The notes beneath the pieces are model-generated. The model was not told the origin of the DNA, did not search any database, and worked only from the letters and a program-made list of their open reading frames with translations. This document shows, one piece after another, positions 1 to 41,271 of a stretch of DNA of 41,271 nt. Each line of letters begins with the position of its first letter. Within the stretch, counting starts at the first letter, position 1. The position numbers and the translations under genes were made by a program. The stretch comes from Candidatus Saccharimonadota bacterium. Its GTDB lineage: Bacteria; Patescibacteriota; Saccharimonadia; Saccharimonadales; Saccharimonadaceae. The DNA is taken from the NCBI GenBank assembly GCA_017514975.1, contig JAFWIF010000036.1:1-41271 (forward strand), written 5' to 3'.

Positions 1-320
1 ATCTCCCAGATAAAGAATCCATTTTTAAAACTCAGCAACGCGTCAGCCACTATCTTGACTACTACAATACGAAACGCTTACATTTAGGTATACAGCTTAG
101 AACTCCGCTAATGTGTTGCAAAGGTATTGAGAGGTCTACGGCACAAGCTATTACAATAATCTTACGCTTTACGCGTTTTCCGACGATTAATCGCCCAGGA
201 TATCCTTCTCACTTGCCAGCGCTTTTTCCTTTGACGCTTCTTTATTCACAATCTTATCTTTTTCCATTTTATCGATTCTTTAATTTTAGTTTTCTTTTCA
301 GAGAGGCTAGGAAAGGGAAA
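1..320. other. Gene-poor stretch with possible decayed ORF
   Basis: No convincing gene lies here. On the minus strand a 26-codon frame (187-267) begins MEKDKIVNKEASKEK and stops at TAA. A neighbouring frame then continues with a basic stretch and a hydrophobic run (KRVKRKIIVIACAV), which resembles the start of a membrane or surface protein broken by a frameshift. There is no Shine-Dalgarno before the ATG. No terminator hairpin for the large minus-strand gene ending at 321 was found. Confidence 0.3.
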
Positions 321-3300
321 CTACTGCGCGACACAGCGGACGGAGAGGCCGTTGGCCCTGACGCTGTAGTTCTGGGGGCTGATGTAGCTACTGCCGATGT
401 CCAGGTAGCGGGCGCTGTCAGTACTGCTTGCGGTAGAGGACCAGAAGTTGCCGTAGCTACCTTGATTGCGCAGTGAGCCAAAGTTGTAGCTGTAGTAGCC
501 TGAGAAGGGGAAACTAAACGGAACGTTCTGCATGGTAGTAGAGCTTGCGCTATTTGAGCTTAGGCCGTAGGTCGTAAAGAGTAGGTTGTTATAGCTCTTC
601 GTACCAGTATTTTGTGGGAGTTGCCAGCCTTTCGGGCAGATAGACTGGTTAGCTTCTTCGCCGCTTCCCATCGTAGCAAGACCAGTGCCAGCCGTAGCAG
701 TGTACCAGTTATAGAGATTACCGTAAGTGGTAGCCTTAGCGTCATGAGTCGAATGTCCAGTAAAGTCATAGAAATGTTTAGCATTAGTCGGATTAGAATA
801 ATTATAGTTATCTGGACCTTCATTCCATTTAAAGTTCGCACCGTAATCGTTGCCGCTTTGCGCTGCCGGCATCGTAAAGTTTTGACTGACGTTCGAATCT
901 TGTGGGGTGAGAACGAGCGGATTCGCTTCAGTTGAGTTATCGCCTAGATCTAGATTCTGCGTCATCCAGCAGTTCCCGTCGGCAAGTTTGGAGACAGTGT
1001 AGCTTTTGTTGTCTCTCGTATCTAGAAGTGTATTTGTCGGTACTTTGCCTGTATCTAATGTAAACTCGGTCGCCAATTCTCTAGCGCTCGTAGTCGGCGT
1101 CGGCGTCTTGCTACATACCTGACTCGTCATCTCCTGCATCGTCGTAATTCCCCAGATACCGCTGTTGTCCTCTTGTATCTCCCCTTCCATACTCTTCACC
1201 ACATCAACCTTTGTCCAAGTAGCGCGGATGGTAACGTCCTCGTCGGGCATCTTAAAGTAGTCGTCATTCAGCATCGTTACGCCGTCCGTTGTAATCTCCC
1301 AGCCCTTAAAGTTGTAGCCAGAGCAGGTCGGCACCGTCTCGCTTATTGCGACCTTTTCCAGTGCTTTATGAGTTTCTTGCGCTGGTACGCCTTGCGGGCT
1401 GCAGTCATTCGGCTTATTCCCGTCGTAGATTACCTTCACGTCTTCTTTTAGGATTGGTGTTTTGGTCGAATTAATATTCTCGCTTGGGGTGTCTTCGAGG
1501 CTGCTCGTTATATCTTCGCCCTTGTTGGTCGAGACGAGGCTGTTGTAATTATTGGTGTTTTTGCGCTTTAGGTCTATCGTTAGTGTAGCTTTGCTACCCG
1601 AGCGGTAGACTCCGCTTAGGTCCCAGGTGACCTTTGGTGGATTGATGCTCGTATCCACCGTCACGCTTCCTTTCGAGGCTTTCGGCTTGCTGCTCATGTC
1701 TATCTCGAAATAATCGTCGTCGATATAATCAGTAAGAACAAAATCATCGTAGATATAAGGCACGGTCGACGCTTCGAAAAGTACGTTATTTAGGCTCTCC
1801 ATATCCGCAATAAACTGGTTGTCTGAAATCTCAACAATCGGCCGCAATACATCTGTTCCCATCTCATATTGAATACCATTCACCGTCAGCCACGGATAGG
1901 TCGTCTTAAGATATTCATACTGAGCAATTTGGTTCGGGGTCTCTACGTTCGGATAGCCGTCAGTCAAGAAAAGCAATACCACGTCTCTATCTGCTTCTTT
2001 TGTATAGCTAGAGAGAATTTGGTCGGCGTTGACGAGCGCTCTGTAGTAATTCGTAGCGCCTGTCGTTGTAAGACCGTCGATGGCATCGAGTACTGTATTC
2101 TTGCTCGTTGTAATACCGGTATTGATTACGGAGCCAGACTCAAAGCTAATTACAGCGGCACGGTTACCGGCCTTTGAGAAGAGGCTGTTCGTAAGCTCCG
2201 CTGCATCTTGCTTGACCCTAGCGAGCTTGTCGCCAGACATCGAGCCAGAGCGGTCGAGGACGAAGATTACGTCCATCTTATTTCCCGAAGTCTTCGCGAT
2301 TGAGTCTATCTCAAACTTTACTCTTGCCTTGCCTAGTCCTATCCATTCCGCGCTCTTATTTATCTTAAAGGCGCCATCTTCGTTGTTGTTGTAGTTCGTA
2401 TGTTCGCTAAGGATTTCGACTGATCTGAGCGGCTGAGTCGTGCCAGCTTTTACGGCGGCGAAGCCTGGTTGCATAACAACGATAGCGGCAGTAACAAAGC
2501 CGAAGACAAAGGAGGCGGTGGCGAGGACTTTAGCTAATTTGCGCTTGTTAGAGCTTTTGTAGGTAGCGAGGGCTTTGGCTAGTTTGCGCTTGTTGGAGCT
2601 TACGAGCTTATTGGAGGGTTTGTATGCATTCGCAAACTTTATAAAGTTTGCTTTTCCTGCGCCTTGTTCTAGGCTCGCCACCTCTTGAGCTTGCCCTGCT
2701 TTCTTTATAAAGTTTTGTGCTAGACCCCCTCTTGCTTGACGCTTTAGTGCCATAAGCTTTACGTTTCGCTTCGAAGCGACAAGAAGCGCAGCTAGCCCTA
2801 AGCCAGCGCCAAACATTACAAAGATGTATGGTGTCGCTTTTGAGATAATGCCAGTTGCTGGGCTAATATTCTTTGTATTAATAAAGGCAGCTTTAGACTT
2901 AGTATTGTAATCGCTGGCGGTGGCGAGGACGACAGTACTCGTAAAGCTATTAGTATTATTACTATTTACAGTCGTAATGTAGTTATTTAGGGCTTCTTCG
3001 GAGACAGTCCAGTTTGCACCGACGAGGATTTGGCTAGTATTGTTGTTTTTACCTATCGTGACAGTTTGGTTATGCTTTAGATAGATAATACAGTTAGTGT
3101 TAAAGGTACAGGTTGTAGGGTTGGTAACGTTTGTGCCTTTGTACTTTACATTACTAGTTGACGTACCAGAGACGGTGTATTTTTCACCTGCAACACCTTG
3201 TCCGCTAACCTTGAGGGTAAACTTGAAATATTCATTCGGATCGGCGACATCTCCCTTAACTTGCTTTGAAATTGTCACGTAGCTGTATTGCTTGAGCACT

Positions 3301-5031
3301 GTTTGGAATGTTGTTGTAGCTATATAGTCTTTTGTTTCATCAAGCAGGTAGTTATTGTCTGCAAGAGCGCCTACCAGCTTTACGGTATTGGTATAATTTT
3401 TCGCGCTGTTTTCCGTAATAGTGTAGCTAGCTTTGACCTTGACACTTGCGCCAGCGGCCAGTTCGGGAATTAAGACGAATTGGTCGGCTTTTACGGTATA
3501 GGCGGAATTTGCGCTGGGATTGGCAACAAACTTTGCGCCGTCTAGCTTTTCTTCGAGGAGAATGTCGTGGATTTTGAAGCTAGCGGTATTCTTTACGGTT
3601 ATTTCAAAGTTTACCGTGTCACCCTCACGATAGCCCGTCGTATTCCCTACTACCGTCTTCGTAATCGTCGGCGCAAACTCTCCCGCCTTCACCATCCATT
3701 CCCCCTGGATTACTACGTCATGTTCCGGCATCTCAAACTCTGCCGCCTTGTACCAACCGAGAAACTCATAACCTGTAGCCGTCGGATTTCCAGCCGTCGT
3801 TACTGTTTCGCCGGGCGCATAGCTAGCACATGCCGGCAACAAGCTATTTGCATTAGGCGGTATAATTGCCCCCTCAAACTCGTAGCAGACTCTGTATTTA
3901 ATCTTTTCGAATTTACCTTTAATGACGACGTTCTTATTCGGCATAATGAAGCCCGTCTCGGTCAGTGTTGCATCTGTACTTTCCCAACCAAGAAAACGAT
4001 ATCCGTCTATAATCGTACCAGGCTCCAGCGTATCTAGCGCTACGCTCGCGCCTTCTTCATAAGATTTAGTCTTTGGCGCAACGTAGTCTTCTGGCTTTTC
4101 TCCAACAATCGTATAAGTTACGCTATACTTCTGACTCTCCGGAATCTTCGTAAAGCTCCCCACAAACTCTACATTTTTCGTCGGCATCGTAAAGTTTTTA
4201 TTCGCATCATTCACACTCACGTCGCTCGTCGTCCAGCCGTTAAAGCTGTATCCAGGCACATTCGGAACACCTGCCACGCCAACGGTTATACCGCTAGCAT
4301 ATTGCGTTGTCGTGGGGACAGTTGGCGCCCCAGCTGGCACTGTACCAGTATAGCGATAAGAAACATTGTATAGCGTTGCCGATTCGCTCCCAATATAGGC
4401 ATGAACTGTATTAGAATTCTTTGAAAGAACACCCTCAGTAACCGATGCAAAATTGTAGAAATCTCGCCTCGTCTCGCCTGCAGCTAAGCTTGGCGTCCTT
4501 GTCTTAATTCCGACTACCAGCTCACAACCAGCCTGCAACTTCTCGACCGTAAAGTTTACCGTTCGCGTACTCGCATTGTAACTCAAGCCATCGACGCCAT
4601 CTATTACGCGCCCCGAACAAGCTTTAGTTTTATCTCCGCGCTGAACTGCACCAATACTACCATCATCCGTACCGATAAATTCAACGAAAGTAAGACCATC
4701 AGGAATTTTATCCGCCACGGTAATATAGTCGCTGGCAATCTGGGCGATATTACTATCGCTCGATTGCACGCCGTTTTTATCGACACCGTCGTATTTAATT
4801 TTGAGATAGTAGTTAAGCTCAGAGTTTTCGGCAACTTTGACGTCGTTATCTAAGACTTCAACCGCCGCCGAGGCGCCTTGTCCAGCTGGACTCCTTAGCC
4901 GCTGGCTCGCTATCACGCCCACCCCTATTAGCACTACTAATGCCAATCCTATTCCGAATAGCTTTCCTAGACTCTTCTTTCTTCTAGATACCCCCCCCCC
5001 GTAAGCTAAGAAGCCTTGCCAAAAACTGCAT
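321..5031 (-). CDS. Giant modular surface protein (SHIRT/InlB-like repeats, VWA, FISUMP), apparently phase-off
   Basis: Probable cell-surface adhesin. The frame is open from a TTG at 4946 (1541 aa). The only start with a Shine-Dalgarno (AAGGGAG) and a nearby -10 (TATAAG, 5062-5067) is ATG 5031, which is one base out of frame because of a ten-G run at 4991-5000. With nine G the product would be 1569 aa with a basic, hydrophobic signal segment. Numbering from TTG: three Cys-poor GYxFxGW-type repeats (SHIRT/InlB-B-like) at about 192-415, a DUF11-like domain at about 420-545, a pilin-like domain at 554-690, SPATG at 695, membrane helix at 706-726, basic linker with a tandem repeat, second helix at 810-832, a VWA domain with MIDAS DRSGSMS at 898-904, a fourth GYxFxGW repeat at 1169-1247, and a Fibrobacter-type FISUMP domain from about 1300 to the end. 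It could still be translated weakly from TTG. Base composition is mosaic. Confidence 0.8.
4991..5000. repeat. Homopolymer (C)10/(G)10 tract inside the 5' coding region
   Basis: Ten consecutive C on the + strand, read as G on the coding strand, 11 codons into the frame from ATG 5031. With ten G that frame ends after 15 codons (MQFLARLLSLRGGGI then TAG). With nine (or twelve) G it joins the long surface-protein frame. Such tracts are the classic substrate of slipped-strand mispairing. Confidence 0.85.
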
Positions 5032-5042
5032 CTTTTGTTTTT

Positions 5043-5067
5043 CTCCCTTGTTTATTTGTGTCTTATA
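5043..5067 (-). promoter_or_regulatory. -10 box and Shine-Dalgarno of the giant surface protein
   Basis: On the minus strand TATAAG (5062-5067) is followed about 13 nt later by AAGGGAG (5043-5049), then 11 nt to ATG 5031. This order (-10, start site, SD, ATG) supports ATG 5031 as the true start, upstream of the poly-G run. No strong -35 is seen. Confidence 0.45.
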
Positions 5068-5264
5068 CTTTGAAAGCTTTAACTCTAGCTACTATCTCGC
5101 GCCCAAAGCCAAAACTTCCTCAAAACCCAAACTAATTTATATTTACTAAAAACTCGCAGTATTTTCGCACCTATCCACCTAACCTTTTATCGGAGAATGC
5201 TAAATGAATATGTTTGTTTTAACTCTTACACTCTACCACATTATATACATACTTTAAGCATTAA
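5068..5264. other. Intergenic, nothing recognised
   Basis: AT-rich spacer between the divergent surface-protein gene and the broken membrane-protein gene. A 29-codon frame from ATG 5197 (after GGAG) runs to 5286 but has no recognisable features. No hairpin terminator or repeat was seen. Confidence 0.3.
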
Positions 5265-6182
5265 CACAATAGCAAATTCGCGATAACCTCCTTTTGTTTC
5301 CGAAACGCCTCTCTTACCGCCTCTGCCAAAATTTTCCCATTTACACTCGTCGTCGTTCTCGCAGTCGCCGTCCTAGGCCTCATAGGGTACATCTGTTACG
5401 ACAAATTCTTCGCCACTACCAACACCAACGTCGCCCAAATCGAAAACTGTCAAAATACCGCCGAAACCGTCTCCGTCGATGAACTCGAAGCTAACATTAC
5501 CGAAATCAACGATGCTGAATCCGAAAGAACGATTAGCAGTCTCGCCTCAAAGATTCTATCCTTTGGCTTCGATGATACCTCCAGTCAATCCCTCATTACT
5601 GGCGGCGACGACCCCGACACTGTCGGCGAAAAATTCGCCTCATCAACTTTCGAGAACCTTAGCGACGGCGCCAAGCTCTAGTCCATCCTCTCGAACCATA
5701 AAGAATCGGAAACCACATGGAACGCTCAAAAACAACAATTCGTCATGAAAAATACCGATGCAATCAAATCCGAATATAAAAACCTCTACGGCACTGAAAT
5801 ATCTTATCCTGATTCCGATTTCGGTAGTTGCCCTGTATATACCTACGATAAAGCCAATGATTCATTCTATGTCAGTTCGGGTTGTGGCGGAAGCGGTTAC
5901 CCTACTGGCTACATCTATAAATACAAATTCGCAAAATCCGACGACACTGCCTACGTCTACTTTGCCGTCGGCGGTCAAGCTTACTCCGACGACGAAGTCA
6001 GCGGCGACATCTATTATGACTTCATCGACGAACCATCCGTCAAAACCGCCCCATCAAACAAAACCAAGCTCCAAGGCATCGATTCAAGCAATTATCAAGA
6101 TTTCGCTCACTATCGCCTCGTCTTTTCGATTGCCCCAGACGGCTCCTATGTTTATCAGACCATCGAATCTGTCTCCGACTAG
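5265..6182 (+). pseudogene. Broken gene for a small anchored extracellular protein
   Basis: One reading frame stays open from 5265 to 6182 except for a single in-frame TAG at 5679-5681. It encodes a basic start, a membrane helix (FTLVVVLAVAVLGLIGYIC, about 5340-5396) and an acidic extracellular part. The C-terminal half contains CPVYTYDKANDSFYVSSGCGG and many Tyr residues. No ATG, GTG or TTG precedes the helix in this frame, so the start also seems lost. The TAG falls in DGAKL-stop-SILSNHKES and would be explained by a TGG-to-TAG change. A 145-aa remainder could restart at ATG 5745. The family is not recognised; its plan (helix plus short Tyr/Gly-rich ectodomain) suggests a surface lipoprotein-like role, which is inference. 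Confidence 0.6.
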
Positions 6183-6205
6183 CATAATCCCTCACTCTCA
6201 TCTGC

Positions 6206-6211
6206 TATAAT
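6206..6211 (+). promoter_or_regulatory. Extended -10 box, leaderless start of queA
   Basis: TGC-TATAAT is followed by exactly 6 nt and then ATG 6218. Transcription should begin at or next to the start codon. No Shine-Dalgarno is present. Confidence 0.6.
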
Positions 6212-6217
6212 CATGAT

Positions 6218-7252
6218 ATGCTCGTATCAGATTTCGACTACCATCTCCCTGACGAAAATATCGCAAAATATCCGCCCAAAGTCCGCGGCACTTCTCGCTT
6301 GCTCGTCTTAAATCGTCAAACCGGCGCCATTACCGATTCAAAATACCAGAACCTCGCTGATTTCCTCGACCCAGGCGATCTCCTTATCCTAAATGACACT
6401 CGCGTCATGCCCGCCCGCCTCGACACCACCCTCCCCGACGGCCGCCACCGCGAACTCATTGTCCTCGAAAAACACAACTCCGACCTCAACACCGTCCTCT
6501 ACCGCGGCAAACTCCACGTCGGCGACCACCTCACCGTCCTTTCCCAAGCCACCCCCGAAGAAGATCCCCAAAAAACCTCCCCCACCCTCATCATCTCCGA
6601 ACTCCTCGGCAACGGCACCGCCAAAGTTTCCTCCGACCGCCCCCTCGCCGAAATCGTCGAAGCTTACGGCTCTGTCCCCCTCCCCCCCTATCTCCATCGC
6701 CACGCCACCACCGAAGATAAACAACGCTACCAAACCGTCTGGGCCAAACAAACCGGCTCCGCCGCCGCCCCCACCGCCAGCCTCAATATGACCGAAAAAA
6801 CCCTCGAGAAACTACGCCAAAAAGGCATCGAAACCGCCACCCTCACCCTCCACGTCGGCCTCGGCACCTTCCTTCCCATCCGCACCGAAAACCTCGAAGA
6901 CCACAAAATGCACTCCGAATATTTCCAAATCCCTCCCGAAACCATCGAAAAAATCCAAGCCACCCGAAAAAACCATCACCGCATCGTCGCCCTCGGCACT
7001 ACTGTCGCTCGCACCCTCGAATACTACGCCAAAACCGGACAAACCTCCGGCGAAGACGATATCTTCATCTACCCAGGCTTCAATTTTCAGCTCGTCGACG
7101 CCCTTCTCACCAACTTTCACGCCCCAAAGTCCACCGTCCTCATGCTCGCCTCAGCTTTCGCTACTTGGGAAAATCTTAAACCAGCCTATGACCACGCCAT
7201 CAAAAACCACTACCAACTCTTAAGCTACGGCGATTCTATGCTTATTATCTAA
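6218..7252 (+). CDS. queA: S-adenosylmethionine:tRNA ribosyltransferase-isomerase
   Basis: QueA transfers and isomerises the ribosyl group of SAM onto preQ1 in tRNA, giving epoxyqueuosine at position 34 of GUN-anticodon tRNAs. The 344-aa length is typical. Family signatures are the start VSDFDYHLP (residues 3-11), the stretch GSAAAPTASLNMT in mid-protein (usual form GSVAAPTAGLHFT), LHVGLGTFLPI, and the C-terminal FIYPGFNFQLVDALLTNFH. ATG 6218 is fixed by the leaderless promoter just upstream. The next pathway gene, tgt, lies 1.66 kb downstream on the same strand; a minus-strand two-gene cassette separates them. Codons are strongly C-ending, in line with the strand bias of the region. Both tRNA-modifying steps being retained in a small genome suggests that preQ1 is imported or scavenged. 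Confidence 0.96.
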   Translation: MLVSDFDYHLPDENIAKYPPKVRGTSRLLVLNRQTGAITDSKYQNLADFLDPGDLLILNDTRVMPARLDTTLPDGRHRELIVLEKHNSDLNTVLYRGKLHVGDHLTVLSQATPEEDPQKTSPTLIISELLGNGTAKVSSDRPLAEIVEAYGSVPLPPYLHRHATTEDKQRYQTVWAKQTGSAAAPTASLNMTEKTLEKLRQKGIETATLTLHVGLGTFLPIRTENLEDHKMHSEYFQIPPETIEKIQATRKNHHRIVALGTTVARTLEYYAKTGQTSGEDDIFIYPGFNFQLVDALLTNFHAPKSTVLMLASAFATWENLKPAYDHAIKNHYQLLSYGDSMLII

Positions 7253-7253
7253 C

Positions 7254-7350
7254 CCCAACCCCAATCCCTGAGCCTCCAACCCCGATCTCTGAACCTCACC
7301 CCAATCTCTGAGCCTCACCCCTAAGCTTGGAACCTCAATAGCCTCAAACC
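7254..7350. repeat. Degenerate tandem repeat, about 19-20 bp period
   Basis: About four imperfect units of the form ACCCCAATCTCTGAGCCTC follow the queA stop. The array ends in CAATAGCCTCAA, a 12-mer also found in the tandem array at 19148-19242, so the two arrays may be related. The array is non-coding. Confidence 0.6.
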
Positions 7351-7362
7351 AAAAAACTCCAT

Positions 7363-7389
7363 AAAAAATCCCCCGTCAACGCGGAGGAT
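7363..7389 (-). terminator. Rho-independent terminator of the 7419-8695 cassette
   Basis: On the minus strand an imperfect GC-rich hairpin (ATCCTCCGCG / CGGGGGAT arms) is followed by six T. It lies 30 nt past the stop codon at 7419. Confidence 0.6.
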
Positions 7390-7418
7390 CTCCCCTCAAA
7401 ACTTAAAAAACTTAAAAT

Positions 7419-8108
7419 CTAGTCGACGACATCTTCGCCATCTCTCGGCAAATGTTCCGCATCTGCCCAAGACGAATCGTCATCTATCGTCACTTCTGAC
7501 ATCGGCAACGACGTCGAAACGATCATTTTCGGCGGCAGCAAGCTCTCCAGCCTATCTTCCAGCTCAAGGATTTTATTTCCATGAACCTTCGTATAGAGTA
7601 CTCCGTTAAAGAAATGTCCATCTGACATTCGCCAACCTACCACCGCAAACGTTGCGTTCGACACCACGATCGTATAAATTCCCATGTCTCCATCTTCCTT
7701 TTCGACATGGTAACTTCCGTCAGTCACCACTTCGGGTTCCGCACAAAACTGCATCGTCGCCTCAGGCGCTTTCTTCCTAATCATGAAATTTGGATTACAG
7801 TAATTTATATCCGCAATCCCATGATTGACCATAAAACGATCAAGCTCATAGTTAGAAAAACTAATGCCGCCCCCCTGAAACAGGAATATCTTGCCATTCG
7901 ACAACGGCAACCGGCGCGTTTTAGTTCTCTTCTCGTGATAATACGATACGAGAATTACTTCTCGTTCCGGCTCGATGCTAACGCTCCATCTTTCGCTTAG
8001 ATTGCAGTATTCTCTACCGTCTCGCCTAAGGTATTTTTCATCTGCTCCAGGCAAAACCCCCACAATCTTTTCTCCTTCAATCCTCAAGGATTTTACTTCC
8101 AATTCCAT
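7419..8108 (-). CDS. Unknown 229-aa protein, second gene of a two-gene cassette
   Basis: Not recognised. It is a soluble protein with no signal peptide or helix long enough to span a membrane, mostly alternating hydrophobic residues that suggest beta structure, and an acidic tail (EVTIDDDSSWADAEHLPRDG). ATG 8108 is set by a strong Shine-Dalgarno (AAGGAGG, 9 nt upstream). It lies 14 nt after the end of the 190-aa gene upstream, so they form one operon with a promoter at 8852-8880 and a terminator at 7363-7389. The two proteins share a similar order of short segments (for example a YHVEKEDGD...TFAVVGW stretch against YNVCKIDTDG...NRRIACL), so they may be distant paralogues; this is a reading by eye. 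The cassette splits queA from tgt. Confidence 0.7.
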   Translation of the reverse strand: MELEVKSLRIEGEKIVGVLPGADEKYLRRDGREYCNLSERWSVSIEPEREVILVSYYHEKRTKTRRLPLSNGKIFLFQGGGISFSNYELDRFMVNHGIADINYCNPNFMIRKKAPEATMQFCAEPEVVTDGSYHVEKEDGDMGIYTIVVSNATFAVVGWRMSDGHFFNGVLYTKVHGNKILELEDRLESLLPPKMIVSTSLPMSEVTIDDDSSWADAEHLPRDGEDVVD

Positions 8109-8122
8109 CGTCTTCCACCTCC

Positions 8123-8695
8123 TTAATAAGCCCAGTAGCCAAGCAACTTTTGACTCTTCTTCGCCTTTCGCGTTCCTTTATCGCGAATCAACCGCTCCCA
8201 CGATTTTTGATCGTCTAAAAGACAAGCGATTCTACGATTTCCGGAATTTAAAACTGCATATCGTGCCCTCACGACATACCGCTTACCATCTCGATTTTCG
8301 ATAACACCGTCCGTATCAATCTTACAAACATTGTATCCACGATTTGGACGTATTGGAAAGACCATATCTATATCTCTCAAAAACTTCGGCGCCTCAATCA
8401 TCCTTTTATTTATCACGCAAAGCTCGTGATTACCAAGTAATATTACGCCATCAGTAATTGAAGCCCCCCTAAGAATACTCTTATCTTTCGCAAGAACAAA
8501 AGTTTTCCCTTCCCATTTAATTATCTCTATTCGAGATCTTCTCATCTGTTTACGCAGCTCTTCATCATCCATCGCCTCCTTCTTCGTGAATGCCTCCAAA
8601 TCGCTCACTTCCAACGCATTCTCAACTCTTACGATTCTCCCCTCGCTGACTCGTATAAAGTTTTTGCCTGCTAAAAAATCCTGCTCCTGAATCAT
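8123..8695 (-). CDS. Unknown 190-aa basic protein, first gene of a two-gene cassette
   Basis: Not recognised. The start is ATG 8695, which has AGGAG 8 nt upstream; the TTG two codons earlier is too close to that site. The protein is soluble and Arg/Lys-rich, with an MRRSRIEIIKWEGK segment near residue 50 and a basic tail (RDKGTRKAKKSQKLLGYWAY). No catalytic motif was seen. It is first in an operon with the 229-aa gene, driven by a consensus-like promoter with a leader of about 150 nt. No mobile-element genes accompany the cassette. Function is open; the pair could be structural or regulatory proteins specific to this lineage. Confidence 0.7.
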   Translation of the reverse strand: MIQEQDFLAGKNFIRVSEGRIVRVENALEVSDLEAFTKKEAMDDEELRKQMRRSRIEIIKWEGKTFVLAKDKSILRGASITDGVILLGNHELCVINKRMIEAPKFLRDIDMVFPIRPNRGYNVCKIDTDGVIENRDGKRYVVRARYAVLNSGNRRIACLLDDQKSWERLIRDKGTRKAKKSQKLLGYWAY

Positions 8696-8851
8696 TCCCA
8701 AAACTCCTTTTAATTATTTCTGTCCACATACAATTCCCTGCAAGCATTCGCCAACCATTCCAATCTACAATCCAAACAGATTACGCGTTCACATTTCCTA
8801 GATTTTTAAGCCATCAAAATGCTTACCAGAACTCCATCTGGCACTTCCTCT

Positions 8852-8880
8852 ATACTATCACAGCTTATGCAATTTGTCAA
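8852..8880 (-). promoter_or_regulatory. -35/-10 promoter of the unknown two-gene cassette
   Basis: On the minus strand TTGACA (8875-8880), a 17-nt spacer ending in TGA, and TAGTAT (8852-8857). It gives a leader of about 150 nt before ATG 8695. It lies back to back with the tgt promoter. Confidence 0.65.
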
Positions 8881-8896
8881 ACTCTAATTCTTGTAT

Positions 8897-8902
8897 TAAA
8901 CT
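8897..8902 (+). promoter_or_regulatory. -10 box, leaderless start of tgt
   Basis: TAAACT is followed by 6 nt and then ATG 8909, with no Shine-Dalgarno. It matches the spacing seen at queA, tpiA and tyrS but has a weaker box and no TG extension. Confidence 0.45.
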
Positions 8903-8908
8903 ATCCCT

Positions 8909-10093
8909 ATGTCATTCTTTACTATTAAAAAGCAGTCTCTCGAAACCGACCTCGACACCGAAATCCCCCAAACCACCACAACCGCCTCTCAAAAACGCCC
9001 TCTTATGCGCGCCGGCATCATCAAGACCGCTCACGGCGAAATCGAGACGCCCGCTTTTGTCGGCGCCGCCACTTGCGCCACCGTCAAGGCTCTCACCAAC
9101 CGCCACCTCGAAACTATCAAAACCCCCGCCATTCTCGTCAACACCTATCACCTTCTCCTTACCCCAGGCCCCGAGCTTATCGCTCAAGCCGGCGGCATCA
9201 ACAAATTCACCAACTGGCAAAAACCCACCTTTTCTGACTCTGGCGGCTTCCAAATGCTTTCCCTTCCCGACGCCAAAGTCGACTCCGACGGCGTCACCTT
9301 CAAGTCGCACCGCAACGGCGATACGATTCGCATGACTCCCGAAAGCTCCATGCGCGCCCAGTGGCAAATCGGCGCCGACATCCACATGGCTTTCGACCAA
9401 GCCGCTGATTCTCGTGACCACTCTATCATGAAGCAAGCTATGCTCCGCACCCATGCTTGGCTCCCCGAAAATCTCGAAACTCACGAACTCCTCAAACACC
9501 AAGCTGAGCGAGATTCAAAACCCTATCAATCCCTCTACGCTGTTGTCCAAGGCGGCCTCTTCCCCGATCTTCGCCAAACTTCCGCCGAATTTATGAAAGA
9601 CCAACCCGTCGACGGCTTCGGCATCGGCAGCCTCTATACAACTGAAACCCCTGAAACCGCCGCAATCATCAAGCTCACCAACGAAATCCTCCCCGTCGAA
9701 AAACCTCGCCATCTTCTCGGCATGGGCAGCGAACCTCGCGACCTTTTCCTTGGCGTCCTCTATGGTTGCGACACCTTCGACTGCGTCGGCCCTACCCGCC
9801 TCGCAAGAAACGGCGCCCTCTACTCGAAAACCGGCCGCATCAACATCAAAAATGCCAAATATCGCGATTACTTTGCCCCTCTCGATGAGACCTGCCCCTG
9901 CGAGCTCTGCCAAAACCACACTCTCGCCTACCTCCATCATCTCTTCAAAACCGATGAAATCACCGGAAAAATCCTCGCCACTATCCACAATGAAACTTTC
10001 GTAATCGACCTCATGCAAAAAATCCGCCAATCAATCCAAGACGACACTTTTGGCTCTCTCATGACCAACTTTATGAATTCCTACTACAACTAA
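8909..10093 (+). CDS. tgt: tRNA-guanine transglycosylase (queuine/preQ1)
   Basis: Tgt exchanges guanine-34 of GUN-anticodon tRNAs for preQ1, the step before QueA. It has 394 aa, a little longer than usual because of an N-terminal extension of about 30 residues before the conserved AGIIKTAHGEIETPAFVG. Visible signatures are NTYHLLL, SDSGGFQMLSL with the general-acid Asp, the substrate loop VVQGGLFPDLR, GIGSLY, LLGMGS, and the nucleophile region CDTFDCVGPTRLAR. The zinc site is CPCELCQNHTLAYLHHL near residues 330-347. It pairs functionally with queA upstream. Its own leaderless promoter abuts the divergent cassette promoter. Confidence 0.96.
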   Translation: MSFFTIKKQSLETDLDTEIPQTTTTASQKRPLMRAGIIKTAHGEIETPAFVGAATCATVKALTNRHLETIKTPAILVNTYHLLLTPGPELIAQAGGINKFTNWQKPTFSDSGGFQMLSLPDAKVDSDGVTFKSHRNGDTIRMTPESSMRAQWQIGADIHMAFDQAADSRDHSIMKQAMLRTHAWLPENLETHELLKHQAERDSKPYQSLYAVVQGGLFPDLRQTSAEFMKDQPVDGFGIGSLYTTETPETAAIIKLTNEILPVEKPRHLLGMGSEPRDLFLGVLYGCDTFDCVGPTRLARNGALYSKTGRINIKNAKYRDYFAPLDETCPCELCQNHTLAYLHHLFKTDEITGKILATIHNETFVIDLMQKIRQSIQDDTFGSLMTNFMNSYYN

Positions 10094-10175
10094 CCCCTTT
10101 GTTATATATTAAAAGCAGAAATCCAAATAGTAATTTATCGCTGAAAGTGAAAATAAAAATATGGAGGTAATAAAA

Positions 10176-10520
10176 ATGGTAGATTTAAAGAAATTACAAA
10201 AAGATATATATCAAAACAAAGTAGATAAAGGATTTAATGTAACAGATATTAATGAAGAATTTTGTTTAACATATGGAGAGGTAGCAGAAGCATTTGAAGC
10301 TTGGAGAAAAAAGAAAGATGATTTAGGAGAAGAACTTGCAGATGTGGCTATTTATCTATTAGGATTATCAGAGATTTTAGGTATAGACTTAGAAGATGAA
10401 ATACAGAAAAAAGTTTATAAAAATTCTAAAAGAGAATATAAAACGGTAGATGGTGTGAATACAAGAGTTAAAGAATTTGATGTAAATCAGGATAAAATGC
10501 AGCCAAGTGTAGCCAAATGA
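10176..10520 (+). CDS. MazG-like nucleotide pyrophosphohydrolase, AT-rich
   Basis: Small MazG-fold protein (114 aa) of the all-alpha NTP pyrophosphatase superfamily, which hydrolyses (d)NTPs, often as house-cleaning. The family pattern is visible: EVAEAFEAW (metal-binding EExxE-like helix) then EELADVAIYLLGLSEILGIDLE with the conserved E..D. The start is ATG 10176, with GGAGG 8 nt before it; the ATG at 10161 overlaps that site. Coding composition is sharply different from the neighbours: A-rich, with AAA, GAA and ATA codons and little C, as in low-GC Firmicutes. This suggests recent transfer. It lies alone between tgt and the permease gene. The exact substrate cannot be read from sequence. 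Confidence 0.8.
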   Translation: MVDLKKLQKDIYQNKVDKGFNVTDINEEFCLTYGEVAEAFEAWRKKKDDLGEELADVAIYLLGLSEILGIDLEDEIQKKVYKNSKREYKTVDGVNTRVKEFDVNQDKMQPSVAK

Positions 10521-10581
10521 CCAAAATCGAAAAGCCATCAGCTAAGCATCTCTTGCCATTACGCAATATTACAACGCATGC

Positions 10582-10587
10582 TACAAT
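10582..10587 (+). promoter_or_regulatory. Extended -10 box, leaderless start of the permease gene
   Basis: TGC-TACAAT, then 6 nt, then ATG 10594. No Shine-Dalgarno. Confidence 0.55.
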
Positions 10588-10593
10588 ATAACC

Positions 10594-11871
10594 ATGAGCA
10601 CTCCCCAAAAACCTCTTAAAATCGATCTCGATACAAAAACTTTTATTCGTTTTTGGCTCGTTCCTCTTGGATTCTTGCTTTGCACCTTCTTTATCTTTCA
10701 CGCCGCCCAAGGCCTCTTTATAATCGCAGCCGCCCTCTTTATCGCGCTCGCTATCGACCCTCTCGTAAAAAGAATTGCTAAAATTATCCCAGGAAAAGGC
10801 GTCAAACTTCCTATTGCTCTCGCTTACGTTCTCGTTGTCGGCTTTATTATTACTTTTCTCGCCATCGTCATCCCGACCGTATTTAACGAAACTATAAAGT
10901 TTATAAGCAATTTCCCCAATATCGTCAGTCACGCCTCTTTCGACCTTAGCTTTATCGATCGTATCGGCGAGATCATTCGCATTCCCGATCTTCGCCATCA
11001 AATTATCTCATCCGTCAGCTCTTTCTCTCAAGATTTTGCCGACAACTTCCTTGGTCATCTTTCAAATTCCATCGGCTTTGTTGGCAACATTGGCGTTACT
11101 CTACTTCTTGCTCTCACTCTCGCTTTCTTTATGCTCGTTGAAGGCCCAGACCTCATGAAACGCCTCTGGCGCAACTATCGTAGCAATCCCCGCGCAAAGA
11201 AAATCCGCCACGTTATTAACCGCATGACCAAGGTCGTCTCTCTTTACGTTTCTGGCGCCCTCACCGTCGGTCTTATCAACGCCTGCGCAACCGCTATCTT
11301 CGTCTTTATTCTCTCATTTATCTTCAGCTTCTCCCCAGGACTCGCCTTCCCCTTCGGTCTCATCACCGGCACGCTCTGCCTTATTCCAATGTTCGGCTCC
11401 TTTCTTGGCGAATGTCTCGTCGCCCTACTTCTCTCCTTCAACAACCCTATCGCCGGCCTCGTTTTCTTCATCTACGCCTGCATTTACCCCTCTATCGAGG
11501 GCAATATCATTTCCCCAAAAGTCCAGGGTCGCAGCCTTCGCCTACCTCCACTCGTCATTTTAGCCTCCATTACGATTGGCATTTACACATTTAGCTTCCT
11601 CGGCCCTATCGGCTCCGTTATCGGCGCCATCGTCGCCATCCCTATCGCCGGCTGCATCAAAATTCTCATGGAAGAATACGGCGACGGCTTCACGCTTTCC
11701 GACGAAACAATCGACAAGGCTCGCCTCGCCAAATCCGCCCTCACCCATCCCCGCACCGCCACAAGCTCCGCTACCAGCTCCAACACCAGCCGAACTCCCC
11801 TAAAACCCGCCGCCCAAAAAACTTCCACCACAACAAAAACCTCAGCCCCAAAAACCCCGACGAAAAAATAA
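10594..11871 (+). CDS. AI-2E family transporter (PerM/UPF0118)
   Basis: Multi-pass membrane protein of 425 aa with about seven to eight helices in the usual PerM layout: an N-terminal pair (FWLVPLGFLLCTFFIFHAAQ and the following helix), a third helix (LPIALAYVLVVGFIITFLAI), a soluble region with DRIGEIIRIPDLR, and a C-terminal bundle containing the family hallmark IEGNIISPKVQGRSLRLPPLVI followed by IGSVIGAIVAIPIAG. Members have been linked to AI-2 export or Na+/H+ antiport, so the substrate here is not known. The last 60 residues are a Thr/Ala/Ser/Lys-rich low-complexity tail, likely cytoplasmic and variable. The gene stands alone with its own leaderless promoter. Confidence 0.9.
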   Translation: MSTPQKPLKIDLDTKTFIRFWLVPLGFLLCTFFIFHAAQGLFIIAAALFIALAIDPLVKRIAKIIPGKGVKLPIALAYVLVVGFIITFLAIVIPTVFNETIKFISNFPNIVSHASFDLSFIDRIGEIIRIPDLRHQIISSVSSFSQDFADNFLGHLSNSIGFVGNIGVTLLLALTLAFFMLVEGPDLMKRLWRNYRSNPRAKKIRHVINRMTKVVSLYVSGALTVGLINACATAIFVFILSFIFSFSPGLAFPFGLITGTLCLIPMFGSFLGECLVALLLSFNNPIAGLVFFIYACIYPSIEGNIISPKVQGRSLRLPPLVILASITIGIYTFSFLGPIGSVIGAIVAIPIAGCIKILMEEYGDGFTLSDETIDKARLAKSALTHPRTATSSATSSNTSRTPLKPAAQKTSTTTKTSAPKTPTKK

Positions 11872-12092
11872 GTCACTCCTCTTATACTTATACATCTAAA
11901 ACCCGTACAGCCCCCTCACCTCATGTCAACTCTTCTATAAAAAGACTAGATTTCCTATTACCAGAAGCTAGTACATTACCGACATTAAAACAGTAATAAG
12001 TCCACGCGCCCAAAGACCACAGGCCATCAATCAAAGATCATCAAAGACCTCCACAAACCATCAAAAACCCCCTAGAAAAATCCCCCTAGCAA
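11872..12092. other. Intergenic between convergent genes, weak direct repeats
   Basis: The stretch 12010-12075 holds short imperfect repeats of ATCAAAGACC/CCATCAAAAACC. On the minus strand CTAGGGGGATTTTT and CTAGGGGGTTTTT occur in tandem just after pilC. They are direct, not inverted, so no classical terminator hairpin is supported. Confidence 0.3.
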
Positions 12093-13292
12093 TCATCCAA
12101 CCGTATTCACCAACGAGTAGATCGGGAACAAGACACCACCAATCATACCACCCGCCATAATCGCCAAACTTACCATCAAAATTGGCTCAATCATCGTCGA
12201 AATCGCTTGAATCTTCTCGTCAAGCTCATCTTCGTAAACCTGCGCCGCCTTCCCAAGCATCTCATCCATCTTACCCGACTGCTCACCAATCGCCGCCATT
12301 TGCGGTACCAAAGGCAAAATATAGTCTTTGTCTTTTAATGAATCCGACATATTCTTACCAGCTTGAACCTGCTCCATCGCTGCCTCTACCGACTCTTTGA
12401 CAATTACGTTGTTCGTCGCCTCACCCGAAATCTGCATCGTATCGAGTACTGCCACCCCTGTTGCCAGCAAAATCTGCGACAACCTCGCAAATCTCGCCAT
12501 ATAAAGAATCCGGAATAGCCCATTAAACATCGGTATATTCAACTTAATATTCGCCATCATCCTATCGCCAGGCTCTGTCTTACTATATTGAATAAGACCG
12601 ATCGCCCCACCAACTACAATTAGAACTACCAGCCACCAGAAGTTAAACATAAAATCTTTCATATTCACCAAGAGTTGCGAAATCCACGGCAACTCCTCGT
12701 TCAAATCATTATATAGCTGCTCTACCTGCGGCACCACTTCTACCATCATGAACACAAACACGACGATAATCACGCCAAGCACAATCAGCGGATACATCAT
12801 TGCTCCACGGATTTTGCTCATCATCTTTTCGTCTTTTTCTTCTTGCGTCGCAATCCGCTTCAAACTTTCATCTAGAGTACCAGACATTTCGCCCGCCCGA
12901 ATCAGCGACAAATAAACGTTATCAAAGATATTTGAATGTTTCCCAAAAGCGTCCCCCAAATTTCTACCCGCTTCAACATCAGCCAAGATCTCCTCTATCA
13001 CCGCCTTCATTGCCTTATTGCTCGTTTGCTCTGCAACCGTTCTCAGCGACTGCGCAAGTGGTAAGCCCGCACCAACCAGTGTCGCAAATTGACGCGTAAA
13101 ATTAATCCTATCTTTCGCAGTAACTTTATTTAATTTACTTCCAAATCCAGACCCTTCCTCTTTCAGTGTATCGGGTATATAACCACGATCCATCAAAAGT
13201 TTACCAGCCGCTCGCTCACTTTCCGCTTGAATCGTACCGCTTAAAACTCTGCCGGTCCCCTGCTCCTTTGCCTTGTAGTGAAAGCGTTTCAT
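12093..13292 (-). CDS. pilC: Type IV pilus inner-membrane platform protein PilC (T2SS GspF family)
   Basis: Membrane platform that couples the pilus ATPases to pilin assembly. It has 399 aa with two copies of the T2SSF domain (about 65-190 and 265-390). Signatures are FTRQFATLVGAGLPLAQSLRT and RFARLSQILLATGVAVLDTMQ, plus the tail MIEPILMVSLAIMAGGMIGGVLFPIY. Membrane helices lie near 167-190, 218-238 and 370-395. ATG 13292 overlaps the pilT stop (ATGA), so the two genes are translationally coupled. The order dnaG-rpoD-pilT-pilC on the same strand places pilus genes behind the core replication/transcription pair. No pilB is in the window. Confidence 0.95.
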   Translation of the reverse strand: MKRFHYKAKEQGTGRVLSGTIQAESERAAGKLLMDRGYIPDTLKEEGSGFGSKLNKVTAKDRINFTRQFATLVGAGLPLAQSLRTVAEQTSNKAMKAVIEEILADVEAGRNLGDAFGKHSNIFDNVYLSLIRAGEMSGTLDESLKRIATQEEKDEKMMSKIRGAMMYPLIVLGVIIVVFVFMMVEVVPQVEQLYNDLNEELPWISQLLVNMKDFMFNFWWLVVLIVVGGAIGLIQYSKTEPGDRMMANIKLNIPMFNGLFRILYMARFARLSQILLATGVAVLDTMQISGEATNNVIVKESVEAAMEQVQAGKNMSDSLKDKDYILPLVPQMAAIGEQSGKMDEMLGKAAQVYEDELDEKIQAISTMIEPILMVSLAIMAGGMIGGVLFPIYSLVNTVG

Positions 13293-14422
13293 CCGCGCGC
13301 CAACCTCTCAAATTCTTGCAAATCTACTGCATACTCGCGCGCATCGTCATAAGTAACCACGCCTGTTTGAATCAGTTTAACCAAGGTTCTATCCATTGTC
13401 TGCATGCCCTGATCCGCGCCCGTCTGAATCACCGTATCTAGCTGATGGGTTTTACCTTCACGTATAATCGATCGCACTGCTGGATTCGCAATCATCACTT
13501 CCGCCGCCACGACTCGACCGCCACCAATCGCCGGCACCAACCTTTGCGCACAAATCGCCATCAGGATATTTGACAGCTGCGAACGCACCTGTGGCTGCTG
13601 ATGTGGTGGAAATACATCTATCATACGGTCTATCGACTGCGCTGCCGAATTCGTATGTAGCGTCGCAAACACCAAGTGTCCCGTCTCTGCAATCGTAATC
13701 GCAGACGAAATCGTCTCTAAGTCGCGCATCTCACCAATCAACACAACGTCTGGATCTTCGCGCAATACTGATCTCAAAGCCGCCGAAAACGAATATGTAT
13801 CATAATGCACCTCACGTTGCACCACTACGCTACGATTTGATTTATGCGTAAACTCAATCGGATCCTCAATCGTAATAATATGCGAAGCTTTTTCTCGATT
13901 AATTTTATCCACCAAAGCCGCTAATGTCGTCGATTTCCCCGATCCAGTCGGACCAGTAACCAAAACCAATCCTCGTGGATAATCTGCAAAACTCTCAATC
14001 ACCGGCGGCATGCCTAGCTCTGAAACTTGCTTAATTAAGTTTGGAATCAAACGAAACGCACCGGCAAGATTACCCTTTTCGTGAAACGCATTTACCCGAA
14101 AGCGCCCCAACTCACCAAAAGAAAATGAATAATCAAATTCCTTATCTTTCAGCAAAATCTGTTTTTGGTCCTCTTCCAATGTCGAGAACACCAATCGCTC
14201 CACGGCCGCCTCATCCAAGTCATCATAACCAGGCACCGGCCTTAGTGCGCCATCAATTCTCAAAATTGGCGGCAATCCAACCTGTAAATGCAGGTCACTC
14301 GCATTCGTCTTTACGCACTCCTCAAGAAGACTCTCGATACGCACCTCTTTGTTCGATATTCCAGCATTCGACGTCGATGACACCGAAGTTGCCCCCATGT
14401 TGACCTGCCCACTATTATCCAT
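13289..14422 (-). CDS. pilT: Twitching motility ATPase PilT
   Basis: Hexameric ATPase that powers pilus retraction. It has 377 aa from ATG 14422, chosen because an extended -10 lies 7 nt upstream; a TTG 36 nt earlier has no supporting signals. Domains: an N-terminal PAS-like part (ASDLHLQVGLPPILRIDG), then the RecA-like core with Walker A GPTGSGKST, Asp box (ITIEDPIEFTH), Walker B-like DPDVVLIGEMRD, and the His box GHLVFATLHTNSAAQSIDRM. The AIRNLIRE-like C-terminal motif appears as NPAVRSIIREGK. Position and overlap with pilC indicate a retraction module. In Saccharibacteria type IV pili are associated with twitching and host contact, which is general knowledge rather than seen here. Confidence 0.96.
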   Translation of the reverse strand: MDNSGQVNMGATSVSSTSNAGISNKEVRIESLLEECVKTNASDLHLQVGLPPILRIDGALRPVPGYDDLDEAAVERLVFSTLEEDQKQILLKDKEFDYSFSFGELGRFRVNAFHEKGNLAGAFRLIPNLIKQVSELGMPPVIESFADYPRGLVLVTGPTGSGKSTTLAALVDKINREKASHIITIEDPIEFTHKSNRSVVVQREVHYDTYSFSAALRSVLREDPDVVLIGEMRDLETISSAITIAETGHLVFATLHTNSAAQSIDRMIDVFPPHQQPQVRSQLSNILMAICAQRLVPAIGGGRVVAAEVMIANPAVRSIIREGKTHQLDTVIQTGADQGMQTMDRTLVKLIQTGVVTYDDAREYAVDLQEFERLARG

Positions 14423-14429
14423 ACCCACC

Positions 14430-14435
14430 ATTATA
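14430..14435 (-). promoter_or_regulatory. -10 box, leaderless start of pilT
   Basis: TATAAT on the minus strand, 7 nt before ATG 14422, inside the 47-nt gap after rpoD. It would give pilT-pilC expression independent of rpoD. Confidence 0.5.
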
Positions 14436-14469
14436 CTTATGCTTTTAAAAAAATGCAAATAATTTTTTA

Positions 14470-15441
14470 TTACCGCAAATACTCGTGCAACTTCTTCGTA
14501 TTTTTATTTTTGCGCAGCTTCGCAAGCGCCTTCGCCTCGATTTGACGAATCCTCTCGCGCGTCACTGAAAATTCCGCTCCTACCTCCTCTAGTGTATGGC
14601 TCTTGCCTCCCCCAATTCCAAAACGCATCTTGATAATCTTCTGCTCTCTATCTGTCAACGTCGACAAAATCGACGCAATCTGCTCTTTCAGAAGCTGTGT
14701 CGCCGCAGAATCCTCAGGAGATACTCTATCCTCGTCCTCAATAAAATCCCCCAACGACGAATCTTCATCTTCGCTATCGTGTCCAACCGACGCATCAAGC
14801 GATGCGATATCTTGCTTGATCTTCATTACATACTCAATCTTCTCAACATCCATCCCCATCGCCTTCGCAATCTCTTCTGTTGACGGCTCACGATTTAACT
14901 CTTGCGTCAATCTCCTCTGCGTTCTCAAAACTTTATTAATCGTCTCCACCATGTGCACCGGTATCCGAATCGTTCTCGCCTGATCCGCAATCGCACGCGT
15001 GATTGCTTGGCGAATCCACCACGTCGCGTACGTCGAAAACTTAAAACCTTTTTCTGGGTCAAATTTCTCAACCGCCCTCAGCAAGCCCGTATTGCCCTCT
15101 TGAATCAAGTCCAAAAAATCCAAACCTCTCCCAGAATATCGCTTCGCAATCGACACCACCAAGCGCATATTCGACTCCGCCATCTTATCTTTCGCGCGTT
15201 TCTTTTCCTTTTCCGTACCATCAACAATCTTTTTCGCCAACTCCAACTCTTCTTCGGCCGTCAATAGCGGAATCTTTCCAATCTCGCGCAAATACAGCTT
15301 TACCGAGTCATCCGCAACATCATCATAATTTGCATCAAAATCAACCACCAGTTCATCGTCATTTTCCTCATCAAGCTCCTCAAACGACGCGTCGTCTCCT
15401 AAATCATCTGTAATCTGCAAATCTTTTTCTTCCTCGTCCAT
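14470..15441 (-). CDS. rpoD: Primary sigma factor (sigma-70 family)
   Basis: Housekeeping sigma factor, 323 aa, with a very short acidic N-terminus in place of region 1.1. Region 1.2 starts at [21 protein letters not shown] (about 46-66). Region 2 shows [25 protein letters not shown] and the -10-binding stretch [22 protein letters not shown]. Region 3 follows with IRIPVHM. Region 4.2 ([29 protein letters not shown]) carries the -35-binding helix-turn-helix. Shine-Dalgarno AAAGGAG lies 4 nt before ATG 15441. It has its own consensus-like promoter with a leader of about 140 nt, and lies behind dnaG as in the macromolecular-synthesis operon of other bacteria. The promoters described in this window fit this protein's expected recognition. 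Confidence 0.97.
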
Positions 15442-15586
15442 CTTTCTCCTTTTGAAGCCAGCAAAAGCCTCAATTAATTCTTAGTTTTAGATTCTTCGTT
15501 ATCTTATTTTTGTCTTTTCCTCAAATACTTCGCAAAATATCGGTTGGACTCCCAAAAAACTAGTCCGCTATCCGACTTTTCCACTT

Positions 15587-15615
15587 ATCTTATCATGCCA
15601 ACCGTACTCTTGCAA
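15587..15615 (-). promoter_or_regulatory. -35/-10 promoter of rpoD
   Basis: On the minus strand TTGCAA (15610-15615), 17 nt, TAAGAT (15587-15592), with TGA just before the -10. The leader that follows carries GGACT ... AGTCC arms around a T-run (15545-15575), which might form a weak attenuator. Confidence 0.6.
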
Positions 15616-15641
15616 CATTTTTGCAACTTTTTTCGGTTCTT

Positions 15642-17291
15642 CTACTTTTTTTGCTTAATCAGCTTGTTAAGTTCGTTCATCAATTGGTTTTCCAACTCTT
15701 CGTCCCCGCTTTGTTCCGCTCCTCTAATTCTTTCCTCCAAATCTCGCCTCAACATCACCGCGCGGTCTTTTTCGAGTCTTTTAGCCAATCCTTTTGCCTC
15801 CTCTTCGAGCCTCGATTTATCCCACGTCTTATACTTTTCTTCAAAAATCAGCTCAAGCTCCCCTTTATTAAACTCTTCCGCTCGCAAATCCCCCAACATC
15901 TCACTATTCACCTTTCCCACCACCACCAACGCCGCCAAATTCTTTTCCGCCTCATTGATCTTCGCCGTAGATTTAGCACCAGCTTCTTTTTTTACTTGCC
16001 GCAAACGCTTCGTCTTCACCTTCTTCTCAAAGCGTTGCGCTCGAAACGCCTCCAGCGAAATCCCCAACCTCTCGCTAACCTGTTTTTCATATTTTTCTCG
16101 CAATACCGTATCTTTCGCATCAATTTGCGCAATCAGCTTTTTCGCCTCCGTACAATACTCCTGGAACCCTTTTTCTGTTCGCAAATCATAATTTTCCGTA
16201 TATTTCTCCAAAATCCACTCCATTGCTGGCCGATATCTCGTCACTGCCTTTTGCCACAACTCCTTATTTTTCTGAATCAATTCGTCCGCATCTTTACATC
16301 CCTGATAATCGTCAATCACCGACAAATAAATCCCAAACTTCGACGCCAAGCTTATCGCTCTTTCTGCAGCTCGCACGCCCGCCTCATCGCCGTCATACGC
16401 CAAGCGGATATCTTTCGTCATCCTCGCAAAACTCTTCAAGTGCATCTCCGTCATCGCCGTCCCTGCCGTCGCCACCGCTTCACACACTCCTGCCTGATGC
16501 GACGATATCACGTCCATATTCCCCTCCACTACAACCACAAAATCACTCTTTCGTATCGTTTCCTTTGCTTGACTTAACCCAAAAATATGTCGCCCCTTAT
16601 TATACAAAATCGTTTCCGGCGTATTAAGGTATTTTGGCGCATTTTTATCTTTATCGTCCAAAATCCTCCCCGTAAATCCGATTACACCCCCACCCACATC
16701 CATCAGCGGCACCATCATTCTCCCTTTAAACAAATCCCCTCCAAACCGATTCGTCATTCCCGCCTCTTCAATCTCCGCCATCGAAAAACCCCGTTTCCTC
16801 AAAAAACCCACTATCGCATTTCCCGCTTTCGGCGCATATCCAATCCGAAATTTTTCTACCGTTTTTTTATTTAAATTCCGCTTATAAAAAACATATTCAC
16901 AAACCGCCCTATTCCTCGTCAAACATACCTGATAATATTTCGCCGATAATTCCAAAATTTCCCTTAACCGCTTCTTTTTCTCAAGAAATTTCTTCTCGTC
17001 ATTTCCATATTTTTTCAATTCTACCCCCGCCTGATTTGCCAACTTTTCCAAAGCCTCTCGAAAAGTTAACCCTTCCATCTCCATCACAAAAGTAAAAATA
17101 TCGCCCCCCTTATTACTCGAAAAATCGTGCCAAATCCCTTTTTCTGGCGACACCACAAAACTCGGCGTCCTATCCGTCCCCCACGGCGAATGCCCCTTAA
17201 AATTCCTTCCAGCCCGCTTTAGCTCAATATATTGCCCAACCACATCTTCAACCGCCAAACGCGCCCGAATCTCCTCCTTCGCGTCCTCCAT
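15642..17291 (-). CDS. dnaG: DNA primase with degenerate zinc ribbon
   Basis: Makes RNA primers at the fork. It has 549 aa, shorter than the usual ~600. The N-terminal domain keeps the zinc-ribbon frame, but all four metal ligands of the CxxH...CxxC pattern are replaced: SPWG at 35-38 and DFSS at 56-59 (S35, G38, D56, S59). The remaining ribbon residues (TPSF, VSPEKG, KGGDIFTFVM) are intact, so this is not a frame error. The catalytic core is complete: TOPRIM EGNMD at 256-260 and YDGDEAG at 299-305. The C-terminal helicase-binding region is diverged, Lys/Glu-rich and ends LNKLIKQKK. ATG 17291 has TATAAT 9 nt upstream. It is first in the order dnaG-rpoD. Confidence 0.95.
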   Translation of the reverse strand: MEDAKEEIRARLAVEDVVGQYIELKRAGRNFKGHSPWGTDRTPSFVVSPEKGIWHDFSSNKGGDIFTFVMEMEGLTFREALEKLANQAGVELKKYGNDEKKFLEKKKRLREILELSAKYYQVCLTRNRAVCEYVFYKRNLNKKTVEKFRIGYAPKAGNAIVGFLRKRGFSMAEIEEAGMTNRFGGDLFKGRMMVPLMDVGGGVIGFTGRILDDKDKNAPKYLNTPETILYNKGRHIFGLSQAKETIRKSDFVVVVEGNMDVISSHQAGVCEAVATAGTAMTEMHLKSFARMTKDIRLAYDGDEAGVRAAERAISLASKFGIYLSVIDDYQGCKDADELIQKNKELWQKAVTRYRPAMEWILEKYTENYDLRTEKGFQEYCTEAKKLIAQIDAKDTVLREKYEKQVSERLGISLEAFRAQRFEKKVKTKRLRQVKKEAGAKSTAKINEAEKNLAALVVVGKVNSEMLGDLRAEEFNKGELELIFEEKYKTWDKSRLEEEAKGLAKRLEKDRAVMLRRDLEERIRGAEQSGDEELENQLMNELNKLIKQKK

Positions 17292-17300
17292 TCTCTCTTC

Positions 17301-17306
17301 ATTATA
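17301..17306 (-). promoter_or_regulatory. -10 box of dnaG, leaderless or near-leaderless
   Basis: TATAAT on the minus strand, 9 nt before ATG 17291. No Shine-Dalgarno of the AGGAGG type. Confidence 0.45.
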
Positions 17307-17338
17307 CTACACTCTTCCTCTCTCAAAACCTCCACCTC

Positions 17339-17368
17339 AAAAAAATAGCCCGACTTCCGTCGAACTAT
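17339..17368 (-). terminator. Rho-independent terminator of the 517-aa gene
   Basis: On the minus strand a 10-bp stem (ATAGTTCGAC / GTCGGGCTAT, with G-U pairs) closes on a GGAA tetraloop and is followed by seven T. It separates the 517-aa gene from dnaG. Confidence 0.75.
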
Positions 17369-17435
17369 CTAAAAAACCAGCCTATAAATCTGACGACAGA
17401 AACCCCGTTTCGCGTCGCCAAATCAATCGCCTTAG

Positions 17436-18989
17436 TTAATTATAGTTTTTAAGTTTCTCGAAAAAATTCTTAACTCTCTCTTTTCTTTTCGCTATCCGAC
17501 GACTTCTCTCGCTCTCTCGATGTTTCTCCCACCAATCATCAAAATCTTCCTCCGGATCTCTATATCTAGAACCTTCATCATCGGGTTTCTCATCTTCATC
17601 ATCCTCGTCATCAGCAAACGACCCATCACCTCCGACACAAAACTGCTCAATCCACTCATTTAATTGATTCTCGTCTGCTTCTTTAATATCCTCTATCGAG
17701 CTAATACCTATACTACGAAGCAAGCAATACTCCCCGAGACCATTCAGCACGAAATCAGAGCTATATTTGTTCCAATCAACGTACATTTTGCACGCTTTCG
17801 CAAGCTGCGCACTCCCTTTCTTTTTCTCGGAATGCCATTCAAGATTCGCTACTCTAAAAACCTCTTTAAGTACCGCAATTGCTTTCTTCGTTAATCCGTA
17901 GCCATTCTTAAGTATGTCTTCGCTCAAGTGACCTACAAAATCATCATAACTATAGTCGCTATTATAATCGCTACTATAAATACGATAAGCTTCGCTAAGC
18001 AGTTCCGATGCCAAGACACGAAGCGTATCTAAATCAACCTCGCCCTTGTTGTACATTCGATAACAATGAAAAAGCGCAAAGCTCTCTCCGTCATCAAAAA
18101 GCCCTCCATCATCGTCATCTCCAATCTCCGCTAATGCATTATGTACATGATCCACATCCACTGTTTCAGGCAGCTCACCACAAAACGTACTACGCGAAAG
18201 ATCTCTCCACGTAGTAATTCCAGCTCTCCTTAGTTTCACTACCTCCATTATCGATAAAGCCTCCGCGCAACTTTCCAAATGATAGTCAATGTGCGAAAAG
18301 TCATCATCGCTCAAATTAGGAGACAATATACCATACGATATGCAATAACTATGCTCATTTCTAGACAGCCTAGGCGCCCTCATCTTACTATATGCAACAA
18401 TCTTGTATTCGTCTTCCATCTCCTTCTTGCTTTTTAAGCATTTTCCTAAGTTATGCTCAATACCAAGCCCGTTCAGCGCTACCATTAAGGCATACCTGAA
18501 AGTATAACCATTCGGCAAAAGCTCATTTTCAAAATCAGCCCCCTCAATATATCTAAAATCATCTTCAGACAATCTTCGGCTAAAAAAGCCCCTCAGAAAC
18601 CCATCCGCCAAAACCTCTATACTTTCCTCGTCGTTCTCTATCGCCCACTGCATTATGCGGCGCGCGCATCCTGTAAACAACCAACAAATATCCCCATCAA
18701 ATAAGCTCATCGACGCATTAAACATACTTCTTTTCTCAAAATACTCAAAATCATGCTTAATGCCCTCAATCTGTTCCATAACGCAACAAGTTAGCCTATA
18801 CAGCTCCGCGGGTACTTCTCCCGGCGAAGAATCATTCCTCAAAAAGACTTCTTTTTTTGTCCAAACGCCCATTACTGCCTCACGTAAATCTCTCACACCT
18901 TTCTCCATCACTGCGATCGATTCCATTAGTCCTTCAATATCCTTTTTCTTAAAATACGGCTCACGGTAATTATTTAAATATGCTCTCAT
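17436..18989 (-). CDS. Unknown 517-aa cytoplasmic protein with RpoA-CTD-like motifs
   Basis: Not recognised as a family. The start is ATG 18989, supported by GGAGG 10 nt upstream; an in-frame upstream extension has no signals. It has no signal peptide or membrane helix. The protein is helix-rich and acidic, with an Asp/Glu-rich stretch near 445-475 (FADDEDDEDEKPDDEG) and a basic tail that ends RKERVKNFFEKLKNYN. Two segments, LRRAGITTWRDLSR (about 250-263) and LLRSIGISSIEDI (about 421-433), look like the helix-hairpin-helix of the RNA polymerase alpha C-terminal domain, which binds DNA or partner proteins. That resemblance is by eye. It is a single-gene unit with a near-consensus promoter and a good terminator. 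Confidence 0.75.
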   Translation of the reverse strand: MRAYLNNYREPYFKKKDIEGLMESIAVMEKGVRDLREAVMGVWTKKEVFLRNDSSPGEVPAELYRLTCCVMEQIEGIKHDFEYFEKRSMFNASMSLFDGDICWLFTGCARRIMQWAIENDEESIEVLADGFLRGFFSRRLSEDDFRYIEGADFENELLPNGYTFRYALMVALNGLGIEHNLGKCLKSKKEMEDEYKIVAYSKMRAPRLSRNEHSYCISYGILSPNLSDDDFSHIDYHLESCAEALSIMEVVKLRRAGITTWRDLSRSTFCGELPETVDVDHVHNALAEIGDDDDGGLFDDGESFALFHCYRMYNKGEVDLDTLRVLASELLSEAYRIYSSDYNSDYSYDDFVGHLSEDILKNGYGLTKKAIAVLKEVFRVANLEWHSEKKKGSAQLAKACKMYVDWNKYSSDFVLNGLGEYCLLRSIGISSIEDIKEADENQLNEWIEQFCVGGDGSFADDEDDEDEKPDDEGSRYRDPEEDFDDWWEKHRESERSRRIAKRKERVKNFFEKLKNYN

Positions 18990-19086
18990 CTCTAAAACAC
19001 CTCCGCTAAAAAACAATTCCAAAAAACTTAAAAACGTCAAGCAACTCTTCGATTCAGCCTAATCCGCTTTCCTCAAAGCTACCATA

Positions 19087-19115
19087 ATCTTATCATAAAA
19101 CTTACATTTTGTCAA
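19087..19115 (-). promoter_or_regulatory. Near-consensus promoter of the 517-aa gene
   Basis: On the minus strand TTGACA (19110-19115), exactly 17 nt, TAAGAT (19087-19092), TGA before the -10. The leader is about 90 nt and carries a strong Shine-Dalgarno. Confidence 0.7.
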
Positions 19116-19147
19116 GCATAACGTATTAGCTCCAGTCCGTACCGCAG

Positions 19148-19242
19148 CCTCAACGCTCGCAACCTCAACGCCCAGCAACCTCAACGCCCAATAGCCTCAA
19201 CGCTCGTAACCTCAACGCCCAGCAACCTCGGCGCCCAGCATC
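19148..19242. repeat. Tandem repeat, 16-bp period, about six units
   Basis: Units of the form CCTCAACGCCCAGCAA (15-16 bp), with variants CCTCAACGCTCGCAA and CCTCAACGCCCAATAG. It shares CAATAGCCTCAA with the array at 7254-7350. There are no spacers of constant length between conserved repeats, so it is not a CRISPR. Confidence 0.75.
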
Positions 19243-19278
19243 TCCAGTTCAATACTAGCTTTTCACGCCTTCCGCCGA

Positions 19279-19386
19279 GTAGGGGCTTTGCTTTCTTTTG
19301 ACCGTCCGCAGTTACGACGAGGAAGAGCTTAAAGCCCTGCAACGGCAGGCGCTTTAAGCGTGTCAAAGGAGAGCAAAGCCCCCTAC
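19279..19386. repeat. Large nested inverted repeat (MITE-like or structured RNA)
   Basis: Outer arms of 24 and 25 nt (19279-19302 and 19362-19386; core AGGGGCTTTGCT / AGCAAAGCCCC) differ by one inserted base and two positions that become G-U pairs in the + strand RNA. An inner hairpin (19327-19340 and 19345-19359; GCTTAAAG...CTGC arms) closes on AACG. There is no T-run on either side, so it is not a plain terminator. It ends 35 nt before the gene at 19421. Confidence 0.7.
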
Positions 19387-19407
19387 CCAGCGGAAACCCG
19401 TTTATGC

Positions 19408-19413
19408 TATAAT
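19408..19413 (+). promoter_or_regulatory. Extended -10 box, leaderless start of the 205-aa gene
   Basis: TGC-TATAAT, then 7 nt, then ATG 19421. It begins 22 nt after the large inverted repeat. Confidence 0.55.
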
Positions 19414-19420
19414 AAAAACC

Positions 19421-20038
19421 ATGGACAACAAAGCCTACCTCGACCAAATCGCCGTCAAAAGCCAACAAAAAAACACTTCCCCTCTTCTGAGCCCAGGTCT
19501 TATTAAGCTACTTATCGGAGCCGCCATCGCTCTGATCGCGATGCTTATTATCGGCAACATCTTCAGCTCCGGCAACAACAAAGTCTCTACCTCGTACGAA
19601 GATCTCTACTACCGCATCTCTACCCTCGCCGACACCAGCAAAAGCCCTCTCGCTACCTACGACCAAAAACTCAAGTCTTCCGACCTACGTTCCTACTCTA
19701 GCTCTCTTATCGATATTTTAAGAACCACCAAGAATCGCTACGATGCGATTTCTGGCTCCGTTGGTATCGATTCCTCCAACTTAAGCAGCAGCGTCACCGG
19801 AGACTTCGACAGCTCGCTCAGCGCTCTTAATGCAAAACTTGACGACGCCTACCTAACTGGCCAGCTCGACCGTATCTACGCCTACTCTATGTACGATCAG
19901 ATTACCCAACTTCTCAATCTCGAACTCAGTATTAGCCAAAAGACCAGCGACCAAAATCTCGCCGAACTCATCAACAACTCCAGAAAAGATCTCGAATCCT
20001 TCCAAAAACAGTTCAAAGCCTACTCAGATTCCCATTAA
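19421..20038 (+). CDS. Small single-helix membrane protein, unknown
   Basis: Not recognised. It has 205 aa with a short cytoplasmic start, one membrane helix (LIKLLIGAAIALIAMLIIGNIF, about 25-46) and an extracytoplasmic, mostly helical, Ser/Asp/Leu-rich domain with heptad-like spacing (LRSYSSSLIDILRTT; LLNLELSISQKTSDQ). No lipobox or sorting signal is seen. The start follows from the leaderless promoter at 19408-19413. It converges on the yjbR-like gene with a 5-nt gap and no terminator between. It may be a signal-anchored envelope protein; function is unknown. Confidence 0.75.
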   Translation: MDNKAYLDQIAVKSQQKNTSPLLSPGLIKLLIGAAIALIAMLIIGNIFSSGNNKVSTSYEDLYYRISTLADTSKSPLATYDQKLKSSDLRSYSSSLIDILRTTKNRYDAISGSVGIDSSNLSSSVTGDFDSSLSALNAKLDDAYLTGQLDRIYAYSMYDQITQLLNLELSISQKTSDQNLAELINNSRKDLESFQKQFKAYSDSH

Positions 20039-20043
20039 TCCGC

Positions 20044-20391
20044 CTATTCTAGGCTTAACTCGTAACTATGCCTCACCAAATCTACAATCTCGTCATCACT
20101 TAGCTGACCGCTACATATTACCTCTATTCCATTCCTCGCAAGCGCCCTACTCTGCATTACGCTCTCGTATCTCTCTTGCAAAACCTGACCCAATCTCCTA
20201 TCGCAACGCATCTCCAAGCGCAACGGCCGCTTTCCTTTCCATACCACCAAAAAAATCTTCCCATCTCCCTCATCCTCTAAGCTCGCCTTTCTTCGAAAAA
20301 TTCGCCTCCCTTCTTTATCCTCGCACTCCGTCACCTCGGAAAATCCGCGCGCTATCCTCGTTATTTCTTTCTCTAAGTCTTCTTCCGTCAT
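20044..20391 (-). CDS. MmcQ/YjbR-like protein
   Basis: Protein of 115 aa of the MmcQ/YjbR family (DUF419), whose fold resembles a double-stranded DNA-binding cytidine/CyaY-like domain and whose function is not established. The family pattern is visible at the C-terminal half: GKRPLRLEMRCDRRLGQVLQERY, then the short hydrophobic strand IEVICSGQLSDDEIVDLVRHSYEL, which matches the usual LDGSLPDEEL..LIDHSYEL. The usual Trp/His-containing middle (KRHWNTV) is degenerate here. It overlaps the orn stop codon by ATGA, so it is translationally coupled to orn. Confidence 0.75.
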   Translation of the reverse strand: MTEEDLEKEITRIARGFSEVTECEDKEGRRIFRRKASLEDEGDGKIFLVVWKGKRPLRLEMRCDRRLGQVLQERYESVMQSRALARNGIEVICSGQLSDDEIVDLVRHSYELSLE

Positions 20392-20927
20392 CTTTTATCT
20401 ACCTTTCCAACATACCACTGCAGCTCTTCTATGCTACCACGAATATCGTCCAGCGCTCGATGTTTCTCTGGTTTCACAAACCGCTCACGCCTCGCCCCCT
20501 CAAAATATATCTTCCACGCTGATACGTCCAACATTCTATAGTGCAATCTCGCATTTAAGCGCGGCCATTCTCGCTCGATAAATTTTCTATCCTGATGAAT
20601 TGAATTTCCCGCCAAATAAATCGCCTCTTCTTTTGCAAAACATTTGTCGATAAAATTCAACAATTCATCCTCGACCACTTCCGACCTCTGCCCCGTTGCA
20701 TTCTGTTCCACTAATGCCCGATAACTATCGCTATGCTGTTCCCAAAATTCTCCAACCATCCTCTTCTTGATGATTCCTTCATCAACATGAACCACGCCCA
20801 AAAAAGTGCCCACTTCCGCGAATTTCCAATCCGTCGCAATCGCTGCCACTTCTAGGATTTTATCTCTTTCTGGATCCAATCCCGTCATTTCGAGATCGAC
20901 CCAAAGCAACTTCGCCTTCTTAGGCAC
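20388..20927 (-). CDS. orn: Oligoribonuclease (DEDDh 3'-5' exonuclease)
   Basis: Degrades di- to penta-ribonucleotides at the end of RNA decay. At 179 aa it has the family's normal length. DEDDh residues are visible: Exo I WVDLEMTGLDPERDKILEVA (Asp and Glu near residues 11-13), Exo II AGNSIHQDRKFIEREWP, and Exo III KHRALDDIRGSIEEL with the His and Asp. The start is GTG 20927, 17 nt after mscL, with only a weak Shine-Dalgarno. It is in an mscL-orn-yjbR unit. Confidence 0.95.
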   Translation of the reverse strand: MPKKAKLLWVDLEMTGLDPERDKILEVAAIATDWKFAEVGTFLGVVHVDEGIIKKRMVGEFWEQHSDSYRALVEQNATGQRSEVVEDELLNFIDKCFAKEEAIYLAGNSIHQDRKFIEREWPRLNARLHYRMLDVSAWKIYFEGARRERFVKPEKHRALDDIRGSIEELQWYVGKVDKR

Positions 20928-20944
20928 TTTCTTTACCCTGTAAA

Positions 20945-21277
20945 TTAATCTTTCTTCAAATCAAGCTTTAAGGCCTTCACTACAATATAAATCACCAAGG
21001 CCAAAACCAAAAAGTTAATCAAATCATTCAAAAACGCCCCGAGCGCAATCTTCGCACCAGTATCACCCAACGCGATCGCCCATCCCCTCAAACCCTCTGC
21101 CGATCCTAGCAATAGCCCAATTGGCGGCATAATCACATTGTCAATCAACGAATTCACCAATACGCCCGCCGCTGTACCAAGCGTCAAGCCAACCGCAAGC
21201 CCTACGATATTTTGCTCCTTCACAAAAGTCATAAAACCGCTTGCCCCACCTTTCAGCGCACCGACTGCTTTGCTCAT
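20945..21277 (-). CDS. mscL: Large-conductance mechanosensitive channel
   Basis: Pressure-relief channel, pentameric in the membrane. At 110 aa it is slightly short for MscL (usually ~130-150), mostly from a reduced periplasmic loop. Features: the amphipathic start GASGFMTFVKEQNIVGLAVG, first helix VGLTLGTAAGVLVNSLIDNVIMPPIG with the conserved MPPIG, a short loop, second helix AFLNDLINFLVLALVIYIVVKAL, and a Lys-rich tail. Start ATG 21277 has AGGAG 9 nt upstream. A TATAAT preceded by TGG (21314-21319, minus strand) gives a leader of about 30 nt. It is first in the unit with orn and yjbR. Confidence 0.93.
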   Translation of the reverse strand: MSKAVGALKGGASGFMTFVKEQNIVGLAVGLTLGTAAGVLVNSLIDNVIMPPIGLLLGSAEGLRGWAIALGDTGAKIALGAFLNDLINFLVLALVIYIVVKALKLDLKKD

Positions 21278-21351
21278 TCTTTATTTTCTCCTTATTTTTT
21301 AATTATTTTCCCAATTATACCACATTGTCACCACTTTATACTAGCGTTTTA

Positions 21352-21380
21352 TTGACAAATTAAGCAAACTATGATACAAT
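21352..21380 (+). promoter_or_regulatory. Near-consensus promoter of the 212-aa gene
   Basis: TTGACA (21352-21357), 17 nt ending in TGA, TACAAT (21375-21380). The Shine-Dalgarno AAAGGGGGTG follows before ATG 21416. Confidence 0.7.
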
Positions 21381-21415
21381 AGAAAGATGACTTGTACCTT
21401 AAAGGGGGTGAAACT

Positions 21416-22054
21416 ATGACAGGAGTCATCAAGCAGCACATCAACAACAGCCCGATGAAGGACAAAATTCCAGAATACCAAGCTGTTCCATACGCTGATA
21501 TTCGGGATTTTTTCCGACAAGTGTGCGGTTCTTCCGCTAACGTCAATCGGGATGCGTTCTGCATCAAGGCCTACGAGCGCAGGACTCCCGCCAAAATGCT
21601 AGACACGTTCAATAATTACGTTGTTCAGCATGGCGAAGTCAATCCGCTAGCCTTTCATTGCGAGCGCATCGACGATTGGCAACAACGCAACCGACGCGCC
21701 ACACTGAGCCGCATGCTCGACCTTCATGCCGAACATGCTCGGTTCAAGTTGTTTCCACACAAGGACGGCTTCACAGGATCGTACGTCAGCGACGACAATC
21801 ACCACGCCGCAGTTACGTTCGTACGTTCAGAGCGCGGACTCGTCGGCTGCGGCTGGGATTGCGTTACCGCCAAGCAGTACAAAACGGCACGCCGTATGGC
21901 TGTCGGCCTCATGCTGATGTTCGGCATCTATAATCCTCATGATGCCGAACTGTACGAAGGGGCTATTGGTTATCTTCCGCTAGAAAGGATCTTCGATGAA
22001 GACGATGCGTCGGATTTCGAGTACTTCTACCGAAGGTACCTCCCCGAACCGTAA
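21416..22054 (+). CDS. Unknown 212-aa soluble protein
   Basis: Not recognised. The start is ATG 21416 (MTGVIKQHINN), 5 nt after a G-rich Shine-Dalgarno; the TTG further up overlaps that site. It has no signal peptide or membrane helix. It is rich in His, Arg and Tyr, with Cys at scattered positions (FFRQVCGSS, AFCIKAYERR, LAFHCERIDDWQ, LVGCGWDC) and no paired metal motif. The C-terminal part is acidic and aromatic (IFDEDDASDFEYFYRRYLPEP). Base use is balanced in C and G on the + strand, unlike the C-rich neighbours on the same strand (tyrS, queA). It is a single-gene unit with a strong promoter and a GC hairpin after the stop. Confidence 0.7.
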   Translation: MTGVIKQHINNSPMKDKIPEYQAVPYADIRDFFRQVCGSSANVNRDAFCIKAYERRTPAKMLDTFNNYVVQHGEVNPLAFHCERIDDWQQRNRRATLSRMLDLHAEHARFKLFPHKDGFTGSYVSDDNHHAAVTFVRSERGLVGCGWDCVTAKQYKTARRMAVGLMLMFGIYNPHDAELYEGAIGYLPLERIFDEDDASDFEYFYRRYLPEP

Positions 22055-22056
22055 CC

Positions 22057-22090
22057 ATCCCCCGACCCAGGTCGGGGGATTACATTTGTT
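22057..22090 (+). terminator. Hairpin after the 212-aa gene, weak T-tract
   Basis: Perfect 10-bp stem ATCCCCCGAC / GTCGGGGGAT with CCAG loop, followed by ATTACATTTGTTT. It also overlaps the end of argS, and may serve both converging transcripts. The poor T-run makes its efficiency uncertain. Confidence 0.6.
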
Positions 22091-23756
22091 TCGGAATTTC
22101 TACTCCCAATACATCCAAGGCACGCGTCAAAACCGCCGCGGCCCTTTTTATCACCGTCAGCCTTGCCCCTCTTATTTCTTTTTCCGCTCCGCCAATCTCC
22201 GTCCGCTCGTAGTAACGGTTCATTATTTGCGCTAAATCAAACGCATACCCAGCAATCTTATGCACTTCCAACGAATCCATCGTCGTTTTTATCAGCTGCG
22301 GAAATTCTATCAATTTCTTTATCACTTCTTTTTCTGCCTCAAAGTCATAATCCTCACTCCAAGCTTCACTCTCTTTCTCGTTATCATATTTTTCTATAAT
22401 TCTCTTCATCCTCACTACTGCGTATTGGCAAAATGGCCCCGAACATCCCGTCAAAGCAAAAATCTTTTCCGGATCATACAAAATCCCTGTCTTTCTGTCA
22501 CCAATAAAATCGCTATACTTTATCGCCCCAACCGCAATCTTCCGCACATCTTCCTTATCTAAATCCTTGCCAAATTCACTTCGCACTCTTCTCTCCGCGT
22601 CGTCCAGCATTTCTTCCATCAACACTACCCCTTTGCGGCTCGACATTTTCTCTCGCTTACCAGCTTCGTTCAGCTGATCAATCATTCCAAACCAGAGATG
22701 AATATTCTCTTGCTCAAACCCCAACTTTTTCCCCATCGCAAACAGCTGTTCAAAATAAAATTTCTGCTCTGCGCCTGCGCAATACACAACTTTATCTGGA
22801 TGCCATCGCTCTGCCCGATACGCCATACATCCTAAATCAGTCGTTGCATATAGCGCCGCACCGTTACTCTTTAACACCAACATCGGTATCTCAAATCCGT
22901 CTAATTCGCAAATCACCGACCCGTCCGCATTCTTTACAAATTTCCCCTCCCCAAGATATTTTTCAACGAGCTCCTTTCCTTTCTCGACATAAAAACTTTC
23001 TCCATATTCATAGTCTGTCGCTATCCCCATTCTCTGCATCACGCCATGCACGTGTTCCAACGAAATCCTTCTAAACGCCTCCGCAAACTCAATCGCCTTC
23101 TCGTCTTTTGCCTCCAATTTCATGAGCCAATCTTGCACACGCTTCGCCAGCCCATCTTCACCCACATCTTCCTCCGTCTTTAAACGCGCTTTCATGTCGA
23201 TGTATATTTTCCCCAAATCATACACAGTCGTCTCTTCGAGCGTCTTGCCAGACTCCAAAAAACCAACCGCCCAAATTCCAAATGGCGTTCCCGCATCGCC
23301 CAAATGATTATCCGTCACAACCTTCCAGCCATTCGCCTCAAACAATTTTTTTGTCGCCCAACCCTGCGTCCCAGGTCGCAAGTGTCCAACCGAATACGGT
23401 TTCGCTAAATTTACACTCGGAAATTCGACTAGGGCCATTTTCCCTTCGCCATCTTTGTTATTTCCGTACTGATCGCTCCATTCTACGTCCAATTTTCTCC
23501 ACAGCTTTTTAGCCGACCAACTAACGTTAATAAAGCCAGCACCCGCCACCTCCAAGTCATACTCAGGCGTCATCTCCGCCACAATCTCCATCGCAATATC
23601 GCGCGGCGATCGCCCAACCTGTTTTGCAATCCTCAAGGCTATATTTGTCGCATAGTCACCTTTTACTTCCGGTGGCACCGCCGCCCACACCACTTCCGCC
23701 TTGACGCCGTATTTATCATTTATTAGCTTTTCAATTCTTTCTCTCAACTCTTCCAT
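22080..23756 (-). CDS. argS: Arginyl-tRNA synthetase
   Basis: Class I synthetase charging tRNA-Arg, 558 aa. Domains in order: the N-terminal Add-1 domain (to about 95, with GDYATNIALRIAKQ and AGAGFINVSWS), the Rossmann core with the HIGH-type motif SVGHLRPGTQGW near 117-128, the DLGCMAYRAERWHPDKVVYCAGAEQ region, the KMSKS-type loop EKMSSRKGVVL near 373-383, and the DALR anticodon-binding C-terminus (GPFCQYAVVRMKRII; YAFDLAQIMNRYYE). Start ATG 23756 has TGG-TAAAAT 8 nt upstream, so it may be leaderless. The gap upstream encodes a candidate RNA on the other strand; alternatively it is an argS leader. Confidence 0.97.
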   Translation of the reverse strand: MEELRERIEKLINDKYGVKAEVVWAAVPPEVKGDYATNIALRIAKQVGRSPRDIAMEIVAEMTPEYDLEVAGAGFINVSWSAKKLWRKLDVEWSDQYGNNKDGEGKMALVEFPSVNLAKPYSVGHLRPGTQGWATKKLFEANGWKVVTDNHLGDAGTPFGIWAVGFLESGKTLEETTVYDLGKIYIDMKARLKTEEDVGEDGLAKRVQDWLMKLEAKDEKAIEFAEAFRRISLEHVHGVMQRMGIATDYEYGESFYVEKGKELVEKYLGEGKFVKNADGSVICELDGFEIPMLVLKSNGAALYATTDLGCMAYRAERWHPDKVVYCAGAEQKFYFEQLFAMGKKLGFEQENIHLWFGMIDQLNEAGKREKMSSRKGVVLMEEMLDDAERRVRSEFGKDLDKEDVRKIAVGAIKYSDFIGDRKTGILYDPEKIFALTGCSGPFCQYAVVRMKRIIEKYDNEKESEAWSEDYDFEAEKEVIKKLIEFPQLIKTTMDSLEVHKIAGYAFDLAQIMNRYYERTEIGGAEKEIRGARLTVIKRAAAVLTRALDVLGVEIPKQM

Positions 23757-23764
23757 TTCACTTT

Positions 23765-23770
23765 ATTTTA
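23765..23770 (-). promoter_or_regulatory. Extended -10 box, leaderless start of argS
   Basis: TGG-TAAAAT on the minus strand, 8 nt before ATG 23756. It lies back to back with the promoter of the + strand RNA at 23788-23815. Confidence 0.5.
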
Positions 23771-23787
23771 CCATCTTTTCAAAAAAC

Positions 23788-23815
23788 TTGCATTTTTTGA
23801 TTTTTTTGTTATAAT
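23788..23815 (+). promoter_or_regulatory. Promoter of the candidate ~390-nt RNA
   Basis: TTGCAT (23788-23793), 16 nt ending in TGT, TATAAT (23810-23815). No coding frame with a start site follows on this strand, yet a strong terminator lies 370 nt downstream. Confidence 0.6.
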
Positions 23816-23821
23816 AAGAAA

Positions 23822-24212
23822 CAGTCTGACGTTCTTAAATGCGTCAAGACTCGACGACGAAAGAGATTAGCCATCATCCGTGGCCGACTCCTTTCAGCGA
23901 AATAAATAACTTTTTATTTATGAGGCTAATCTCTGTCGTTGCCCTTTAAAATTATCTCTGTAAAAGAAAAGTAGCCTATAAAAACCATGATGTGTTTGTC
24001 TTTTATTTATTTCATACTTCGCATGAGTATCCAAACCGCCACTCGCAGCACAATGATCGAAAAACTTTTAATATTTTACTCATGCACACCTCCTTGTGTA
24101 GAAGCCTACCGCTTCGACTGAAACATAAATTTCTGCTCATCAAGTCGTGCGATACGCTTCATATTTTACAGAGATCAATTTTAGACGCCCTCCCCCCTTA
24201 GGGCGTCTTTTT
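23822..24212 (+). ncRNA. Candidate structured non-coding RNA with anti-Shine-Dalgarno loops
   Basis: About 390 nt between a promoter (23788-23815) and a strong terminator (24184-24212) with no coding potential on the + strand. Helices visible by eye: a bulged hairpin at 23824-23850; a long stem AGAGATTAGCC / GGCTAATCTCT (23862-23872 with 23924-23934), extended by ACGAC/GTCGT and holding an inner AAATAAA/TTTATTT hairpin; a long-range 18-bp helix AAAATTATCTCTGTAAAA (23948-23965) with 24164-24182, one bulge; and a hairpin at 24084-24099 whose 6-nt loop is CCTCCT, the exact complement of AGGAGG. A second CU-rich segment (GACTCCTTTC, 23886-23895) lies in the loop of the long stem. It does not match conserved cores of RNase P RNA, tmRNA, 6S or SRP RNA that I can recall. 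Alternative: two short minus-strand frames with good Shine-Dalgarno sites (see findings). Confidence 0.55.
24184..24212 (+). terminator. Strong rho-independent terminator
   Basis: 8-bp stem GACGCCCT / AGGGCGTC with a C-rich loop, followed by TTTTT. The minus-strand reading has no T-run, so it acts on + transcripts, yet no + gene precedes it within 2 kb apart from the 212-aa gene, which has its own hairpin. Confidence 0.8.
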
Positions 24213-24237
24213 CATATCTTCCATATATACTAAATGG

Positions 24238-24243
24238 TATAAT
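24238..24243 (+). promoter_or_regulatory. Extended -10 box, leaderless start of the phosphoesterase
   Basis: TGG-TATAAT, then 8 nt, then ATG 24252. Confidence 0.5.
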
Positions 24244-24251
24244 ACATACTG

Positions 24252-25274
24252 ATGAAACTTTTTTACCAAACACGTTATCGTTTCTATTCGCCGCATCAAA
24301 ATTTGAAATTTTTTCTTTTTAGCGACCTCCATTTCAGTCGCAAAGTTACCAACCAAACTCTCGACGCAATCCTCGCCAAAGCATCTTCTCAAGCCCCCGA
24401 TTATATCTTATTCACTGGCGATTTAGTCGATCAATTAGCCGATGTCGACGCCGCCATCGATCGCGCTCGTCTTTTAGGCTGGCTAGAAAAGCTCGCTACC
24501 GTTGCCCCGGTTTTATTAATTCTCGGCAACCACGATTTCTACCGTCGCAACCCTCACCGTTCCGCTGGTCAACTCGGCTGGATAGCCGAGCGCAACGAAG
24601 ACTTTTTACACCACTTGTCCGAGATCAAGAACCTTCATCTCCTCGACAACGCCGCCTACTCCGATCATCATGTTCATGTTCTTGGCTTTACGCAGTCGTT
24701 TGACTATTATCATCTCCGCGCTACCGACCAAACCGCCCAAAAACCCGCTACCGAAGTCGACGCTATCGCTACTCCGATCCCCAGCTCCGAATCTTTTCAA
24801 AAACCACGCCATGAACGCGCCGACCTAATGTATGCCGACCTGAAGAATCTTTCTGACACGCAGCCAAAACTACTCCATAATCTCCCACAAAAAAAGGCCA
24901 AAATCGCTCTCATCCATTCTCCAATCAACCTCGACGAACCCTCTATCGCCCATCTTCTCAAAGAATTCGACTTCATCATTTCCGGCCACATGCATGGCGG
25001 CCTTGTTCCACCAGGTCTACAAGATTTTTGGCATTCCGATCGCGGATTTGTCGCACCAGGCAAAAGCCTCTTTCCAAAAAACGCGCGCAATTACACCATC
25101 ACCCCTGACAATACCCGCATCGTTCTTGGCGCTATTACTACGGTCCAGAACTGCACCGGCGTTCTCTCTTTCCTCAACAAAGCCTTCCCTATCAATATCG
25201 CCACTCTCGAACTCAGCAAAAGTCAAATCTACGCCCGCAAACCCGACATTTCTAGCAAATATCTCGAATTTTAA
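24252..25274 (+). CDS. Calcineurin-like metallophosphoesterase
   Basis: 340-aa member of the metallophosphoesterase superfamily with a di-metal centre. Ligand motifs are in order: SDLHF (Asp, His; about residues 23-27), TGDLVD (about 55-60), GNHDFYRR (about 97-104), IALIHSPI (His near 222) and GHMHGG (about 245-250). The arrangement resembles YkuE/LpxH-like membrane-associated hydrolases, but no N-terminal helix or lipid-A pathway context is seen, so the substrate is unknown. The start follows from the leaderless promoter at 24238. Its stop codon overlaps that of the convergent surface-protein gene within TTAA (25271-25274), with no terminator between. Confidence 0.9.
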   Translation: MKLFYQTRYRFYSPHQNLKFFLFSDLHFSRKVTNQTLDAILAKASSQAPDYILFTGDLVDQLADVDAAIDRARLLGWLEKLATVAPVLLILGNHDFYRRNPHRSAGQLGWIAERNEDFLHHLSEIKNLHLLDNAAYSDHHVHVLGFTQSFDYYHLRATDQTAQKPATEVDAIATPIPSSESFQKPRHERADLMYADLKNLSDTQPKLLHNLPQKKAKIALIHSPINLDEPSIAHLLKEFDFIISGHMHGGLVPPGLQDFWHSDRGFVAPGKSLFPKNARNYTITPDNTRIVLGAITTVQNCTGVLSFLNKAFPINIATLELSKSQIYARKPDISSKYLEF

Positions 25275-27391
25275 TCGTTGTGCTCTTTCGCGCCACGATT
25301 CTTCAACACCAACACGCCACCTACCGTCATCACACCAACCACAATCCCCCACGCCACCATTCCGCTTTTTATACCACTCATCACCGCTCGTTCTCTGTTA
25401 TTCGTAAATTCGATCCTATTATCACCTTCTACTACTACGCCGCTCGCCGTTTTTTCTCCTCCTGCCGTATTGCTCGTCGTATAATCTTCCGCGCCCAATT
25501 CTACTATCTCATAGCCCATCCCGACGGGGACTTCTCTTGTTTCAGCCTTTTCACCATGTTTTAGCGCATACACCCCCTCCACCACGCTAAACCCCGAACC
25601 CGTCTTCGCCCCTTTCATCGTTACCGTAAAATCAAACTCCTTTCCCGTATCCCCCATCTCCCCTGTCACCAGATTGGCAACTTCGATCTTCGCTTTCACC
25701 AAAGTATTCGTTATCTCAAACTCATCACGTTCGCTCGAACTACTAATCTTCGCATTACTCGTTTCCTGATATCGGTAAGGCCCTGCGTCTATCGACTCGG
25801 CCACCGCATAATCAATTTCGTTTCCCTCTGAATCATGATTTGGCAAATTCTTAAACGTATACGTCCAGCTATTACCATCATTCAACACTTGCGCCCCAGC
25901 ACCATATTTCGTCCCGTCTTCTGCTATTAGGCCATTATCGTCACTTTTCTGCCCATAATACGTGCGCCCATTCGCCTGCAACGTTACGCTAATTGCATCT
26001 GGCCGCGTCTCATCTTTCCACTCTGTATCGCCCTCCCATTTCTTCGTCACCACCACCTCCTTCGCCTTCTGCCATGTTACCCGTATTTCTTGATCTAAAA
26101 TATCGCCACTATCAAACTTGTACGTATAATATATCGGCTTCCCCTCTGCGCCTAGAACCGCCGTTGTTGGCAAAACCGATTTCATCTCCCCGTCACCCTT
26201 ATCGACTTTTATTTCGTCAATAATATACCCCTCATCAGGAATCAATTTATATTCTACTTCCTTTCCATCTGGCACATCAAAGGTCAGTGCTTTCGATTCA
26301 TCTCCGCCTACCCCGCCGCCATATTGCTGCCGCAAAGCTGTCCCCGTGTCAATTTTTCCACTCGTCCAAACCTCAATCGCCCCGTTCTGCCCAGACGAAG
26401 AGGTGCTCCCGTGGGTAATTCCATCAGGCATTAAATACATATTCGTTCCCCCAGTTTGTCCGCTTGTTTGCGCCCGAAAATTCACCCCACTTGCTTTAGC
26501 CGTCTTCGCCACCTGCGACCACTCTGGATGCACTACGTTTTTGTCGTTTATTACTTCTACGCTATTTGCGCCATTTGCAACTATTGACCCATCACTCTTC
26601 AACATGCTCTCGTCAAACAACGATACATTATCGAGACCGAACAGCGTCTCCTCGAACCGATTATGCGCAACACCTTGTACGTTATTTTCCCATGACGTTC
26701 CGAGGTTCGTTCCTGCCTGCTTATTAATCTCGTTTGCCGTAAACACAAAACTCCCATCCGCAACCGGCACCCTCGAGCCTCTCCTCGACACATAAACACC
26801 AATGTTGTATGTAATACCATACCGATAATCAAACTTATTTTTCGTTATCGTTTTCGCCGTTATTGTCGGCAACCCATTCACTATTCGCGCCGCTATCGCT
26901 ATCGTGTCGTCGTATGTTTCTTTGCTAACATCAGCCCTTGGATAAATTTTCACATCACTCAACGCAACCACCAAATCATATTCTTTGTTCCCTTCGCTAT
27001 CAATTGCCGCATTTTTATAAATCATGTATACGATCGTCTGATCGTCAATAATCGTATTGACTTGCCCATAACGAATAGTGCCGCTATACGTTATCATTCT
27101 TTCGCTACTATTGGCCACCGCAATCCCTGCTGGCGGTGTATCAGTTTCTGCGCTATTATAGTAATACATTGTTATATTGTTTGCAAAAGCATTCTTGTCA
27201 ATCGTAAATGTCGCTATATCCTGTTCAGCCGCAAATGTCCCGTAGCTCTTGTCATCAAGCCGCGTACTAGCCGCCCAAGCCGCCTTGCCTAGCCCGCAAC
27301 TCCCAGCCGCCACCAACACCATTGCCATTAAAGCCAACAAAAAGCCACCCACCTGCGCCCCAACAACTTGTATCCATCTTTTGCGCAACAT
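25271..27391 (-). CDS. Cna_B-type anchored surface protein
   Basis: 706-aa secreted, membrane-anchored protein, probably an adhesin or pilin-like surface protein. It has an N-terminal signal (basic RKRW then a hydrophobic run ending GKAAWAAS, about 1-43), a large middle region with no family I can name (MYYYN, GLDNVSLFDESML), a GYIIDEIKVDKGDGEMKSV segment, a Cna_B domain VTKKWEGDTEWKDETRPD through YTFKNLPNHDSEGNEIDYAV (about 460-570), a second pilin-like fold (FDFTVTMKGAKTGSGFSV... EFTNNRE, about 585-670), and a C-terminal helix GMVAWGIVVGVMTVGGVLVL with a basic end. There is no LPxTG motif. ATG 27391 is preferred over a GTG two codons earlier. Its domain kit matches the giant protein at 321-5031. 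Confidence 0.85.
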   Translation of the reverse strand: MLRKRWIQVVGAQVGGFLLALMAMVLVAAGSCGLGKAAWAASTRLDDKSYGTFAAEQDIATFTIDKNAFANNITMYYYNSAETDTPPAGIAVANSSERMITYSGTIRYGQVNTIIDDQTIVYMIYKNAAIDSEGNKEYDLVVALSDVKIYPRADVSKETYDDTIAIAARIVNGLPTITAKTITKNKFDYRYGITYNIGVYVSRRGSRVPVADGSFVFTANEINKQAGTNLGTSWENNVQGVAHNRFEETLFGLDNVSLFDESMLKSDGSIVANGANSVEVINDKNVVHPEWSQVAKTAKASGVNFRAQTSGQTGGTNMYLMPDGITHGSTSSSGQNGAIEVWTSGKIDTGTALRQQYGGGVGGDESKALTFDVPDGKEVEYKLIPDEGYIIDEIKVDKGDGEMKSVLPTTAVLGAEGKPIYYTYKFDSGDILDQEIRVTWQKAKEVVVTKKWEGDTEWKDETRPDAISVTLQANGRTYYGQKSDDNGLIAEDGTKYGAGAQVLNDGNSWTYTFKNLPNHDSEGNEIDYAVAESIDAGPYRYQETSNAKISSSSERDEFEITNTLVKAKIEVANLVTGEMGDTGKEFDFTVTMKGAKTGSGFSVVEGVYALKHGEKAETREVPVGMGYEIVELGAEDYTTSNTAGGEKTASGVVVEGDNRIEFTNNRERAVMSGIKSGMVAWGIVVGVMTVGGVLVLKNRGAKEHND

Positions 27392-27512
27392 TATCACATC
27401 TCAATCATTCCTATTAAAACTATAACCAATTTGCAAACACTTCGCAACGTCACTATGCGTCATTCTTGATACATTTCCTCGGCAACAACCACGAATATAA
27501 CGTCTTTACAAC

Positions 27513-27535
27513 AAAAAAGAGCCAAAACTGACTCT
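27513..27535 (-). terminator. Rho-independent terminator of tRNA-Arg(TCT)
   Basis: On the minus strand 6-bp stem AGAGTC / GGCTCT (one G-U pair) with loop AGTTTT, then a run of six T counting the last stem base. It lies 12 nt past the tRNA 3' end. Confidence 0.7.
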
Positions 27536-27546
27536 AATTTACAGTA

Positions 27547-27621
27547 TGGTAGGGCCAGTAGGAATCGAACCTACATTGTATCCTTAGAGGGGATATGTCC
27601 TATCCGTTGAACGATGGCCCC
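27547..27621 (-). tRNA. tRNA-Arg(TCT) with unusual C33
   Basis: 75 nt with encoded CCA. Acceptor GGGGCCA/TGGCCCT, D stem GTTC/GGAC, anticodon stem TATCC/GGATA perfect, loop CCTCTAA giving anticodon TCT, T stem GTAGG/CCTAC with loop TTCGATT. Position 33, nearly always U, is C. It is divergent from tyrS. Confidence 0.92.
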
Positions 27622-27676
27622 ACCTTACTTATTCTATCACGCAATATCACAATCAGGCGAAGAATCCCAAATCTGT

Positions 27677-27682
27677 TATAAT
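27677..27682 (+). promoter_or_regulatory. Extended -10 box, leaderless start of tyrS
   Basis: TGT-TATAAT, 6 nt, then ATG 27689. This fixes the start 75 nt inside the longest open frame. Confidence 0.6.
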
Positions 27683-27688
27683 ACACCC

Positions 27689-28942
27689 ATGAATCAAGTA
27701 CAATCCTCTTTTCACACTTCACTTTCCGAAGAACTTAAATGGCGCGGTTTTTTCGCCGAAAACACCATTACCGACCCTAGGAGTCTCGACTCGCGCCCTC
27801 ACAAAAATTTCTACTGGGGCACTGACCCTAGCGCCGACAGTTTACACGTTGGCCACCTCGCCGCTCTTATGATGTGCGCCTGCTTCGTTCGTCACGGCTA
27901 TACTCCCTTTTACCTCGTCGGCGGTGCCACCGGTCAGATTGGCGACCCAAAAGAAACCGCCGAACGCGACCTAAAATCTCTTGACGAGATCGCTAAAAAC
28001 AAGGCCGCTCTCGCTGCCCAGATTGTCCACGTTACCCACTCCCCCAAGGATACAAAAATCCTCGACAATCTCGATTGGTTCAAAGACATCAAATTCTTAC
28101 CCTTTCTTCGCGAAATTGGGAAAGCCTTTAGTATGACTCAGTTACTTGACCGCCAATTCGTTCAACACCGTATCGGCAAAGACGGTTCCGGCATTTCTTA
28201 CGCCGAATTCAGCTATACTCTTATCCAAGGTTACGATTTTCTTCATCTTTTCCGCACTCATCAGATCGACCTCCAACTTTGCGGCGCCGACCAATACGGC
28301 AACTGCACTAGCGGCATGCACCTCATTCGCCGCCTCGAAAACGCACGCGCCGACGTCTATTCCTGCCCTCTTATCCTAGATCAATCCGGCAAAAAACTTA
28401 GCAAATCCGAGGGCAATGCCGTCTGGCTCGATCCAACCAAAACCAATGTTTTCGATTTTTATCAATATTGGCTCAACCAGCCCGACGCTGTTCTCGAATC
28501 TTACCTAAAACAATTCACCCTTATTTCTCCTACCGAACTTGATGATCTGCTCACAAAGCACACCAAAGACCCGTCAAAACGCCTCGCCCAACGCTATCTC
28601 GCCTACGCCGTCACCGAGTTTGTCCACAGCCAACCCGACGCCGATCTTGCCCGAAAGCTCACCTCCCTCCTCTTCGAAAGCACCGACCTCGCGAACGACC
28701 TGACCTCTCTTACCGACGCCGAACTCGACGCAATGACCGCTACGCTTCCCTCCACGCCCGCCAAGACCACTCTCATCGACGCTCTCCTCTCTACGCAACT
28801 AGCCACCAGTAAAAATGACGCCAAAAAGCTCATCGCCGCCGGCGCTATCTCTATCAACGGAACTAAAGCCACCACCGATCAGGCTATCGACACCCTCTCC
28901 TTACTCAAAAAAGGCAAAAACAAATTCGCCATCGTTCGCTAG
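27689..28942 (+). CDS. tyrS: Tyrosyl-tRNA synthetase
   Basis: Class I synthetase charging tRNA-Tyr, 417 aa. The core shows YWGTDPSADSLHVGHL (HIGH motif as HVGH, about 42-57), GGATGQIGDP, the Tyr-binding YTLIQGYDFLHLF, QLCGADQYGN, and the KMSKS-type loop KKLSKSEGNAVWL (about 228-240). An S4 RNA-binding domain ends the protein (SKNDAKKLIAAGAISINGTKA). A longer frame begins at 27614 inside tRNA-Arg and is rejected in favour of ATG 27689. No clear terminator follows; the next promoter lies at 29007. Confidence 0.96.
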   Translation: MNQVQSSFHTSLSEELKWRGFFAENTITDPRSLDSRPHKNFYWGTDPSADSLHVGHLAALMMCACFVRHGYTPFYLVGGATGQIGDPKETAERDLKSLDEIAKNKAALAAQIVHVTHSPKDTKILDNLDWFKDIKFLPFLREIGKAFSMTQLLDRQFVQHRIGKDGSGISYAEFSYTLIQGYDFLHLFRTHQIDLQLCGADQYGNCTSGMHLIRRLENARADVYSCPLILDQSGKKLSKSEGNAVWLDPTKTNVFDFYQYWLNQPDAVLESYLKQFTLISPTELDDLLTKHTKDPSKRLAQRYLAYAVTEFVHSQPDADLARKLTSLLFESTDLANDLTSLTDAELDAMTATLPSTPAKTTLIDALLSTQLATSKNDAKKLIAAGAISINGTKATTDQAIDTLSLLKKGKNKFAIVR

Positions 28943-29248
28943 CTTCATCAATCCCCATCTTCCCACAACCACCATTCCAATCGCCTTGACAAAATCTTGA
29001 AACACTTTGACATCACTTGACTTTTTAGCTAAAGTATGCTCGTTTACTTGCATCGAGCATGCCTCTTACGAGCTTAGTTTTTGTAGTGACCAAACATTCC
29101 TAAACTTCTTCCCGTTCTCCTATTTGTCACCAGTTTTACCGAGCGCCAAGCGCGTTGTCGCCCGCAACACTCTTCGCGCTCGGTAAAATACGCCGCGCCC
29201 ACCTAAGCACGGTGCTCAGATGGCAGACAAGCATGGAGGTGCTTTACT
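28943..29248 (+). promoter_or_regulatory. Promoter and structured 5' leader of the second 212-aa gene
   Basis: A promoter (TTGACA 29007-29012, 17 nt, TAAAGT 29030-29035) is followed by a leader of about 205 nt with several helices: ATGCTCG/CGAGCAT (29036-29042 with 29054-29060, partly upstream of the expected start), GTGAC/GTCAC (29086-29130), and a perfect 13-bp stem TTTTACCGAGCGC / GCGCTCGGTAAAA (29134-29146 with 29176-29188). AAGCAC (29205-29210) can pair with GTGCTT (29239-29244), just after the Shine-Dalgarno GGAGG (29235-29239), and CACCT (29200-29204) with AGGTG (29237-29241), so the ribosome site can be masked. The class is unknown. Confidence 0.55.
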
Positions 29249-29887
29249 ATGGAAGAACTCTATTTAACCGTTCAGAGGAACGGAATCATCGTAGAAGATA
29301 ACATGTCAGTTACAACGCCCGTGAACGGCGATGCTGCACTCGCCGTTCTAAAAGATGGCAGCTTTGTCGTCATTTCGGACGTTGAAGGAAACTTTAGCGA
29401 CCGACAAAGTCGAGCAATCTCTCAAAAGCTGCTCGATCTACTATATGAACGGAAATTTATCACTAGCACTAGTGATAAAAACGGGTTCATCGCAGAAGAG
29501 CGCGAGGACGAGGGCACCTGCAAACTTGCCAACGGCAAGACTGCACTCGTCAAGGGCAGAATGTTGCACATTTCGCCTCCAAAGGAGACAGACGCAGAGA
29601 GAACTTGTCAATTTATCGACAAAACGGTCGGCGAATTCCTCAAAAAGGAAGGAGGATCAACCCTTTCTAAGGAGGATCTCGTCGTCTCTCGTCTTCTCGA
29701 AGATGAAGAGTGCGATAATCCCGAAGAAGAAGGGGAAGAGACGAATCCCGTCGACTCAGACGCACAGGCGACGGCCGCCGACAAAACTCCCCCGAAAAAA
29801 CCGGCAAGGGCTCTAACGGACGAGGAGAAGCAATTCTCTGAAGAATGGGAAAGCCTGTATGAGGCGTTTTTAGCCGAAGAAGGATAA
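29249..29887 (+). CDS. Unknown 212-aa acidic protein with structured leader
   Basis: Not recognised. ATG 29249 has GGAGG 9 nt upstream. It is a soluble protein with an N-terminal beta-rich half (LYLTVQRNGIIVEDN; AALAVLKDGSFVVISDVEG) and a Glu-rich C-terminal half with a low-complexity linker (DNPEEEGEETNPVD ... TPPKKPARALTDEEKQFSEEWESLYEAFLAEE). No catalytic motif, signal or helix that would span the membrane is seen. Codon use is balanced rather than C-biased. It shares its unit plan (own -35/-10 promoter, SD, hairpin terminator) and size with the 212-aa gene at 21416, but I see no sequence similarity between the two. The leader suggests regulated translation. Confidence 0.7.
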   Translation: MEELYLTVQRNGIIVEDNMSVTTPVNGDAALAVLKDGSFVVISDVEGNFSDRQSRAISQKLLDLLYERKFITSTSDKNGFIAEEREDEGTCKLANGKTALVKGRMLHISPPKETDAERTCQFIDKTVGEFLKKEGGSTLSKEDLVVSRLLEDEECDNPEEEGEETNPVDSDAQATAADKTPPKKPARALTDEEKQFSEEWESLYEAFLAEEG

Positions 29888-29930
29888 CCGCCGGCGGCTA
29901 GCCTCAAGTCACTACAAACAAGTTCCCCCC

Positions 29931-29957
29931 CCCCCCTGTAAAACAGGGGGGATTTTT
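29931..29957 (+). terminator. Rho-independent terminator within a C12 tract
   Basis: 9-bp stem CCCCCCTGT / ACAGGGGGG with AAA loop, followed by ATTTTT. Twelve C in a row (29925-29936) form and precede the 5' arm, so its length may vary among cells. Confidence 0.85.
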
Positions 29958-29991
29958 CTATGTTATAATGTGAGAAATATATGGAGGAATT

Positions 29992-30843
29992 ATGAAAAAA
30001 ATCTTATCATTCGATATCGACCAAACACTCAATATCGCTAAGACTCCTATTCCCGACGAGATTGCCCAACTTTTAATTAATTGTCTCGATTATTTTGAAA
30101 TTTGCCCAATTTCTGGACAAAAATTCGATCAATTCCTTATCCAAATCGTCAACCCTATGCTCAAAAACGGCGTTACTACCGAACAACTCACCCACCTCCA
30201 TCTTTTCGTCGCCCAAGGAACTCAATATTATCGCTACACTAGCACACAGCCAAACGAACACCCAACCCCTTCAGCCACTACGGCCACAAAATCTTCGGAC
30301 AACCCCTCCTACGACGAACAATGCTGGCATAAAGTTTATGATTTCCCATTTTCGGACAAACAGGTATCCGAAATTTCACACGCCCTCGAAACCGCCGCAA
30401 AAGAACTCGGCTATTGGGAAGTCGATAAACTTAAAGAAGGTGACAAAATTATCGAAAATCGCCACACGCTAGTCGCATATTCAGCCCTCGGGCAAAAAGC
30501 CGAAACTGAAGCGAAATATGCCTGGGACCCCGACCACAAAAAACGCGAAAAAATCGTCAAACGGGCTAAAGAAATCGCACCGAACTATTCATATTCGATC
30601 GGAGGAACTACAACAATCGATGTAGTGCCAGAAGGCGTAGATAAATCTTTCGGCATGACTCACCTCATGGAAGAACTCAACGTCGAAAAATCCAACATCC
30701 TCTACTTCGGTGACATGACTCAACCAGGCGGCAATGATTACCCTGTCGTCGAAATGGGTATCGAAACCATTTCTGTGCGTTCTCACGAGGATACTGCCTA
30801 TGCCCTACGCGGCATTCTCGGCGTTCTCGACAAAAAGAGCTAG
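29992..30843 (+). CDS. Phosphomannomutase-like HAD hydrolase
   Basis: 283-aa HAD-superfamily protein resembling eukaryotic-type phosphomannomutase (HAD-IIB). It shows the nucleophile motif FDIDQTLN (Asp8, Asp10), the motif-II-like start of the cap (CPISGQK), the sugar-phosphate stretch YSIGGTTTIDVVPEGVDKSFGMTHL, and the motif IV region ILYFGDMTQPGGNDYPVVEMG. These match the PMM pattern GGxxxDxxPxGxDK ... FFGDKTxxGGNDxE. It would interconvert Man-6-P and Man-1-P, or act as a related sugar phosphatase. Unusually for the window it has both a TATAAT (29963-29968, TGT extension) and a leader with GGAGG 7 nt before ATG 29992. It precedes tpiA. Confidence 0.8.
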   Translation: MKKILSFDIDQTLNIAKTPIPDEIAQLLINCLDYFEICPISGQKFDQFLIQIVNPMLKNGVTTEQLTHLHLFVAQGTQYYRYTSTQPNEHPTPSATTATKSSDNPSYDEQCWHKVYDFPFSDKQVSEISHALETAAKELGYWEVDKLKEGDKIIENRHTLVAYSALGQKAETEAKYAWDPDHKKREKIVKRAKEIAPNYSYSIGGTTTIDVVPEGVDKSFGMTHLMEELNVEKSNILYFGDMTQPGGNDYPVVEMGIETISVRSHEDTAYALRGILGVLDKKS

Positions 30844-30877
30844 ACAATCTCTCGCGACGACGACACCACGCTTATGT

Positions 30878-30883
30878 TAAAAT
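30878..30883 (+). promoter_or_regulatory. Extended -10 box, leaderless start of tpiA
   Basis: TGT-TAAAAT, 6 nt, ATG 30890. It has the same box and spacing as the PH-domain gene at 39527. Confidence 0.6.
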
Positions 30884-30889
30884 AGATTT

Positions 30890-31675
30890 ATGACACAAAC
30901 TCGCAAAACATACATTATTGCAAACTGGAAAATGAACTTTACCCCAGGCGAAGCCAGCCTCTATCTTCATCGCCTCGCCAACCGCCTACCAGTATCTCGC
31001 AATCCACAAATCATCATCGCTCCCTCGACTGTTTCCCTGCAATCCCTATCACTTCAGATTAACCGCCGTCAAATGAAGCTTGCCGCCCAAAATATCTATT
31101 GGCGCGACGCCGGTGCTTTTACTGGCGAAACTGCCGCCAGCCAGATTCGTAGCTTTATCGATTACACCCTCGTCGGACACTCCGAGCGTCGTTATCTTTT
31201 CAACGAATCTGATCGCGATATTCGCGAAAAAGTCGCCGCCGCGCTCCGCAACGGAATTACCCCTATCCTCTGCATCGGCGAAACCGCTGAAGAACGCAAA
31301 CACGGCGAAACTAAAGCCGCTATCTACGATCAACTTATTGGCGGCCTCCACGACGTTAGCAAAGAAGATATCCATAAGGTCATCATCGCATACGAACCCG
31401 TTTGGGCAATATCCAGCAATAAAAATGCTCGCCCTGCTCAGCCTGTCGATATTGCCGACGCCGCCACCCTTATCCGCTCTCACATCGCAAAACTATATGG
31501 TAAAGACGCCGCCGAGGCGATTTCCGTTCTCTACGGCGGCTCCGTCAACGCCGACACCGCACGCTCTTTCCTCTCGCTCAGCGACATCGATGGTCTCTTA
31601 ATTGGCGGCGCAAGTTTGATAGCTGACTCATTTTGTGCTATCGTAGAGATAGCAAGAGAATTGAGGAATGAGTGA
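30890..31675 (+). CDS. tpiA: Triosephosphate isomerase
   Basis: Interconverts dihydroxyacetone phosphate and glyceraldehyde-3-phosphate. 261 aa, normal for the family. Catalytic signatures are all present: NWKMN with Lys near residue 13, GHSERRYLFNESD with the electrophilic His near residue 97, AYEPVWAISSNKNARP with the catalytic Glu near 170, and the phosphate-binding LYGGSVNADTA and GLLIGGASL. The stop overlaps the next gene's start (ATGAGTGA, 8 nt), so the Pro/Thr-rich protein downstream is co-transcribed. One of few carbon-metabolism genes here; a minimal glycolysis is common in this phylum. Confidence 0.97.
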   Translation: MTQTRKTYIIANWKMNFTPGEASLYLHRLANRLPVSRNPQIIIAPSTVSLQSLSLQINRRQMKLAAQNIYWRDAGAFTGETAASQIRSFIDYTLVGHSERRYLFNESDRDIREKVAAALRNGITPILCIGETAEERKHGETKAAIYDQLIGGLHDVSKEDIHKVIIAYEPVWAISSNKNARPAQPVDIADAATLIRSHIAKLYGKDAAEAISVLYGGSVNADTARSFLSLSDIDGLLIGGASLIADSFCAIVEIARELRNE

Positions 31676-32726
31676 TCATATCGACTACGACGAACTAGAC
31701 AAGGCTGTCTCCGAAGCAATCGAAGCCCGCAGCAACAGAGCCGCTAAGGCTCCTACTCCGTTGCGCGCGCCAAAAATTATCAAGCGCCCCCTTTCTGCTT
31801 CCCCTATTCCTAAAGCCCTCGCGGCACCCGCGCCACACTCTCGCACGACCACGCGACGATCCGCTCCTGCGCCTGTCGCTCAAAGAGTCTCCGCCACGCC
31901 TGCAAAAACCACCACCACAAGACGCACCGCAAAGCCCGCAGCGCCCAAAGCTCCCGCCAAAAAGCCTATTCCGACCCGTGGTATTTTTATGGATTTTCGC
32001 CCTACCAATACGCCAAACCCCAACGTCACCACTGTTCGCCCAACTCCCAAAAAACCTACTACGATTACCCACGCCGCAATGCCTCCACTCCGACGCGCCA
32101 CTCCCGCTACCGCCTCTTCAATGCCTCCACTCCGACGCTCTGTTTCCCCAAAACAGGCAGTCGTAAAGCGTCCTCTTCAAACTCGCCCCACCACGCCAAT
32201 CACCCAACAAGCCGCTTCGCAAAACGATTATACCCCACAACCCCCTCACTCCACACACGCAACCCGTCAGCCACAACCTCTTATGCCCCGCCCCGCCTAT
32301 CAGCCCCAAACTGCCCCCCGAGCTACTACGCCACGCCCCCTTACCTCGCTAAAAGCTCGCCTCTCTAAAACGCCTCAAACCACATCTCAGGCTACCACGC
32401 CCCCAGCCAAAAACACCGAACCCACCTCGACGTCTCGTAAGCCTCAAACTTACCCTAGCTCTCCGTTTATCGCAAATACTAAAGTCGAAAAGCGTCCCCT
32501 CGGCCAAAACGCCCCCGAAATTCCAACCCACCAGCTAAAAAGCACCAAAAACGTCTACAGCCAAAAAGACCCCACTCGCGTTAACCCCAAAGTCGCCAAA
32601 AAACACGTCGTGACCGAAACTCCTAAGTCTCACTCTGGCTGGCTATGGGCAGCTCTTGTCTTACTTATTATCGCTGCCGGCGGCGGCCTTGGCTACCTCG
32701 CCTACCTTCTCGTCTTCGCAAACTAA
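31668..32726 (+). CDS. Pro/Thr/Ala-rich tail-anchored protein, unknown
   Basis: 352 aa. A short acidic start (MSDHIDYDELDKAVSEAIEARS) is followed by about 280 residues of low complexity rich in Pro, Thr, Ala, Lys and Arg (for example a repeated MPPLRR at about 127 and 143), and a single C-terminal membrane helix WLWAALVLLIIAAGGGLGYLAYLLVF. With basic residues before the helix the long disordered part should be cytoplasmic or, if inserted the other way, cell-surface; topology is not certain. It overlaps the end of tpiA by 8 nt. No family recognised. High + strand C content contributes to the Pro/Thr bias, so the composition partly reflects strand mutation bias. Confidence 0.75.
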   Translation: MSDHIDYDELDKAVSEAIEARSNRAAKAPTPLRAPKIIKRPLSASPIPKALAAPAPHSRTTTRRSAPAPVAQRVSATPAKTTTTRRTAKPAAPKAPAKKPIPTRGIFMDFRPTNTPNPNVTTVRPTPKKPTTITHAAMPPLRRATPATASSMPPLRRSVSPKQAVVKRPLQTRPTTPITQQAASQNDYTPQPPHSTHATRQPQPLMPRPAYQPQTAPRATTPRPLTSLKARLSKTPQTTSQATTPPAKNTEPTSTSRKPQTYPSSPFIANTKVEKRPLGQNAPEIPTHQLKSTKNVYSQKDPTRVNPKVAKKHVVTETPKSHSGWLWAALVLLIIAAGGGLGYLAYLLVFAN

Positions 32727-32849
32727 AATCTCCGCAAACACTAAAACTAAAGTCCCCGCAAACACAACGCCCCAGCTAACCAGCATCTCCGTCATAACCT
32801 CTACATCCACAAACCCCCTCCAGCCTATTCGAAGTTTGTAGCAAAACGC

Positions 32850-32880
32850 AAAAAAAACGACCCTTAGCGCGTCGTATTTT
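32850..32880. terminator. Bidirectional terminator between the tail-anchored gene and the tRNAs
   Basis: Stem ACGAC (32857-32861) / GTCGT (32871-32875). The minus-strand reading is followed by eight T, ending the tRNA-His/tRNA-Gly transcript; the + reading is followed by ATTTTATCTTTTT. Confidence 0.7.
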
Positions 32881-32887
32881 ATCTTTT

Positions 32888-32962
32888 TGGTGCGGGTTGA
32901 GAGAGTCGAACTCTCATGTTGAGTTTGGAAAACTCACATAATAACCGTTATATGAAACCCGC
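32888..32962 (-). tRNA. tRNA-Gly(TCC)
   Basis: 75 nt with encoded CCA. Acceptor GCGGGTT/AACCCGC, anticodon stem TGAGT/ACTCA, loop TTTCCAA, T stem GAGAG/CTCTC with TTCGACT. The D stem is AT-only with one mismatch. The anticodon is TCC, not the TCA of the UGA-Gly code. Confidence 0.93.
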
Positions 32963-32971
32963 TTGCAAATC

Positions 32972-33049
32972 TGGGGTGGATAAGAGGGTTCGAACCTCCG
33001 ACCTTCGGTGCCACAAACCGACGCTCTAACCAGCTGAGCTATATCCACC
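32972..33049 (-). tRNA. tRNA-His(GTG)
   Basis: 78 nt with encoded CCA and the extra G at position -1 opposite C73, the His identity element. Acceptor GTGGATA/TATCCAC, loop TTGTGGC, T stem GGAGG/CCTCT. It is followed 9 nt later by tRNA-Gly, probably on one transcript. Confidence 0.95.
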
Positions 33050-33148
33050 ATCATTTTTCACAAAAACTCACATTCCGTGCCCTCTTATTATATCAGATTA
33101 CCATTATTTCGCAAAATCGTTTCTTCCCCATTCCCTCAAGCACGCATT

Positions 33149-35107
33149 TTATCCTTCCCAAATCGGCACATCTTCTGGAAACGGATCACTGTCAAACTCA
33201 TCATCGTCGCCAAAATCGCTATCGTCCCACTTTTTCTCATTACTCACCTGATACGGATCAAAGCCCAAATCCTGCAAAAACCGCGACGGAAAGTTATACG
33301 TTCTTCCTCCATACATAAATCTTGACTGCGCATAGCTCAAAAACAATTCCCTCATCGCTCGCGTCATCCCAACATACGTCAATCGCCTCTCTTCCTCGAT
33401 CTCTTCCGCCGCTTCCTCAAACGCTCTCACATGCGGCAATAAACCCTCCTCCATTCCCACCAGAAACACCACCGGAAACTCCAATCCTTTCGCCGCATGC
33501 AACGTCATCAGCGTCACCGTCTCATCTCCCACACTTTCGTCCGCCGAAGACATCAGCGCCGCGTCCGCCAAAAACTCATCTAACGTCGCGTACGCCCCCG
33601 CTTCACCAACCAAAACCGTCAAATTCTCATTTCTCTCCTCTGCCTTCAACTTATCGCCATCATTCAAAAACTCCCTATATCCCACTCTCCGCAACAATTC
33701 TTCAATCAACTCTCCAGGCGCCATACCCCCAGCATTCAACATTCTCAAATCTTCCAAAACCCTCAAAAACTCTTCGTATGCGCGCATAATTTTCGGCGTC
33801 AAATGATCCAATTCTCCTTCTAAAATACGCCTTAGCGACACCGCCCCAATCCCCCTCGTCGGCACGTTCACTACTCTCTCCAACGCCACCGTATCGCGCG
33901 GATTCACAATCAGGTGCAAATAAGCCAAAACATCTTTTATTTCTTTTCGATCATAAAACCTTACCCCTCCTACCAACTTATAAGGGATTCTATACTCCAA
34001 AAACGCACGCTCAAACGCCTGCGACTGCGCATTTGTCCGATACAAAACCGCAAAATCCGTCAATTTTCTTCCCTTTTTCACTTGCGCCATGATTTGCCCC
34101 GCCACCCATTGCGCCTCTTCCTGTTCATCTCTCAACCCTCGAATCTCAATCGGTGCACCTTTCCCTAGCTCCGTAAACAATTCCTTATCACTACGCTTCG
34201 TATTCTTCGTAATCACTTTCTGCGCCGCATCAAGAATGTTTTGCGTTGACCTATAATTTTGCTCCAATTTCACGACTTTTGCCCCCGCAAAATCTCGCTC
34301 AAAATTCAAAATATTCGTATAATCCGCCCCTCGCCACGAATAAATTGATTGCCAATCGTCCCCCACCGCGCAAATATTTTTCTGCTCGTTCACCAATAAT
34401 TTCACAATTTCGTACTGTATCTGATTCGTATCCTGATACTCGTCAATCAAAATTTGCTTAAAACGTCCTCGCCATTTTTCCCGCAAATCCACTCGGTTTC
34501 TCAACATCCTCGCCACATACAACAACAAGTCATCAAAATCCACCGCGTTCGCCTTCTGTCTCACCTCTTCATATCTAATAAACACCTCAGCTATCTGTTT
34601 TTGATTCGGATAAGTCGCCTCCGCACGATACGCCTCTGGTTCCACTCCGTCGTTTTTCGCCTTTGAAATCGCCGCCTCCACTGCTCGTGGCTTCAGATTT
34701 TTATCATTAATTTTCAAATCTTTCATGCAACGTTTCACTAATGTCAGCCGGTCATCACCATCGTAAATCACAAAATTATCCGCAAGTCCAACATTTTCCG
34801 CTTCAACTCTCAACATCCTTACGCAAATCGAATGAAACGTCCCCATCCACGGCATAAAACTAAACGAATTTCGCATCCCAAGCAATCCCGCCAGCCTTTC
34901 CCTCATCTCTCGCGCCGCCTTATTCGTAAACGTCAACGCCAAAATCTCCTCCGGTCGCACCCCGCTCTCAATCAAGTTCGCAATCCGATGCGTCAAAGTT
35001 TTTGTTTTACCGCTCCCCGCTCCCGCTAAAATCAAAATCGGCCCCTCTAGCGTCGCTACAGCCTCCTTTTGCGCCTCGTTTAGTCCTGCAAAAATCCGCT
35101 CGCTCAT
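33149..35107 (-). CDS. UvrD/PcrA-like superfamily 1 DNA helicase
   Basis: 3'-5' helicase for repair and replication, 652 aa; shorter than typical PcrA (~720-750) and without the C-terminal tail that binds RNA polymerase. Motifs in order: Q motif GLNEAQKEAV (about 8-17), Walker A LAGAGSGKTKTLTHRI (about 28-43), LALTFTNKAAREM (Ia), IDEYQDTNQIQYE (II), VGDDWQSIYSWRGA (III), LEQNYRSTQNIL (IV), VTLMTLHAAKGLEFPVVFLVG (V) and RRLTYVGMTRAMRELFL (VI). The tail is acidic and ends FPEDVPIWEG. It is the last gene of an operon, 5 nt after the SurA-like gene. The UvrD and PcrA subfamilies cannot be told apart here. Confidence 0.95.
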   Translation of the reverse strand: MSERIFAGLNEAQKEAVATLEGPILILAGAGSGKTKTLTHRIANLIESGVRPEEILALTFTNKAAREMRERLAGLLGMRNSFSFMPWMGTFHSICVRMLRVEAENVGLADNFVIYDGDDRLTLVKRCMKDLKINDKNLKPRAVEAAISKAKNDGVEPEAYRAEATYPNQKQIAEVFIRYEEVRQKANAVDFDDLLLYVARMLRNRVDLREKWRGRFKQILIDEYQDTNQIQYEIVKLLVNEQKNICAVGDDWQSIYSWRGADYTNILNFERDFAGAKVVKLEQNYRSTQNILDAAQKVITKNTKRSDKELFTELGKGAPIEIRGLRDEQEEAQWVAGQIMAQVKKGRKLTDFAVLYRTNAQSQAFERAFLEYRIPYKLVGGVRFYDRKEIKDVLAYLHLIVNPRDTVALERVVNVPTRGIGAVSLRRILEGELDHLTPKIMRAYEEFLRVLEDLRMLNAGGMAPGELIEELLRRVGYREFLNDGDKLKAEERNENLTVLVGEAGAYATLDEFLADAALMSSADESVGDETVTLMTLHAAKGLEFPVVFLVGMEEGLLPHVRAFEEAAEEIEEERRLTYVGMTRAMRELFLSYAQSRFMYGGRTYNFPSRFLQDLGFDPYQVSNEKKWDDSDFGDDDEFDSDPFPEDVPIWEG

Positions 35108-35112
35108 ACCTC

Positions 35113-36156
35113 TTATTCTTTGATTTCGATATATTCTTCGATTTTTTTATCTTTTATTATCTCTTCAAACCTCTTCTCAAACTCCGTAAACTGCACCAAA
35201 ATCGACTCATACCCAACACTCTCCCCTTCCCTACTGGTCAACTTCACGAAATAATACCCGTCGCCATTTTTTGCCAAAAATCGCTCCGATACTTCTCCGA
35301 TGTTTTTCAACTGCGACGCCTTTTCCGCTCTTCCGCTATCCAAATTCGCCACCTCTACAACTCTATCCGTTGCCTCAAAGCGCACTAATCCCGTATCCGC
35401 CAACGCATCCGCCGCTGCCGCCAAATCACCCCCATTCTCCTTTATCATTTGCTCAACCTGCGCCGCCAATTTGCGCGCCGTTTCGTCTGTTTTTTCCGAA
35501 TATTTGCGCTGCGCCAAGGATAACTTCAACATTCTCCGATAATCTTTCATCGACAAACCAAAATTCTTCTTCACAATTTCACTAAACGCCTCGTCGCTCC
35601 GTCTCTCGCCATCAACGCTCTGATGCCCTTCAATTACCGCGTCGATCTCCTCCTCGCTTACTTTCTCACCCATCTCCTCTAATTTCGCCAAAGCGTAATC
35701 GTATTTTTCCGCGTCACTCAACGCTTGTCGCTTGTAATGATTCCTCTGCGCCTCGGCATCATCCAAGTTTTCCAGTTCCCCTTGCTGCCTCTCAATCGCC
35801 GTAATACTACTACGATACAACAATAGGTAATCACTAAACTTCACCGACACTCCATCAACCTTAGCAACCGCTAACGGCAAAACTTTCGTAAAGCGATACG
35901 TTACATCATTTGTATTATGTGCCTTATACAACTGAAACCACCCCACTACCCCAAACGTCACCAGCGCAATCACTCCAATCACCGCCGCCGTAATCACCAA
36001 TCGATGCTTTTCATACTGAAACGGGTATTTTAATTTTTTACCTTTCGCCAGCACCGCCTCACGACTTTCCTCAATATTTTTTTGCGTCACACCTTTAGGC
36101 GCTTCCGCCTTCGCCCCACTCTTCTTCTTCAACTTAATTTTTTTTATCAATTTCAT
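35113..36156 (-). CDS. Membrane-anchored SurA-N-like protein
   Basis: 347 aa. A very basic cytoplasmic start (MKLIKKIKLKKKSG), one membrane helix (LVITAAVIGVIALVTFGVVGWF, about 53-74), then an extracytoplasmic helical domain resembling SurA/PrsA N-terminal foldase domains: VAKVDGVSVKFSDYLLLYRS, many YALAKLEEMGEKVSEEEIDAVIE-type segments, and a C-terminal part that could be a rudimentary PpiC region (FLAKNGDGYYFVKLTSREGE... YESILVQFTEFEKRFEEII). The classic PpiC active-site pattern is not evident, so it may be a chaperone rather than an isomerase. It is in an operon with the PH-domain gene (2-nt gap) and the helicase (5-nt gap). Confidence 0.75.
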   Translation of the reverse strand: MKLIKKIKLKKKSGAKAEAPKGVTQKNIEESREAVLAKGKKLKYPFQYEKHRLVITAAVIGVIALVTFGVVGWFQLYKAHNTNDVTYRFTKVLPLAVAKVDGVSVKFSDYLLLYRSSITAIERQQGELENLDDAEAQRNHYKRQALSDAEKYDYALAKLEEMGEKVSEEEIDAVIEGHQSVDGERRSDEAFSEIVKKNFGLSMKDYRRMLKLSLAQRKYSEKTDETARKLAAQVEQMIKENGGDLAAAADALADTGLVRFEATDRVVEVANLDSGRAEKASQLKNIGEVSERFLAKNGDGYYFVKLTSREGESVGYESILVQFTEFEKRFEEIIKDKKIEEYIEIKE

Positions 36157-36158
36157 AT

Positions 36159-36650
36159 TTACTTCTTTTCTTGATTCGCTTTATGAACCGCGTCCTGCAG
36201 TTCATTATACACTTTCTCTGGATGGCTCACCATACTCAACACCAAATCCCCCGCCCCCGTCTGTACCAAAATCGTTCCATAATCCAACATCGACCCCAGC
36301 ACCCCCGACACGCCAAACGACGCACTCTGAATGTTTATCAGGTCCAAGTCCACCACTGTTTTGTTAAATAATCCCTTTTGACGAGTCTGCCGTAAACGTT
36401 CGCTCGTGATCAAATAGTAACTAAAAAACCACAAAATCAGGCTATAAGCCAACCCCAATCCCCCAATCACAATACAGCCAATCCATACCGCTATCATCCT
36501 TCCGTCATTCGGCCAAATCAACATCGGCACGACGCCAAATCCCGTCATTCCCAGCATAAACCACAACCCCCTCACCGCCGTTACAATGTGCCTTCTAAAC
36601 ACATAGACGACCTCTTCTCCGTCTCTCTGCCCCTCAAACTCTTTTTCCAT
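36159..36650 (-). CDS. Bacterial PH-domain (DUF304/YdbS-like) membrane protein
   Basis: 163 aa from ATG 36650 (a TTG one codon earlier is rejected). Two membrane helices (GLWFMLGMTGFGVVPMLIW, about 29-47, and the run VWIGCIVIGGLGLAYSLILW, about 55-74), then the bPH2 domain: SYYLITSERLRQTRQKGLFNKTVVDLDLINIQSASFGVSG. The pattern YxLTxxRL...G...I.L..I matches YdbS/YdbT proteins of unknown role. A second member is at 39527. Promoter: TATAAT (36676-36681, minus strand) with SD GAGGAG close to the ATG. It is first gene of the three-gene operon. Confidence 0.85.
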   Translation of the reverse strand: MEKEFEGQRDGEEVVYVFRRHIVTAVRGLWFMLGMTGFGVVPMLIWPNDGRMIAVWIGCIVIGGLGLAYSLILWFFSYYLITSERLRQTRQKGLFNKTVVDLDLINIQSASFGVSGVLGSMLDYGTILVQTGAGDLVLSMVSHPEKVYNELQDAVHKANQEKK

Positions 36651-36701
36651 CAACTCCTCGCTTTTCCATACCTAAATTATATACAAAAACCCCAAAACCG
36701 C

Positions 36702-36727
36702 AAAAACTCTTGACTTTTAGTCAAAAG
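36702..36727 (-). terminator. Rho-independent terminator of tRNA-Arg(CCT)
   Basis: On the minus strand 9-bp stem CTTTTGACT / AGTCAAGAG (one G-U) with AAA loop, then TTTTT. It lies 32 nt past the tRNA. Confidence 0.75.
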
Positions 36728-36758
36728 TATGCTATAATGAAAAGATATCTCTAGTATC

Positions 36759-36834
36759 TGGTAGCCCAGGAGCGAGTCGAACGCACAACCTTCTCCTTAG
36801 GACGGAGCTGCTCTATCCATTGAGCTACTGGGCC
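36759..36834 (-). tRNA. tRNA-Arg(CCT)
   Basis: 76 nt with encoded CCA. Acceptor GGCCCAG/CTGGGCT, D stem GCTC/GAGC, loop GTCCTAA giving anticodon CCT, T loop TTCGACT. Two mismatches: 27G-43A in the anticodon stem and 50U-64U in the T stem. Confidence 0.92.
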
Positions 36835-36856
36835 ACCCTTTTATTCTATCATGTTT

Positions 36857-37516
36857 CTATCGCGTAAATCTCTCGTTTAGCGCTTTATAAACTTGGATTT
36901 CTTCTGGCCTAAACCAGTGCGCCACCTCTTGTTCCGCTTCTTCCGCATTTCCCGATGCATGAATTAAATTCGGCACCCCTGTTTCATGCGCATCTGCATA
37001 GCCAAAAGTCATGTGCGCATAATCTCCCCGAATTGTCCCCATCTGCGCCGCCATCGGCTCCGTCGATCCAACAATCTTCCGGATCAAAGGCACCGCCTCA
37101 ACCCCCTCAAACACAAACGCAATCACCGGCCCCTGCGTCATGAAACTCAAAGTTCTATCAAAAGTCGCCTGCCCCCGCCTCGACACCATCTTCGAAATCC
37201 CTTCGTAATGCTTATAATAATGCTCTTTATCTGGATTCACCATCTTCGTCGCTACAATTTTCAAGCCCACTCGCTCAAATCTACTCAATATTTCCCCTAC
37301 AATCCCTCTCTGCACCGCGTCTGGCTTCATTAATACCAAACTCCTTTGTATCAATCCGTTCGGGTTGTTCGCGCGCGTAAAGCCAACATTCGCCGCTGTT
37401 ACTTTTTTCTCTGCCTCACTCGCCACGTTTTCAACCGCCTTCGCGATCTTCTTCTCCTTTTCTTTCCCTCCCCCCTTACCGCTCCATGCTTTTTGATCTG
37501 ACGCATCTTTCGTCAT
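36857..37516 (-). CDS. ndk: Nucleoside diphosphate kinase with N-terminal extension
   Basis: Transfers the gamma-phosphate among NTPs/dNTPs through a phospho-histidine. The kinase domain starts near residue 58 (RSLVLMKPDAVQRGIVGEIL) and has the usual length. It shows the active-site segment PNLIHASGNAEEAEQEVAHWF with the catalytic His, and GSTEPMAAQMGTIRGDY. Ahead of it is an unusual Lys/Glu/Ala-rich segment of about 57 residues (SGKGGGKEKEKKIAKAVENVASEAEKKV), probably helical or disordered. ATG 37516 (second of two adjacent ATGs) fits better with the SD AAGGAG 6 nt upstream. Normal Ndk is about 135-150 aa, so a downstream start cannot be excluded, but none has a better ribosome site. Confidence 0.92.
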   Translation of the reverse strand: MTKDASDQKAWSGKGGGKEKEKKIAKAVENVASEAEKKVTAANVGFTRANNPNGLIQRSLVLMKPDAVQRGIVGEILSRFERVGLKIVATKMVNPDKEHYYKHYEGISKMVSRRGQATFDRTLSFMTQGPVIAFVFEGVEAVPLIRKIVGSTEPMAAQMGTIRGDYAHMTFGYADAHETGVPNLIHASGNAEEAEQEVAHWFRPEEIQVYKALNERFTR

Positions 37517-37601
37517 CATCTTCTCCTTTTCACACCTTCTTTTTTATAACTCTACTACACCTCTCGCCGCCTCGCAAGCTACAGCATATTAAATCCTAGT
37601 C

Positions 37602-38528
37602 CTACCTTTTTGCTGTTTCGCTGTGAAACTTCTCATGCACTTCATGCAAATGCGCATCTGTTACGTGCGTATAAATTTGCGTCGTCGCAATATTCGAATG
37701 CCCCAACATCGACTGCACCGACCTCAAATCCGCCCCATTCATTAATAAATCCGTCGCAAACGAATGTCGCAAAGTATGTGGCGTCACGTGCTTAGTAATC
37801 CCCGCCGCTTTTACGTATTTCTCGATTATTCTCTGCACACTTCGCGGCGTCAATCGCCTATAGTCGCCCGTCGTCCCCATCAGTGGCTGATTCCGCGAAT
37901 TGTTCAAGAACAACGCTGGCAACGAATCTCGCCTCTCATCAAGATAATCCGCAATCGCATCCGCCGCCGACTGCGACACAAACACCGGTCTGTCCTTGTT
38001 TCCTTTTCCGCGCACCATAAACTCTCGCCGCTCGAGATTAACATCGTCTCGATTCAACTTTATCAACTCTGAAACCCGCAACCCCGCCGAAAACAATAGC
38101 TCAAAAATCGCCCTATCTCTCAATCCTGTCTCCGTATCAACCGGTATTTCATCTAAAATCGCATCAACTTCGTCTATGTGCAAGAACGTTACCTGCGCTC
38201 TCTGCGCCCTCGGTAGCTCCACAAGATTCGCATCAAGCGATGCGATTTCTCTCTGTGCTAAATATTTCAAAAAACCACGCAAAACAATCAAATGATACGC
38301 CTGCGTCATCACCGATAAACCTTTTCCGTGTTCGTCTTTGTAGCGATTCAACCACAACCGATATCTCCTTAACCACTCGCGCGTCAAATCGCTCGTCTTC
38401 AGTTCGCCGCCGCCAAATTCTAACACTCTATGCATACATAATTCGTAATTACGCACTGTATACAAACTTCTCCCCTTCTCTATTTCTAGCGACTCCAAAA
38501 ACTCAACCATCAAATCGCTTATGTACAT
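37602..38528 (-). CDS. xerC: XerC/XerD-type tyrosine recombinase
   Basis: 308 aa. An N-terminal SAM-like core-binding domain (FLESLEIEKGRSLYTVRNYELCMHR; about 8-110) is followed by the catalytic domain with the tyrosine-recombinase residues: Arg in SAGLRVSELIKLNRDD (about 161-176), Lys in VRGKGNKDR, HTLRHSFATDLLMNGADLR (His and Arg), GHSNIATTQIYTHV with the nucleophile Tyr near residue 287. Size and motifs fit chromosome dimer resolution at dif. No integrase-type context or repeats nearby suggest a phage. TGA-TATACT lies 6 nt before ATG 38528, so it is leaderless. XerC and XerD cannot be told apart; CPR genomes often have one. Confidence 0.92.
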   Translation of the reverse strand: MYISDLMVEFLESLEIEKGRSLYTVRNYELCMHRVLEFGGGELKTSDLTREWLRRYRLWLNRYKDEHGKGLSVMTQAYHLIVLRGFLKYLAQREIASLDANLVELPRAQRAQVTFLHIDEVDAILDEIPVDTETGLRDRAIFELLFSAGLRVSELIKLNRDDVNLERREFMVRGKGNKDRPVFVSQSAADAIADYLDERRDSLPALFLNNSRNQPLMGTTGDYRRLTPRSVQRIIEKYVKAAGITKHVTPHTLRHSFATDLLMNGADLRSVQSMLGHSNIATTQIYTHVTDAHLHEVHEKFHSETAKR

Positions 38529-38534
38529 ATCGTT

Positions 38535-38540
38535 AGTATA
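38535..38540 (-). promoter_or_regulatory. Extended -10 box, leaderless start of the Xer gene
   Basis: TGA-TATACT on the minus strand, 6 nt before ATG 38528. Confidence 0.55.
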
Positions 38541-38568
38541 TCACCTTATGTCTATCTAGACACAAAAG

Positions 38569-39444
38569 CTATATCTGTACCAATTGCAAAATCCATTCCT
38601 GCGCAAACAGCACAATCAGCGTCCCCACAATCAAAAACGGCCCAAACGCCACCTTCGTCTTCGCCCCTTTCCCCTTTAACAACAGCGGCAACGATACGAT
38701 ACTGCCTAGCATATTCGCCGCAAACAGCGCAAACATCGCCAACCAAAAATTCCCCAACAACAACGCCAACGCTACGCATAAGACCCAATCCCCCGCCCCC
38801 ACTAGCCTTTCCCTGCTCATCTTATACATCAGGTAATAAAACCCAGGCAAAATCATCAACGCCCCCACCAAGCTCAACCATCCGTCAAACGCCCCAACCA
38901 AAAACGCTTTCAACCCCAACCAAATCGCTGCCACCACAATCGCCGCCACCATCAATTTCACCGGCAACTCCTTCCACTTTGCATCATACACAAACAATAT
39001 CGTCAAAATCACCAGCTCCACCAAAAACACAGCAAACAAGCCAACTGTCACCCAGTTCACATTCCCCTGCGGCAAACAATTCATCTCCCGCCCACAATTC
39101 GTTGCAAATTCTCCGGAAGCCAAACTGCCCCATTTCATAAAACCTCCCCCAATCACCCCGCTATCAAACACCAAGTAACTTACCAAAAACGCCACCCCCG
39201 CAAACAGCTCTGCAAAAATCTCCATCGCTCCAATCTTTTTCCCGCATCCTCGACATTTTCCCCTTAACAACACCCAACTCACAATCGGAATATTGTCATA
39301 CCATTTCAGCGTCATCCCGCAACTCATACAATGCGACCGCCTCGATTTGTCTCCTTTTCTAATCCGCCATGCCTGACAACACGCAAACGACCCCATCGCC
39401 GCCCCAATCACGAACATCGCCGCCCCAATCACCGCTTTTTCCAT
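38569..39444 (-). CDS. pilD: Type IV prepilin peptidase/N-methyltransferase
   Basis: Membrane aspartyl protease (A24A) that cleaves and N-methylates type IV prepilins. 291 aa. The N-terminal methyltransferase/zinc loop has both pairs HCMSCGMTLKWYDNIP and GKCRGCGKKIG. Catalytic aspartates are in YDAKWKELPV and VGAGDWVLCVAL. Seven to eight helices follow, and an inserted hydrophilic loop near 105-125 (CGREMNCLPQGN) is not typical. TATAAT lies 7 nt before ATG 39444. The pilin gene 0.7 kb away is a likely substrate. Confidence 0.95.
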   Translation of the reverse strand: MEKAVIGAAMFVIGAAMGSFACCQAWRIRKGDKSRRSHCMSCGMTLKWYDNIPIVSWVLLRGKCRGCGKKIGAMEIFAELFAGVAFLVSYLVFDSGVIGGGFMKWGSLASGEFATNCGREMNCLPQGNVNWVTVGLFAVFLVELVILTILFVYDAKWKELPVKLMVAAIVVAAIWLGLKAFLVGAFDGWLSLVGALMILPGFYYLMYKMSRERLVGAGDWVLCVALALLLGNFWLAMFALFAANMLGSIVSLPLLLKGKGAKTKVAFGPFLIVGTLIVLFAQEWILQLVQI

Positions 39445-39451
39445 ACCAAAA

Positions 39452-39457
39452 ATTATA
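39452..39457 (-). promoter_or_regulatory. -10 box, leaderless start of pilD
   Basis: TATAAT preceded by TGT on the minus strand, 7 nt before ATG 39444. Divergent from the PH-domain gene promoter. Confidence 0.55.
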
Positions 39458-39514
39458 CACTACCATGATTCTCTCACCAAGCACCCATCTCTATGCGTCT
39501 CTGTCGCAATGTGT

Positions 39515-39520
39515 TAAAAT
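39515..39520 (+). promoter_or_regulatory. Extended -10 box, leaderless start of the second PH-domain gene
   Basis: TGT-TAAAAT, 6 nt, ATG 39527. The ATG at 39521 directly abuts the box and would lie upstream of the expected start site. Confidence 0.6.
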
Positions 39521-39526
39521 ATGAAC

Positions 39527-40117
39527 ATGAAAGAGGAGCTTAAAAAGATTCAGCACGCTCGCAGCGCGAAAGATTTTCCCCACCTCGATCTCGAACCAGA
39601 CGAATACGTCGTCCTCCATATTACGCGCTCAAAAATCGGCCTCGTACTTATCTGGCTTGTCGTCGGCGCCTGTATTTTTGCGCTTAGCTTTGCTCTTATC
39701 TTCCTCTCAAATCACAATAGCCTCTCAAACACCATCTTTCACATCAACGACGCCGCAATCCGATATTTTCGCCTGATTATCTTTGCCCTCTATGCGATTA
39801 TCTTCGTTGCCGGCTTTATCGCCCAGTCCGTTTATCGCTCCAACCAAATGTATATCACTAATCACCGCGCAATCCAAAAAGTTCGCCCCTCTCCCTTCGT
39901 TAACTCGACAAATATCATCCAGCTTAGCCTTATCGAAGACGTCTCTTTCCGCCAAAACGGCATTTTCGATCACCTTCTTCAAATCGGCACGCTTCGCATG
40001 TCGACTGCTGGCGACGAAACTACTTACACTTTAACTTATATCGACACGCCTCACGACGAAGTAAAAACCATCTCCCACCTCGTCTATCAAAATAAACCCG
40101 TAAAAAGTCGCAAATAA
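39527..40117 (+). CDS. Bacterial PH-domain (DUF304-like) membrane protein, second copy
   Basis: 196 aa. An N-terminal cytoplasmic segment (IQHARSAKDFPHLDLEPDEYVVLHITRSKIG) is followed by two membrane helices (VLIWLVVGACIFALSFALIF, about 41-60, and LIIFALYAIIFVAGFIAQSV), then a PH-like domain (MYITNHRAIQKVRPSPFVNSTNIIQLSLIEDVSFRQ). It shares plan and the YxITxxR...I.L..IEDVSF pattern with the 163-aa protein at 36159-36650, so the two are probably paralogues. Function unknown. Start chosen from the promoter spacing. It converges on the pilin gene with a 1-nt gap. Confidence 0.85.
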   Translation: MKEELKKIQHARSAKDFPHLDLEPDEYVVLHITRSKIGLVLIWLVVGACIFALSFALIFLSNHNSLSNTIFHINDAAIRYFRLIIFALYAIIFVAGFIAQSVYRSNQMYITNHRAIQKVRPSPFVNSTNIIQLSLIEDVSFRQNGIFDHLLQIGTLRMSTAGDETTYTLTYIDTPHDEVKTISHLVYQNKPVKSRK

Positions 40118-40118
40118 T

Positions 40119-40520
40119 TTATCGTCGGCTTGTCTTGATAAAATCCTCTTCTTTTTCCATTGTCGCCTTTAGGACATATTCTTTACACTTCCCCTCTTTG
40201 CAATTTGCCGCCTCATAAGAATAATTACTCCCCTCATCCCAAAGGTTCACTCCAATCGGATCCGTAAACAAGTTAGGGTCTATCCACGGCAACGCTCCGC
40301 TGTCCTTAATCTCCTCCGGATAGTAGCCATTTTCCTCAAAGTACCCCTCCTCAAGCGCATAATACATCGCATTTATCGCCGTCTTTCTATTCTCGTCTCT
40401 CCGCATCGCTTCCACATTCACCTTTTGCAAGAAGAACAACACTACAAATACCCCTACAAATCCAATACACAACAACAATTCTAAAATCGTAAACGCCTTT
40501 TTCTCTCTATAAACTCTCAT
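40119..40520 (-). CDS. Type IV pilin-like protein
   Basis: 133-aa prepilin. A short basic leader MRVYREKKA is followed by FTILELLLCIGFVGVFVVLFFLQ, the class III/IV prepilin helix with the conserved Glu at +5. The residue before the cut is Ala rather than the usual Gly. The globular domain is small and acidic (YALEEGYFEENGYYPEEI, PWIDPNLFTDPIGVNLWDEGSNYSYEAANCKEGKCKEYVL) with a Cys pair that could form the D-loop disulfide. It could be a major or minor pilin; only one is in the window. TGG-TATACT lies 7 nt before ATG 40520, so it is leaderless. Confidence 0.88.
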   Translation of the reverse strand: MRVYREKKAFTILELLLCIGFVGVFVVLFFLQKVNVEAMRRDENRKTAINAMYYALEEGYFEENGYYPEEIKDSGALPWIDPNLFTDPIGVNLWDEGSNYSYEAANCKEGKCKEYVLKATMEKEEDFIKTSRR

Positions 40521-40527
40521 GTTTCCT

Positions 40528-40533
40528 AGTATA
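40528..40533 (-). promoter_or_regulatory. Extended -10 box, leaderless start of the pilin gene
   Basis: TGG-TATACT on the minus strand, 7 nt before ATG 40520. Confidence 0.55.
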
Positions 40534-40591
40534 CCATATTCATCATCACGCCACCTTGCTGCTTGCTAATCCATAAAAAACACCCTTTCGC

Positions 40592-40668
40592 TGGTAGCAC
40601 AGACTGGGATCGAACCAGTGACCTTAGGCTTATGAGTCCTACGCTCTAACCAACTGAGCTACTGTGCC
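40592..40668 (-). tRNA. tRNA with CAT anticodon (Met elongator or Ile2)
   Basis: 77 nt with encoded CCA. Acceptor GGCACAG/CTGTGCT, loop CTCATAA, T stem ACTGG/CCAGT. The 1-72 pair is a G-U wobble, not the unpaired C1 of initiator tRNA. Met and Ile2 cannot be separated by eye. 31A-39G is a mismatch. Confidence 0.9.
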
Positions 40669-40751
40669 GCCAACGAAAAGGCGTTTAAACATTCGTCTAT
40701 TTTAACACTATTCCCTCCAAAGTGCCAAATCTACATCATGTTTTATACTTG

Positions 40752-40840
40752 TGGCGGAAGGAGTGAGATTCGAACTCACGGTGGCTACTAACCACACCGG
40801 TTTTCAAGACCGGCACCATAAACCACTCGGACATCCTTCC
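40752..40840 (-). tRNA. tRNA-Ser(TGA)
   Basis: 89 nt with encoded CCA and a long variable arm (GTGGTTAGTAGCCAC). Acceptor GGAAGGA/TCCTTCC, anticodon stem CCGGT/ACCGG, loop CTTGAAA, T stem GTGAG/CTCAC. Confidence 0.94.
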
Positions 40841-41037
40841 TTGCTATAAGTATACCACATTCTCCTCTCAGCAACAGCCTCACTCAACTTGCCATTTTTA
40901 AAAAAATTTTTGGAGAGCTCCGTGCCGCATTATGCCTCTACCGCTCCAGACAAGCTATATTTAAAAGGCTTATTGGGCTAGCTGTTCAATTTACGCCATA
41001 GCCAAAAAGAATAATTCCTAAAATAAACATAAAAAGC
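40841..41037. other. AT-rich intergenic stretch, nothing recognised
   Basis: Spacer upstream of tRNA-Ser and of the right-end promoter. It contains no frame with start signals and no clear hairpin; the short run AAAAAAATTTTT (about 40901) is symmetrical but has no stem. Confidence 0.3.
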
Positions 41038-41066
41038 TTGCAAAAAACATAACCATGTTATATTAT
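41038..41066 (+). promoter_or_regulatory. Promoter-like sequence at the right end
   Basis: TTGCAA (41038-41043), 17 nt, TATTAT (41061-41066). No open frame with a start site follows within the window. Confidence 0.5.
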
Positions 41067-41072
41067 CAAGGC

Positions 41073-41271
41073 AAAAGCAACTTTACATCATACAACGAAA
41101 GATAAAGGCCGGTTGGCACCCTTTCCTAAACTTTCCGCTTTTTAGTTTAGGCTAGCGCTTTGAGCTTGCTTTTATCCGTACTTGTATCGAGGTAGAGAGA
41201 ATGGTTCTTTAATGATAACATCTACTCTCTCCCACCCCCCCAACCTAGCCCTCTAGTTCTAGGTATGCAGA
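41073..41271 (+). ncRNA. Candidate structured RNA, cut by the window end
   Basis: Downstream of the promoter-like sequence there is no coding frame, but helices are seen: AAAAGCAA (41073-41080) with TTGCTTTT (41166-41173), and a perfect 8-bp hairpin CCTAAACT / AGTTTAGG (41125-41132 with 41144-41151). GATAAA (41101-41106) can also pair with TTTATC (41171-41176), so two folds compete. I do not recognise the 5' part of RNase P RNA, tmRNA or SRP RNA. The rest lies outside. Confidence 0.35.

Follow-up and report, generated by a model that had tools for sequence, protein, structure and literature searches.

A poly-G tract at the start of a large surface-protein gene in Saccharibacteria as a probable phase-variation switch, one of many in its genome

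A run of ten G at the start of a gene for a large surface protein in the genome of a tiny gut symbiont (Candidatus Saccharibacteria) is best explained by slipped-strand phase variation, and with high probability the tract works as a translational switch. It lies in a stretch of 41,271 nucleotides, referred to here as the window. The preliminary description had proposed a phase-variable switch at this gene. That proposal is strengthened by tracts throughout the genome, by ON and OFF states in a ratio of about 1:2, by intact starts in homologues that lack a tract, by tracts in promoter spacers and by the failure to find MutS, but the switch is not isolated; it is one of many. No report of phase variation in Saccharibacteria or other Patescibacteria was found in a search of the open-access literature, subscription journals not being covered.

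The proposed slippage site consists of exactly ten G on the sense strand (positions 5000-4991, minus strand), and the expectation for such a run is 0.17 per shuffled window. The tract is found about ten codons past ATG 5031, in the 5' part of the reading frame, and belongs to the hypermutable length class (at least 8-9 G). As the preliminary description stated, ten G displace ATG 5031 by one base relative to the 1541-codon open reading frame (ORF) of the surface protein (321-4946, minus strand). The sequenced state is correctly called OFF for this start codon, because the short ORF (4984-5031, minus strand) reads MQFLARLLSLRGGGI and stops after 15 codons. The Shine-Dalgarno-like AAGGGAG described upstream of ATG 5031 is present as well (approximately 5041-5048, minus strand). 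Reading on from the tract, the long open frame of the surface protein comprises 1555 codons (321-4988, minus strand). Nine G would join start and ORF as predicted, and so would 12 G; the frame from ATG 5031 then reads MQFLARLLSLRGG(G)VSRRKKSLGKLFGIGLALVVLIGVGVIASQ... and continues into the 321-4946 ORF, while 8, 10 or 11 G leave it out of frame. This frame arithmetic is exact. Directly after the tract the long frame encodes a basic n-region and a hydrophobic segment, SRRKKSLGKLFGIGLALVVLIGVG (4918-4988, minus strand, the end being approximate), which gains a start codon only when the frames are joined; no ATG, GTG or TTG was found in the long frame upstream of the hydrophobic segment.

The product of the 321-4946 ORF contains Flg_new_2/InlB-type repeats, DUF11, DUF7601, a von Willebrand A (VWA) domain and a C-terminal Fib_succ_major domain, a set as expected of a predicted large surface protein. 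A search with its N-terminal 600 residues found homologues in 30 of the 45 genomes of the genus, with 42-55% identity for the best of them. Three further homologue loci (L069-L071) come from metagenome-assembled genomes named as other bacteria; their contigs are binned as Clostridia or Erysipelotrichaceae with a homologue 49% identical to the window protein, which could reflect gene transfer or mis-binning. The N-terminus was examined in 21 homologue loci (18 in congeners and three near-identical loci), none of which has a G-run. In all 21 a start codon stands in frame with two or more basic residues and with a hydrophobic segment. Since these orthologues in the genus lack the tract, the switch is not conserved.

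The intact N-termini of the 21 homologues show what a complete N-terminus should look like and therefore argue against a start downstream of the tract, at TTG 4946 or a codon further inside the ORF, which would make the tract a non-coding curiosity. TTG 4946 is the start picked by the ORF caller and is preceded by GGAA at a distance of a few bases. However, as had been pointed out, this codon cuts the signal segment, falling within the hydrophobic stretch; a protein begun there would be without its basic n-region and would have only half of the hydrophobic segment, and both features are kept in the 21 tract-free homologues. In a paralogue that is ON (L010) the frame likewise runs through the tract and on into a segment of this type. 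A downstream start is thus exceedingly improbable, and translation from ATG 5031 is assumed below.

The promoter of the window gene is likely situated further upstream than first suggested. The hexamer TATAAG (5067-5062, minus strand), earlier taken as the -10, is probably not a promoter, as it lacks a partner and a search over 4700-5700 gave no sigma-70-like site. The promoter is instead assigned near TATAAT (5245-5240, minus strand), a probable -10, because it is part of a leader that is conserved among congeners. Comparison of the congener leaders also shows two conserved elements, AGAGTGTAAG (5234-5225, minus strand) and AATACTGCGAG (5163-5153, minus strand), the second with the start about 120 nt downstream. 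In about ten homologues the leader is composed of a hexamer resembling a -10, AGAGTGTGAR or a similar sequence (in most cases), ACTGCGA and a start codon roughly 15-60 nt further on; the combination GAGTGTRAG...ACTGCGA has a single occurrence in the genome. The location of the window tract is a coding leader and not a promoter, the probable -10 being about 240 nt upstream.

Most of the other tract-bearing surface genes (G000 C2, C18, C20, C23; L328-L342) have a promoter and leader in common, CAAGCATTGACGGAAT ... AGGTCAAAATAAA, with 8 exact and 7 near sites and none for the reversed pattern; some of these sites are without a G-run. This shared promoter (TTGACGGAAT ... AGGTCAAAATAAA) was considered for the window gene and rejected, none of the 8 exact sites being located there. 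Transplantation of a leader cassette is not claimed either, because the 130 nt before the window tract are only weakly similar to other leaders (z at most 4.4, most below 3.5). The leaders of other tract genes are in many cases alike among themselves, with z up to 23.7.

The genome assembly is 94% complete, with 885,703 bases on 39 contigs. It contains 20 runs of at least 8 G. Eighteen of them have at least 9 G, compared with about 2.9 predicted from base composition, and each of 44 congeners has 0-4 runs of this size. The lengths are 8 (two tracts), 9 (eleven), 10 (five), 11 (one) and 12 (one), a distribution that peaks at 9-10, where a chance series would drop steadily from 8. Eleven of the runs have their G's on the sense strand and lie near the beginning of an ORF for a secreted protein, usually 5-21 codons past the start codon. 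The run precedes the hydrophobic segment in ten of these eleven genes and comes just after it in the remaining one (L018). The chance of eleven such placements is about 6e-12, even when every gene is allowed one such site. The proteins encoded include InlB-repeat/Fib_succ_major, SpaA-like, DUF7601, DUF285 and phosphodiester-glycosidase proteins, and three are without Pfam matches. The poly-G artefact of two-colour sequencing was considered as a source of the runs and rejected, as they are bordered by unique sequence and lie on the sense strand of the genes; TAT after the run, with 11 cases against none for the reversed pattern, also counts against it.

About ten bases after the G-run (4981-4990 in the window; also in L010, L012, L014, L017 and L020) resemble TAT[CT]T[AT]A[AG]A[AG]G in any frame, and a similar sequence is seen behind promoter-type runs. 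The motif recurs in promoters as well as in two different reading frames, which hints that the switch may move between genes as a small module. Three other runs were noted. One is a C12/G12 run at 29925-29936 in the window, between a gene ending at 29887 and one starting at 29992; on the plus strand it forms the arm of a hairpin that is followed by T's, and it adjoins TATAAT. Another, of ten G, is found directly before a small gene on a small contig (L021:1-3017; G000 contig C32) that encodes a DUF6273 protein, a small protein and a reverse transcriptase, and the end of the DUF6273 protein looks like the target of a diversity-generating retroelement. The third, of nine G, lies at the point where a ParB-like phage gene (L023:2559-3951) is broken; the gene's downstream part of 288 codons is in a different frame and matches phrog_21498; this is possibly a phase-variable prophage gene.

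Read from ATG, four of the eleven tract genes in the genome are joined (L009:2179, L010, L011:2965 and L018) and seven, including the window gene, are not. Seven homologous arrangements in other Saccharibacteria (L078, L083, L084, L091, L098, L124 and L044) comprise two ON and five OFF, three ambiguous cases (L024, L049 and L093) having been left out. Combined, 6 of 18 are ON and 12 of 18 OFF, which matches the one third ON of a randomly drifting frame. Under a loose rule that accepts any ATG, GTG or TTG ahead of the hydrophobic segment, an intact start is found in 11 of 20 tract genes and in all 21 tract-free homologues (P ~5e-4). A stricter rule gives 6 of 18 tract genes against all of 17 tract-free homologues that were taken from the 21 and read by eye (P ~3e-5), and both P values are only indicative because the tract genes were picked by eye in a small, post hoc sample.

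The difference between tract genes and tract-free homologues speaks most strongly against a homopolymer error in sequencing or assembly, since both groups come from similar assemblies. With such an error the real tract would have a fixed nine G and the gene would always be ON. The window is represented by a single consensus from a platform that is unknown, and a difference of one base is the typical homopolymer mistake. But the same mistake would have to recur in seven of the eleven tract genes of the genome and in five of seven from relatives, although the 1541-codon frame itself is clean, and an error would still leave unexplained why the genome bears such tracts at such sites. The preliminary description regarded error as the main alternative. 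It is unlikely to hold, in our estimate by a wide measure, because isolated errors do not account for the finding that twelve tract genes, spread over several genomes, are out of frame when all 21 tract-free homologues are intact. What stands against phase variation is that tract lengths were not directly seen to vary: there is one consensus per species, and a search of the assembly and of the viral contigs of IMG/VR gave no other allele of the locus.

Poly-G tracts are also found in promoters. Three of the 18 tracts of at least 9 G in the genome lie inside the spacer between a -35 and a -10, from TTGAC(A/T) to TAnnnT (L009:3096, L009:9164 and L014), and L016 and L020 are weaker cases of the same type. 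Among 148 tracts sampled from ten genomes of the Saccharibacteria family, this layout was found for 30 on the G strand and for 5 on the other strand, compared with 0.7% of random positions. The spacers that hold runs are mostly 15, 16, 18 or 19 bp long and rarely 17. One promoter-type run, of nine G, precedes the gene for a secreted protein of 436 amino acids (L009:7808-9118) with a C-terminal NPKTSD, a membrane segment and a KRRS tail, reminiscent of a sortase signal.

Runs in promoter spacers can act only through the length of the DNA, which favours DNA slippage as the common theme. Long homopolymers can also provoke slippage in transcription, and slippage of RNA polymerase or the ribosome on the G-run would give a steady mix of in-frame and out-of-frame products while the DNA length could stay fixed. 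A gene scored as OFF would then remain partly on. Slippage of this kind is powerless on runs between -35 and -10, however, and the DNA frames themselves are joined or unjoined in approximately the ratio of random drift, so that there is very little probability that it explains the tracts. The MutS_V family gave no match in the genome (a 94% complete assembly) or in 10 of 11 relatives; of 14 control genomes, 11 gave a match. If mismatch repair is lacking, slippage in G-runs should stay uncorrected. Tract-free congeners are also without MutS, and its apparent absence is therefore permissive rather than causal.

Such runs also occur beyond this species. Exactly nine G followed by TAT occur in 55 of 394 genomes of the family and in 19 of 61 genera, and some other genera have 50-96 runs of at least 9 G per genome of less than 1 Mb. 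Many of the runs in those genera fit no gene start or promoter when inspected by eye, and the 50-96 runs are therefore not all claimed as switches. A tentative possibility is that Saccharibacteria have a genome-wide poly-G phasome, with about 14 or more switches in the present species and the 50-96 runs elsewhere, acting both on the frames of secreted proteins and on promoter spacers.

The following sequence of events is proposed for the window gene. Transcription would start from the promoter near 5245 and translation from ATG 5031. During replication DNA polymerase would slip on the G-run, so that single G's are gained or lost, and with MutS apparently missing the errors would be left unrepaired. 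With 9 or 12 G the short leader peptide would run on into the signal/transmembrane segment, so that the surface protein is made (ON); with 8, 10 or 11 G translation would end after 15-20 codons (OFF), these frames being read directly from the sequence. The ten other secreted-protein genes with the same arrangement would each switch likewise, and at other genes the length of the run in the -35/-10 spacer would alter promoter strength. Each cell would thereby have its own combination of surface proteins, which probably bears on contact with the bacterium that serves as its host, on phages or on immunity.

Saccharibacteria are ultrasmall. Those that have been cultivated live on the surface of other bacterial cells, and the genes this requires include adhesins (PMC10633639). 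From the domains of the window protein and the need for adhesins in a cultivated relative, we infer that the surface proteins may be linked to host contact. If the switches are real, stochastic switching of surface proteins would allow one clonal population to hold many surface types simultaneously, and this diversity would bear on finding, changing and holding hosts and on avoiding phages. It also means that gene callers truncate or miss such tract-bearing proteins.

Switches of a related kind have been described in several bacteria. In Listeria inlA a homopolymer in the 5' part of a surface protein gene likewise causes a frameshift and a truncated peptide of a few residues (PMC2831843), but there the tract is poly-A in one gene and here it is poly-G in many. 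In Neisseria fetA and porA a homopolymer between -35 and -10 sets the spacing by its length (PMC5320596), as it would here at other loci than the window gene. The Neisseria tracts are poly-C in fetA and runs of T and G in porA, whereas those found here are always G, usually with the apparent -10 directly after. A PTD-repeat gene in Gracilibacterium, also a CPR bacterium, shows localized hypervariation in a predicted surface protein (PMC6851277), though in coding 9-mer repeats with synonymous variation and without an on/off switch of frame.

A further resemblance is to the translational phase variation of Campylobacter with poly-G/C tracts (PMC6321876), where the G's are also on the sense strand within the ORF, lengths peak at 9 and then 10, many loci are found per genome and the ON fraction is near neutral drift. 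In the PhasomeIt survey 53% of Campylobacter poly-G tracts have 9 G and 26% have 10 G, almost always on the coding strand (PMC6321876). Variation in tract length has been measured in Campylobacter, whereas the lengths given here are known from one consensus per species. The genes differ as well, being multi-domain surface proteins of an ultrasmall symbiont with the tract directly before the signal segment. The mechanism is thus one already known from pathogens such as Campylobacter; its lineage and scale appear to be new.
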